A DNA stretch of 64,000 bases from the NCBI RefSeq assembly GCF_019059575.1, contig NW_024883465.1, positions 16,737-80,736 of the forward strand, given 5' to 3'. Origin of the DNA: Amphibalanus amphitrite (taxonomy: Eukaryota > Arthropoda > Thecostraca > Balanomorpha > Balanidae). Both the position numbers and the translations under genes were made by a program. Shown one piece after another: positions 1 to 64,000 of the stretch (positions within the stretch are counted from its first letter, which is position 1; each line of letters opens with the position of its first letter). The notes beneath the pieces were generated by a model that was not told where the DNA came from, did no database searches, and was given only the letters and a program-made list of their open reading frames with translations.

Positions 1-221
1 ACACGCAGCAGGGTTTGAAAATTCTCGTACCTAAACTTCTCGGATTTCGGTTTGTTATAAATGCATTACTGTGCAATCGTAGGCAATCTTTATCGTATAA
101 ATGCCGTTTTAGTTCTCTTTCTTTACAAAGAAAACGAAACAAAATCGGGCAAGTCGGACTCTGTGAGCTATGAATGTCCGTAATGTTTCCTGCATCCGCC
201 AGTGGAGGAACAGGGAAAGAG

Positions 222-631
<410 letters not shown>

Positions 632-1024
632 TAACGCCGAGTGGCAACTATAGTTGCCAAGTACAAATCTAGTACAAATAACTACAAATGAGTAGAGTGC
701 TTTCAAGTTTTGAGACACTGGTAGCCTGCCTACATCCTTTCTGGATCAAAATAAGCCGAAAATGCTCGGAAATACCGGACACTCTGGAAAAACAGCGTCG
801 TTTTCTTCGGGACCGTCAAGCCAATATGGCGGCCGTCTCTGCAACGTCTGACTATTTCTTGATTTGTGAAGCATGTTGCGCACAGGACGTGACTAAAACC
901 GTCTGATCATGATGAGAAGGGACTATGCTGATTAGGCATCCCACAAATGCTGTTCTGACGTCATTAACTTGCCTTCAGCAGTAGGTTTTTGTAGATGGCA
1001 ACTATAGTTGCCACTCGGCGTTAA
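632..1024. mobile_element. Short inverted-repeat element (TTAA-type MITE)
   Basis: The ends are inverted copies of one another over about 26 bp: TAACGCCGAGTGGCAACT at the left and its complement at the right (about 995-1022). Inside each end is the palindrome GGCAACTATAGTTGCC. The right end lies on TTAA (1021-1024) and the left on CTAA (631-634), probably a mutated TTAA. The size of about 390 bp and the lack of a transposase fit a non-autonomous piggyBac-like element. The TTAA target rule is known for piggyBac; the assignment here is inferred. Confidence 0.7.
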
Positions 1025-2207
1025 CCCGCGACCTGGTGGGGCGGGGGGGCTATTTTTTGCCCCCCCCTCCAGACTTTTCGATATATCTCCAGAACCACTG
1101 CGCCGATCGTCACCAAACTTTCAGTACCCTCCCGGACATCAATTTTACACATTGTGACCAAAAATTTTTCCAAAGGCTATGATAGGTTGGCCGGAAATGA
1201 CGTCAGAGTGACGTCATGTTCTGCCGTTTTCGACCAAAAAAATGGTTTCGCGGGAAGAGCTGTCAGGCCTATAGCTTTGCAAATACAGAAAAATGATACA
1301 GATATAAAAGCTGTAGAATGGACAGGGCTACAAAACTGCTATCTCGGATTTTTGAAATTTTTGGATTTTGACCCCCAAAAATCAAAAAATAGATTTTTTG
1401 AATATAATAGCCAAAAAATCCAAAAAGTTTTTTGAACTTCGAAAAAACCGGAATATATGTGATAGTCCTTACCGCCTTCTATCTGCATACCAAATTTGAG
1501 ATCGATACCTCTTTTTTTGGCCAAGTTATAGCGAAAAAACTGTTCAAAATTGATGACGTCAAATTTTCAAACTCAATTTTCAGCAATTCTAGACCTCGTA
1601 GCGCAAAACAAAGACCACCATTAGACTCCCCGTGACGAGCTGCATCGAATCAATACCCATTTTATGCAAAAATATCAACTTTGAAATTTGACCTTTTTTG
1701 ACCTGACCTTGACCTGACCTTCACCAGAAAGTGACCTAAACCGTACCTGATGGTCTTATAACCAACACCATTGAGTTGGAAATGAAAAACTGGCCATAAA
1801 ACATGCATCGCATAACCTTAGTAAAGTTGGGTTCATGTGGTGACCCTTGGTGACCTTTGGTGACCTGACCTGTGACCTGACCTGGTATGACCAGTGACCT
1901 CTAACAGCAACATATCTACTAGGCAACTGACGCCCTATCGCTGATTCCCGACAAAATGCGTTTTCCTCGGTGTTATAGCGCATTCCCTAGAAGACCCGTG
2001 AACGGTGAAACATTTCATCTTTGACCTGACCTGTGACGTCATCGGTGACCCCAAGGTCAATAATATCCCTCGACAAATTTGACAGGCCTTTCGAACGCCG
2101 TTTGAATTTTTCGGATCCGTCCAGTAGTTTCGGAGATACGAGGGGGGCAAAAAATAGCCCCCCCACCAGGTCGCGTTATAAACAGACCCCACCAGGGCGC
2201 GGGTTAA
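1021..2207. mobile_element. Non-autonomous TTAA element, family A
   Basis: The element starts TTAACCCGCGACCTGGTGGGG and ends with the inverted counterpart CCAGGGCGCGGGTTAA. Just inside each end is a G-run/C-run hairpin whose central word (CTATTTTTTGCC and its complement) matches between the two ends. The interior has no coding capacity but several clusters of TGACCT (about 1690-1735, 1845-1905 and 2020-2055). Four related copies occur in the window, at 16220, 28392, 32510 and 52829. TTAA duplication with CCC-starting termini points to the piggyBac superfamily. Confidence 0.8.
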
Positions 2208-4297
2208 TGAGGGTAGCAGAGATCACACTGTAAGAGCAAGTCACATTTAAACCTGCGCTTTGGCAGAGCTTTCTGGCCGTTTATTCAACGCCTTTAAATT
2301 GCAAAGCTTTAAAAAATTAAATTGAAATATTAATCAACTGAACATGTTTTACGCAATTGTCTATGCATTTCGATTATCTAATTTTTATATTTTGCAATTT
2401 GAAATCGAAGTTATTGTCATTCTTGATTGCTTTGAATTGATTTGAACCAGCCACGAGCTGCCATTTGCCGTTAGGATGAGAGTGGCTTAGCATAAATGGC
2501 TGTTTTGATATGGTTTGTGTAATTGATTTATTGGTCAAACTTTGTCAATAAATAACATCGATGAACTGCTACTCGATGGTGAATGGTAGCGATCGGCGCT
2601 CACACAACAATATTAATGGGTATTCTAGTCAATTTAGTCTAATACATATTGGAGTAATCGAAGTACATTAATCAAAACCTGCTTCTATTAGCCATACTTT
2701 TTCTTAATGATTATTTAATCTCTATACCTACCCATATAGCCGTTGCTCGTCGAAAACTATACCATTCTGTTTGGGGTAAATTGTGTTCAGGGAGAGTGCA
2801 CCCTCATCTTTATATCTGGGTGCGTCATTGAACCCTGCCTGATGGAGTGTTTTGAGCCGCTCCTGTTGACCCTCCCCGAGACGCTCACAGGCGGTCGGAC
2901 AAGCTAAATTATCGATGTAGCCCGTTCAGAAACGACATATGGTTATAACGTATGGCATATTTATTTTCATTATTCCGACTTACCTTTCACATAGTATACG
3001 ATTTGTTTTTTTTTTCTAGGTGATTGAAGACATTCGGATGAAAAAGTAAATGAGCATTATACATATAGTACCGATCTTCATGTGCTATATCTGACACATG
3101 GCAACTGATCAGCTACCACAAGAGCAGGTTATGCCAACTATAGATGCGTTATTTGGGTGAAATACATACAAAAGTCAGACGTTACTTACAGAACCTACAC
3201 CATGGTACGCCGTTGTCTACTGCCTTGGTCTCCGATAGTCAGGTGGTTTCCCACATCACACACGCTTGTCACCGTCCGTTGGGCTCTGCGTCTCACCTGC
3301 TGCGAGCCTAGCTAACCTACTCCCCTGTTCTCAGTGATCTCGCCCCTCCCTCGCCCTCCCAGTTCACACCTCAGCTCACCCGCCATCTGCCTTTTGCCGC
3401 TCGACCACAAAGAGCGGCCGAGTCCCGGCGGGGACGCCGCTGACCAGCGGAGAGCGGCCCGCTAATGACCGTCGTCCATTACCCCAATTGGTCGGCGGCC
3501 GCTCAGTGGCGGATCATTCGCCGCGACAGCCGAGTCGTTCGGTCAACAGATGACTCGTCAGGTCGCCGGGGAGCAGCCGGCCGGCCGGCCGCCGCGCCGC
3601 GCCTGCCGCCGACACGAGCGCGATTGGGCCGCGCCGGGCCCTGAAATATGGCCGCGCATAGGCCCGCTTTGCTAGATCTGCATCGGCGCTGGTATATTTA
3701 TTGTGGTGTAACAAACACCCTCGTATCGCCAGCCGCGCCATGATTTATGCACTCGGTATATTTGCTTTGTGTACCGATGACTTGCGTGCTGATGGCCTGT
3801 TGGCTCTGACGATGGATGAAATGAATACCCAGCAATGGTGTAGCGAATTAGAGGGCGTTTAGCATAAACACAGCACACAAAACCATGAACGAAGTCGCAA
3901 AAAGGGGTAGCGATGATTCAAGCTTGTTTCTAAAATGTTCCATCTTCGGTTGGCAACTTAACAAATTATCGTTTGTTAAATGTGCCAACTGCAGCTCGCG
4001 TGATCTGCCCGCCATCACTTTGTCACATGAAAACATTTAGACGGCATCAAACCCATCACAGTTTATGAGTGTCACGTAGTGTTTTCTCCTCCTCCCTCCT
4101 CTCTCAAATGGAAGGAAACTGGGTGTTCTTCTTAATTCATTTCTTCCCCGATTTTCCAAGTCACACTACCCATAGGAACCCAGTGTCCCAGCGGAAAGCT
4201 GTGTCAGTTGTCAGCGCCACATCATCCTGATACTTCACAGTTCCCACAAAGCCGGTTATCGCTAACAATATTCCAGACGTTATTTCTCAGTACCTAC
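2208..4297. other. Intergenic region with a GC-rich island
   Basis: No gene was recognised. About 3330-3670 is conspicuously GC- and CpG-rich, with CCAAT-like words (CCAATT near 3482, GATTGG near 3622) and a TATA-like TATATTTATT near 3693. It could be a promoter or 5' UTR, possibly of the beat-like gene downstream, but no exon or start codon can be tied to it. Confidence 0.4.
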
Positions 4298-4992
4298 CAG
4301 TATAACGCCTTTTGGGCGACTAACGGAGCGAGCGAGAGGGTGGGCCTTGCACGTGCGAAATTGCGAGGGGGTACCTCCAACTGACTTGTGCACGGCACCC
4401 TACTAACTGGTCTCTAGCGATGTGCCAAATTTGGGCACAATCGGCCCAGCCGTTCTCGAGATCTGGAAGCGGCACCCTGCACGTGCGCACGTGCAAAATG
4501 GGTCCCAACTGACTTGTGCACGGCACCCTACTAACCGGTCCCTATCCGTGTACCAAATTTGAGCGCAATCGGTCCAGCCGTTCCCGAGATCTGGAAACGA
4601 CCCCTGCACGTGCGCACGTGCAGCAGCACCCCAACTCTGGCACATGGATATGCAGTGCCTAGTGGGTGCCTACCTACATGCCAACTTTCAGCGCAATCGG
4701 CCAAGTAGTTACCGAGATATTGCAACAATTACAAAACTGACACCTCTTCGTTTTGCACGTGGCACGTGCATAAGGGGTCACCCACATGCATCGGGAATAG
4801 TCCAATACTTGGTAGCAGGAATGAAGCTACCCTACAAAAATTACCGCGTGTAAATCGGTCAAGTGGTTGCTGAGATATAAGCCTCGCAAAAGCGTGACCA
4901 CGGCCGGCCGGCCGGCCGGCCGGCCGCTCATACTCAGAAATTTCCGTTAATCTAAGGAAAGACTACGCTCGCTTCGCTCGCTCCGTAATTAC
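4298..4992. mobile_element. Dispersed repeat family K, copy 1
   Basis: The copy begins CAGTATAACGCCTTTTGGG and ends CTCCGTAATTAC. Inverted ACGGAGCGAGCGA motifs lie near both ends. It contains repeated CACGTG palindromes (such as GCACGTGCGCACGTGC) and a GGCC-repeat (about 4902-4925). Two further copies lie at 34727-35299 and 35300-36540. It has no coding capacity, so it is probably a non-autonomous DNA transposon of uncertain superfamily. Its right end stops about 55 bp before the splice acceptor of the beat-like exon. Confidence 0.7.
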
Positions 4993-5047
4993 GTGAACAC
5001 AGCATACCTCCAGAAGAATTATAACAGGCAGTTGCTCTCTTCCTCAG

Positions 5048-5267
5048 CCGGATGTCAGCCTCCTGCGGCACTACCCAGCGATGGTAGACGAGAACGACCT
5101 GCAAACGGTCACACTGGGGCTGGACTTCCGGCTGAGGGGCTCCCACTTCGGCTCCACCGGCCTGGTGATGCTCAAGTGCACCGCCGAGATCGAGACTGTG
5201 TTCTACCAGAGCGCCAACGTCCGCATCGTCAGCAGGACCATGGCCATGCGGTCCCCCTTCGGATCAG
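5048..5267 (+). CDS. beat-like (Beaten path family) Ig-domain protein, single internal exon
   Basis: This 220-bp exon is bounded by a pyrimidine-rich acceptor (TCTTCCTCAG) and a GT donor (GGATCAG|GTATAAG), with one open frame throughout. The product starts PDVSLLRHYPAMVDENDLQT and contains GLDFRLRGSHF followed by LVMLKCTAEIETVFYQS. The pattern of LxF, then HF, then LxCxAxI and an aromatic residue with QS resembles the second half of the second immunoglobulin-like domain in arthropod Beat proteins. These are secreted or membrane-anchored axon-guidance ligands that bind Side receptors. The other exons must lie outside the window or in introns I could not resolve, so both ends are partial. A generic Ig-domain protein is the alternative. 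Confidence 0.6.
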
Positions 5268-5370
5268 GTATAAGGGAGAAGTGCTTGAGGAAATCGTCTG
5301 TGGGTTGATCGTAGACGTAGTTAAGGATGTGTATGTACTTGTCCGATGGTGATTTGCATTCTTGCTTGGT

Positions 5371-5474
5371 GTTATGAGTGCATTTAGACCCTTTATGTGA
5401 TACGGTAGATTTCGTATCAAAGCAAAGATACAAAATCTACCGTATCGCATAAAGGGTCTAAATGCACTCATAAC
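5371..5474. repeat. Near-perfect hairpin (48-bp arms)
   Basis: The arm starting GTTATGAGTGCATTTAGACC returns as its complement ending at 5474, with two mismatches over 48 bp and a loop of about 8 bases. It sits 103 bp inside the intron after the beat-like exon and would fold into a long hairpin RNA if transcribed. It is either a palindromic mini-transposon or a small-RNA precursor; no target duplication was seen. Confidence 0.8.
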
Positions 5475-7076
5475 TTCAAGCATTAGGTCATGAAGCGGAG
5501 AGATAAAGTAATATCAACATTGTCCGAATAAGATGAAATAATGGCATGACAAGTCAGTTTCCACAAGGAAGTTGACTTGCACTTCTACAATCACGTCGAA
5601 TTGCTCCATCACTTTCAATCGGCCCTTTTATAAAGTGAAAGATTTATGACTGACTTCAGTTAAGCGGCACTATGCACCTAGAAAAAAAAAACGCTCCAAC
5701 CTAAAGCTCCATTGACTCACCAAATCTAAATGTCCAAGTAATGAGTAAGCAAGAATGCACCGGCAGCCAACTGGCAATGCTCAGAGGAGTCACCGTGTCC
5801 TCAGCCCCCTCCCTGGCCTCCCTAACGTCCGTCCAGGCTCCAATATGGCAGCGGCCATGTGTCTGAGTGGACAGCTCGAATCTGTCTGGTCGTCGCGCGG
5901 ATGGACGGAGGCTGAGATATGACGCGGTGCCAATACTGACGCCCCGGCGGCGATGGGCGCACATTTGTCAGACAGAGGCGGCTGGGCGCTATATGGGACA
6001 GCGCGCCACCGCAGGCCGCCACCGGGTGGTGTCCGAGGCCGGGGGGTCACCAGCTGCTGCCTGAGCGAACAGCTGCTGTCCGAAGGGGCAGCTGTGGACA
6101 GCTGTTGTCCGAATGGGTAGCTGCTGCCTACAGTTCGAGCGAACAATTGTCCAAGCAGTAGGTAACTGGCTGTGGTTGTGTGGCCGGCTGGCTACCACCA
6201 CGCTCGCTGGACTCTCCATGGCTGTTTCCCATTTTGTGCCCTAAAGAACATCCTGTTGACCCTGAAGTAAGTTGTATCTAAACAGAGTCGTAAAAGTTTT
6301 ATGAGGTCTGTGGCCTCTAGTGCTGTTGCCGCTTTAACCTTGCTGCCCTTGTCCAAAAACTCTCCTTCTACATAGTCTTTGGCATGCTACTTCGCATGCC
6401 GCCTCTGTCGGTTCAGATGTGAACAGAGCTTTGACATCAGATGGTATCATTGCCTTATCGTCAGCGAGTGTAGCCGCACGTAAACGCTCTATAAAACCTG
6501 ACATGATGCTCAGAACTGCCCACAAGAGAAGATAGGATGCTAGTTAAATGTTTGGACAGCGCGTGCGTTACGCTGCTTACACTGTAAACTCATTTCATGT
6601 GTAGCATATATATATGCTACACATGATGGGTCGTAGCGGTGCTACCTGCTTAGTGCTTATGCACCGTCGGATAGCCCAATAAGGCAATGGCGGTTGGGTC
6701 CAACGGGTACAGCTTCAGATACGTTTTCATGTCTACTTTGCGCTGTTGCTCTAAAGTCTAAACCCTTTAGTGCCCTCTCACCTCTCGTATTTCAATGAAG
6801 ATCACAACTTTAACGAATAGTGATTGCTCATTACTGAAAACTCCAACCTTTGGATACACCCCGGACAGATGAACCACTCGCTTATCTCCATCCTCCCGTC
6901 CCCGGCCACGGCTCCTATCCACCGGTTTCCTCCTTCAGATCGTGCAAAGAAATTTAAAGACAAGAAAAATAAGGTGTGTTACAAAACCATTGACAATGAC
7001 ATAAGAAAACATCATACAATGACACCCATCACCAGTTTCTTATCCATGTGGGATGACAAAATGTGGCCATCGCACA
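5475..7076. other. Intergenic or intronic region, no gene recognised
   Basis: About 5780-6220 is GC-rich and includes four CAGCTG words within about 60 bp near 6051-6110. A TATATA palindrome (TGTAGCATATATATATGCTACA) lies near 6600-6621. From about 6937 the sequence is the 3' flank of the astacin-like gene that follows, because the same stretch recurs next to the truncated copy at 26073-26221. Confidence 0.45.
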
Positions 7077-9011
7077 TCAGTCGTCATCGCCCGAGGAGTC
7101 GCTGCCACTTGGCATCGGAGATTCTTCTTCCGGTGATGATTCATCTAACGATGGTGTTTCACTCTTGTTTCTCTTAGAGCGCAAACAGAGCACTGCACAG
7201 CATGCACCTAAGATCAGCAGCAGGAGCAGTCCATAGAAGGCGATCGACATCTCGTCACCCTCATCGAGTTTCAGTTTGGACGCTCCCGCGGCGTCGGTCC
7301 CTACCACGGTGGTGTTTCCGTCGGCGGTGCCTGTCCCTGTGGTGTTCGTTGAATCTTTTCCGTCATTGTTTGGCAGCACCTTCAGCTTACTCTGCGGCCT
7401 CGTGACGAACCGCACGTTAAACTGAAGCATCTCGATCATGTATTTGGTGAGCTCGGCGGATTGCAGCCACTGGCCCTGCTTCCCGATGATGACGATGCCG
7501 ATGACGTTCGTCTTGGCCCGCAGCATGAGCGCGTTGGACTTGGGCTCGTTGGTGACGAAGGTTGAAGAGCACTCTGTTCGAATCTTGCCTTGTTCAAAAT
7601 TGCCCCAGTAGAAACGCATGCCATAAATGCAGTCCTCATTAGATATGTGCTCCAAAATGTCAGAAAACTTGTGTCCACTCAGCTTGACCTGGGTTACTGT
7701 TCCTGTCTCAAATACGCTGACAGTGGCTGTGGTAGTTTTATCCGGCCCCTTCAGATACATAGTAGCATATTGGTAAAATTTGAATACTGCGGTACCATAG
7801 TTCTTGTTTTCCAAGTGCATGCCTTTATTCTTGAAATTGTACTGACCGTCGCCGTCTACTTCAATCATCGCTTTGGCTTTGTCTTGTGGAGGGAACATGG
7901 CGCCCTCCACTCCACCCCAAAGTCCGGCTATCATCCGTTCACACAGTGATCCTGTGAATCCCTGCGGGCAGTGGCAGGTGCAACTCTTCTGTACGAAGCC
8001 GAAATTTTTGCATTTTGGTGTTGAGGTACATGAGGCTGACCATTTTTTAATACATCCATATATGGTGTTTATCAAGTAAAGGTCCAGGCTAGACGGAGGA
8101 TACCCGGCGGAAGGCGCATAATCAAGTATGTACTGATACCGGGGGTCTTTTGTAACGAATGCCGCCCGAGAATCTTCATCAGAATAGTCTGCTTCCCCGC
8201 TACCCATGGCTGAGAAATAGTCGTATGGCATAGGTGCACTCGTCTGAAAGCCGTCTGCGTCACATTTACGGCCTTGTAACCATCTGGTTTTCAGAGAGGT
8301 ATCCGGTGACTCCGGGCTGCCCAAAGTAACCTCGTAATTGTGATAATTAACTGTTACAAATTTATCACGATCAGCTCGGCCTACAAGCTCCGCAAAGCCT
8401 AAGGCATGGCCAAACTGTTTGGTTATTTGCCATTTGTCGCAGACTGGTCCAACTATTAGCATCTGGTTGCCCTTTCGCACTGGGAATAGATTACCTACTG
8501 AGGAAGCACAATGATTCTTACCATCATTCGTTAAGCATATGGCGCCGTGAGAGACTCGTCTTACACATCCGCTGTCGGTCATCCTGGTGAACTTGAGGCA
8601 TGTGTGATCGGTCCAGGATTTAATTGACTCTGGCACCAAATTTCCCTGTTGGATTCTGTTTTTGGTGTCAAAATAGTAGAAAACCTCGGCATTTCCGTGG
8701 CCGTCTATCCAGAGCTGCTTCGTGGCGACTGCAATTGTCGGACTGCGCTCCATTGCGTGAGCCAGCTCCGGTAATACCATCGCAGCTGGATAGAGGATGT
8801 CTCCAAGTCGGGCCCATGGCACACCACCCGGGTTTTCGACAACAGCATAGCCATGCTTTCTCAACAGATAGGATATTTCTGCGTTAGTAAAATTTATGAA
8901 CGACCCAAAGAGAGACTTTGTAGTTTCACTGCCGGATAGGGTTACGAATCCCTTCAATAAAGATATTATGTAAACTATCTGAATTAAGTATTGAAACAGA
9001 GACAAAGTCAT
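7077..9011 (-). CDS. Astacin-like membrane protein, catalytically dead (pseudoprotease)
   Basis: This is an intact single-exon gene of 644 residues. In order it has a hydrophobic signal peptide (about 1-25), a propeptide with the astacin-type LGD motif (D71), an astacin-like fold (about 98-320), an EGF-like six-cysteine module (C328-C357), a conserved region of about 170 residues I cannot name, one membrane segment (about 588-610) and an acidic Ser/Asp tail ending SSGDDD. The zinc site is gone. Where the paralogues have HEMGH...GLQH, this protein has KQFGH...GFAE, so two of three histidines and the catalytic glutamate are lost, and the Met-turn tyrosine is replaced (SAMGSG). The frame is otherwise open and well conserved, so it is probably a retained non-enzymatic paralogue (for example a decoy or substrate-binding protein) rather than a decaying gene. 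The function is inferred. Confidence 0.85.
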   Translation of the reverse strand: MTLSLFQYLIQIVYIISLLKGFVTLSGSETTKSLFGSFINFTNAEISYLLRKHGYAVVENPGGVPWARLGDILYPAAMVLPELAHAMERSPTIAVATKQLWIDGHGNAEVFYYFDTKNRIQQGNLVPESIKSWTDHTCLKFTRMTDSGCVRRVSHGAICLTNDGKNHCASSVGNLFPVRKGNQMLIVGPVCDKWQITKQFGHALGFAELVGRADRDKFVTVNYHNYEVTLGSPESPDTSLKTRWLQGRKCDADGFQTSAPMPYDYFSAMGSGEADYSDEDSRAAFVTKDPRYQYILDYAPSAGYPPSSLDLYLINTIYGCIKKWSASCTSTPKCKNFGFVQKSCTCHCPQGFTGSLCERMIAGLWGGVEGAMFPPQDKAKAMIEVDGDGQYNFKNKGMHLENKNYGTAVFKFYQYATMYLKGPDKTTTATVSVFETGTVTQVKLSGHKFSDILEHISNEDCIYGMRFYWGNFEQGKIRTECSSTFVTNEPKSNALMLRAKTNVIGIVIIGKQGQWLQSAELTKYMIEMLQFNVRFVTRPQSKLKVLPNNDGKDSTNTTGTGTADGNTTVVGTDAAGASKLKLDEGDEMSIAFYGLLLLLILGACCAVLCLRSKRNKSETPSLDESSPEEESPMPSGSDSSGDDD

Positions 9012-9107
9012 AGTTTGAAAAATGGTTGGAAGTAGTTTTGGTCGTTTTGGTTGGAAGAGAAAGTTAGAGTAGTACCTTTTACAGGTAAAATGATAATCCT
9101 TGATCTT

Positions 9108-9135
9108 ACGTCACCTGCATTACTTGATTGGCACT
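9108..9135 (-). promoter_or_regulatory. Shared upstream module of the astacin cluster (gene 1)
   Basis: Read on the minus strand, AGTGCC is followed by 11 bases and then GCAGGTGACGT, about 100 bp before the start codon. The same pair with the same 11-base gap precedes the other two intact paralogues. CAGGTG is an E-box core. The element could also be a 3' splice site (GCAG|GTGAC) of a 5' UTR intron. Confidence 0.5.
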
Positions 9136-11996
9136 CCCACAGAAGAAAAGTTTCTATGTAAGTACCTATGTACCCCACTCAGATAAGTACAGGGGTGATG
9201 CAACGCGCCAAAGCAGTCAAGTTTATTCCCTTTTGTTTCAGGAAGTACATACCGTCCTCTGGTACTACAAATCGTCCTGGCTGCCCTCGCTTCATGCTTC
9301 CTCTGGCTGCATGACGGCTGAAGGCTGTCATCTCACCCACGCGATAAAGCCGAGGGCAACAAAGCACGATGGAGCGGGTGACGTCTTCGACTCGGACAAG
9401 GCTATCTGAGGCGATCGAAGAAGTCCGTTTTAGAGCTGTAGAGAGAGGGCGTGGGACAGCCGTCTGCTGCCCGGATCAGCTTGCCTTCGATGGAGGCTCG
9501 CAAAGTTACAGTAGAAAGTAGAAAACTGGACACGCTCTGTATGTACTGCATGCTGTACATATATGGATCGGATGTCAGTTGCTGTAAGGTGGGGATTGAT
9601 GCGGGTCTGTCAGTGGGACGATGTACAAGTGTACGCGTTCCCTCGATACTTCTCAACTGAATCAATATTGTGAGCTTGTTTGTGTGAACCATGTTTGTGT
9701 ACTTTGGCTGTCGGTGTTGCTTCAGGGAGGGTTCGTTGTATGTCATGTGAACGGCGCCTAATGTTATTGGTGCCCTTGAAACTCGTTCGTAATGATCTCA
9801 TCACTGTATAGTGGGGCATAGTGGGGCAGTCTCGCTTTGCATTGCATAGTGGGGCAAATGCCGGGTCTATGGAGGCGTTGTGAGAAACGAACTGGACCAG
9901 ACGAATCGCTTCAAATCGAATCGAAATGCTGAGTTGGCAAGACGAAGAGTCCTGACGGCAGTGAGATATCTCGCCTAGTTTCAAGTCTATGAACCTTGGT
10001 CATAAGAGCATAAGAGGCATTTGGGACTCGTGATGGAAGTGTGAGCTCAGGAGTGCGTGTGTGTGTGTGTTCAATGAGTTTTGATGGTCTGGGCGATATA
10101 CCTAAAGGACGTGGGTGTGTGCAAGTTCGTCCTGATTTAAATGTTTTGTGTATGTAATATTATGGAATTTCAATGCATACATTTTGTGAAGTGAGTTATA
10201 TTGGCTTTATATTGAAGTAGTGCAATTATATTGAAGCTGTTGTTGCTAACTATACGTCATCAAAACCCGTTAGTTTTCGGCATCAATAACTAATTGAATT
10301 AATTTATGTTCTAGGGCTTCAAATCTTGCCAATTTTTTCTCATGGTGTTTTGATTGAAGCATTATTTTTGCGATGTACCGGCGGAACGGCGTGGGTTCGC
10401 CAGCAGCAGGGCTGAAATTCACAGCTGTGGAGACCCGGCGAGCTGAACGGTTCGCCGATTTCTCGGGCGATATCGATGTCTTTGTGGAATCGGGGATAAG
10501 CACCACACAGCACATCAGGGACGGGACGACAAATGGGCCTCACAAAGCCCGGCAGGAGTGCGTCATGCGCGCTGCTCGCTTCGATTGATCGTCGAAGATC
10601 GTCATAGAAATATCAGTTGCGAAAATAATCACCAAAGGCTATACCTTGGAAGCAAGCTTACGTCAGACGACAATCGGCCTACGTGGCTCACGGACATGTG
10701 AGGCGTAATTTCTGTATCAGCCTTTGTGTCCCGACCGAAAAGGCGACGACCAATTTCGCTCGCCACAACTGAAGAGGATGGTAAAATATAGGTCATGCAC
10801 TAGCTCCCCACCTGTTGCTAACTATGCAATATCGTACGTTCCATGGTAGTGGCTGCTAACTAGTCAATTATTTAACGATCTGCAGTTTGAATACATTTGA
10901 CAGTGGACGATCACACTGCCACGGCTCCACGGCTCCAGTTTTATTCGCAGCGAAATGCGCAGAGACGCGGTTCAATTAGAATTCATTGAACACGCTTCTG
11001 CCGCTCTCAGTCCAACGCCGGATCTCGTGCTGTAATCGTACGCTGAAGTAAAGTGAACAACTTGTGCAATCGGCTGATGGAAAGGTGTTCGAGGCAGTGA
11101 CTGCCAGTCTGTATGAGGATGTTTTGGGGCACTGACTGTCAGTGTCAAGGTGTTTCACAGGCCAAAGACGCCCAATATGGAGATTTGAAGCGCACCTGTC
11201 GATCAGAGCCGGGAATCTGATTTATACATACATACTTAGCCTATCCCCGACGTCGGTTGCTGTGAGGCAAGCTATATCGAACAGTAAACAGGTGGCATAG
11301 GGTGGCTATTGACGAAGCACCGTGGTCGGACCACAAATCATAGCCTATACAATAAAAGCTATAGGAACGCATAAATTTAATCGTCAGTCAACTTCATTTT
11401 CATTTTCAAAATGATTACTGCAGTTATGAGCCAGCATTTTAGGAACCATCACCACTTAACTCTGAACCTTCTGACTGTAAGTGCATCGCCCCGCTTTCTG
11501 TTGGCCAGCGAGACAGATAAGCGGGTGTGATACCTATGACAATGCCAGGTTCTGATAGATTGTAGAGACTGGGAACGCCTCAATCACTGCCTCTGTTGTT
11601 TTGCAATCAGTCAACAATTTGCACTCCTCAGCTCCCTAGGAAGTAAACAAGTTGAGACGCAGGTGTGCCAAACTCAAGTCCATTTGGCTCTGTTACGTTG
11701 AAAGCGTTCTAATTGGTTTTGGTGATGGCCAGAAGGATGACAATAAGGATGATGGCCAGAAGGATGATAATATTGAAGGATGACAATATGCCAGGACAAA
11801 AAGCCCTTGGCACTCTGCAATATCGTATGTTACTTTGGTCGTATATCGTATACAACCAAAGATCACGGTTCGTGCCATGAGAAGATTCAAGGTAGTCAAA
11901 TCTGCTCTGCTTATGTATGTTAGAATGCCTTCGCTATGGCAGGGCCGATAACGCTGAAACCAGTTACCGATATTTGCAACTATTTGTGGGATTACG
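9136..11996. other. Intergenic region, no gene recognised
   Basis: Only minor features are seen: three ATAGTGGGGCA words near 9810-9855, a short (GT)n run near 10055-10068, and AT-rich DNA. No exon with splice sites and no RNA gene could be supported. Confidence 0.5.
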
Positions 11997-12513
11997 TGAC
12001 AAAAGATCGTAAGACAAAAGATCGTATGGAAAAAGCTCGTAGGAAAATGATCGTAAGATAAGATCGTATGTTGTAAAAGATCGTACGACAAAAGATCGTA
12101 AGCAAAAGATCGTAAAGTAATTGATCGTATGAAAAAGATCGTAGGAAAATGATCGTAAAAGAAAATGATCGTATGTTGTAAAAGATCGTACGACTTAAGA
12201 TCGTAAGCAAAAGATCGTAAAGCAAAGGATCGTATGAAAAAGATCGTTGGAAAATGACCGTAAGATAAATATCGTATGTTGCAAAAGATCGTACGACCTA
12301 AGATCGTAAGCAAAATATCGTTAAGTATGAAAAATCTGTCTTTTTCGCTGATCGTATGAAAAAGACCGTAGGAAAATGATCATAAGAAAAAGATCGTATG
12401 TTGTCAAAGATCGTACGACAAAATATCGTAACGTTACGTTCGTAAAGTAAATAATCGTATAGAATAGTGTTGTAGGTAAATGATTGTAGCATAAAGCCCG
12501 TTAGTCGCATAAT
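11997..12513. repeat. GATCGTA array, left arm
   Basis: The words AAAAGATCGTA, AAATGATCGTA and close variants recur every 12-20 bases for about 500 bp. The inverse array (TACGATC) lies at 13519-13905, so the two form arms of a large inverted repeat around about 1 kb of unrelated DNA. Confidence 0.85.
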
Positions 12514-12734
12514 ATTCTACGAAAAACCGTCATGTGCATGTACTGCTGTGACCTGTGGGGTGCCCCTCGAAGGCATTGATAAATCAATAACAATCCTGTA
12601 GGGGTTGTTTCAAGATTTGCATTTTGCAATCTTGGTTGCGAAATATCGACAACATTTTAGGAGCAAAAGGTGGTGCCGCAGCCTTTTGCTTTTCAGCCCC
12701 CACCCCCTCCCCTACCGAGCGCCGCGAGTGGAAT

Positions 12735-13070
12735 TGCGAGGGACACCACAGGTCTAACAGAGGCACCACAGGCCTGGCAAGGGCATCATCAGCCTCGCAG
12801 GGACACATTGGGACTGTCAGGTGCACCACGTGCCAGTTGGGGGCACTTTAGGCTTGTCACGGGCACCACAGTCCTGTCAGGCTGTCAGAGCCCAAGGGCA
12901 CCAGCGGCCTAGAAGGGGCACCACAGGCCTGCCAGGGGCACCACCACAGGCCTGTAACAGAGGTACCACCGGCCTTGCAAGGGCACAATGGGCCTGCCAG
13001 GGACACCACCAGCCTCTCGTTGGCACTTCAAGCTTGTCAGGAACACTAAAGGCCTGCCAGGACCCATGTG
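12735..13070. repeat. Degenerate GGCACCACAGGCCTG minisatellite
   Basis: Units of about 20-25 bp, close to GGGCACCACAGGCCTGNCAG, repeat imperfectly about a dozen times. The block lies in the loop between the two GATCGTA arms. Reading frames through it are repeat artefacts. Confidence 0.8.
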
Positions 13071-13518
13071 CAAAAAAAAATACTGAAAATAGGGCAACAC
13101 CTAAATGAAGTGGTCGAAACCAAAATTCGAGATCCGTTGAGGTTTTTATTTCGGGTATAGGTAGAGGCACCACTTCGATTCACGACCCTCCCCACGGAGT
13201 TTTCCTGGATACGCCCATACATGCGTGCGTGTGCAGTATGCACCTGTGGGCTTTGGGGTGCCCCTTTGGGGGTGCAGAACCATTATTAGGGATGCAAAAA
13301 TGATATACACATCCACACTCATGTGCTAGAGCCTCAAAGAAAGGAACAGGACAGCTGAGTCCTTTCTGTCAATGCGGAACTTTAAGCATCAGCTATTAGC
13401 CATCGCTCTGAAATAACATCAATGTATGGTCGAGCTTACGACGCCACTTACTACGCGAACGCAGAAATTGATAAGCTTTGTATGCGCTGCAGTTGGGCTG
13501 CACCATGTGAATACCATA

Positions 13519-13905
13519 TTTTGACTGTACGATCTTTATCTCATACGATCATTTTGCGTACGATCATTTACCTCGACGATCTTTTGCGAATACGATCTTT
13601 CGTCCATACGAACATTATACTGTACGATCCTTATCCCATACGATCCTTTGGCATACGATCATTTTCCTTGACGATCTTTTGTGAATACGATCTTTTGTCC
13701 ATACGAGCATTGTGTCATACGATCTTTATCCATTACGACTTTTTGGCATACGATCATTTTCCTTGACGATCTTTAGCGAATACGATCTTTTGTCCACACG
13801 AGCATTATGCCGTACGATCTTTATCAATTACGATCTTTTGCATGCGATCAACTTCCTACGATCTTCTGCCATACGATCTTCTGCTTTACGATCTTTTGTC
13901 CGGTT
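13519..13905. repeat. GATCGTA array, right (inverted) arm
   Basis: TACGATCTTTT, ATACGATCATTTT and similar words recur, the reverse complement of the array at 11997-12513. The outer ends of both arms carry GACAAAAGATCGTAA in inverted orientation, which suggests a foldback-type element. No clear target duplication was found. Confidence 0.85.
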
Positions 13906-14472
13906 ACCGCCGGCCGGGCCCGCGACCTGACAGCCTGATGGGGTGGACAGGAGCTGAACTACAGCCTGCTGTAGGTGTCGCGACAGTAGCAGTGGTACCC
14001 GACCAGCTGCTGCTGGAGTGCCCCGAGGCGGTCGATGTAGCGAGAAAACGAACCGTCGGAAAATAAGGCACAACACAGCGAGCGTTGTTAGCGAGGCTTT
14101 GGCTGTCCACCATTAAACGGATCTCAACCTGAGCGCTGTTTGCATCGATTATCTCAGATTTTCTCAGATTCTCAGATTTATTTGTGCATTACCTCATTCA
14201 GAGTATTTTCACACATCGCTAGAAGATCTCAACTATCAACTCCCGCAATTGCTCGAAATGAATGCAATTTGCAATTTATATTGCATTGAACAAGTGTACC
14301 TAAGTGTTTAGCACTTATAGATTACAAAATACCTACATGTGTTGGTGTTCCAGCTGCGAGAAAACACTACCTGCAGTATTTGATGCACTGAATAAATTAT
14401 GAAAGGAAATAGTCCTTATACGGGAAGCAGATGCCTAATCAAATCTCAGCTGAATCTTGACAAATGGTAAAT
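13906..14472. other. Intergenic region, nothing recognised
   Basis: A short GC-rich stretch (about 13910-14060) is followed by AT-rich DNA. No gene, RNA or repeat is supported. Confidence 0.5.
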
Positions 14473-15360
14473 TTATCCATCGCCCGTATTGGTGTTTTTC
14501 CAGCCGGTGACGTACAGGGGGGGGGGGTCCATTGGATCCCCTTGTCCTTTCGCCCCGGATCGAGCTTGAGCTTCGCAGAAAAAACGAGCGTGTTGCCCGT
14601 GACGAGGGAAAGCCGATGATACCTAATTTTAAGGTCCTAGGTCATTGGTTGACCTTCCAGGTCCGGTCAATGACCCAAAAATAGGAAAAATCGGGACTTG
14701 TTAGAACGTCGCAAAGCGTGGCTCATATGGGGTTTTTCGGGGCGCCGATCACCAATATCATGTTAGTTTCTGATCACTGATGATGACTCATGCATTTAGG
14801 CCAGGTTGGGCCACGACAGGTCAGGTCAACCAGTAGGGGTCCTGCCGAGTATTCGTAGTAGGTGTCAACCGCCTCTGACAGCTTCGTAACATGTTACGAA
14901 GACACCAAAACTACTTCGTAAATGTTCATATGGTTGCTAAATTCGAATTCAGCTCCAAAAAAACTAGCATAGAAACATGTAAAACTCGAAAAAGTGAAAC
15001 GGGGTCATCAAAGGTCAATGACCTGACCTTCGGGTGACCTTGACACCCACCCTAATGCATGGTGGCAACATCATATCACATGTTTGAACGTTTGAAACCA
15101 CGAAAAGACCGCAAAAGCGCGGCTAATGCGAGCCGACATACGCCGAATCGCGATTCCGGCCAAACATGGTCTCGAAAAGTAGGTCACAGGTCAAAGGTCA
15201 TTTGGGTTAGGGTCATGAAATTTTCAGGGTAGGTGTAAAATTGGTTAACTCGATGGTACTGAAAGTTTCGTCTTGATCGGCCGATTTATCCGCGAGTTAT
15301 TCGCAAAAAAACGAGGGGGGTCCGTTCGACCCCCCCCCCCCCTATACGGGCGAGGGTTAT
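14473..15360. mobile_element. Diverged TTAA-type element, family C
   Basis: The left end TTATCCATCGCCCGTATTGG and the right end CCTATACGGGCGAGGGTTAT are inverted counterparts. G- and C-runs lie just inside (about 14517-14528 and 15314-15342), and TGACCT/AGGTCA words occur within. The expected TTAA at each end has become TTAT, so this is an old copy. It has no coding capacity. Confidence 0.6.
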
Positions 15361-15388
15361 GATACAGTGAAATTGTCTTTAATGTTGC

Positions 15389-15600
15389 TTAACCCTCGCC
15401 GGCACAGGGGGGTTGATGCACCTCCCCCCTAAGGTTTTTCGCGAATAACTCGCGTAAAAAGCGGCCGATCGCGACGAAACTTTCAATACCCTCGCATTGA
15501 TCAAGTTTACACCTACCCTGAAAATTGCATGACCTTGACCCAAATGACCTTTGACCTGTGACCTCTTTTCCGTGTATAAATACGCCCAACGGTATGATAA
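15389..15600. mobile_element. Fragment of a family C-like TTAA element
   Basis: It begins TTAACCCTCGCCGGCACAGG and continues with the family's subterminal sequence (TTTTTCGCGAATAACTCGCG, GATCGCGACGAAACTTTCAA). The similarity stops near 15600 with no right terminus, so the copy is truncated. Confidence 0.55.
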
Positions 15601-15688
15601 ACTCATCGCACTGACGAAGGCACCCTGATGCTGAAACGTCTGGTCACTTGAAATATTTCTTCGTTATTGCCATAAGGTGTGAATAAGC

Positions 15689-16189
15689 TTAAAGGGACTA
15701 TCCCACCTTCTAAAATGTTGTTAAAACCAGTTAAATTGTGCCCTACTTTATAGATTGGATGACCAGGAACACGGTTCTGGCATTTATTTTTCATAAAACA
15801 TCTTAGGCTTCCCATATTCCAAACACAAACTTACAAATATGTGACGTCACAGCCCAAAATTACCTCCTTCCCCAGGCCACATTACTGTCATAAAGCTGAT
15901 TCTTTTTTCTCTGTAGGCACCACGACAAAGTTCAGACCAAGTTTTAAGCGATTTTTCAACGAACAAACCCATTTAAATCAGAATGACTAAACGAGGTGAC
16001 GTCACACTAACGGTCGCTCCATGAGATAGGGCCTTGTACAAGGCCCATTTTCAAATGAAGGGAACGAATTTCTTCAACACCAAGAGGCCGCGGGGGTTGC
16101 AACCTAGATAGATAGTGGTTTCTGAACCTCGCCGCAAACTTGGCTATCTCAACTCAAACCCCATGTTAAAGGTGGGATAGTCCCTTTTA
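15689..16189. mobile_element. TTAA MITE, family J, copy 1
   Basis: The ends are TTAAAGGGACTATCCCACCTT and its inverse (AAGGTGGGATAGTCCCTTTT). The right TTAA has decayed to TTTA. It is about 500 bp with no coding capacity. Two better-preserved copies are at 35937-36509 and 56715-57210. Confidence 0.75.
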
Positions 16190-16308
16190 CGATGTCTGAT
16201 AGGCTACAAGCGTCCTTCATTAATCCGCGCCCCGTTTAGGGGGGGGGGGGGAATCGGACACCCTCTCCTTTTCAGTCGATATCTCCTAAAGTATAGCAGA
16301 TATCGCCA

Positions 16309-16317
16309 CCAAACTAT
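16309..16317. other. 9-bp target-site duplication, left copy
   Basis: CCAAACTAT lies immediately before the left terminal inverted repeat and recurs in direct orientation right after the right terminus at 22769-22777. The other family A copies read CACCAAACT at the corresponding place without the insertion. Confidence 0.8.
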
Positions 16318-16457
16318 ATGTCCGTGAAGTTGGCGACGTCGCCAGCGACTTTTCCAGCGACGAGCACCGATTTTAGCCAAAACCTCGTCCAAGGTCAATT
16401 GGACCATGAGGATCACGAAAATCGAACCCATTCACCCCTAAACCTTGACCTTCAAGG

Positions 16458-18104
16458 TCAAATTCAAGGTCAAAGGACGGGGAACTGAAAAAGTGCCACT
16501 AAATATTGTCTGATTTTCAAAATTTTGGCACCAAAATGTAGCGCGTGCAAAGTTCTAGCCGCACATCGAAAACCATTTTCATCAAGGTCAAACTTCAAGG
16601 TCAAATTCAAGGTCAAAGGACGGGGAACTGAAAAAGTGCCACTAAATATTGTCCGATTTTCAAAATTTTGGCACCAAAATGTAGCGCGTGCAAAGTTCTA
16701 GCCGCACATCGAAAACCATTTTCATCAAGGTCAAACTTCAAGGTCAAATTCAAGGTCAAAGGACGGGGAACTGAAAAAGTGCCACTAAATATTGTCCGAT
16801 TTTCAAAATTTTGGCACCAAAATGTAGCGCGTGCAAAGTTCTAGCCGCACATCGAAAACCATTTTCATCAAGGTCAAACTTCAAGGTCAAATTCAAGGTC
16901 AAAGGACGGGGAACTGAAAAAGTGCCACTAAATATTGTCCGATTTTCAAAATTTTGGCACCAAAATGTAGCGCGTGCAAAGTTGTAGCCGCACATCGAAA
17001 ACCATTTTCATCAAAGTCAAACTTCAAGGTCAAATTCAAGGTCAAAGGACGGGGAACTGAAAAAGTGCCACTAAATATTGTCCGATTTTCACAATTTTGG
17101 CACCAAAATGTAGCGCGTGCAAAGTTGTAGCCGCACATCGAAAACCATTTTCATCAAGGTCAAACTTCAAGGTCAAATTCAAGGTCAAAGGACGGGGAAC
17201 TGAAAAAGTGCCACTAAATATTGTCCGATTTTCAAAATTTTGGCACCAAAATGTAGCGCGTGCAAAGTTCTAGCCGCACATCGAAAACCATTTTCATCAA
17301 GGTCAAACTTCAAGGTCAAATTCAAGGTCAAAGGACGGGGAACTGAAAAAGTGCCACTAAATATTGTCCGATTTTCACAATTTTGGCACCAAAATGTAGC
17401 GCGTGCAAAGTTCTAGCCGCACATCGAAAACCATTTTCATCAAGGTCAAACTTCAAGGTCAAATTCAAGGTCAAAGGACGGGGAACTGAAAAAGTGCCAC
17501 TAAATATTGTCCGATTTTCAAAATTTTGGCACCAAAATGTAGCGCGTGCAAAGTTCTAGCCGCACATCGAAAACCATTTTCATCAAGGTCAAACTTCAAG
17601 GTCAAATTCAAGGTCAAAGGACGGGGAACTGAAAAAGTGCCACTAAATATTGTCCGATTTTCAAAATTTTGGCACCAAAATGTAGCGCGTGCAAAGTTCT
17701 AGCCGCACATCGAAAACCATTTTCATCAAGGTCAAACTTCAAGGTCAAATTCAAGGTCAAAGGACGGGGAACTGAAAAAGTGCCACTAAATATTGTCCGA
17801 TTTTCAAAATTTTGGCACCAAAATGTAGCGCGTGCAAAGTTCTAGCCGCACATCGAAAACCATTTTCATCAAGGTCAAACTTCAAGGTCAAATTCAAGGT
17901 CAAAGGACGGGGAACTGAAAAAGTGCCACTAAATATTGTCCGATTTTCAAAATTTTGGCACCAAAATGTAGCGCGTGCAAAGTTCTAGCCGCACATCGAA
18001 AACCATTTTCATCAAGGTCAAACTTCAAGGTCAAATTCAAGGTCAAAGGACGGGGAACTGAAAAAGTGCCACTAAATATTGTCCGATTTTCAAAATTTTG
18101 GCAC
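16458..18104 (+). repeat. 143-bp satellite, forward arm (12 monomers)
   Basis: The marker GGACGGGGAACTG occurs at 16475, 16618, 16761 and every 143 bp to 18048. Each monomer holds three TCAAGGTCA words spaced 13 and 12 bp apart. Variants are few (for example GTTGTAG for GTTCTAG in two units near 16980 and 17124). Reading frames through it are repeat artefacts. Confidence 0.97.
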
Positions 18105-18114
18105 CAAAAAAAAA

Positions 18115-21100
18115 ATTTGAAAATCGGACAATATTTAGTGGCACTTTTTCAGTTCCCCGTCCTTTGACCTTGAATTTGACCTTGAAGTTTGACCTTGATG
18201 AAAATGGTTTTCGATGTGCGGCTAGAACTTTGCACGCGCTACATTTTGGTGCCAAAATTTTGAAAATCGGACAATATTTAGTGGCACTTTTTCAGTTCCC
18301 CGTCCTTTGACCTTGAATTTGACCTTGAAGTTTGACCTTGATGAAAATGGTTTTCGATGTGCGGCTAGAACTTTGCACGCGCTACATTTTGGTGTCAAAA
18401 TTTTGAAAATCGGACAATATTTAATGGCACTTTTTCAGTTCCCCGTCCTTTGACCTTGAATTTGACCTTGAAGTTTGACCTTGATGAAAATGGTTTTCGA
18501 TGTGCGGCTAGAACTTTGCACGCGCTACATTTTTGTGCCAAAATTTTGAAAATCGGACAATATTTAGTGGCACTTTTTTCAGTTCCCCGTCCTTTGACCT
18601 TGAATTTGACCTTGAAGTTTGACCTTGATGAAAATGGTTTTCGATGTGCGGCTAGAACTTTGCACGCGCTACATTTTGGTGCCAAAATTTTGAAAATCGG
18701 ACAATATTTAGTGGCACTTTTTCAGTTCCCCGTCCTTTGACCTTGAATTTGACCTTGAAGTTTGACCTTGATGAAAATGGTTTTCGATGTGCGGCTAGAA
18801 CTTTGCACGCGCTACATTTTGGTGCCAAAATTTTGAAAATCGGACAATATTTAGTGGCACTTTTTCAGTTCCCCGTCCTTTGACCTTGAATTTGACCTTG
18901 AAGTTTGACCTTGATGAAAATGGTTTTCGATGTGCGGCTAGAACTTTGCACGCGCTACATTTTGGTGCCAAAATTTTGAAAATCGGACAATATTTAGTGG
19001 CACTTTTTCAGTTCCCCGTCCTTTGACCTTGAATTTGACCTTGAAGTTTGACCTTGATGAAAATGGTTTTCGATGTGCGGCTAGAACTTTGCACGCGCTA
19101 CATTTTGGTGCCAAAATTTTGAAAATCAGACAATATTTAGTGGCACTTTTTCAGTTCCCCGTCCTTTGACCTTGAATTTGACCTTGAAGTTTGACCTTGA
19201 TGAAAATGAATTTCGATGTGCGGCTAGAACTTTGCACGCGCTACATTTTGGTGCCAAAATTTTGAAAATCGGACAATAGGCACTATTGTCCGATTTAGTG
19301 GCACTTTTTCAGTTCCCCGTCCTTTGACCTTGAATTTGACCTTGAAGTTTGACCTTGATGAAAATGGTTTTCGATGTGCGGCTAGAACTTTGCACGCGCT
19401 ACATTTTGGTGCCAAAATTTTGAAAATCTGACAATATTTAGTGGCACTTTTTCAGTTCCCCGTCCTTTGACCTTGAATTTGACCTTGAAGTTTGACCTTG
19501 ATGGAAATGGTTTTCGATGTGCGGCTAGAACTTCGCACGCGCTACATTTTGGTGCCAAAATTTTGAAAATCGGACAATACTTAGTGGCACTTTTTCAGTT
19601 CCCCGTCCTTTGACCTTGAATTTGACCTTGATGTTTGACCTTGATGAAAATGGTTTTCGATGTGCGGCTAGAACTTTGCACGCGCTACATTTTGGTGCCA
19701 AAATTGTGAAAATCGGACAATATTTAGTGGCACTTTTTCAGTTCCCCGTCCTTTGACCTTGAATTTGACCTTGAAGTTTGACCTTGATGAAAATGGTTTT
19801 CGATGTGCGGCTAGAACTTTGCACGCGCTACATTTTGGTGCCAAAATTTTGAAAATCGGACAATATTTAGTGGCACTTTTTCAGTTCCCCGTCCTTTGAC
19901 CTTGAATTTGACCTTGAAGTTTGACCTTGATGAAAATGGTTTTCGATGTGCGGCTAGAACTTTGCACGCGCTACATTTTTGTGCCAAAATTTTGAAAATC
20001 GGACAATATTTAGTGGCACTTTTTCAGTTCCCCGTCCTTTGACCTTGAATTTGACCTTGAAGTTTGACTTTGATGAAAATGGTTTTCGATGTGCGGCTAG
20101 AACTTTGCACGCGCTACATTTTGGTGCCAAAATTTTGAAAATCGGACAATATTTAGTGGCACTTTTTCAGTTCCCCGTCCTTTGACCTTGAATTTGACCT
20201 TGAAGTTTGACCTTGATGAAAATGGTTTTCGATGTGCGGCTAGAACTTTGCACGCGCTACATTTTGGTGCCAAAATTTTGAAAATCGGACAATATTTAGT
20301 GGCACTTTTTCAGTTCCCCGTCCTTTGACCTTTAATTTGACCTTGAAGTTTGACCTTGATGAAAATGGTTTTCGATGTGCGGCTAGAAGTTTGCAGGCGC
20401 TACATTTTGGTGCCAAAATTTTGAAAATCGGACAATATTTAGTGGCACTTTTTCAGTTCCCCGTCCTTTGACCTTGAATTTGACCTTGAAGTTTGACCTT
20501 GATGAAAATGGTTTTCGATGTGCGGCTAGAACTTTGCACGCGCTACATTTTGGTGCCAAAATTTTGAAAATCGGACAATATTTAGTGGCACTTTTTCAGT
20601 TCCCCGTCCTTTGACCTTGAATTTGACCTTGAAGTTTGACGTTGATGAAAATGGTTTTCGATGTGCGGCTAGAACTTTGCACGCGCTACATTTTGGTGCC
20701 AAAATTTTGAAAATCGGACAATATTTAGTGGCACTTTTTCAGTTCCCCGTCCTTTGACCTTGAATTTGACCTTGAAGTTTGACCTTGATGAAAATGGTTT
20801 TCGATGTGCGGCTAGAACTTTGCACGCGCTACATTTTGGTGCCAAAATTTTGAAAATCGGACAATATTTAGTGGCACTTTTTCAGTTCCCCGTCCTTTGA
20901 CCTTGAATTTGACCTTGAAGTTTGACCTTGATGAAAATGGTTTTCGATGTGCGGCTAGAACTTTGCACGCGCTACATTTTGGTGCCAAAATTTTGAAAAT
21001 CGGACAATATTTAGTGGCACTTTTTCAGTTCCCCGTCCTTTGACCTTGAATTTGACCTTGAAGTTTGACCTTGATGAAAATGGTTTTCGATGTGCGGCTA

Positions 21101-22631
21101 GAACTTTGCACGCGCTACATTTTGGTGCCAAAATTTTGAAAATCTGACAATATTTAGTGGCACTTTTTCAGTTCCCCGTCCTTTGACCTTGAATTTGACC
21201 TTGAAGTTTGACCTTGATGAAAATGGTTTTCGATGTGCGGCTAGAACTTTGCACGCGCTACATTTTGGTGCCAAAATTTTGAAAATCGGACAATACTTAG
21301 TGGCACTTTTTCAGTTCCCCGTCCTTTGACCTTGAATTTGACCTTGATGTTTGACCTTGATGAAAATGGTTTTCGATGTGCGGCTAGAACTTTGCACGCG
21401 CTACATTTTGGTGCCAAAATTTTGAAAATCGGACAATATTTAGTGGCACTTTTTCAGTTCCCCGTCCTTTGACCTTGAATTTGACCTTGAAGTTTGACCT
21501 TGATGAAAATGGTTTTCGATGTGCGGCTAGAACTTTGCACGCGCTACATTTTTGTGCCCAAATTTTGGAAATCGGACAATATTTAGTGGCACTTTTTCAG
21601 TTCCCCGTCCTTTGACCTTGAATTTGACCTTGAAGTTTGACCTTGATGAAAATGGTTTTCGATGTGCGGCTAGAACTTTGCACGCGCTACATTTTGGTGC
21701 CAAAATTTTGAAAATCGGACAATATTTAGTGGCACTTTTTCAGTTCCCCGTCCTTTGACCTTGAATTTGACCTTGAAGTTTGACCTTGATGAAAATGGTT
21801 TTCGATGTGCGGCTAGAACTTTGCACGCGCTACATTTTGGTGCCAAAATTTTGAAAATCGGACAATATTTAGTGGCACTTTTTCAGTTCCCCGTCCTTTG
21901 ACCTTGAATTTGACCTTGAAGTTTGACCTTGATGAAAATGGTTTTCGATGTGCGGCTAGAACTTTGCACGCGCTACATTTTGGTGCCAAAATTTTGAAAA
22001 TCGGACAATATTTAGTGGCACTTTTTCAGTTCCCCGTCCTTTGACCTTGAATTTGACCTTAAAGTTTGACCTTGATGAAAATGGTTTTCGATGTGCGGCT
22101 AGAACTTTGCACGCGCTACATTTTGGTGCCAAAATTTTGAAAATCGGACAATATTTAGTGGCACTTTTTCAGTTCCCCGTCCTTTGACCTTGAATTTGAC
22201 CTTGAAGTTTGACCTTGATGAAAATGGTTTTCGATGTGCGGCTAGAACTTTGCACGCGCTACATTTTGGTGCCAAAATTTTGAAAATCGGACAATATTTA
22301 GTGGTACTTTTTCAGTTCCCCGTCCTTTGACCTTGAATTTGACCTTGAAGTTTGACCTTGATGAAAATGGTTTTCGATGTGCGGCTAGAACTTTGCACGC
22401 GCTACATTTTGGTGCCAAAATTGTGAAAATCGGACAATATTTAGTGGCACTTTTTCAGTTCCCCGTCCTTTGACCTTGAATTTGACCTTGAAGTTTGACC
22501 TTGATGAAAATGGTTTTCGATGTGCGGCTAGAACTTTGCACGCGCTACATTTTGGTGCCAAAATTTTGAAAATCGGACAATATTTAGTGGCACTTTTTCA
22601 GTTCCCCGTCCTTTGACCTTGAATTTGACCT
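18115..22631 (-). repeat. 143-bp satellite, inverted arm (32 monomers)
   Basis: The complementary marker CAGTTCCCCGTCC recurs at 143-bp steps from 18155 to 22604, with one 144-bp step and one 158-bp step. The latter is a small palindromic duplication near 19278-19292. The junction with the forward arm is an A-run at 18106-18115. Sequence variants shared at exactly 1,716 bp (12 monomers) show internal higher-order duplication. Confidence 0.97.
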
Positions 22632-22768
22632 TGAAGGTCAAGGTTTAGGGGTGAATGGGTTCGATTTTCGTGATCCTCATGGTCCAATTGACCTTGGACG
22701 AGGTTTTGGCTAAAATCGGTGCTCGTCGCTGGAAAAGTCGCTGGCGACGTCGCCAACTTCACGGACAT

Positions 22769-22777
22769 CCAAACTAT
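22769..22777. other. 9-bp target-site duplication, right copy
   Basis: CCAAACTAT directly follows the right terminus and is a direct repeat of 16309-16317. Confidence 0.8.
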
Positions 22778-23037
22778 CGGGACCCTCCGGACATCAATTT
22801 TACACCATGTGACCAAGTATTTTTCAAATCTTATGAAATTTGACCAGAAATGACGTCAGAGTGACGTTATGTTCTGCCATTTTCGACCCCCCCCCCCCCC
22901 AAAGGCTTTGCAGGAAAAGCTGTCACGCCTACAGTTTTGTAGATAGGGAAATCTATTGAATACAAAAAGGTGTAAGATAAACAGAGCTACAAAACTGCTA
23001 TCTCGGATTTTAAGACAAATTCGAATTTTGACCACGG

Positions 23038-24078
23038 TTAGCACCGGCGGCTGCAGGCCGGGCCGCCCGGACCACTGAGCGGGCCATGTGGCGGCCGGCC
23101 GACCACGTGGCGCTCGGGGCTATGCCGGCACTGAGCTGGCTCATTGTGTGCGGTCCCGTGATTGGTCGTGTGGGCTCCTGCCCTCAGGGCGCCGGCGAGG
23201 TGACCTCGGGTCGGCGCACGAGGCTCGAGGGAGTTCGTTCTGGATGCTCGGCGGGGAAGTGCTCGCTGTGTGGGTGGAAGTGGTGCTCTGGCTGTGGTGT
23301 GGTGGTGGTGCACAATACAGCAAGTGAAATATCTTAACTGGTGTGGAGAGGAGCTGGACCAGTGGAAAAGGGGACGGGACAGTGAACAGCAGCGAGTCTT
23401 CTCAGCGTGCGAGTAGCCGATCATTTCCTTCCATCCGGGACTCATAATACGGCCTCTTCCGGGGTGTGTGAGGGAGGCGGCCACAGTGTATCGCCATCGA
23501 GTCACTGAGCTTAAACTCGTTCCCCGGGTCTTGCCATCGAGGCTCGGGTGCGGGGTCTCCGCTCAGACAGGGGTGCGACCAGTCGGCTCCGGCTAACCTT
23601 GCCATCGAGGCGCCGGAGTATCGGTTGATCTGTCCGATTACAGTGGTCTCGCCATCGAGAGGCTGGAATCGGGCAGCGGCTGGCGTCTTCCTCACCATCC
23701 TTATCTACCCATCGCTCTCCTACAGTCCTTGTCTATCATCCGGCTAAATAAGTGTCGTTGGCGTGTGAAATACCAGAGGACACGGGGCGACAACCACCAA
23801 ACTTTATAAGTGACTTTTTATATAATACCAAAAAAAAAAGAAGAAATAAATCATTTTTCAATCAAAATACGTGTTATAGTAATAATAATCTGCTATTGAA
23901 ATGCCAAATTTGAGCTCAAGCTAAGAAGCCAATATCATCTTTTTATAATTTCTACAAACTTCACGTCATGTCAAACGTATAGGCGGTACAGTAAGCAGTC
24001 GCTCCAATTTATTGCTCCAGCAGTCGATGGCCGAAAAATGACTTTAATCAACGGGTGCCGCGCTGCACCTATCAGCCA
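23038..24078. other. GC-rich region of unknown origin, then 3' flank of an astacin-like gene
   Basis: About 23040-23700 is GC-rich, unlike its surroundings, and contains four copies of GCCATCGAG (23493, 23533, 23601, 23651). It may be part of a retroelement, but no conserved coding motif is visible. From about 23820 the DNA is AT-rich and includes the 3' flank of the gene at 24079. Confidence 0.4.
24008..24013 (-). terminator. Polyadenylation signal
   Basis: AATAAA on the minus strand lies about 66 bases after the stop codon of the astacin-like gene at 24079-25971. An ATTAAA variant lies closer, near 24041-24046. Confidence 0.5.
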
Positions 24079-25971
24079 TCAGTCGTCGTCACTACTGGAC
24101 GAGCTGCTTTCCGACTGGGAGCCGAACAGCTTGTCCGCAAGGGTCTGCGGTGTCCGACTCTTCTTCGCGCGCCACCAGCACAGGACCCCGCCGGCAGCCA
24201 GCGTCAACAGCACCACTGGCACGCCGATAATAGCCGCCAGCACCCCTCCGTTTCCGGCCAGGGACTTGGCCGCGGCCACGGCGCTTCCACCTAACACAGG
24301 GTCCTCGGTGGTGGACGCACCGATGACCACTTTGGGGCCACCCTTGGACTGCAGCAGCTTCAACACGCTCTGCGGCCTGGTCAGGAACCACACCCGGAAC
24401 TGAAGCATCTCGATCATCCACTTGGTGAACTCGGCATACGGAAAGAACTCTCCCAGCTTCCCGATGATGACGATGCCGATGACATTCGTCTTGGCCCGCA
24501 GCATGAGCGCGTTGGACTTGGGCTCGTTGTTGATGAATGTGGAGACACATTCAGTGCGAACCCGACCGCTGGCGAAGTCGCCCCAGTAGAAGCGCATTCC
24601 GAACTCACAGTCTCTGGAATCCATGTCCGTGAAGAAGCCAGACACCTGGAACGCCTTCATGGAGTACGACCGAGCCACCTCACCCGGCTCGAACACTCTC
24701 ACGCTGACCATGGTGGTCTTATCCCGTCCCCTGAGGTACATCGTGGCGTACTGGTAGTAGATGAACCTGCTGAGTGGGTAGTTGTTGTTGTTCGTGTGCA
24801 TGCCTCTCTTCTTGAAGTTATAAAAACCGGCCCTGTGGTCGTCAATCACCGCTTTGGCTCTGTCTAAAGGCGGAAACAGCGATCCGTGCTTCTTTTCACA
24901 CCTTGACCCTTGGAAACCTGCAGCACATGCGCATTTACAGTTTTTCTGCAGATATCCGTGATTTTCACACTTCGGAGCTGATTTGCAGGAGGCTGCCCAT
25001 TGCTTGCCGCATTTGTATATCATGTTGATGAGAAGCAGATCATAGTGGGACTGGAGATATCCACCAGATCTTGTGTAGTCAAACATGTACTGGTAGCGGG
25101 GGTCCTTGGCGGCGAAGATCATGCGAGAGTCTCCGTCTCCAAAGTCTGCCTCACCGTACTGCATCACCGACCTGTAGTCGTAGGGGAGTGGCGTAGTCGA
25201 CTGAAAGCCCTGACCCTTCTTACACGCGGCGCCCTGCGACCAGTCTTTTTTCATTGAACTTTCCAAAGACACTTTGCTGTCAAACTTGACCTCAAAGTTT
25301 TCATAGTTGACCGTAATGAAGCTGTCGCGATCGGCACGAGCCATGGTGTGCTGCAAACCTAGCGCGTGACCCATCTCATGAACAGCCGCGTATAGTTCAC
25401 AGCCATCTCCAATTGACATCAGCTGGTAGGCCTTCGTATACGAGAAGATATTGCCGACTGCAGACCAGCAGTTGCCCGTGTTTCGCACACAAACAGCGGC
25501 GTGCGAGGCTTTCTTAGAGCACTCGCCGCTGGGCATCTTAGTGAACGATATGCATGTCGACTTTGACCAGGCGTTAACTGCTTCATCGAACAGCTTCTGG
25601 TTTGCTTTGCTCTTGGAGTCATAGAAGTAGAATACTTCGGCTTTGTCATTCTTATCTAACCATATGTACTTCTGACTGGCTGCCCATGTAGCACCACGTT
25701 CGACTGTTTGAGCCAGTTCCGGTAATACCAACGAGGCTGGATAGACGATGTCGCCAAGTCGTGCCCACGGCGGACTACCAGGATTTTCAACGATATCATA
25801 GCCATGCTGCTCCAATAAAGTGTGTATGTCTCGGTTTGTATGATTTCCAGATTGCTCAAAGTAAGAATAATAGTCTAGGTTTGTGTCCTTCCCGCTCGAT
25901 ATTGCTATCCAAATATTGTTTGTAAACAATAGCCAAAATATCTGTACAAGAAAATAAACGTAGGCATGCAT
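24079..25971 (-). CDS. Astacin-like membrane-anchored metalloprotease
   Basis: This is an intact single-exon gene of 630 residues. It has a signal peptide (about 1-25) and a propeptide with the LGD motif (D74, the position that caps zinc in astacin zymogens). The astacin catalytic domain spans about 99-325, with the zinc motif HEMGHALGLQH (H198, E199, H202, H208), followed by RADRD and a Met-turn SVMQYG (M270, Y272). The usual glutamate after the third histidine is threonine. An EGF-like module follows (C329-C358), then a conserved region of about 170 residues of unknown fold, one membrane segment (about 577-599) and a Ser/Asp cytoplasmic tail (ESSSSSSDDD). All features for catalysis are present, so it is probably an active ectoprotease anchored in the plasma membrane. 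Substrates are unknown. The start is the first ATG before the signal peptide. Confidence 0.88.
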   Translation of the reverse strand: MHAYVYFLVQIFWLLFTNNIWIAISSGKDTNLDYYSYFEQSGNHTNRDIHTLLEQHGYDIVENPGSPPWARLGDIVYPASLVLPELAQTVERGATWAASQKYIWLDKNDKAEVFYFYDSKSKANQKLFDEAVNAWSKSTCISFTKMPSGECSKKASHAAVCVRNTGNCWSAVGNIFSYTKAYQLMSIGDGCELYAAVHEMGHALGLQHTMARADRDSFITVNYENFEVKFDSKVSLESSMKKDWSQGAACKKGQGFQSTTPLPYDYRSVMQYGEADFGDGDSRMIFAAKDPRYQYMFDYTRSGGYLQSHYDLLLINMIYKCGKQWAASCKSAPKCENHGYLQKNCKCACAAGFQGSRCEKKHGSLFPPLDRAKAVIDDHRAGFYNFKKRGMHTNNNNYPLSRFIYYQYATMYLRGRDKTTMVSVRVFEPGEVARSYSMKAFQVSGFFTDMDSRDCEFGMRFYWGDFASGRVRTECVSTFINNEPKSNALMLRAKTNVIGIVIIGKLGEFFPYAEFTKWMIEMLQFRVWFLTRPQSVLKLLQSKGGPKVVIGASTTEDPVLGGSAVAAAKSLAGNGGVLAAIIGVPVVLLTLAAGGVLCWWRAKKSRTPQTLADKLFGSQSESSSSSSDDD

Positions 25972-26011
25972 ACTTTAAAGTCAACAAGACAGTTCCGCTG
26001 TCTACCTTTCT

Positions 26012-26039
26012 ATGTCACCTGCGACTGTATGTCGGCACC
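26012..26039 (-). promoter_or_regulatory. Shared upstream module of the astacin cluster (gene 2)
   Basis: On the minus strand GGTGCC, 11 bases, then GCAGGTGACAT lies about 45 bp before the start codon. It matches the modules at 9108-9135 and 32181-32208 in content and exact spacing. It is squeezed into about 100 bp between this gene and the 3' flank of the truncated copy. Confidence 0.5.
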
Positions 26040-26221
26040 TCCCAAATAAAGGATAATTTGTGCTTGCTGCAGATCGTGCATAGAAACTCTTCAAAACACG
26101 GATAAGAATGGATGTGTATTACAAAAAAAAACATTTACAATTACATAAGAAAACATCTAGAAATGACACGCATCACCAGTTTCTTATTTCGTATGTGATG
26201 ACAAAATGCGGCCATCGCTCG

Positions 26222-26475
26222 TCAGTCGTTATCGCTCGAGGAGCCGCTGCCACTTTGCGTCGACAGCTCGTCTTCCGATGACGTTGGCATTTCACTCTTT
26301 CTCCTCTTGGAACGCAGCCAGAACACTGCACAACATGCAAGGAGGATCAGCAGCAGAAGCAGTCCACAGAAGGCGATCGAGATCGTGCCACCCTGACCGA
26401 CTCTCAATTTGGACGCTCCCGCGGCGTCGGTCCCCACCACGGTGGTGTTACCATCGGCGGTGCCTGTCCCAGTGG
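26222..26475 (-). pseudogene. 5'-truncated astacin-like copy (C-terminal end only)
   Basis: The last 80 or so codons of the gene at 7077-9011 recur here: TGTGTADGNTTVVGTDAAGA, a Leu-rich membrane segment (SIAFCGLLLLLILLACCAVF) and an acidic Ser tail (GSSSDND). Similarity also runs on into the 3' flank (26073-26221 against 6937-7076). It stops abruptly near 26475, and the upstream bases are unrelated. The frame stays open to an upstream ATG at 26521, but without protease or EGF domains. This is most simply a broken tandem duplicate; a terminal exon of another gene is a weaker alternative. Confidence 0.75.
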
Positions 26476-26710
26476 CAACTGCCGGGTTAAACGAAGCAGA
26501 TGGTGTAAAGATAAGTTTCAACTATCAATTGATTGCCAAGACATAAACAGACAAATAATTCGAGAAAAAAATGTTGGCCGCATTTTTATGTGTCCCAATT
26601 TAGCCTCGTGCCTGTCCCTTTTCTCCCGCGTGTGTCCCTATTCTCCCCAAAATGAGTGTTTTTGTTTTTTTTTCTCCACATATAACCACATCACTACATA
26701 GGGTCGGTTT

Positions 26711-27595
26711 TTAACCCTATTAGTGGCAGGCTCCTGGCTACCCCTATTAGTGGCAGGGGGGGGCTGTTTACGACCCCCCCTTGATATCTCGAGATCTAAC
26801 GGGCCGATTTTCAAAATTCAAACGGCATTCGACTTCGCTCAACGTGATCTACATTTCTAAAAAAAAAAATTAAGAAAATGTCAAAAGGGGGGTTGAGGGG
26901 GGTAAAAACGGGCAAATTGCAGATACATTTTAGACTGCTTATCACGGCCAGGTTTCTGAACCAATCTTAACGCAACTTTTGCCGATCGATAAAGAATGAA
27001 CCAGGAATTCACATGGATCCTAAAAATATGCATTTTCAAAAATCATAGGCGGATACAGATCATTGAGATTGGGGGTACACAAAAAGTATAGCAAATAAGG
27101 TTTTTGTTGGTACTGTTTCTAAAAAGGGTGGTAATGGTCTTGTTATGTTACAATTTTCTTATGAGAGAACGACTACAATTGTATTGGTCATGCATAGGCG
27201 GTGTCAGGGCACCTATGTTGGGAGGTAAAACATAACCCCCCTTTTTGGACGCCTGGATCCGCCTATTATAGCAAAAACGTGTCAAAAGAGGATGCACAAT
27301 AACTTTGTATATGTTATCACATGATAAAACTGGTGCATACAGTTATAATACATCAGCATCGTGATCATCGCCCAAATGACTCGCTTCACGAATAGGACCC
27401 CCCAATTCCCAGTGCTCTGGAGCCGCCCTTGGTAAAGTTATGAACTTGAAATTTTCAGGGAATGTGCCCAATTTAGTTTTAGGAAAAGTCAGAAAATTTA
27501 AGCATCGTAGCTTCAGCGGTTTCGGAGATATTCCCGAAAAACCTGAGGGGTGGATGAAAACAACCCCCCCCCCCCCCTGCCACTAATAGGGTTAA
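26711..27595. mobile_element. TTAA element, family E
   Basis: It begins TTAACCCTATTAGTGGCAGG and ends CCTGCCACTAATAGGGTTAA, perfect inverted termini on TTAA. The terminal motif is doubled at the left (second copy near 26739). A G-run and a C-run lie just inside the ends. It is 885 bp with no coding capacity, hence a non-autonomous piggyBac-like element. Confidence 0.85.
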
Positions 27596-27837
27596 GATGG
27601 CATGCTGCATAAAAGTAGCCATCATAAAGTGCAGCATCTTTTATTGGTGCTGCACAAAGTAGCTTTGCTGCAATACTTTTCAAATAACACTATACATTCT
27701 TAGGTGTTGTTTTTATCCGCTGGGACTGAGAGCGTGAGATGATGTTTTTCGTACTCCAGCGTAGATGGGTAGCCATACGACTTCCACGGTAGACAGTGAT
27801 GACATCAGTCATCTTTTGCAAGCTCGTTAAAGAATTT

Positions 27838-27909
27838 GGGCTATACGGGGACACGAACCCCGGGCCTTTGGATTAGCGCTCCAATGCTCTACCTCTGAGC
27901 TATACAGAC
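27838..27909 (-). tRNA. tRNA-like sequence, probably a tRNA-derived repeat
   Basis: The minus strand folds as a 72-base cloverleaf. It has a 7-bp acceptor stem with one mismatch and one wobble, a D arm GCTC/GAGC, an anticodon stem TTGGA/TCCAA with 7-base loop GCGCTAA, and a T arm CGGGG/CCCCG with loop TTCGTGT. Position 33 is C instead of the nearly universal U, and the formal anticodon is GCT. That and its place in a tandem repeat argue for a tRNA-derived element rather than a working tRNA. Confidence 0.5.
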
Positions 27910-28092
27910 CAAGTACTTTAACGAGCTTTCTGCCAAGTTTTATGCGGATCATTCTTAGGTGTTGTTTTTATCCGCTGGGACTGAGAGCGTGAGATGATGT
28001 TTTTCGTACTCCAGCGTAGATGGGTAGCCATACGACTTCCACGGTAGACAGTGATGACATCAGTCATCTTTTGCAAGCTCGTTAAAGAATTT

Positions 28093-28164
28093 GGGCTGTA
28101 CGGGGACACGAACCCCGGGCCTTTGGATTAGCGCTCCAATGCTCTACCTCTGAGCTATACAGAC
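28093..28164 (-). tRNA. tRNA-like sequence, second copy
   Basis: It is the same structure as the copy 255 bp to the left, with one base change that turns a G-T pair of the acceptor stem into G-C. The same C33 anomaly is present. Confidence 0.5.
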
Positions 28165-28391
28165 CAAGTACTTTAACGAGCTTTCTGCCAAGTTTTATGC
28201 GGATCATTCTTAGGTGTTGTTTTTATCCGCTGGGACTGAGAGCGTGAGATGATGTTTTTCGTACTCCAGCGTAGATGGGTAGCCATACGACTTCCACGGT
28301 AGACAGTGATGACATCAGTCATCTTTTGCAAGCTCGTTAAAGAATTTGGGCTGTACGAGAGTTTTATCGGACGGAAATGATACACGTTATG

Positions 28392-29603
28392 TTAACCCGC
28401 GCCCTGATGGGGTCTGCCGAGCAGCGCGGTCTGATGGGGGGGGGGGGCATTTTGCCCCCCCCCCCCTAAGATCTCGAGAACGACGCAACATAGCGACAAG
28501 CGGCAAACGGCGTTGGACAGCCCCAACGGGGAACTACCTTGTGACCCCATTTCATTGACCTCGGTCTAACCGATGACGTCACAGGTCAGATCGAAGGTCG
28601 AATTTTCACCGTTTAGAGGCATTTCAAGAAATGCGTTGTAAAATCGAGTAAAATGCATTCCATTGAAAATCATCGATGGGGACATGTTCGTCAAACACAT
28701 ATTTTGCTATTTGAGGTCACTGATACCAGGTCAGGTCACAGAGGTCAGGTCACTGAGGGCCACAAATTAGAAATATCATGTGATACATGTTTTATGGTCC
28801 ATTTTATATGCCAAATGCGATTATGTGGGACAGGTAGCCCTTGGGGTCAGTTGAGATTATGTTCTGATGAAGGTCAGGTCAAGGTCAGGTCCAGGTCAGG
28901 TCAAATTAGGCCAAATTTCAAAGTTGATATTTTTGCATAAAATGGGTATTGATTCGATGCAACTTGTCACGGGGTTGTCTCCGGTGCCTGGTGGTCTATC
29001 CAGTGCCTGGTGGCCAATGGTGGTTTCCGTTTTGCGCTACGTGGTCTATAATTGCTAAAAAAAATGAGTTCAAAATTTGACGTCATCAATTTTGAAGTTT
29101 TTTCGCTATAACTTGGCCAAAAAAGGAGGTATCGATCTAAAATTATAGGTATGTATATCGAAGAGCGCAGGGACTATCATATTTTTTCCGTTTTTTCGAA
29201 ATTCAAAATATTTTTGGAATTTTTTCGAGTTTTTCTAAAAAAAATTATTTTGGGGGGTGAAAATCCCAAAACTTCGAAAATCCGAGATGACAGTTTTGTA
29301 GCGCCGTTTTTTCTCTACACAACCACATAAAGTACTTTAAAACTGCTTGTTAACTGTAGATTTGGTGAGCGTTTCAAGATGTCATGTTTTTTGCTCATTT
29401 TTACTCGAACATGACCCCAGTTTGACCTCAATAACTCCTGACCCGAGGTGAGCTGTGACTTGAAATTTTGTGTGAAGGTGTCAAATTAATGCCCGGGAAG
29501 GTGCTGAGAATTTGGCGGCGCTGTACGCTGCCATTTTTTTCTCTATTTAAGAAAAAACCCAGGGGGCCCAAATGCCCCCCCCCCCCATCAGGGCGCGGGT
29601 TAA
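28392..29603. mobile_element. TTAA element, family A (1.2 kb)
   Basis: It starts TTAACCCGCGCCCTGATGGG and ends CCCATCAGGGCGCGGGTTAA. A hairpin of G-run, CATTTTGCC and C-run lies near the left end and its counterpart (GGCCCAAATGCC) near the right. AGGTCA clusters occur at about 28725-28760 and 28870-28905. It has no coding capacity. Confidence 0.85.
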
Positions 29604-30211
29604 TTGAAAAGAGGTGACTGCTGTCAACTGACCGGTGTGCAGCGTGCAGATATTGATACTCGGCAACTGTTATTTTTGTTGTGTTGATTTTCCAAATGAA
29701 GGAATGTTTAGAATTGTTCTGCCTATTTTGCCTATTGTTTATGGTTCAAACGGCATCGGTGCTGGCGAGATTATCGCTTTTATGGCACGTAAAGGCAGTA
29801 TGTTCAAATTACCCCACAGGCCCACAGTAGTGGGGCAACTTGAACACACCGTGACTTTGGTGGAGAAGTGAGGCTATGCTATTCAAGGTATGCTCGGCTC
29901 GTCCAAAAATGAGGCTTGCATGGTGAAAGCAAGTGACATTTGCGCTAACTGAAACAGTTTTCTTCTTCCAGGGTTGAGCTGGAATTTGGTACGACGGAGA
30001 AGACGTAAAAATATGTCCAAATTACCCCACCCTACCCTACGCTATAGGATATCGCAAGAGCTGTGCTTCGCCTCTGGTCAAGCCTCTGGTAAGGCACCAC
30101 AGCTCGCTGCTGGTGACCAACGCTGCTCACTAGTGCCTACATACTCGCATCATGCAGTGTCTAACGATGTGTCTCGATGTTAGTCTTTGCCCGAGATAGA
30201 AAAAAAACACG
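29604..30211. other. Intergenic region, nothing recognised
   Basis: It contains a few TACCCCAC/GTGGGGCA words but no gene, RNA or element termini. The last 200 bases are the 3' flank of the astacin-like gene at 30212. Confidence 0.5.
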
Positions 30212-32113
30212 TTAGTCCTCGTCACTAGTATTACTTTCTGAGCTGCTGGAAGAGTCATTTTGAGATGAGGACTGGGGTGCACACTGGTCCTCCGAAGTCT
30301 CGGGTACCAAACTTGTCTTAGTGCGCCACCAGTACAGCGCACCGCCGGCAGCCACGGCCAGCAGCACCACTGGCACGCCGATAGCAGCCGCGAGCACCCC
30401 TCCGCCACCGTCCAGGGCCTTGGCCGCGGCCGCAGCGCCGGCGCCCAGCACCGACTCCTCTGTGGTGGTGGTCGAGCAATTCTTGCAGTGCAGCACCTTC
30501 AGCACACTCTGGGGCCTTCGTAAGAACTGTACGTGAAACTGAAGCTGCTCGACCATGAATTTTGTAAGGTCGATGTTATTGAAGTACTGGCCCAGCCTTC
30601 CGATGATGACAATACCAACGGCATTCGTCTTGGCCCGCAAAATGAGCGCGTTTGACTTGGTCTCGTTGGTGATGAATGAGGAGGCACACTCGGCGCGAAC
30701 CTGGCCACGGGCGTAGTCGCCCCAGTAGAAACGCATTCCCCCGTAACAGTCAGTATAATGGATGTCGCCCAATAAGGAACGCAGTACATATCCCCTCATA
30801 TTTGCTAGAAGCACATGAATTGGTTCAAATACGCTTATACTGACAGTAGTAGTGTTATCCGGCCCTTTCAAGTGCAATGTAGCATATTGGTAATAGACGA
30901 ACGTATTGGAAGGGTAGCTGTTGTTATTCGTGTGCATACCTTTATTCTTGAAATCGTAAGAGCCCTCTTTGCTGTCTTCAATGGTTGCTTTTGCCCTGTC
31001 CAACAGTGGAAACAATGGTCCAATTTTGCGTTCACACCTTGCTCCTTCGTATCCAGGTGCGCATGCGCATTTGCAGTTCTTCTGCAAGTAACCGATATTT
31101 TCGCATTTTGGGGGCGATTCGCACGAAGCTGCCCAATTTTTACTGCATTCATACACTGTATTTATTAAATAGAGGTCATAGTGAGATTGAAGATAGCCAC
31201 CAGATCTCTTATAATCTAGCATGTACTGGTACTCGGGCTCCTTTGTAACGAAAACCGGCCGATAGTCAATATCTCCGAATTCTGCCTCGCCGTAGTGCAT
31301 TAAAGACATATAATCATAGGGAAGGGGCGTGCTGGACTGGTACCCCTGTCCTTCATTGCACCTCTTGGCATTAAGCCAATTTTTCTTAGCTGCAGCTTCC
31401 ATAGATGGCTTAGCGTCAAAATCGATCTTAAAATTTTCATGATTGACCGTTATGAAACTGTCGCGATCAGTGCGAGTCATCATGTGCTCTAAACCTAGAG
31501 CGTGTCCCATTTCATGGGCTGATGAGTATTTATCACAATACTTCCCAATTGACATCTTCTGAGGCCTCTTAGTTTTAGACGAATACACATTGCCGAGCAC
31601 AGACCAACAGGAGCCTTCATTTCGCACGCAGATAGCGGGATGGGACACTTCGTTTGAGCACAGGCCATCGGCCATTTTGGTGAATGTTATACAAGTTGAG
31701 ACTGCCCAAGAATGCACTCCTTTTTCAAAGACCTCTTTGTTCACTTCGGTTTTGGTGTCAAAGAAATAAAACACTTCAGCCTTGCCGCTCTTGTCAATCC
31801 ATCTATAATCCAGTTTGACCATCGACGTGGGACCACGTTCTTCTGTTTGAGCCAGCTGCGGTAACACCACCGACGCTGGATAGACAATGTCGCCAAGTCG
31901 TGCCAATGGTGGACCACCAGGATTTTTGATGACATCATAGCCCTGCTGCTTAATCAAATTTGATATTTCCTGATACGTTAGATTAATGGACGGCTCAGGG
32001 AAAGAAAACTGGCCGGGTTTTATTTCATTTTCAACCGAAAATGATAGCTGGACTATCCATAAAACCGATACGCGAAGTAGCCAATACAAGTGATATACGG
32101 TACACAAATGCAT
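30212..32113 (-). CDS. Astacin-like membrane-anchored metalloprotease
   Basis: This is an intact single-exon gene of 633 residues. It has a hydrophobic N-terminus (about 1-26), a propeptide with LGD (D75), and a catalytic domain with HEMGHALGLEH (H200, E201, H204, H210), TRTDRD and a canonical Met-turn SLMHYG (M272, Y274). These are followed by an EGF-like module (C331-C360), the cluster's conserved 170-residue region, a membrane segment (about 573-595) and a tail rich in Ser and acid residues ending SNTSDED. Compared with the gene at 24079 it keeps the more typical Met-turn SxMHY. It should be an active membrane protease; the substrate is unknown. Signal peptides, layout and lack of introns are shared by all three paralogues, so duplication followed loss of introns or retrotransposition of an ancestor (inference). 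Confidence 0.88.
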   Translation of the reverse strand: MHLCTVYHLYWLLRVSVLWIVQLSFSVENEIKPGQFSFPEPSINLTYQEISNLIKQQGYDVIKNPGGPPLARLGDIVYPASVVLPQLAQTEERGPTSMVKLDYRWIDKSGKAEVFYFFDTKTEVNKEVFEKGVHSWAVSTCITFTKMADGLCSNEVSHPAICVRNEGSCWSVLGNVYSSKTKRPQKMSIGKYCDKYSSAHEMGHALGLEHMMTRTDRDSFITVNHENFKIDFDAKPSMEAAAKKNWLNAKRCNEGQGYQSSTPLPYDYMSLMHYGEAEFGDIDYRPVFVTKEPEYQYMLDYKRSGGYLQSHYDLYLINTVYECSKNWAASCESPPKCENIGYLQKNCKCACAPGYEGARCERKIGPLFPLLDRAKATIEDSKEGSYDFKNKGMHTNNNSYPSNTFVYYQYATLHLKGPDNTTTVSISVFEPIHVLLANMRGYVLRSLLGDIHYTDCYGGMRFYWGDYARGQVRAECASSFITNETKSNALILRAKTNAVGIVIIGRLGQYFNNIDLTKFMVEQLQFHVQFLRRPQSVLKVLHCKNCSTTTTEESVLGAGAAAAAKALDGGGGVLAAAIGVPVVLLAVAAGGALYWWRTKTSLVPETSEDQCAPQSSSQNDSSSSSESNTSDED

Positions 32114-32180
32114 AATCTAGGTGCATAATCAACAAATAGTTCGCAGCTTTTTGAACGGTGAAAACGTAATTTACACTTCA

Positions 32181-32208
32181 CCGTCACCTGCCGTAATTAA
32201 TTGGTACT
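32181..32208 (-). promoter_or_regulatory. Shared upstream module of the astacin cluster (gene 3)
   Basis: On the minus strand AGTACC, 11 bases, then GCAGGTGACGG lies about 70 bp before the start codon, the third copy of the module seen before the other two intact paralogues. Confidence 0.5.
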
Positions 32209-32509
32209 TTCAAGACAAAGAATGTTTCATTGCGAACGAGCAGGCCAGCCATAGAAATAAAGACTAGAAGGGACAGCTGCCTCTGCGGCACACGTGAATG
32301 CGCCGCCATTGAACCACAGTCAAAGGCTGTGGTTGTTTACATGGGGCCTATAGCGAAATCGTGTAGTTGGGTGGTTTCGTGCTTTATTGTATTGAATTGA
32401 AGGGGTGCAGGGGTATTTCGGGTAGTGCCCCAGAAACAAAATTCATCAGAAAAGACGATGAAACACATTTTGAGTAAGTGGTTTGATGTTTACTATGATA
32501 TTAGGGAGC

Positions 32510-33682
32510 TCAACCCGCGCCCCACTGGGGGGGGGGGGCTATTCATAGCCCCTCCCGTTTTTTTCTGCAATAACTTCCAAACCGCTTGACGGATCGACGC
32601 CAAACTTTTAGTACCTTCGGCTGCATCAATTTGACACCTTGTGTCAAAATGTGAACTTCGTAGCTACCATAGGTTGGCCGAAAATGACGTCAGAGTGACG
32701 TCATGTTCGGCCGATTTCGACGCAAAACATTGAACCACGGCAATCGCGCCCAAGAGCTCAGTTTTTAAGCTAGATCCAATTTCTTTGCATGAGAGGACTC
32801 AAAATAGACTGCCCTATCAAACTGCCATCTCAGATTTTCAAAATTTTGAAAATTTTGAAAATTATATATAATAAAATTAAAGATTTATATTTTTTCAAAA
32901 ACTTTTTGCTTTTCGAAAAAAATGAAATAGGTATATGTGATTAATTACATGCTTATGACTTAGTGTAGCAAGTTTTAGCTAAATATCTTTAAAAATGGCC
33001 AAGTTATACTCATTATTGCAAAAAATTCACAATTATTAATTTTTCAAATCAATTTTTCAGTACGTATTTGACATCGCATACCAATATAAGTAGCACCATC
33101 GTGTTCCGGAGCTCAAGTTGCATCAAATAGACATCTTTTTTTTTGTTGAAAAATTTTAACTTCAAAATTTGACCTTTTTTGACCTGAAAGTGACCTGAAC
33201 TAAGCTAATTTCAACTCAAAATGACCTCGAATGACACAGACGGCATCAAATTCGAAATCCATGGTCTACATGTGTCACGTGACCAACGCATGATATAATA
33301 TTTCAGTGACCTGTGATGACCTGACCCTGACCTGAAAATCAAAGTACAAGTTTGGTACCCTCAGGATATCTAGAGCATCTGTTCACGAGTGTATAAACCA
33401 AAAATTAGCCTTATCTGACTTGTAAGACGGCGGCCAAAGCCCAAAATGTGAACAAGCCAAAATGCTAATAATTTTTACTTTGACCTGACCTGGGACGTCA
33501 TCGGTGACCTCGAGGTCAATGAAATTAGGTTTCTCTGAACAGTTTTTCCTGGGCTATGAGACGCCATTTGAATTTTGACGATCGGCCCAGTAGTTTCGGA
33601 GTTAGGAGAGGGGCTATGGAGAGCCCCCCCCCCCCCCCCAGTAGGGCGTGTTATACGCAGACCCCAGTGGGGCGCGGGTTAA
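32510..33682. mobile_element. TTAA element, family A
   Basis: The left end is TCAACCCGCGCCCCACTGGG (TTAA mutated to TCAA) and the right end CCCCAGTGGGGCGCGGGTTAA. The subterminal hairpin word CTATTCATAGCC is present at the left, with a diverged partner at the right. The interior includes GTGACGTCA-type words and TGACCT clusters (about 33175-33340). It has no coding capacity. Confidence 0.8.
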
Positions 33683-33929
33683 ATATGAGCACCTCCACGT
33701 GGATGGGACTTGTAACAGTTGTGCTATTGAAGGACATGCCATAGGGCCGGTCGGCCTGTCCCGTTGGACAGGCTCAGCCCCGGTGACTCACCAAGGTGCC
33801 CGCCCAGACCAACGTGTCCCTCAATTCCTATCATCCTTCCGGCCCTGAAATGGTCTCGTCAGACCGAAAGGGCCTGGGCCCAACCCAACAAAACAAACAC
33901 AGCTCTTTTAACGCTCTTTTTGTAAACTG
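33683..33929. other. Unassigned sequence between two TTAA elements
   Basis: It contains GGCCGGTCGGCCTG and GGCCTGGGCCCAACCCAACA, which look like the tail of some repeat, but no defining structure is visible. Confidence 0.3.
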
Positions 33930-34244
33930 TGCTAAGATTTGACCTAGGCCAGTTAATTCTACAACTTTTATGTCAGAACATTTTTATGCTTCTACAGCTC
34001 TGTTGGCCTGACAGCTCTTCCTGCGAAACCTTTTTTGGGTCGAAAATGGCAGACCATGACGTCATTCTGACGTCATTTGCGGCCAACCCATCATAGCCTC
34101 TGGAAAAATTGCTCACAACGTTTAAAATGGATGCCCGGACAGGTCCTGAATTTTGGTGGCGATATTTGCAGTCATTTAGGAGATAGCTACAGAAGAGGAC
34201 AGGGGACCATTTTGCCCCCCCCCTTTCTACGAGGCGCGGGTTAA
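33930..34244. mobile_element. Right end of a truncated family A element
   Basis: The sequence matches the complement of the family's left interior (GACGTCATTCTGACGTCATT, GGCCAACCCATCATAGCC). It ends with a C-run and GAGGCGCGGGTTAA at 34244. No left terminus exists, so this is a fragment. Confidence 0.65.
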
Positions 34245-34726
34245 CGTCCTTTCAACTCAGGCTACAAGGGCCCTTTTTCCACTTAGGGGCCCTTTCAACC
34301 CACTCAGCCAAGGGCCCTTTTGACTGCGGACCCCCCCCCCCCGAGAGAAATCCTAGATACGCCACTGATGCCATTTGTATCATAAACTGATTAAAACATG
34401 GCATTTGTGTTATTTACTTTCTAATTGACTGTAATTGAAGTCTTTTCACTCACTTTTATGATTATTTTGTGTTCTGTGTAATGCTATCTGAGTGATCCGT
34501 TGCCATAGTCTGCTGGGTCCTATATTCCTGGCTGTATATGCATTTATGGTTGTGAAGTTTGATTAACTTCAACTGTTGCCTTATGGGGGCCTTTTTGAGG
34601 CATCTGACCTGACCTGGAAAGTCACATGATGATGTACCTAAACTGATAGAATATTGATCTAAAATATTTCATTTATGTGCAAGATCACATTTGTGCTCGT
34701 TTTTATGATAAGTTATGCTTTATCAA
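34245..34726. other. Intergenic region, nothing recognised
   Basis: It has a short CCCTTTT-rich repeat near 34268-34322 and a C-run; the rest is AT-rich. No gene is supported. Confidence 0.5.
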
Positions 34727-35299
34727 CAGTATAACGCCTTTTGGGACGACTAACGGAGCGAGCGAGAGGGTGAGCCTTGCACCTGCGAAATTTCGAGGGG
34801 GTATCTCCAACTGACTTGTGCACGGCACCTTACTTACTGGTCCCTGACCGTGTGCCAAATTTGAGCGCTATCGGTCCAGCCGTTCTCGAGATCTGGAAAC
34901 GACCCCTGCACTTGCGCACGTGCAGCAGCACCCCAACTCTGGCACATGGATATGCAATATGCATTGCCTAGTGGGTGCCTACCTACATGCCAACTTTCAG
35001 CGCAATCGGCCTAGTAGTTACCGAGACATTGCAACCATTACAAAACTGACACCTCTTCGTTTTGCACGTGGCACGTGCATAAGGGGTCACCCACAAGCAT
35101 CGGGAATAGTCCAATACTTGGAAGAAGGAATGAAGCTATACCCTACAAAAATTACCGCGTGCAAACCGGTCAAGTGGTTGCTGAGATATAAGCCTCGCAA
35201 AAGCGTCCGCACGGCCGGTCGGCCGGCCGGCCGCTCATACTCAGAAATTTCCTTTAATCTTAGGAAAGACTCCGCTCGCTTCGCTCGCTCCGTAATAAC
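34727..35299. mobile_element. Dispersed repeat family K, copy 2
   Basis: It starts CAGTATAACGCCTTTTGGG and ends CTCCGTAATAAC, and is similar to 4298-4992 but shorter in the first third. It is directly followed head-to-tail by copy 3. Confidence 0.75.
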
Positions 35300-35936
35300 C
35301 AGTATAACGCCTTTTGGGGCGACTAACGGAGCGAGCGAGAGGGTGGGCCTTGCACGTGCGAAATTGCGAGGGGTACCTCCAACTGACTTGTGTACGGCAC
35401 CCTACTAAGCGGTGTCTAGCGATGTGCCAAATTTGGGCACAATCGGCCCAGCCGTTCTCGAGATCTGGAAGCGGCACCCTGCACGTGCGCACGTGCAAAA
35501 TGGGTCCCAACTGACTTGTGCACGGCACCCTACTAACCGGTCCCTAACTGTGTACCAAATATGAGCGCAATCGGTCGAGCCGTTCTCGAGAACTGGAAAC
35601 GACCCCTGCACGTGCGCACGTGCAGCAGCACCCCAACTCTGGCACATGTATATGCAGTGCCTAGTGGGTGCCTACCTACATGCCAAATTTCAGCGCAATT
35701 GGCCAAGTAGTTACCGAGATATTGCAACAATTACAAAACTGACACCTCTTCGTTTTGCACGTGGCACATGCATAAGGGGTCACCCACATGCATCGGGAAT
35801 AGTCCAATACTTGGAAGAAGGAATGAAGCTACCCTACAAAAATTAACGCATGTAAATCGGTCAAGTGGTTGCTGAGATATAAGCCTCGCAAAAGCGTCCG
35901 TACGGCCGGCCGGCCGCTTATACTCAGAAATTTCCG

Positions 35937-36509
35937 TTAAAGGGACCCTCCCACCTTCAAAAAAGTTTATGAGTTGGCATGAAAGTGATGTCGCTCGGTT
36001 CAGAAAGAGCGAAAACGAATATCTACCATATTTCACCGAAAAATATTCACCGGTTTTTAAGATATTAGACTTTTACTTTTGTTTACTTTTTGGGATCTCC
36101 GCTGTTCCCATAGAGATCTTACATACATAAGATATAAGATATAAGATATAAGATGTATATAAGATCTCTATGGCTGTTCCTTGCGATTTTATTTGGAAGC
36201 AATAGTTTGGCAGCTGAAAGTGCGGCACTTGTTGCGCGCAAAGCAGCATATACCACCGCGTGCTACAAAACGTTTTAGTCAAACATTTAAAAATCGTTAG
36301 ATATCTACGCTGACGTCACACATTCAGAGGGGTGTTCCTATGCATTAGCCCCTCTGAATCAAAATGCTGCAATTTTGAAATTCAATATTTCCGATTTAAG
36401 GCATTTCTCGATGTTGTGAGTGCCGAAACCGGTACCTAATTGTGAGCCAGGGACCCCATTTTGGCTATCTCAACTCAAATCTAATGTTAAGGTGGGAGGG
36501 TCCCTTTAA
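35937..36509. mobile_element. TTAA MITE, family J, copy 2
   Basis: Inverted ends TTAAAGGGACCCTCCCACCT and AGGTGGGAGGGTCCCTTTAA lie on a TTAA duplication inside repeat K. The interior matches the copy at 56715-57210, apart from a 64-bp nested insertion at 36109-36172. It has no coding capacity. Confidence 0.88.
36109..36172. mobile_element. 64-bp nested palindromic insertion (hAT-like)
   Basis: The insert begins CATAGAGATCTTACATAC and ends with the complement of almost the same word. It is flanked by a direct 8-base duplication, GCTGTTCC, at 36101-36108 and 36173-36180. The sister MITE at 56715 has GCTGTTCC once and no insert. An 8-bp duplication is typical of hAT elements; the class is inferred. 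Confidence 0.75.
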
Positions 36510-36540
36510 TCTCCGCTCGCTTCGCTCACTCCGTAATAAC

Positions 36541-37388
36541 TATCAATGTTAATACATTGAGATAAAACGATGCCACACTGACGATTTGAACTTGATTTCC
36601 AACCAGCCAAACAGCATTATTTTTCCAAATAAAGACCACCATCGTGTTTAGAAAAAAGCACAAAAATAGATGTCAAGCCATCACATCCGACCACCTTGAC
36701 CGAATTCGACCCACCCTACTTCACATACCAAACCGTTCAACTAAAGATGCTTGTGTTTTCTTAGTAACTGTATTCTAACATCACACACATCACCAACAGC
36801 ATTCCTACATTCCAGCATTCCTGTACATTCTCCGCGTAAATGCTTTGAATGAGTGGAACATACGGGGCCAATTTCACGTAGAATCAAAAAGATGACGGCT
36901 GTCCTATGGCAAATTTCGGGTGAATTTCACATGTGTTTTTGCGAAGCAGTTATGCCCATATCCGCTGTTTCAAGTTCGTAAATGTTGGACTTTTATCACT
37001 CTAATGCAGTGAGGTCAGTTGTAACACTTTTATTTAAGTTCTTAGATAACTAGTTAAACTCCATTAAACCCATGTCACAGTTTACAGTATTCACAACAAA
37101 AATAATCGTTGGATATATCACTATGTTGAATAGTGGTTATGATAACTAGTTATTCCACGTATATTGATTAAATATAATAACACACAAACGCTACTACCTT
37201 GGCTCAAAGAACCATTGGACCATATTCGCATTCTCGCACACATCGTGCCAACATACATCTTCTCCCCGTAGATGACGTGCCTAACACGCTGGCACTGGCA
37301 GCGTCCAAGAGCCCTCTGAGGCCCTAGTGCATTGTTTCGTTGGACTCGTGGACGGCTCGGTTCCTGTTGGCACTGTGTGTAAGACAGA
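36541..37388. other. Intergenic DNA and 3' UTR of the giant kinesin-like gene
   Basis: The AT-rich sequence right of about 37030 is the likely 3' UTR. No other gene or repeat was recognised. Confidence 0.5.
37029..37034 (-). terminator. Candidate polyadenylation signal of the kinesin-like gene
   Basis: AATAAA on the minus strand lies about 355 bases after the stop codon at 37389-37391. Confidence 0.4.
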
Positions 37389-40300
37389 CTAGTACAGGGC
37401 GTGACGCGCACGGCTGACCTCCGCCGGCACCGGGCGGCCGTACTCGTAGGGCCGTGCGCCCAGGTTGCCGGTGGAGCCGGCGAAGGCTGGCGGCACTGCT
37501 GAGCGCCAGGCACCTGTGACGCTGCTCAGGTCCGGCTCAGAGCGGCACAGGTTCGGCTCAGAGCGGCTCACCGCCGAGCCGCCGGGCCGAGCGGGCGCCG
37601 CCGGGACCCACGGATCGAGCGCGCGTTCCTGGCTGGCCGAGAGGTCGGGCGGCGGCGGCAGCTCGGCCGCTGACGATGCGGCCGGCTGGGCCAGGATCCT
37701 CCTGCGCACGGCGGCCAGGTGCTGGCGGTACTGCGACGGTGTCATCCGGCGGGGAGAGCCGGCCGGCGCGGGCCGCGGCGCCGCGGAGGGGACGTGGCCG
37801 CAGCAGGGCGGCACGTGGATCTCCTGGTGCAGAATGTGGGTGACGGAGGGCGCCTCCCGCAGCCGGCCGCTGTAGTCCGTCCCCACGGAGTACTCGCGTG
37901 TAGCTGTGTCATACCTGTCAACTAGATCCGCCAGTCTGTCCTCTAGAACAGTCGACGGCACGACGGTAGTTTGCCGGTACGCCGGTGAAGCAGCGGTCAT
38001 CCCTGCGTGGCGGCGTGGCTGGAGCGGCGGTAGCGTCTCCATCAGGACTCGCGCTCGTGCTCGCCGCCGCGCTACCAGCGCTCGCATTTGCTGCAGGCTC
38101 TTCTGCAGGCTGTCCTCGACCTGCAAGAGTCGACGATGACGCTCCGTCTCGCTGTCCCGATAGTAGGCGCTGCTTCGCGCTCGCTCTTCGCGAAGCGATT
38201 CCAACTCGCGACAGATCTGGCTTTCTAGACTGCCAACACGAGAGCCAGAAATGTTCACGTGAGTCGTGCTGTATTCTGGGTAACGATCAGCATGCTCAAA
38301 GGACAAGCGCTGCCTTTCTGATGAGTCGTGTGATGTATAGAAGGGGCGCGAGAAGGAATCACGAGTTGGTGATGTGTGGATGCTGTAGGCCTGTGTGTGA
38401 GAACGCAGGCTAGGATTGTTGAAAGAATGCCGAGCATCATAGCCATAGTAGCTTGAATGAGGTTCGTAGTTGGAAAATGAAGACGCAAAGCGTTGATTTT
38501 CATTGGGAAGTTGAGAACGCTGTTCCTGACTTGAAGAAGAATCGCGACCGTGTTCCCATTGGTAGGCCACATCTTCGATTCCATCTGTCTGTGACGAAGC
38601 ATCCCGCAGTGTCTGCGTTGAGGCATTCACCAACCGCTTGGTCTGGCGCTCTTCGACCAGAGGGATACCGACATCCTGTCCGATCAGGTCCCAATTGGCC
38701 GTCTCCAGCTGCGTGGACGGCGTGTTCTGCGGAAGGTACCGTCTCGCCCGCCTTCTCACTTCATCCGGCATCGTAAGACCGAACTCAGTCTGAGTTTGCT
38801 GGAGAGGCGATCTACCCATCACGAAGTCTGGCTCCTCGTCGGATTCTTCCTCCGTGCTGCTGGCATCGCTATCTGACTGAGTCGTCAACTTCTGGGGCAT
38901 CTCACCGTCTGGAGAGCCATGCACCACCTCCAGCTCACCCGAGCCGTGGAGATCGTTCCAGGAGACACATTTCTTTCCACGGCCTCGATCATCGGACTCT
39001 GAGTCGTTTTGACACTCAGGAGACGCCAGAGGAAGCCGACCAAGCGCGATGATGTTTGCAATGTCTACTGGCGGTCTGCCACGCTGAAGGAGGCCGTCCG
39101 CGCTGCTGCAGCGCGCAAGTCCGGCTCTGCGTCGTCGTCGGACGCAATCGGCAGAGACGGTGCGCTCCAGACGCACCGCAGACGCGCGATGCTCACTTCG
39201 TGGCACAGCAGCGCTCAGTCCGATGTCGGAAAGCTCGGATGTGCTGTTGAGATCTGCGGCAGATTCGATGTACAAGTACATGATATCGGAGGTGCTGAGC
39301 GGTTGCGCGGTGGCAGGCTCTTCGTCCGCGGCGTGTTGCAGCTCCACGTACTGCTGCCACATCTGCACCTTCTTGTCTGCAGTGGATGCCCCGAAGGACG
39401 ATGGCGATTGTGACGCCTGATCCTTGTCACCAGTACCGTCTTCGTCGTCGTCGCCGAAGTTATGCCTGTAGCGGGCAAGATGACCGAATGTGGTGGTTGC
39501 CACCAGCGGATCCTCGCGGATGTCGCCTTCCGTTTCGGTGATGTTGGTGAGAGATTGTGTAAGAGCGCGCAGAGGTCGGGATACAGGTGGTTGTGGGACA
39601 GTTTCTCGTGGTGAGAGTGCTCCATCCAGCTCGCCCAGTGAAGTGCGTGGCTGAATGTCCAGCTTCAGTTGCGGTTGTTGGCAGGCGGGAGGAGATGTTG
39701 AATCCCAGTCGTCTGCCTCAGATTCGTCAGACAAAGTCATACCCTGAGCACGATTCAAAATCATCGGTTTCACTTGGGACACATCTGCAAATGCTGTCAG
39801 GGGTGTCTCCTCCTTGTAAATGACATCACGTACGCCTTTCTTTTTCCCGGTCGACTCAAATTGGCTAGCTTTTCTTGAATCCCTACGGGCCTGTTGGATT
39901 TCAGGTTTGTCAATGAACGTCTCTTCCTTCGAGTGAAAAAATTCATCCCTTTTCGTGTTTGTCTGAGGAGCTTCACATTGCCCAGTTCCATCTTTCGTTC
40001 TTGGTGCGTTTTGTGGGGCAGTGGTGTTTTCAAGATCATTTGATGATGCCTTCGATTTCAATGCGTCCACGTCATCACTTTTCTTTCTCAACGAGACCGA
40101 ACCTTCATCACTCGATCGGTTTGTTTGACTTTGACTGGTGGTGGAAATACGGGGTGTTTCACAGCTGGAATCCTCAGAGTCCTCCTGAAATCGCACATCG
40201 CTTGGCATTGTTTTGGAATCACGTACCTCTAAAGAGACCTCTGTGAACTCTTGCCCAAGGTCATACATTGAGCAGATCTCGGTTGCAGCTGGTTGTTGTG

Positions 40301-43300
40301 TTCTCATGGCGTCCACCGTTGTTTCATCTTCAGTGTCAAAACTGTAGAACATCTCGTCTTGATCGCTTTTTCTCAGGTCCTCCACTGATTCAATCGTGTC
40401 CATTGATAGTGTTTGTTCGTCTACCTCCTCCAATAGATGTCGTTGAATCTCATCAACCACTGAAGACGTCGCTGACCGCATTGTGGTTTTTCTTTCTTCC
40501 TCCTTCACTTCTTTGTGTTTGTCGTCTGTGGAATCATCAGGCATCGCCAGATCACAATCAGGTCGCTCGTTCCGCCGTCTTGATTGTTCATCGGCATGTG
40601 TTGTTTGTTTATCGTAAGGGATTGTTTCGAAGTCTTCCGGCAGTCTGCCTTGTAAAGTAGTTACATCTGTTGTCGCAGTGTGTTCACTGGCGCAGACATG
40701 TTTTCTCTCATCTGACTCTTGCATCTCTTGTAGCTCTGAGACGGACATATGTTCTTTTTGTGCAGTTTCATACACGTCAGTGGTTTTGCGTTTCTGGTGC
40801 TCAGTCGATGCATCCTTCCTATCATTCATGCTGGAGGCACCTGGGCTACATGTTTCGTGCACTTGGCTACTTCCGGTGACATCTGGATCTTCTGACATGT
40901 CCGATAACACCTGCCAAGTATCATTTTGACGCCTTGCAACACCTGTCGTGTCTTGTGCTTCAAGCGAAGCACAGGATTGTGCATTTCTCTTCTGATCTGA
41001 GCCTGGCGACTTTTCCTGATCTTCTATAGCGACAGGCGTTACTTTCCTCGTATCAGGCTCATGTTGAAGATTACCTTCTGTTGTTTTAATTGCTGGATGG
41101 GCTTCGTCTTCATCAGCTTCGTCAGCTTCGGCAGCTTCGGCAACTTCGGGAGCAATGGCAACGTCGTCAACGGCAGCTGACTGAAATTCTGTTTCTACTT
41201 CATGTTTGAAGACTTTTTCCACCGATGTCTCGACGCTACCTACAGGCAAACCACATTGGTACGAAAGACGTCTGCCAGTGATAGCTTCTTCGTCGCTTGC
41301 GTTCACATTCGATTGGTTTTCTAGGCTCGACGTAATCTGGCCTTTGTCTTGGGTATCATCACTTTGAATACCAGAAGCGTGGACGTCACTTGGCGTTTCT
41401 ACCACCTCGGTCGATATTCCTTGGCATTCTCCAGGAGTATCCATGACATCGCGTTCGTTCTGTCCCTCGAATTCTCTTGACGTCATCCATTCCCGTTCAC
41501 TTCGATGGTGTTCTTTTGATGCTGTGTCTTCCTCGGTCTGTTCGTTTGATTGTATCATGATACTCTCTTCGATAATGGCAACTGCCGGTGTAACCCCCTC
41601 TCCGTCTTTTTCAGAAACTTTGTCATTTTGGGGCAACATCTGTTCTGAGCCGCAAAGATACGCTGATTTCTTGCAAACTGCGGGCTCGGCATCCTTCACG
41701 TCGTCAGTGTCGTTCGACTTTTCATCTCCATCTGTAATGTGACTTCTACCTTCTGCTGGAATTGGATCCGTACAGGGTTGACTTGCATGCACCTTAGTTG
41801 ACTTATCTCCTGTGCTCACAACCTGGTCCGAAATGCTTTGGAGCAGCTCTTCCAGGTCCTTTTCATCAGATTCATGTGTTTTGCTTTGAACGCAGGGACC
41901 TGTGATAATGGCAGCATCTGTTAGCAGTTCATCGGTCAACTGCTTTCTTTTTTGCTTTGCGTCAAGTTGTGCATGGTGTTTTCCATGCACATCAGTGCTG
42001 TCATCCAGCATGCTATTTGCTTTGCTTAGTACTCCGCGCACAATCATTTCTGCCATTTTCACGGCATCTCGATCATTTCTCTCATCCAAAGGCATCTGAT
42101 CGAGAACCAGCTGTTCTCCGCAGCTTTGCTCCCCTTTTAACATTCCTGTGTCCTTTTCATTTCCAAGCGTCAGCATTTCTAGGCCGGTTACATCGAGAAG
42201 GTTCAAAGATGGTGCTTCGGAAGCAGTGCTGTCCTTGTCTGAGGCTCTCTTGTCAGGTTCGACGTGTTCGTTTTCCTCATCTTCGTCTGCAACTTCTAGT
42301 TCTCTTTCATGGCTTACATCAAAGTGTTCCAGAGCTTCGAGATGTAAGACAGTTGCTGGTTTAGTATCGTCAGCATAGCACAGCACGGTTGTTTTGTTTT
42401 CTGCCACCTGAAGATCCTGTTCATCAGCTGTGATAGCTTCTACCGCTTGTTGTTGTCCAAAGCTGCCTTCAGGGGGGCTCATGCCGGGCGTTGACGATTC
42501 GACAGCAATGCCGTTCTTTGCTGACTGATCATCGATTTCTATCGAGTGACACAGAACCGTCTCAATTCCCTCAGCTGAGGCAAACACTTTTGCTTCACTC
42601 TCTAGAGATTCTGTAGCCCCTTGAGCTGCGCCATCCCCAGAAACAGCGTCAGAATCCTCTCCATCGCCCAACTGCTCCAACTCAAGTGTGGGAGCTTCAT
42701 ACGTCCCATCACCGTAACAGAGGAGTTCCACCAGCGGCCCTTCCTCTGCCGTTCCATGTAGCCCTTCTTCATTCACGTTTGCTGTTGCTTCCACCGGCTC
42801 ATCTGTATCGATGTCTGAAGTTTCTTGCCTTCGTTCTTCTTTGAGTGTTGCTGTGAATTGGAACTCTGGCTCTGTTGGAGGCATCTCGCTGAAGTCGTGA
42901 CAACAAAGAACACTTTCTTTGACACTGAAAACTTCTTCATTTGTAAGTGCTTCCTCGACAGTTTCTGCTGCTTGGGGTGGGACAACTCGTTTTTCATCTC
43001 CCACTTCTTCATCAGTCGAGTCACTTGCATCATCATGTTCTAACTGTTCGAGTTTTAAATCAAGCGCTTCTGAATGGTCATCAGGGTAGCAAAGAATTGA
43101 TGTTTGTGTTTCCCTTGCTGGTCCGTGCACTTCTCCTTCGACATTCTCGGTGGCTTTAATTACTTCAACTCTGTCGGGATCGGAGACGGATGCACCGTTG
43201 TCGAGAGTCGATGTCGGCGTTTTTCTCTCGGATAATCCCTCAGGATCGATGTCTGTTGCCGTGACTTGAGGCTCATCTAGTTGTTCCAGCTCGACATTAG

Positions 43301-46300
43301 GAGTTTTTACCCGATCATCTGGAAAGCACATGCTCCAAATGGGTGTTTCGGCTGCTGGTCCTTCCATATCTCTCTCGAAATTCTCTGCAGCTTTGCCAAC
43401 CTCGACCTGGTCCAGATTGGATGCCTCTGCGGCATTTCCCGGTGGTGGTGGCGTGTTTGACGGAGCGCCCTGGGGATCGATCTCAGCTAACGTGACCTGG
43501 GCCTCTTCAAACATCGACGACCGATTTGCACAAGTCGAAGGCTCGCTCGACTCGTCGATTGGAGAGTCGTTAGAGGCTTCAGGGTGCCCTGGCTGCGATT
43601 CAGGGTGGATGTCACACGGCCCGCAATCAGTTGATGCCATGTTTGTAGCCGGCGTCAACAAACTGACAGCTTGACTTTCTGAGTGGGAGTGACTCGAGCC
43701 ATAATTATCCCTTTCCCCTACTTCATTATCGTTACCTGTCCATGGCAGTTTGGGAATGGTAGTCACATCACAGGGCTCGATTTCTTCCCAGTGTTCACTT
43801 GCCGACATCATTTCTAGTGGCCTTTCTACCGTGGTGGTCTCGGGAAACATTTCCACGAGCTCTTCTTCAAGCATTTTCAACTCTTCACATTCTTCCACTG
43901 ACACAGCATGCGACAGCTCAGGCACAACAGATGAAGTTTCAGTCCAAGCTTGTTTTGGGATCGATTTATCTTGCGAGTCAAGAGCTGAGGTAGAACCCTC
44001 GTTGGGTGCATTCGCTTGCTCAGTATCAACTCCTCCCTCACCTTCCGAACGAGCTGAAATCATTGTTTGCTCTTGCTCCGTTTCTACACTTGTGTCCACC
44101 TCCTCCTTCGTCTCTTTGGCCGCTCCTCCTGCAGCTCCGTCAGGCCTCTCGGACGTCTCAGGTAGCCGGGGGCTACCGGACCGAGGCTCTGCCATCGTTC
44201 CACTCTCGTCGCCTTCAGCGTCCACTTTGCTGAGCAAAGCGGAAGAAGGCATCACCTCCAGCCGGCCCGACACCTCCTCCAGCTCGCGGTCGGCCTGTAC
44301 GTTGCTAGACACGCTGGCCCCCGACCTGCTGGGTGTACCACGGGGCCCCGACACCGGCTCCGAGACGTCCGCGCCTTCACGGACACCACACGGCGTATCA
44401 GCAGCCTCCGGTAAACTACCGTCGCTGGAGAGTTGTATAAGATTTTGTGGGGGTTTTCTTTCCTGTTCATTTGTTCCAGCTTCATTGTTGTCATCGCTGG
44501 CCGCCCGTCTGGGAGAACCTGCCTCGGAAGGAGAGCCAGCGGCAGGAGAGTTAACTTTGTAAATTCCACTTGCACCGGTCAGATCCGATCTCAAACTTTC
44601 GTCATCAACATCCCTCGAAGTATTTTTCGAATGACTGCTGGAGCTGGAGCTGCTAAGAGAGCTAGACGACTCGTCAAACGCCTCAACAATCTCTTCTTCG
44701 ATCGTCTCTAGACTCGGCTCTTCCTCGGTAGTTTTGAAAAAGAAAAACTGCTCCTCAACCGGTGTCCTCGGTGACCTGGGACTGCCGGTGGTCACCTGAG
44801 TCTCCACCAGCCGCTGCTGCTCACATTCTGCGTCGGCGTCAATGAATTTTGTGTCGTCTCTTCTCAGCAGAGCGCCCTGCTCCTCAACCTCAAACACGAA
44901 AATCGCTGGTGGATCACAGGACCACCTCTCAACTTTGTCCGGCGAGAGGGAGTGCTCACACACTGGAGAGGCCCCTTCATCGAGTGGTCCTGACTCCCCA
45001 GCAGGGGTATTGACCTCCTGCACCGAATTCCTGGTAGCTCGGTGGTCACTAATGCTCTCCGGCGACGTTCGTCGATCGACAAACGACCGCACGTCAATAT
45101 CTAGACCGCCGGCCGCCGGGCGGATCCGGCTTTCATCAGCCGCGCTCACGACAGACGCCGCTTTGCGATCCGGGCCCGGTCGATCGCCGCTGGGGGACGT
45201 TTGTGGGCCGCATGCCACTGCGACCGTGTCAAGTGGCGCTGCCGACTCTATCAATTCTGGTGACGTCATCGCCAGTTCCTGTGCCGCCGCCGACGTCGCC
45301 GTCACGTGCTCAGTGCTGACATTTGTGACGACGACGGTACTGTGGTGACCGCGTGACACACTGCGGTCGTGGCGGCTCGATATCTGTACCTCCTCGTCCT
45401 CCACGTTGGTGATAAGTCGGAATGGGGAGGGCGGGACGCGGCGGTGCGTGCCGACGGACGGCGCGCTCGGCGGGAGCCCGTCAGCGGCCGGTCTGGCGGA
45501 ATGGAATCCGTCCGACGCCGTCACGGAGCCGCGTCTAGGCAAACTTTCCGCCGCCGTCCCGACGCCCGGTGGCTCTGCAATATTTATTGGCGCCGCGACG
45601 TACACGGTCGCTGCTGGATCCGACTCATGGACCGACGCTGAGTCGGCGACTGGTGCGATGTCGACACGATCTGAGGCTGGTGGTTTGGAGGTTATTTGCT
45701 CCAGGCTGGGTGGCTGGTCAGACTCCCATGGTTCCAGACTGGGCGGCTGTTCCGAACTCTGCCTTTGGAGTCTGGGCTGATGGTCTGTATCCCAGAGCTC
45801 TAGACTAGGTGGCTGCTCGGTTCGGTGCTGGTTAACATTTGGAGCTTCTTCGGGTGCCCAGTCCTCCAGACCTGGAGGCTGCTGCTCCAGACTGGCTGGC
45901 TGGTCTGGCTCCCATGGTTCTAGACTGGGTGGCTGCTCTGATGGTTGTCTTTGCATGGCTTTATCTGTGGTCTGCTGAGAAGCTATCGGTTCGTTTGTAG
46001 CCCAGTACTCCAGACTGGGTGGTTCTGATCCTTCCGGTCCACTCTCAGCTGGGTAGAACGTCTCATTTCCTTCCGTCTCGACGAAAGGAGCGTTACGAAC
46101 TCTTGCCTCTGCGTCCAGTGTGGATGTCACCACTTGGCGACACCTGGGTGATGCGTGCAGCACCTCGGTCCGATAGTCCCATACCTTATGAGTCCGTGAG
46201 CTGTGTTCTGTCGTCTCTAGAGGACGTCTCGCTCCGTCCGTGCTCTGGTCAGTGACCTCCACACGTCGTCTCTCCGCTCTCTCGACTTCGGCTGGCACCT

Positions 46301-49125
46301 GAGTAACACTGGCTGACCGGCTGGTAGATACGTGAGTTTCTCCTGAACCGCGCACAAACACGTTCACCTCTTCGACAACCTCGTAGGTGAGAATCCGAGG
46401 ACCTGAGTTTGTCGTGCTCCGGTGAGTCTCTGTCGTCTCCACTCTTCGAGTGAGTGTTTCTCTAGTAGCCTCATCTCTCACCACCTCGTTGATCACCTGG
46501 TCATCGTCCGCAACTGTATCCTCTTCGATCGGTTGCTGGTTTGGAAAGCTGACGTTTAGGTCTCCTGCACTAGAGTCACTAAACACCGGTGGTGCATCGC
46601 TCAGGGAACCAAGTAGGTCGATCTGAGGGGACAGTTCGGCGGCATCACACGGGTCTAGAAGCGGCGGGGGCTCATCTTCATCGAGTGCTGCCGTCACACG
46701 CTCCCCCTGCAACCCAGTTCCATCGTCCGACTTTTTACTGGCACCATCGGGTCCATGTCCATCTTCAGAGCCCGCATCTGAGCTGCCGGATCCATTGGAG
46801 TCTTTCGAGCTGTCAGAACCGTCTGAACTGGCGGAGCTTTCAGAGCCGGCTCCATCACTGTCCTCCGGTATACACTCGACTGGCGGTCCGGTCGCGGTGC
46901 GCTCCCTCACCTCTGGGGGCAGGGAGTACAGCAGTCTCTGCTCGGGCTGCGGTGGTGGCCGGCCGTGCACGGTCACCGACAGGGCCGAGCGGTACAGGCG
47001 GGACACGTGCGCGCCTGGGGGCCGCTCGGCCAGCTCGGGCAGGCTGCGGGAGCGCACCAGCAGGCTGACGGCCAGGCCGGGCCGACGGCGCGCCTCCTCC
47101 AGCAGCAGGTGGCTGCGCACGTCCAGCCGCGACACGTACCGCTCCCACATGTCGGCGTCTACCCAGCCGGCAGCCGCCGGCGCCTCGGCCGCCGCCTGCC
47201 GCGCGCACCACCGCCGACGCTCGGCATCCCACGCCGGCAGCCGTCCGTCGCCGACCAGCGGTCGCCCGATCACTGACCGCTCACCGGCCGACCCCGACGC
47301 CGACGCTGCCGCCCCGACCGAGCTCTGTTTACTGGCCATTGCCGGGGCAGCGGGCGGCCGCGCATGCGTCACAGCCGACGCGCGGGAATCGATGACCCCG
47401 TCCGACTCACCGGCCGACTCGACGATCGTGTAGAGTCGACCTACGTCGGTTGTCGAGCCGTCCAAAGGGTCCTTCTCCCCATTTACCTCTCCCGAGTCGA
47501 TAGTGAACTGGAATGGGGGAGCGACGCCGGCTGACGATTGTGTGGGCGGGCCCGGGGACTCGCATTCGTCGGTTAGCTCCTCTGGTGGCGGCGGGGACGG
47601 AAAATGAATAATAGGATAGGCGGACGGAGCGTTTGATTGGGTGCTCCATTCGTCAGGATCTCCAGGGGCGGAATGGAAGCTGAGCGAATCGCTCGCAGGA
47701 TCGACGGACAGCAGACTGGCGGCGTCTGCCGAGGTGTGATCGACGGCGGAGAGGAGCTGCTGGTGCTCCTCCTCAGAGTCGGAGGCGCCCGAGCAGGAGA
47801 GCCGCTCCTCGGCCCGGCGGCGGAGCTCCGCCCTGCCGCTCCGCGAGTGGCGCCGGTCGGGACTGGCCGCCGGGCTGCCCCACTCGCTGTCCGACGACTC
47901 GGCCTGCCGAACCATGCTGATTTTGATGATAGTGTTTGGCGCCGTTCGGCGACTTCCTGCCACTTTAGGCTGTGATGGCTTCCTTTGGCTTCCTGGCACT
48001 TGCAGAGGTAGTGATGTTGGGTGATGTGCCGCTGCTTCCAGTGGCTGTTTCCGGTGCTCGACCTGACGGACCAGAACTGGGGCAGCCACTATCGGCGGGT
48101 GGGACATCGGTCGGAAAAGACTGTCGATGCGCTGCTTTCCGGTGGCTAAATTCTCGACAGAATCGGCATCAATCATGTCTAGAGAGTCCTGAGAGAGCCC
48201 CAAATCGCTTGGCTCCAGACTGTCGTCAGAGAAAGTCGGCGGAGCACATACGTCAAAGCTGCCACCAAGGCCTTCATCGACAGAACAGGAGAGGATGGCT
48301 GCCGCTGGCGTGCAGGCAGGCTGCAATAAATCCCCCTGGCTGTAGGGGACCGACGCGGCCGGGGTCGGGTCAGCGGGGCGCAGTCGGAGGCGGGGGAATC
48401 GACTGACGTTCCGCGCGGAGCTGGACTGTGCCGCGGTGGTTGCCGAACGGCCGCCGCGTTCGCCACTGCTCCTCCGTCGCTGCCTCTCGGTCGAGTCATT
48501 CCCCTCATCCACCTGGTCCATAATCCGGCTGCGCTTTTCGTACGGACGTGAGTCGGTCGACGCCTCGCGGCGCCGCTTCCGTCTGCCACAGCAGCACCAG
48601 TCGGACTCCGTGGCATCTCCGGGAGGACCATCGCCGCCCTCACCACCTCCACCCCCGCCGGGATACAGCCGCCGCACGACCTCCCTGACCACCTGCCGGC
48701 GCGAGCGGCGCTCCTCCGACAGCCGCTGCATGTTCCCCGGCACACTCGCTGGCCGATACAGACCCCGGCGCTGCTCCCAAAGGAGAAAGTTCGCCCAGCA
48801 GCGACGCTCGCGCTCGCACACGATATCGCGCAGTTCGTCCCAGAGTTCAGAGGAGTCACTGAGGAGGCTCAGAGAGGAGGAGGTGGTGGCGGGGACGGGA
48901 CGACGCGAGGTCTCCTCGGCACCGATCGGGCTCGGTCGCTCGGCGGCGGGTGTCTCGGGCAGCTCCGTGGCCTGCGCGCGGGTCAGCACCTGCCGCCGTC
49001 TGGGAGGGGGCGGCGCACTCTCCTGGCGAGGTGACGGAAGGTCCGGTTCGCTGGCGCTCAGGCGCTGGTATGAGGGGCGGTGCAGACTCGATGTCAGCGT
49101 CCGGTCGGCTCGGCGCAGTCTGAAA
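37389..49125 (-). CDS. Terminal giant exon: about 3,911 residues of disordered tail
   Basis: One uninterrupted 11.7-kb frame. The acceptor is CTCTGTTCTCCCAG (or six bases later, TTTCAG), and the stop is TAG after RARHALY. It has a basic start ([13 protein letters not shown]), then an ordered-looking helix ([20 protein letters not shown], near 48850). Next come long Ser/Glu/Asp/Pro-rich stretches, a second compact part near 47280-46920 ([32 protein letters not shown]), PPSLExW repeats (45690-46030) and LCYxDD repeats (42360-43420). A polyserine tract lies near 44640-44680. There is a KKCVSWNDL motif near 38960-38980 that fits the PP1-docking RVxF pattern, and a C-terminal coiled coil (about 38050-38240, [20 protein letters not shown]). 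It probably serves as a scaffold or spacer tail; function is inferred. Confidence 0.85.
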
Positions 49126-50329
49126 CTGGGAGAACAGAGAAGATAAGCACTCGATAGCGTGACTGGCTAGCGGCGAAAACTAGACGAATTGAGAAGGATG
49201 TCAGCTGTCGGTCTAGGGTGGAACATTTAGTCGAATATAGCACGTAACACGGTAGAACACGGTAACACGGACTCGTAAACGGTATTATTGCTCAAACTTA
49301 GCGACAATACGCTTATTTCGGGACGAAGCGATTTCGAGGCTGAATGGTTATCACTATTGTCGTTGCCACTAAATCATAACTTAATGGTCTCGTCAGCCGA
49401 TAGCAAGATAGCGTGCCAAAATCGTCAACTCCGTAAAATATAGGGCCTTTTGTCCGTCTATAAATGGAGAGTGGAAACCAGTAAAATAAAATAATAGTTA
49501 AATAAGACAGGCAGCATACAAGAATATCACGAATTGTAAATCTAAATAGTCATTTAATGATCGGCATCTCTTTCATACGAATTCCCTAAATGCCGACCCT
49601 ACGTCCCCGTTGGACCCCACGTCGCACGAACATGCGGCAGTTTTGGCCGGCGGTAGCGCCCTCCCTCACCTTAAAAGGTACGCATACTGCAGCATCGCCG
49701 GTACAGTACTCCCTCCTTTCGGCGTTTGCAAAACATGCATGAACTGCGTGGTATAACATTCCTAAACATGAGTGATCCTCGTTTCTGCCACTTCACATCG
49801 ACTTTTTATCGATTTCACAGCAATAGTCTTGCCAAGGTAAGGCTGCCAAGGCCGTGCCGGTTCAACCTGTCAACTAAGCGTTGATCGATCTAACGAAACG
49901 AGGCATCGCAATCAAGGTCTGTGGTGGAATTTTATCGACTTAACAGCCAGACTCAGCATTCTTTTACAAATTAGCGTCCCGCTAACACTAGCATGAATAC
50001 TATACCTTTCGGTGAAAACTAAACAACAAATAATATATCGGACAACGAGGCAACTACGGGTATTTTAGAAGTGCGGAATTTCCACCATCGACCACACTCG
50101 CCCTAGCTTAGACCGCTTCCACCACCACCACACTGCACCACTGAACACCACATGGGAGCGCGGTACGCCGACACCACAGGAGCGGGCGCAGCCCAGCTCA
50201 GCTGTGGTGGTAGGTGGTAGCGTGTCGTCATGGGCGGAGGTACGGTTGTCAGAAACCCTACATCTGTTCGCCTGTCTGTTCGTCTGCCTGTGGGTGTGTT
50301 TGTCTGTGAGTCTGTCTGTGACTCTGTCC

Positions 50330-50360
<31 letters not shown>

Positions 50361-53300
50361 AGTCAGTCTGTGAGTCTGTCTGTCTGTCTATCTGTCTGTC
50401 TGTCCGTCTGTCTGTCCGTCTGTGAGTCTGTCTGTCTGTCTGTCTGTCTGTCTGCCTGTCTGTGACTCTGTCGATCTGTCTGTAACTCTGTAGGCCTGCG
50501 AGTCTCTCTGTATATCTGTTTGTCTGTTGTCCACAGGTCGACTCATTGGTCGATCGGTTTGATGGTATAGATCAGCGACCTTGGTCCGAGCCGCCACAAG
50601 TGCTCTTAAAAGCTGACTGGGCACCCGCTGTGTCACCAGCTGAACTATAATAACCTCTTCGAAAGGCTGTCTGATAATTGGCTCAGGGAACAACTGCAGC
50701 CCTTAATTTGCGGACCTTTGCTTTGACATGCTTGCACCTGACATTTGTTACTGCTGAGTGGACCAACTAAGCAGCGTCAACCTCACTCTTTGTTTGCAAG
50801 CTATATGACCAACAACGTTGAGATAAAATAATTACCTAAATCGCAAGTTACTAGCCCATTTTGCCGACAGGTACCATAAAAAGTTTCTACCGTCAGTTTC
50901 TTACCGTTTGAATAGATCCGGCCAGTATTGGCGACTGTCTATAAGCCGTTTTCACGCCTTGAACCGGTTAGTTCAGCCTTTATGTGCTCGTTTTCTCACC
51001 ACGTCAGCAATCAGCAACGAAGCTACAGTTCGCTTGACTGTCACTAAATAACACCATTAGCCGTCACCAATTATCACAAGCCATCACGCAAACCGTCACT
51101 AGCCGCCACCAGTCACGGTCGCGTCACCAGAGGTCCGTTCTCCATCGAGTGCCGGGAGCGTCACGGGACAGCGCGTCCCCGGTGTCATCGTGTTCGACAC
51201 CGGTGACAGACTCCGAGCCGAGCTCTGCTCTTCCGTGCGGCTGCGGCGAGAGACGGCACGGCACGGCGGCGCACAGTGGACTAGCGGCGGCGCACGGTGG
51301 TCCAACTGGGACAGCACGGTGGCCAAAACTGGGCGGTACGCTAGTGCGGCGATACTAACTAGGTATGGGGAGACTCACCTTCGATCGGTGCCGGCGACAT
51401 CTGCGTCTGAGGGGACACCTGAGTCGGCCATCTGTAACGGAACAAAGCCCGCCGGTCATTTGTGAGGGACGGAGCAGACGCGGCCGTATGGAGCGCTGTC
51501 ACGGGTGACACCGTCGACGGACTCTGAGGACGAAATGTGTCGCCAGAGACAGCCGGATAGCGGTGGACATCGATGCTTCAGATCGATATAAGTGGTGCTA
51601 ATTGTCAACCAGTTGTGTTTCGCGTCTATGTCGGTTGACAAGGGCTGAAAGGGACGATACTCATTTGCCCTTTGCAGGACAAGGTGATTGTGAAAATCAC
51701 TATATCGCTGTCACTGGTCCCTTGTGGGAGCTTATGAGTGAATAATAGGCCCATAGGGTTCGCGCCTCGTGGTGTTGTGGCCACCGGGCCAGCCTCGTCA
51801 TCACCCGGTCCGCCGAGAACCCGCGGTGCTAGTGGGTCTCCTACAGTAGTCGTAAAAGTGACTGTCTAAATAATTCCAGTCCGCTAGCACGCGACGTGTC
51901 GTGTAGGCGGCGACTTTCTGACTCCGACGAGATCAGTTTCAGTGTGGTTGGATTTCTAGGTCAGGACTAATCGACGCGTGTTAGGAGTCTGCGGAGCAGG
52001 TTCATCAACTGAGCAGGGACTTGTGCAAATGTTATTCAGGAGTAATTATTCGGGAGTAATTAGGCACGTTTGGGGTATGTGCCATATAATGCATTAATGT
52101 GCCCTTCGTCGCATGTCACTTGATACTGGGAAAACACCAAAAAGCGATCAACCTTAAGTTAATCAGTTAATCAAGATAGAACTTGATAAACATGGTGAAA
52201 CTTCTATCAATACCTACAGATATAATGTTTGACTGTTATTTAGGTCTAGCACAGCGCCAAATGAAAACTTTTAATCTTCCTTTTTATTAGCAATGTGTCG
52301 TCAAATTTTCGTCACAAAAACATTTGAGCAGTAAGCTCAAGGAATATCCTAATTCTCAATGCAATGTGGATCGTCAAAAATATCCTGACTCGGATCTCTT
52401 GCTAGCTAAGAGATACTTCTAATGCAATCACTTTTTATACACCCCTGTCATTTCAGAGTTCCAAACAAAAACTCGCGTATATAGGCAATCTCAGACTCTC
52501 AGTCGCTCGTAAAAGTAAATAATACGATCCCGAAATACATAGGCACGTCTTTATAGAGTCTCGTCAAATCTATATCAACCGAGGTCCAACAATCAAAATG
52601 TTTGGTACGATTATGGTTACGTAACAGGCACGTTTAACTGTGTGCTATGCGGCACAGCCTACCATCCCAGGAAACTGACAGACCGCGGGGCGAGGCATGT
52701 CTTGACCATTCCGTATTAAACAGCACTTTCGTTATTTGATTATTCCGACTCTTTTCCTCAGTAAACAAGCAGAATGTTGACAAAAATACAGTACCACAGC
52801 CATCAGACCAAGCCCCGTGGCCTGTTCATTAACCCGCGCCCCGCTGGGCTATTCAGCCATACGCGCCCTGCTGGGGGGGGGGGGCAGATTCTGCCCCCCC
52901 CCCCTGTCTAACTTCCGAACCGATGGTCGTAGAAAGACGGGAAAAACGGCAAACGAAAGCTCTCAACAAGGCGGATCTTAAGAGCCCAATTTTTTTTGCT
53001 TAAGTAGGTCAGAGGTCAGGTCAAGGTCAGGTCAAGGGTACAAAATGCAAGTTTCTACAGTATCGGCCTTGCACCGTAGTTGCCGAAGAATGGACTGAGA
53101 CTGATTGCCCAAAACGTGTTCTTAGACTACCAAGACAATATTCGTTGCACACAATGTCATTCAAAGGTCAAGGTCAAGGTCAAGGTCAGGTCAGGTCAGG
53201 TCACCAAAAACAAAATATAGAAAAGGGCATGTGCGACACATGTTTTATGGGTCATTTTACTCATATAATTCAATAGGCACACTCAATAAGTGATATGGAC

Positions 53301-56300
53301 CACCTCTGGATGAATTTCAGGTCGAGGTCAGGTCAAGGTCGGGTCAAGTGAGGTCAAATTTTGAAGTTGATTGTTAAGGCCTAAAAAGGTGTCTATCCGA
53401 TGCAGTTTTTCACGGCGAATCGAATGGTGCTATTTGTATTTCCGTACGAGGTCTAGAACTCCCAAAAGAAAATCATTTTTCAAAATTTTTGTGTGTCGTG
53501 ACGTCATAAAATTTTGAATAACTCCCACACTTTTGAACCGATTCTTCTAAAAATTGGTATGTAGGTGCACATAGACCACTTCTTTGACATATATTCCGGT
53601 TTTTTCGATAAACTCAAAATTTTGGATTTTATAAATATTTTCCAAAAAAAGTCAGTTTTTTGGAAAAAAATTTTGGTCAAAATCCAAAATTTTCAAAAAA
53701 CCGAGATAGCCATTTGATAGACAAAGTAGAATCACGTATAACCTTTTTTGTTACGTCTTGATTCCTTTAAAAATGAAGAAGTTAGCGGCGTTTGAAATTT
53801 TGCCGTTTTTAGGCGAAAATGGCAAACATGACGTCACTAAAACGTCAATTTCTCAAAAAATTTCCGACGGATTTCGCTCAAATTTTCAGGGAACGTGTCA
53901 AATTGATGTATGATAAGGTACTGAAAGTTTGACGTCGCTGGCGTAACGCGTTTAGAAGTTATTGGCGAAAAACGGGAGGGGGGCAGATTCTGCCCCCCCC
54001 GCGGGGCGCGGGTTAAAGCCCACGTTGTTGAACGCCGGAGTCTGTCCACTGAAACCCACCTTGTTGAGTGCCAGCAGACCGCGGAGACGATCGACCTCGG
54101 CCTGCAGCTCTTTCACCAACAGTGTGCCGGGCTCGTCATTGACCACGGGGGAGTTGACGATGGCCTTGGCCCTCTCGGCGAACCTCAGCGTGCTCAGAGT
54201 GTCGCTGTAGCACGTGCTGGCCGGGGACACGGCTGAAACGGAGCGGCCTCACAGTTACACACGGCCAAATGGTCGGATTGAGTGTCCCGAGCGACTCTGG
54301 TAGTACAAATTGCATCACAACGGCCGTCATCTGCATTGTTTGGTAAATTGAGTGCGTTGTTATCCGCTGAGTGCGAACCTGCAGTGCACAGTTGTGAACA
54401 GGTTCTAGAACAGACAGAGTGACTCATTTTGGTGACGCCAAACATCAGTGTTAGGATCTGTAGGAACACGTGTGTTGGCAATTACTAATTAGATGAATGA
54501 TGTCATTAACACAGAGCTGGGAGCAGATGGCCGATGGGCCATCCAATTGATAGACACTCGTCGCAATTGTCAATCGGTACAGAGCGGCTATAGATGAGCT
54601 TTATATAATTTGAATAGTACGTTCCCAAGTATGGCTGCTTATGGATGGTTGAGTTGAACTGTAGGTTGATTTAATCAAATCTTGAAGCTACAAAATAAAA
54701 ATTATACGCGCAAAATGCATTTCGCTGTTTGTTGGATATATTATGAATGAACGATTCGATCATTTAAGTTAGGTATTTCCCCGTGCCAGGTTCAAAGCTG
54801 CCGCTGGTGAATGTAACACAACAATGATAAAACTTCAACAGCAACTTTATCATCGAATCTGCGTGTGCTGACAGCCTCCATTTACGTATCAGCGAAGTAC
54901 GGCAGGCGTCTCAGCGGGGCGGGGCTGGGCGTTACTATGTTTGCCCTGCAATGCACCAAGTGGTCGCCTATGTCAACAGACGGCCTTTATGTGGCCGACG
55001 ACCGTGTCCAGCCGCCGTCCACGCCTCGCCAGCCGCGTAAAAAGGCCGCGATCGACCGACCCCGTTCCCGGCCACTTCAACCCTTCCTACCGGTCACTAT
55101 TTCCTCCCTGCTCTGCCTCCCCATCCTCTACCCTCCCCTCTGTGATGCCTCCCACCTCTGCCTTATTTCCCCTCCTCTTTCCTCTCTCCTTGGGGTTTGG
55201 CCGACCGACACTAAGCTACCGTGTCACGTAGCAGTAAACAGCACCTCAGTCTGCCCCCAGTGAGTCAGGTTATCACCGTTTGTCCACCAACTTACAACAC
55301 GCCACCTTCCACCCTGTAGTCGGCGGAGCCCTCCCATTCCCCTCGGCCCTCCCGTCCCCCTCCCCTTCCCCGTGACACGGAGTCCCCCATTCCCTTCCCC
55401 GTCTCCTACCCGTAATGTCCGGTGCACCACTCGGTCGCCATTGCCCAGCACCCTGTGTGGTGAACCGGGCAGTGCATGTAGGCACCGGTGCAGCGTTCCA
55501 CAGTAATCCTCCATGGTCGACCCCCATATATCCTGCTCCCTTGTTATTCAGTCCAATCAATAACATAATGGAGCAGTGGGTGTAGGTACATACTGTTATG
55601 GCATGGAAACAAGGGTATGTAAGCCTGATGACGGGCATCGCTCACCTTCGATAGGCTCTGAACACCAAAGCATAATTCGTACGATAATGAATCGTCGACG
55701 GTAAAACGGCAGACAGGGAAAGCAATCGACTGGTTATATAATTGTGTGCAAAGTACGTAGATTAAATAACAAAACAAGTTACCGACATTTGATCAAACTA
55801 GCATAATATTGAACGTTAGAACTGATGCAATTGCAATATGCATATGTATGTACATGGGTGTGTTCCGTTCCGTTGTTGCATATTTTGAAGTGTTTTGTTG
55901 TGTTTGATGGTGTGATGAAGGTGCCAATTTTTATCATCCGCTCCATTGATTTTTGACTTTCGCTGATGAAGCTGATTGTGCTGACCTACCTAAGCATAGA
56001 ATATCACACTTTGATCATATGTTAATGGATATGAGCTAAACAAATCTTATCAGTAGGTAAATCAGATCAATGGCCGGTAAAGTAACAAATTCTGTTTTTT
56101 TTTTTAATGAACTGAGTATCTGCAAGTAGTGGACATATGCGCATTAATGTCAAGTCTGCGCCATAAAAAAGGTTACGAAAATGGCCTTATGCGTCATGCT
56201 CTAACCGTGGAGCGAGACCCACTAATTCAGCATTAGATGGCCGATGAAATGTCACGTATTTACTATCGACCATTGAGCAGGTACTGCGTCGGTCCAGTAC

Positions 56301-59300
56301 GGCAGTCTCGGCTCGGTAAGCTGCCGACATGTGTTGTGGCCTTGGCCCATTTCAGCGCGGGTTTCGAGGGTGGGGCGTGTGCCGCTGGCACTCGATATCG
56401 ACCTGCCCATGGCTGGGCGAGTGCGCGGCTGTCCAAATAGTTACCTACTGTTACAGGCCCGGCACAGCCAGCTGTGGAGGTCAGCTGACCGGGCAGCTGG
56501 GGTGGTCACGGCTGGATGGTGACATTTGTGGGAGCTATGGGCGTAATGATAAAGAAGGGTGTTAATTAGGAGCTATACGGTTGAAAGGAAATTTGACCCG
56601 TGAGATGTTACATTCGGTGATGTTTAGAGCATTGTCAGGTGCCTGCCATTTGCCTCAAATAATGGTCATTTATGGAGCTCGAATGTAGTTACCATCCACA
56701 TCATGGCTAGCTACTTAAAGGGACCCTCCCACCTTCAAAAAAGTTTATGAATTGGCATGAAAGTGATGTCGCTCGGTTCAGAAAGAGCGAAAACGAATAT
56801 CTACCAAATTTCACCGAAAAATATTCACGGTTTTCAAGATATTATACTTTTACTTTTGTTTACTTTTTGGGATCCCCGCTGTTCCTAGCGACTTTATTTG
56901 GAAGCAATAGTTTGGCAGCTGAAAGTGCGGCACTTGTTGCGCGCAAAGCAGCATATACCACCGCTTGCTACAAAACGTTTTAGTCAAACATTAAAAAATC
57001 GTGAGATATCTGCGCTGACGTCACACATTCAGAGGGGTATTCCTATGCATTAGCCCCTCTGAATCAAAATGCTGCAATTTTGAAATTCAATATTTCCGAT
57101 TTAAGGCATTTCTCGATGTTGTGAGTGCCGAAACCGGTAATTGTGAGCCAGGGACCCCATTTTGGCTATCTCAACTCAAATCTAATGTTAAGGTGGGAGG
57201 GTCCCTTTAAATTGTTTCATAATTTTTTACGGTCAACTATAAACAATATGCACCCAGGTGATCGAAAATACACATGCATTGGTAGTTATCCACAACGCTG
57301 AGGACATGGCTGGTTGAGCTAGACATAGGGTCTTGCAACACACCACTCCCAAATCACTTACTTGCGACCATGGCCGTTTTGGCGTTGCCGCCGAGCGAAT
57401 CCTTGAGGAGCCAGGTGAGTACTGAGCTGCGGTAGGAGACGAACGTCGCCGCCCGCCGCCGCCGCCGCCTCTCCTGGCTGCCCGGCTGACGAGACCGACC
57501 CTGCTCGGCTGCAGGCGACACCACAGAGAGCAGTCAGGTCAAATGGCGTCGGATACCGAGAGTGAAAATTCATGGAGCCTAAAACTACATAGATTAACAA
57601 TAGTAATTCTTCGAAGTTCCATTTTTCATGAGCAATTTAACTCTAAGAAAATAAAACTGATATGTGCCACTCCGGCACAGTTCGACCACTTGCACTGATT
57701 GGATCAAGTGCTGCCGTCTGGCGAGCAGAGCGCTACGCCACCTGCGTAAATAGCGAAGATCTAGCACCACGGTCCTTTCAGCTCACCCCGAGCCAATTCA
57801 TCCCGTGTATGACAGATCAAATGCGGTAAACTATGATCGTTTCTCCCACCTAGCGCCGATATAACGTTTCCGAGAGCCACCAGTGACCGGTTGATGCTGG
57901 CTCCCTCTGTGAGTCGGGTCCGACTGGGGCGGCCCGGACCGGCACCGGCCCTTTCACTGCGAAACAGGTCAGTGCAGCAGTGTCGGTACCGTGGGGTATG
58001 CACGAATGGTGGGTGATGGTTGGGTGATGTGTTAAGGATTGATTCGGAATCGGTGGTCTAGTGTGTCTGGGAGAAGGTTTTTTATGTTGGTGGAAGAAAA
58101 CAGGGAACAACAATAAAAAGAAGGCAATGAAATATCGAGAAGATGGAACAGGCCTAGCATGTCATACGTTGATACATATTCACATTGTTATAATCAGCTA
58201 ACTCATGGTGGTGAACAATAGGCAGTTACTTAACAGCATGCCTATTGAGAAACCTAAATGAAATCCTAGCAGAAATTAGATAATAGGTATCGGCGAACAA
58301 ACTGATCTCGTCCAACAAGCAGCAATCACCTGAGAACGTCGTCCCTTTTCCCGTGCCCGCTCTCGACCATTCAATTGTATGTGTTCCCACAGCCCGTTCC
58401 TCTGCACCTCTGCTCCCCACTGACCTGCCGGCCAGGTCGACCAGGTGCAGTTTGGAGGCGGTCCGCCCGACCCCGCGGCGCCGGCGCAGGTGGACGGTGA
58501 CCAGCGCGTGGCTGCGGCTGCTCCAGTGGTTTACCTGGGTGGCGCCGCACTGTCGGCGGGCCATGCCGCGGTTCAGCAGGTCCCGCAGAGCGGCCACGCT
58601 GGTCACACGGTGCAGGGTCAGCCCTGATGGCGCAGAGGAGACGGTCGGCGACAGTCAGAGTCATAGGCGGCGGAACGGGGAGGGCACCGGGGCACCGTTC
58701 CCCCTTTGATTTTGGCATTTTAACATTAGCCCTATGGGCGTTGCATGGAAAGAATGGGATCAAAAGTCGGCAGTGGCCTCCCCCCCCCCCCAATTGAAGG
58801 TGTTCCGCCGCTACTGGTCAGAGTCAGCATTGTAAGGTGGATCCAGGAGTGATTAGATCAAATAGCTCTAAAGGAACTTCATAGATGTTTTTCGAATATT
58901 TAGTCCGAACCTTTTGAATGGAAGCATTCACAAGGACAGTTGCCAAGCTTGTTGCGGTGACCTTGGCCTCCACCCTCCGATCGCGCAATTTCGGTTCTAT
59001 GGCAGAATTTGGAGTCCAAACAAAGTTTAACGTAAGCACAAAGCCGTGCACGGCCGGTCCCTTCACTGACTTCGTCTGGCTACGGCCTGCCACCAACCGC
59101 AACCATACCTGTCAGGAGGCCCATAAACGTCAAGCGCCCGTCGGATCCCGGACTTGTTACAACCGGGAACGCGTGCTCTCACCACGGGGAGTCCAACGCT
59201 CTACCGACTTAGCTATGGGACCGGCACCGTGTAAGATGAAACCGACCGGCATAGATGCATGATGAAAGTTAAAACCGGAAACGGCTAGAAAGTCACACTG

Positions 59301-59334
59301 TTTTGAGGCGCATGTTTCACAAAGAACTTCAGTG

Positions 59335-59424
<90 letters not shown>

Positions 59425-62400
59425 TTAATTTTTAATTGCATCAGTCGCGATACTTCATGGATAGAGCGATCGAGTTTTATTGCCGAATGGTCGACTCGGA
59501 CCTGATCAGTGGCGTCCCAAATCTAATCTCATCAATCGTTGTTGCGTGCCTAAAATTGTCGTCTAAACACACAGCATTTCAACTCCATTAAAAAATATGC
59601 GATATTTTCAGCTCGTAAGCAATTTTCGCGCCGAACTATGACTAACTTTTGCCATAAATTATCCGAGGAAAATCGGTTGTAAAACAACGCATAGTATCAT
59701 AATCAGAACCTGTCCAGGCGCCAATCAAACGGCCGGGTCACGATAAATGGATCAATTTACGCAGCCCATTGTGTTTCGACGCAGGTAAATTGGCTAACGA
59801 AGTTCAATGGCACGGAACTATGCCTTATTAGTGACGTTCCGGATACGGTACGCAATATGCAGCCTTGTCGCTGATTCATCAAGTGACACTTGACATCAGG
59901 CTCCGCGGATAAAACTATAAATACTGAGCTAACATCCACTGCCCTATCCTCCAATCTATGCGCCAAATGGTGAATGTTAATTGTTGAATGTTATACCTAA
60001 TTTCGACGTCACTATTGTTCGTTACCTTCCACATAGGGCCCGGTCCGCGGGTGTTCCCGTATCCGGAGACTCTTCTGTTCATCTCCGAGCAGGTCCCGTA
60101 CCGTCTCTTTGTACACTTCTATGCAGCTGTGGAGGGGAACAGGTGCATCAGACAACGTGAACCAAGATTACTTTACCAATAACGACGTAACGATATTATC
60201 TCCATGTGTTCTGACTTATCCATAACATTCACGCATGTTTCGTAAAAAGCTAAGCATGATTCGGGTATATTTGCATCGACAATAATCAGTGCAAATAAAT
60301 AGTGTCTTTCTGTTGTATTGATGAGTTGCATCGTGCTACCGTCGATAATTCATAGTTCTGTGGACAGATGGCAGTAGTTGTTTCGCGCCTGAACAGTAGG
60401 CTGTGCCGCACGACACCCGCACACGGCAGACCACAATTCAAGGCGTAGCGTCTTCCCGGACCGTGATGCGCTTACTGGATGAAATCTACGATAGCATATG
60501 AAACTGGCCGATTATGTGATAATTCTAACTAAATGTTTGGTCAGCAAGCTATGCTCAGCGTCTACGTCGTCTCACTTTTACATCGGCGCATTTTATGACC
60601 GATACACGAATTACACGAACGGTAATTAGGTACGGATTTAACAAACTTCCTCTGTCGTTTTTCATGTAGAACACCAGTTTACGGCACAAAACAAATGCCA
60701 GTGCGTCGCTTCTGCCAGTCTCCTGAATGAACACCCGGACAATATGAGCCGTGGCGTGCGAGGTCGGATCTGATTACCCCAACGACCCCAATAAGACGGC
60801 AATCGATGGCCGCACTACTGCGTGTTCATGACCTTGTGTCAGTTCTTTGTTGTCACATATACATATAGTTACGCCTCTGATGTGCAATCGGCTGTAACTA
60901 ACCGTAGTCTCGTGATATGATTTGTAATAAGACTGATGATGGCGAATGGCTCGCATATATCTGTAACATGTTCAGCAATTCATGAAGGTTCCCTACCTGA
61001 GAGAAATGGAAGCGTCGTCTGCTACCGCTGGCAGTCGGTCCAGGAGTTCTTCACAGAGTCGCGGCATCATGCCGGGACAGTCCTGAAATGGTTTAAAAAT
61101 ATTGATTTTTCATCATGAGAAGGAGATAAATTTGGGAATGCGACCAATTGACCAATTGAGACCAATCATTTTGGTAGTTCTGTAATTTCGCAGCCACATT
61201 TGTGTATATCGGTTCTGAAACTCCATTTAGATTGTTTTAAGCAGCCTAGTTATAAAGCATCCGAGTTCGTAGCACATAAATAATGGCACATTAACTCCAC
61301 TGCGACAAGATTAGTGATGTCAATTTCAGAAAACCTATGTCCAATGTCTGTCCAATGTCCAATACTTACGTCGACCGTCCGTCCAAAAATGTCCAAGCCA
61401 GCCATTTGTCCAAAGATGTCCGACATCTACGCAATAGTTTACACTCAACACCGTTATTTAATTTGCTTTTAATGTATCGTTACCAGCTCAAAAGTGGTAA
61501 TCATATCGAAAGCTGAGCTTTCTAATAGCCAATCAATGTTAAATACGATTTCTTTATAAAAATGTTGAGGTGTAGCAAGCGATTGTCCAAAGTTGTCCAA
61601 AGCCTGCTGTCATTGTCCAACCGAATTCCGAATTGGACATTGGACAAAATCGGAATTCCGAAGATTCAAGTTCCGATTGACACCACTAGACAAGATATCA
61701 AATAGTTATCACTGACCGATCGTCACATATCAAGTGGGTACACGTGATAACTAGTTCAACTCGTATGTGGGCCTGTAACACGTCCACGTGCGACATGATT
61801 ATTGCTTGACCTTGAACATGTCGATCACTGGAAATCATGCACTCCGAGTCATGTACTCAAGTTCGATTGACGTCGGCTCACGACTGGTGCACGGCCACGA
61901 GCCCACGCTTCCAGAGCTCAGGGCGCGTCCTATCGACTCGCTCAGCGATTCGTCCTACCGCGGTTCGGTGGCGGGACCCTCACCTTGACATCAGCGCCGA
62001 CTTTACTACGGGCTGCCCTTCTGTGCGAGCCGCCGCGGCGATCGACCCGATCATTCATGGTAGATTGCCCGGGGCCGGCTCCTTCACCACAATGCCACCC
62101 GCCAGATAGTGATACGGGGTTAGCGAACTCCGATTACAAACCCAAAGAACGCCGAACGCGTCATCTCATCCATTCCTGTCTCCGGCTGAAAGGCTCTCCG
62201 ATTTCGTCGTCCGCCGTCCCAGAGCGCGCGAACACCAACTGCCGGCTCTTCAACGGTGACTAATCGATGAGCGGCAACTTTGCGGATAACTATCCACTAA
62301 TCATGAGGCGGCGTCGGCGGCCGGCGGAGGCCTTTTGTGGCCTGCCGCCGGTGCCATGAACGGGCTGGCTCGGTTGACAGAGCAGCCCATGCCACGGCTC

Positions 62401-63376
62401 TATTGCGCGGCTCTGATTGGCGGGCCGCTCGGCCGACCCGGGAAACTAGGACGGCGACCTCAGGTCACTGGCAACGGCGCGGCCGTGGCGCCATAACTTG
62501 AGCCGGGGGCAGGCTCAGTGGTCCCCGGCAAACACTGAAACTTCCGAACAGGCGACTGAGTGACCGGTGTGGGTGGAGACAGACTTGAAACATGGTCTTT
62601 CCAGCGTGTAAATGCTGCAAACTAATACATCGCCATCGCCATAACCCTGCAGCTTTTAGTAACCAGATCATTCGCTGACGCCGGCCTATTGTTCACCGAA
62701 TCAACATCTAAATTACACGCCTGTCTTTCCAGTGAAGTGATAATCATAAATATAAACTAGGTCAACGGGTGTTAATGTGTTTCAAATCATGCCAAAGCAT
62801 AGCTATGGCCAACAACTTGTAGGTAGCATGGCTGACTCCGCTGACTGTGCCCAACATGCAACGTGAATCGTGATGTTGTCGTTCTTAACGTTCCGTATTT
62901 TCTCGGCAATTGAATGTTTTGAATTTTCCATTCATTTACAGATGGCACCATAGATGCGTATAATTGTTCTGTTATTTAGATGTTTGAACAGCACGAATGG
63001 AAAATGGTCAATGAGAAACGTTAGTGATGAAATAATTAGCAATAAAACGATAATTGGTTAATTGCATTATTCAAATGAAAAATGCAGCACAGTGAAATAC
63101 CGCACCGGAATATTTAAGCTTTGGCAATCAATTTCTTTTTGAGAATTGCCTGAGTTGCACTTATCTCCCAGCGCACCGGTTGCACTGGGTTGTACTCGTA
63201 TATTTGCCTGCTATAACGTGTAAGTACGTACCGGCCGCCCAAGTGATGAAAGTACGTACCGGCTGTCCGAGCATGGTGTGCGTTTTGCCGGAGCCCGACT
63301 GGCCGTACGCCAGCAGGCAGCAGTTGTAGCCGGCCAGGACATCCTCCAGAAGCGGTCGTCCCACGGCTGCATACAC
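37389..63376 (-). CDS. Giant kinesin-3-like motor protein (nine exons, N-terminus outside window)
   Basis: Joining 63376-63260, 61082-60997, 60126-60026, 58623-58425, 57956-57850, 57508-57362, 54232-54060, 51431-51379 and 49125-37389 gives one open frame of about 4,239 residues. Every junction has GT/AG sites and matching phase. The motor shows the P-loop GQSGSGKT, switch I NHWSSRSH, switch [40 protein letters not shown] and a neck with [25 protein letters not shown] is characteristic of kinesin-3 motors. It should be an ATP-driven microtubule motor. The long tail is mostly disordered, with no FHA, PH, PX or START domain that I can see. A motor followed by a giant exon resembles vertebrate STARD9 (KIF16A) in plan only. 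The first 80-90 motor residues lie beyond the right edge. Confidence 0.75.
49126..51378 (-). other. Kinesin-like gene intron, with a (CTGT)n tract
   Basis: It contains the (CTGT)n tract at 50265-50520 and, near 50110-50220, an inverted CCACCACCACC/GGTGGTAGGTGGT pair. About 51120-51330 is GC-rich. No exon with matching phase was found. Confidence 0.6.
50265..50520. repeat. (CTGT)n microsatellite
   Basis: About 250 bp of TCTG/CTGT repeats with interruptions such as GTGAGTC. Confidence 0.95.
51379..51431 (-). CDS. Kinesin-like gene, exon 8 in the window (53 bp)
   Basis: It lies between TTTGTTCCGTTACAG and a perfect donor GAAG|GTGAGT and encodes [17 protein letters not shown] plus two bases. 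Its phases fit both neighbours (0 in, 2 out). It begins exactly with ATGG in good start context, so it could also be the first coding exon of a motor-less transcript or a separate gene. Confidence 0.6.
51432..54059 (-). other. Kinesin-like gene intron containing a TTAA element
   Basis: It is AT-rich apart from the family A element at 52829-54016. No additional exon could be supported. Confidence 0.6.
52829..54016. mobile_element. TTAA element, family A, in a kinesin intron
   Basis: It starts TTAACCCGCGCCCCGCTGGG and ends GCGGGGCGCGGGTTAA. Both ends carry the hairpin word GGGCAGATTCTGCCC. AGGTCA/TGACCT clusters occur at about 53007-53035, 53164-53202 and 53320-53366. Its right end is only 43 bp from the splice donor at 54059. 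Confidence 0.85.
54060..54232 (-). CDS. Kinesin-like gene, exon 7: end of motor and neck
   Basis: Acceptor GTTTCAG, donor AACAAG|GTGGGT, 173 bp. It encodes [20 protein letters not shown], then [15 protein letters not shown] and a heptad-like [19 protein letters not shown]. This is the last motor helix and neck of kinesin-3 type. Confidence 0.88.
54233..57361 (-). other. Kinesin-like gene intron (3.1 kb)
   Basis: It holds the family J MITE at 56715-57210. About 55060-55400 is a C-rich, low-complexity stretch whose reading frames have no recognisable protein character. Confidence 0.6.
56715..57210. mobile_element. TTAA MITE, family J, copy 3
   Basis: The ends TTAAAGGGACCCTCCCACCT and AGGTGGGAGGGTCCCTTTAA lie on TTAA. 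The interior is nearly identical to the copy at 35937-36509 but without the 64-bp nested insert. Confidence 0.88.
57362..57508 (-). CDS. Kinesin-like gene, exon 6
   Basis: Acceptor TGTGGTGTCGCCTGCAG, donor GCAA|GTAAGT, 147 bp. It encodes an Arg-rich loop ([14 protein letters not shown]), then [20 protein letters not shown] and KTAMVA, a signature of kinesin-3 motors. The acceptor was chosen because only it keeps the frame from exon 5. Confidence 0.88.
57509..57849 (-). other. Kinesin-like gene intron, nothing else seen
   Basis: 341 bp without repeats or RNA features. Confidence 0.7.
57850..57956 (-). CDS. Kinesin-like gene, exon 5
   Basis: Acceptor CTGTTTCGCAG, donor GCTAG|GTGGGA, 107 bp. 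It completes DLAG-SER across the junction and encodes [21 protein letters not shown] Gly/Pro/Arg-rich stretch ([11 protein letters not shown]) replaces the usual ADSTGATG loop. Confidence 0.9.
57957..58424 (-). other. Kinesin-like gene intron, nothing else seen
   Basis: 468 bp, AT-rich, with no element termini. Confidence 0.7.
58425..58623 (-). CDS. Kinesin-like gene, exon 4: switch I to switch II
   Basis: Acceptor CTGCGCCATCAG, donor GGCAG|GTCAGT, 199 bp. It encodes [35 protein letters not shown] (switch I) and KLHLVDLAG (switch II start). The usual NMNxxSSRSH reads [10 protein letters not shown]. Confidence 0.9.
59145..59224 (-). repeat. tRNA-derived SINE-like sequence
   Basis: The minus strand contains TAGCTAAGTCGGTAGAGC, a perfect match to the RNA polymerase III A box. 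It is followed about 50 bases later by CCCGGTTGTAACAAGTCCGGG, a degenerate T-arm/B box. The acceptor stem does not pair, so it is not a functional tRNA. Confidence 0.35.
59340..59423. repeat. (TA)n microsatellite
   Basis: About 42 uninterrupted TA dinucleotides. Confidence 0.97.
60026..60126 (-). CDS. Kinesin-like gene, exon 3
   Basis: Acceptor CCCCTCCACAG, donor GGAAG|GTAACG, 101 bp. It encodes [15 protein letters not shown] and then [15 protein letters not shown]. The latter is the kinesin-3 hallmark. Confidence 0.9.
60127..60996 (-). other. Kinesin-like gene intron, nothing else seen
   Basis: 870 bp, AT-rich, with no repeat or RNA feature recognised. Confidence 0.65.
60997..61082 (-). 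CDS. Kinesin-like gene, exon 2 in the window
   Basis: Acceptor ACCATTTCAG region (CCATTTCAG), donor CTCAG|GTAGGG, 86 bp. It encodes [20 protein letters not shown] and ADDASISL, matching the GIIPRLCEDLF region that follows the P-loop in kinesins. Confidence 0.88.
61083..63259 (-). other. Kinesin-like gene intron (2.2 kb)
   Basis: It contains the hAT MITE at 61312-61688. About 62280-62470 is GC-rich with a GATTGGCGGG (inverted CCAAT) word. No further exon was supported. Confidence 0.6.
61312..61688. mobile_element. hAT-like MITE with 8-bp target duplication
   Basis: Inverted ends TAGTGATGTCAAT and ATTGACACCACTA are flanked on both sides by GACAAGAT (61304-61311 and 61689-61696). The 377-bp interior is rich in TGTCCAA and its complement, with no coding capacity. 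The 8-bp duplication and TAGTG start fit the hAT superfamily. Confidence 0.85.
63260..63376 (-). CDS. Kinesin-like gene, exon 1 in the window: P-loop
   Basis: Acceptor CCTGACCGCCAG, donor CAGCCG|GTACGT, 117 bp. It encodes [20 protein letters not shown] followed by [19 protein letters not shown] with the Walker A motif. An upstream in-frame stop shows the exon cannot extend much further, so earlier exons lie beyond 64000. Confidence 0.88.
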
Positions 63377-64000
63377 CTGGCGGTCAGGCACAAGGGCCGT
63401 GTCTCAGCACGTAGGCGATCTCAGTTAATGATGACGACTTCTCCACATATGGCTGCTCCTATCAATCCAAATGGGTAGATAGGTATCTCTTTGGAGCCTT
63501 GTATTTATGCATACCTATTTAGTCAAAAAAATAAAAAAGTAAAAATAACAACAATTAGGAGCAAGGACCAGAGTTTCTTGATATTCACACGGAATATCCC
63601 CAGCAAACAGGAAACGTTAGTACAACGTTGTCACAACGTCGTGTTTCGGTAAGTTACGAAATTACGTTTTAATTACGTTGTAGCAACGTTCTAAACGTTG
63701 TGAAGCCATGGTTTGGTCCGAAAGTTGTGGTAAAACGTTGTGACAACGTTTTTTGGTACGTTGCAGCAACCGCGCACTTGCAGCATTATATTTTGATAAT
63801 GCATGGTGACATATAAGGCCATATATTGCATTTCCTTTGACTTTCAATGCACATTTTCAGTTTTCATCGTTAAATTTGACATGTTTTAACACTAGGACTG
63901 TTCACGTTGTCAGCTGGTGGTCGCCAACACGTTGTTAAAACGGTTTGTCACAACCTTGACATTATAGGTAGGTGTTTTTACAAGTAAATTCTGATACCTC
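63377..64000 (-). other. Kinesin-like gene intron, AACGTTGT-rich
   Basis: Words such as AACGTTGT, ACAACGT and GTTGTGACAACGTT recur at about 63610-63770, which looks like a palindromic repeat element, but no termini could be placed. No exon for the start of the motor is visible. Confidence 0.5.

Follow-up and report, generated by a model that had tools for sequence, protein, structure and literature searches.

The window (the whole 64,000-nucleotide stretch of Amphibalanus amphitrite DNA that was analysed) carries a 6451-bp palindromic element at positions 16318-22768, which very probably (a probability of about 0.85) belongs to a family of non-autonomous foldback DNA transposons whose body is a palindromic satellite array and which is moved in trans by a transposase of a type that leaves 9-bp target-site duplications (TSDs), as in Mutator or Rehavkus. 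A preliminary description of the same DNA had given exactly these coordinates and had read the element as a foldback-like transposon, and this reading is now supported by the TSDs, by further copies of differing length and by the separate insertion sites of these copies.

Structure of the window element and its insertion site

The element is built from a forward and an inverted array of 143-bp units, termed A monomers, which meet at a palindrome centre and are closed at each outer end by a terminal module, termed T (Table 1). The 12 forward and 32 inverted monomers of the preliminary description were recovered if the partial monomers at the centre are counted, as was its claim that a unique core is absent, since only 0.1% of the element is left uncovered when it is tiled with three units; the array units are all of the A type, with no B units (see below). 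Two of its statements were right in part. The terminal inverted repeats, described as perfect over 140 bp, are perfect, but this perfection extends over 193 bp and, after one mismatch, resumes to 345 bp. Similarly, the element was said to consist entirely of satellite arrays, and this holds for the missing core but not for the ends, each of which is a 133-bp module that, judged by its sequence, is a unit distinct from the monomer. When T and the 143-bp monomer were compared directly, the best exact match was 9 bp (CAAGGTCAA-type), beyond which there were a few imperfect matches of 11-13 bp. Folding of the central 421 bp as single-stranded DNA gave z = -43.5. At 19265-19300, in the inverted array, a short piece of adjacent monomer sequence seems to have been inserted in reverse orientation, as in templated repair, and one monomer of this array has 89% identity to the query.

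Table 1. Positions of features in the window.
Feature	Position	Strand	Remarks
Left 9-bp TSD, CCAAACTAT	16309..16317	+	sequence match
Left terminal module T, 133 bp	16318..16450	+	in the 19 copies read, outer 12-15 bp present at the ends only
Forward array of 143-bp A monomers	16450..18109	+	n = 12, including partial last monomer
Palindrome centre, one-base spacer	18110..18110	.	monomer broken at position 87, inverted monomer at 77
Inverted array of 143-bp A monomers	18111..22636	-	n = 32, including partial first monomer
Right terminal module T	22636..22768	-	identical to left T
Right 9-bp TSD, CCAAACTAT	22769..22777	+	
Paralogous empty site	33930..34275	-	alignment; dispersed-repeat copy without the element, colinear with joined flanks
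Second paralogous empty site	1000..1390	+	alignment
Three astacin-type metalloprotease genes	7077-9110, 24079-25974, 30212-32116 (minus)		one long open frame each

The 9-bp direct duplication reported at the two outer junctions is exact. On the plus strand, CCAAACTAT occurs twice in the window, both times at the edges of the element, and its reverse complement is found at two further sites (36202 and 56907). The host of the insertion is an older dispersed repeat, and when the flanks are joined with a single copy of the TSD they align to both empty sites in Table 1 without interruption at the insertion point. The identity between these sites and the joined flanks is ~74-76%, which marks them as paralogues and not alleles.

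Several other features of the window were noted. A second fold-back-like structure occupies 11998-13900, with GATCGTA-type tandem repeats at ~12000-12490, their inverted form at ~13527-13900, a core of ~1 kb and no target duplication that is clear by eye. A 255-bp unit is tandemly repeated at 27695-28357 (2.6 copies at 99%), where tRNA-Ser(gct) was predicted twice. The sequence TCAAGGTCA, which corresponds to the extended half-site to which nuclear receptors bind as monomers, is present about three times in most monomers, giving 125 occurrences in the element, and outside it 9 were observed with 0.55 expected, where AGGTCA is also over-represented 3.5 times (97 vs 27 expected). An Rfam search of window positions 16200-17000 returned no match at E values up to 1, and an RNA motif in the monomer was rejected on this ground.

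Copies, insertion sites and palindrome centres in the genome

The search space was the genome from which the window comes (807.6 Mb in 2644 contigs). A 143-base terminal query returned 692 candidates, 40 of which were scored, each with 100% identity, while a terminus pattern of 26 bases, allowing up to two mismatches, was found at 138 places (71 forward and 67 reverse; 0 in the reversed control), so the other copies that the preliminary description had suggested looking for are indeed present. The 100 termini that were listed, all with zero mismatches and on contigs up to C957, comprise 40 inverted pairs, spaced by 3.1-57 kb with a median of 8.5 kb, and 20 single ends. The partners of the single ends may be among ends that are unlisted, mismatched or lost, and the 57-kb pair, on C121, may represent two elements.

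Nineteen distinct complete elements were read, including that of the window, with copies being drawn from the scored list only, so that the sample is biased to intact ends; one locus (L032) has one end only. Long terminal inverted repeats of tandem units are present in all 19, with arms of 1.7-13 kb, and monomer number varies from copy to copy, as had been anticipated, giving elements of 4.3-19.4 kb. In 18 of them the order is end module, forward units, inverted units and end module, with untiled gaps of no more than 14 bases. The exception (C1070:104133-123532; L016 and L017) has two inserts nested in its arrays, one of 6.7 kb that is LTR-like, with the same two frames recurring ~5.6 kb apart near both ends, and one of 1.8 kb with short inverted ends (by eye).

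As predicted for a foldback element with TSDs of ~9 bp, the copies have duplications of their own, and these are exact in 17 of the 19 complete elements, with 17 different sequences and no fixed base at any position. At the remaining two, 8 of the 9 bases match (C1070) or there is no matching TSD (C627, L028). The chance of a 9-bp match abutting both ends is 4^-9 per element. The body of 143-bp tandem repeats would suit an ordinary satellite array that was inverted mid-way and is bordered by a duplication arising by chance, but this is extremely improbable, because the 17 exact TSDs rule it out unless the contigs are wrong, and because empty sites exist, near-identical arrays are found at different sites and the elements account for the monomer total.

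Movement of whole arrays is suggested by comparison of individual copies. The elements on C773 and C35 lie at separate sites with different TSDs and share 99.74% identity over 7.3 kb, and their lengths differ by 573 bp, or about four monomers (4 x 143 = 572). Those on C575 and C331, each 8536 bp long, share 99.6% identity over 6.65 kb, and the 151 edits separating them over the full 8536 bp are due to a different unit order near one end. A common centre at a different site is what transposition predicts, and three of the 14 distinct centre junctions among the 19 copies occur more than once, two of them in three copies each and the third in a pair of copies in mirror orientation. The C1123 copy is broken at the same positions as the C575 group but with a small insertion, and the count of distinct centres may accordingly be 13. 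With this many distinct centres, the centre must have been re-made repeatedly, which we infer to be the outcome of breakage and end-joining at the palindrome. As far as the sequences allow this to be judged, these are products of transposition, and not the event itself, that are seen.

Hairpin adapters that go undetected are a known source of palindromic reads, and the preliminary description had named an assembly artefact behind the inversion as something that would refute its reading. An artefact of assembly or of long reads is highly unlikely. Such an artefact would mirror the flanks as well, and the flanks here differ; the arms are unequal (for example, 1792 and 4658 bp) and differ in unit order; and the same centre is found at several insertion sites. 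In addition, one insertion is present on two contigs, C1123 and C127, with the same TSD, near-identical flanks and elements that are 99.90% identical over 10 kb, this agreement being between assembled contigs rather than raw reads. From its sequence this pair looks like two haplotypes of one insertion, and its second contig was left out of the 19; the assembly probably keeps both haplotypes in places.

Array units, terminal tip and extent of the satellite

In addition to the 143-bp A unit, most copies contain a 162-bp B unit, the first 50 bp of which are 90% identical to A while the remainder matches the end module from position 16 onward. In the copies compared for this purpose, internal end-like modules number 128, with the match beginning at position 16 in 116, at 19 in 10 and at 21 in two, and in none of the 128 does the alignment include the outer 15 bp. 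The outer 15 bases of the terminus, and even the outer 12, are absent from the interior of all 19 elements, and hence in the copies read the tip is restricted to the ends. The exact outer 12 bases are also found at window positions 24623-24634, within an astacin frame, where 0.01 occurrences are expected in the window; this match is probably a coincidence.

The 143-bp unit forms a homogeneous monomer in long tandem arrays, as does satellite DNA. Mean monomer identity within an element is 96.5-99.1% (16 elements), and the means within an arm, between arms and between elements are all 97.4-97.7% (pairs below 85% were dropped in each case), which indicates that there is no strong local homogenisation. 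The window element is an exception, at 99.1% within itself.

A monomer pattern of 25 bases, with up to two mismatches, had 3575 matches in the genome and none in the control. The 19 elements contain 933 monomers, or 49.1 each, and if every monomer were in an element, 69 elements (138 ends / 2) would hold 3388. The ratio of found to predicted, 1.06, is approximate, being affected by single ends, haplotype duplicates, a sample of well-preserved copies, diverged monomers and unassembled heterochromatin, and it means that few monomers are needed outside elements in the assembly; no free-standing satellite blocks are required to account for the 3575 assembled monomers. Among the matches listed (contigs C4, C5, C12 and C13), monomer places are in or beside elements with a listed terminus. 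In this assembly, with unassembled DNA being outside its scope, the satellite is therefore nearly coextensive with the transposon.

A true satellite captured by a transposon, with free arrays also existing elsewhere, would explain why the terminal module and the A monomer are largely unrelated, and such arrays could lie in unassembled heterochromatin or be composed of monomers with more than two mismatches in the 25-base pattern, which go uncounted. Capture is nevertheless distinctly unlikely given the agreement between the monomers found and those predicted inside elements, and given that the monomers on the four contigs named above are in or next to elements. It can tentatively be suggested, at rather less than even odds, that the satellite exists solely in the form of a transposon. 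The mobile unit would then be the array itself, the B units would be subterminal docking copies that lack the 15-bp cleavage cap, and the array library would be maintained by transposition of whole palindromes and not by heterochromatic expansion. If true, this would be the opposite of the usual course, in which satellites arise by escape from transposons.

Transposase and comparison with known systems

The class of the mover is deduced from the length of the TSD. Mutator/MULE elements have TSDs of 8-11 bp, a range that includes the 9 bp found here, while those of Galileo, of the P superfamily, are ~7 bp and so differ from it. A 9-bp TSD is consistent with both Mutator and Rehavkus in the accessible text of PMC6446971 and PMC3169594, with the table rows of the former giving 9-11 bp for Mutator/MULE. 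Since foldback structure arose in more than one superfamily, according to the accessible part of PMC4079207, assignment to Mutator or Rehavkus is only tentative. That the family belongs to another superfamily and is moved by a Galileo/P-type or an unknown transposase accords with the evolution of this structure in several superfamilies (PMC4079207, PMC3169594, as far as accessible) and with the failure to find a MULE-bearing copy (92 MULE places compared with 100 listed termini). Against this, the 9-bp TSD fits Mutator and Rehavkus in what is accessible of PMC6446971, which makes a different superfamily rather unlikely.

A genome search with the MULE profile PF10551 gave 130 matches, several multi-copy families among them, or 122 places once eight second-exon rows of loci already counted were dropped. 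Of the 92 places on C1-C957, none lies closer than 60 kb to any of the 100 listed termini (of 138), and none of the other 30, on higher contigs, is on the six higher contigs with a known terminus. Two MULE loci considered as possible partners (L034 and L035) had no matching ends: nothing in them matched the units at E values up to 0.1, and inverted pairs in the portion that was read did not exceed 33 bp. L035 is one copy of a possibly recently active MULE family with eight equal-scoring two-exon copies (on C47, C165, C238, C333, C626, C736, C1612 and C1740). Among the copies read and the listed termini checked, no element combining these ends with a transposase gene was found. An autonomous core in the 19.4-kb C1070 copy was rejected, as its two later inserts have the LTR-like structure and the short inverted ends noted above and the longest listed frame is 147 aa, and the case for a core in the 26.9-kb pair on C13 was weakened by a 3-kb sample near its middle consisting of A and B units only.

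In the preferred reading, that of a non-autonomous foldback family, an autonomous element with 9-bp TSDs, of the Mutator/MULE or Rehavkus type, would provide the transposase in trans, and this enzyme would recognise the ends. As the terminal 15 bp are kept by the outermost modules alone, cutting would be confined to these and the whole array would move as a single piece by cut-and-paste. The subterminal sequence in internal B units might provide extra docking sites, similar to those proposed for Galileo (see below). Unequal exchange or slippage would add or remove whole monomers, and breakage followed by end-joining would occasionally create a new palindrome centre. The dispersal of satellite arrays is a long-standing question, the answer to which can in this family be read from TSDs, shared centres and length differences of whole monomers between copies. 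The family also constitutes a natural series of kb-scale palindromes at known sites, in which palindrome stability, revision of the centre and ectopic recombination could be studied within an animal genome.

Drosophila Foldback (FB) elements resemble the present family in having long inverted repeats of tandem units and 9-bp TSDs, and differ, when compared by description and not by sequence, in that their units are tens of bp long rather than a satellite-like 143 bp. Literature searches, with most subscription papers outside their reach, found no account of the present satellite-foldback family, including in the accessible parts of two reviews (PMC12628747, PMC9659126). The following comparisons are likewise with the accessible portions of the papers cited. 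Tm1 of root-knot nematodes has foldback-like composite TIRs and TSDs of 8-10 bp, mostly 9 bp, in 45 of 53 complete copies, but its internal motif is ~14 bp, its elements are ~1-2.5 kb with cores, and in one known copy a MULE transposase is encoded (PMC3169594). Rehavkus, compared by description only, shares arthropod (and annelid) hosts, the 9-bp TSD and a minisatellite before the 3' TIR, and differs in its PHD-finger transposase and TIR of 26-400 bp (PMC6446971). Galileo is foldback-like with a variable number of tandem repeats in its TIRs and with proposed secondary transposase binding sites, but belongs to the P superfamily, and its repeats, of ~210 bp, number up to three in the F group (PMC3573991). 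The nearest described case is Tetris of Drosophila virilis, also a non-autonomous foldback element, with TSDs of 8-10 bp, no autonomous partner found and TIRs with ~220-bp tandem repeats that form satellite arrays as well (PMC4079207). Tetris has inner and middle domains in addition to a flanking domain of up to 866 bp, and is represented by three complete copies with TIRs of up to 1735 bp (PMC4079207), compared with the 19 copies read here and their arms of 1.7-13 kb; its repeats seeded satellite arrays (PMC4079207), whereas the assembled satellite described here stays inside mobile copies. What is new relative to Tetris is the lack of a middle domain, the multi-kb arms and a satellite that in the assembly is confined to mobile copies.
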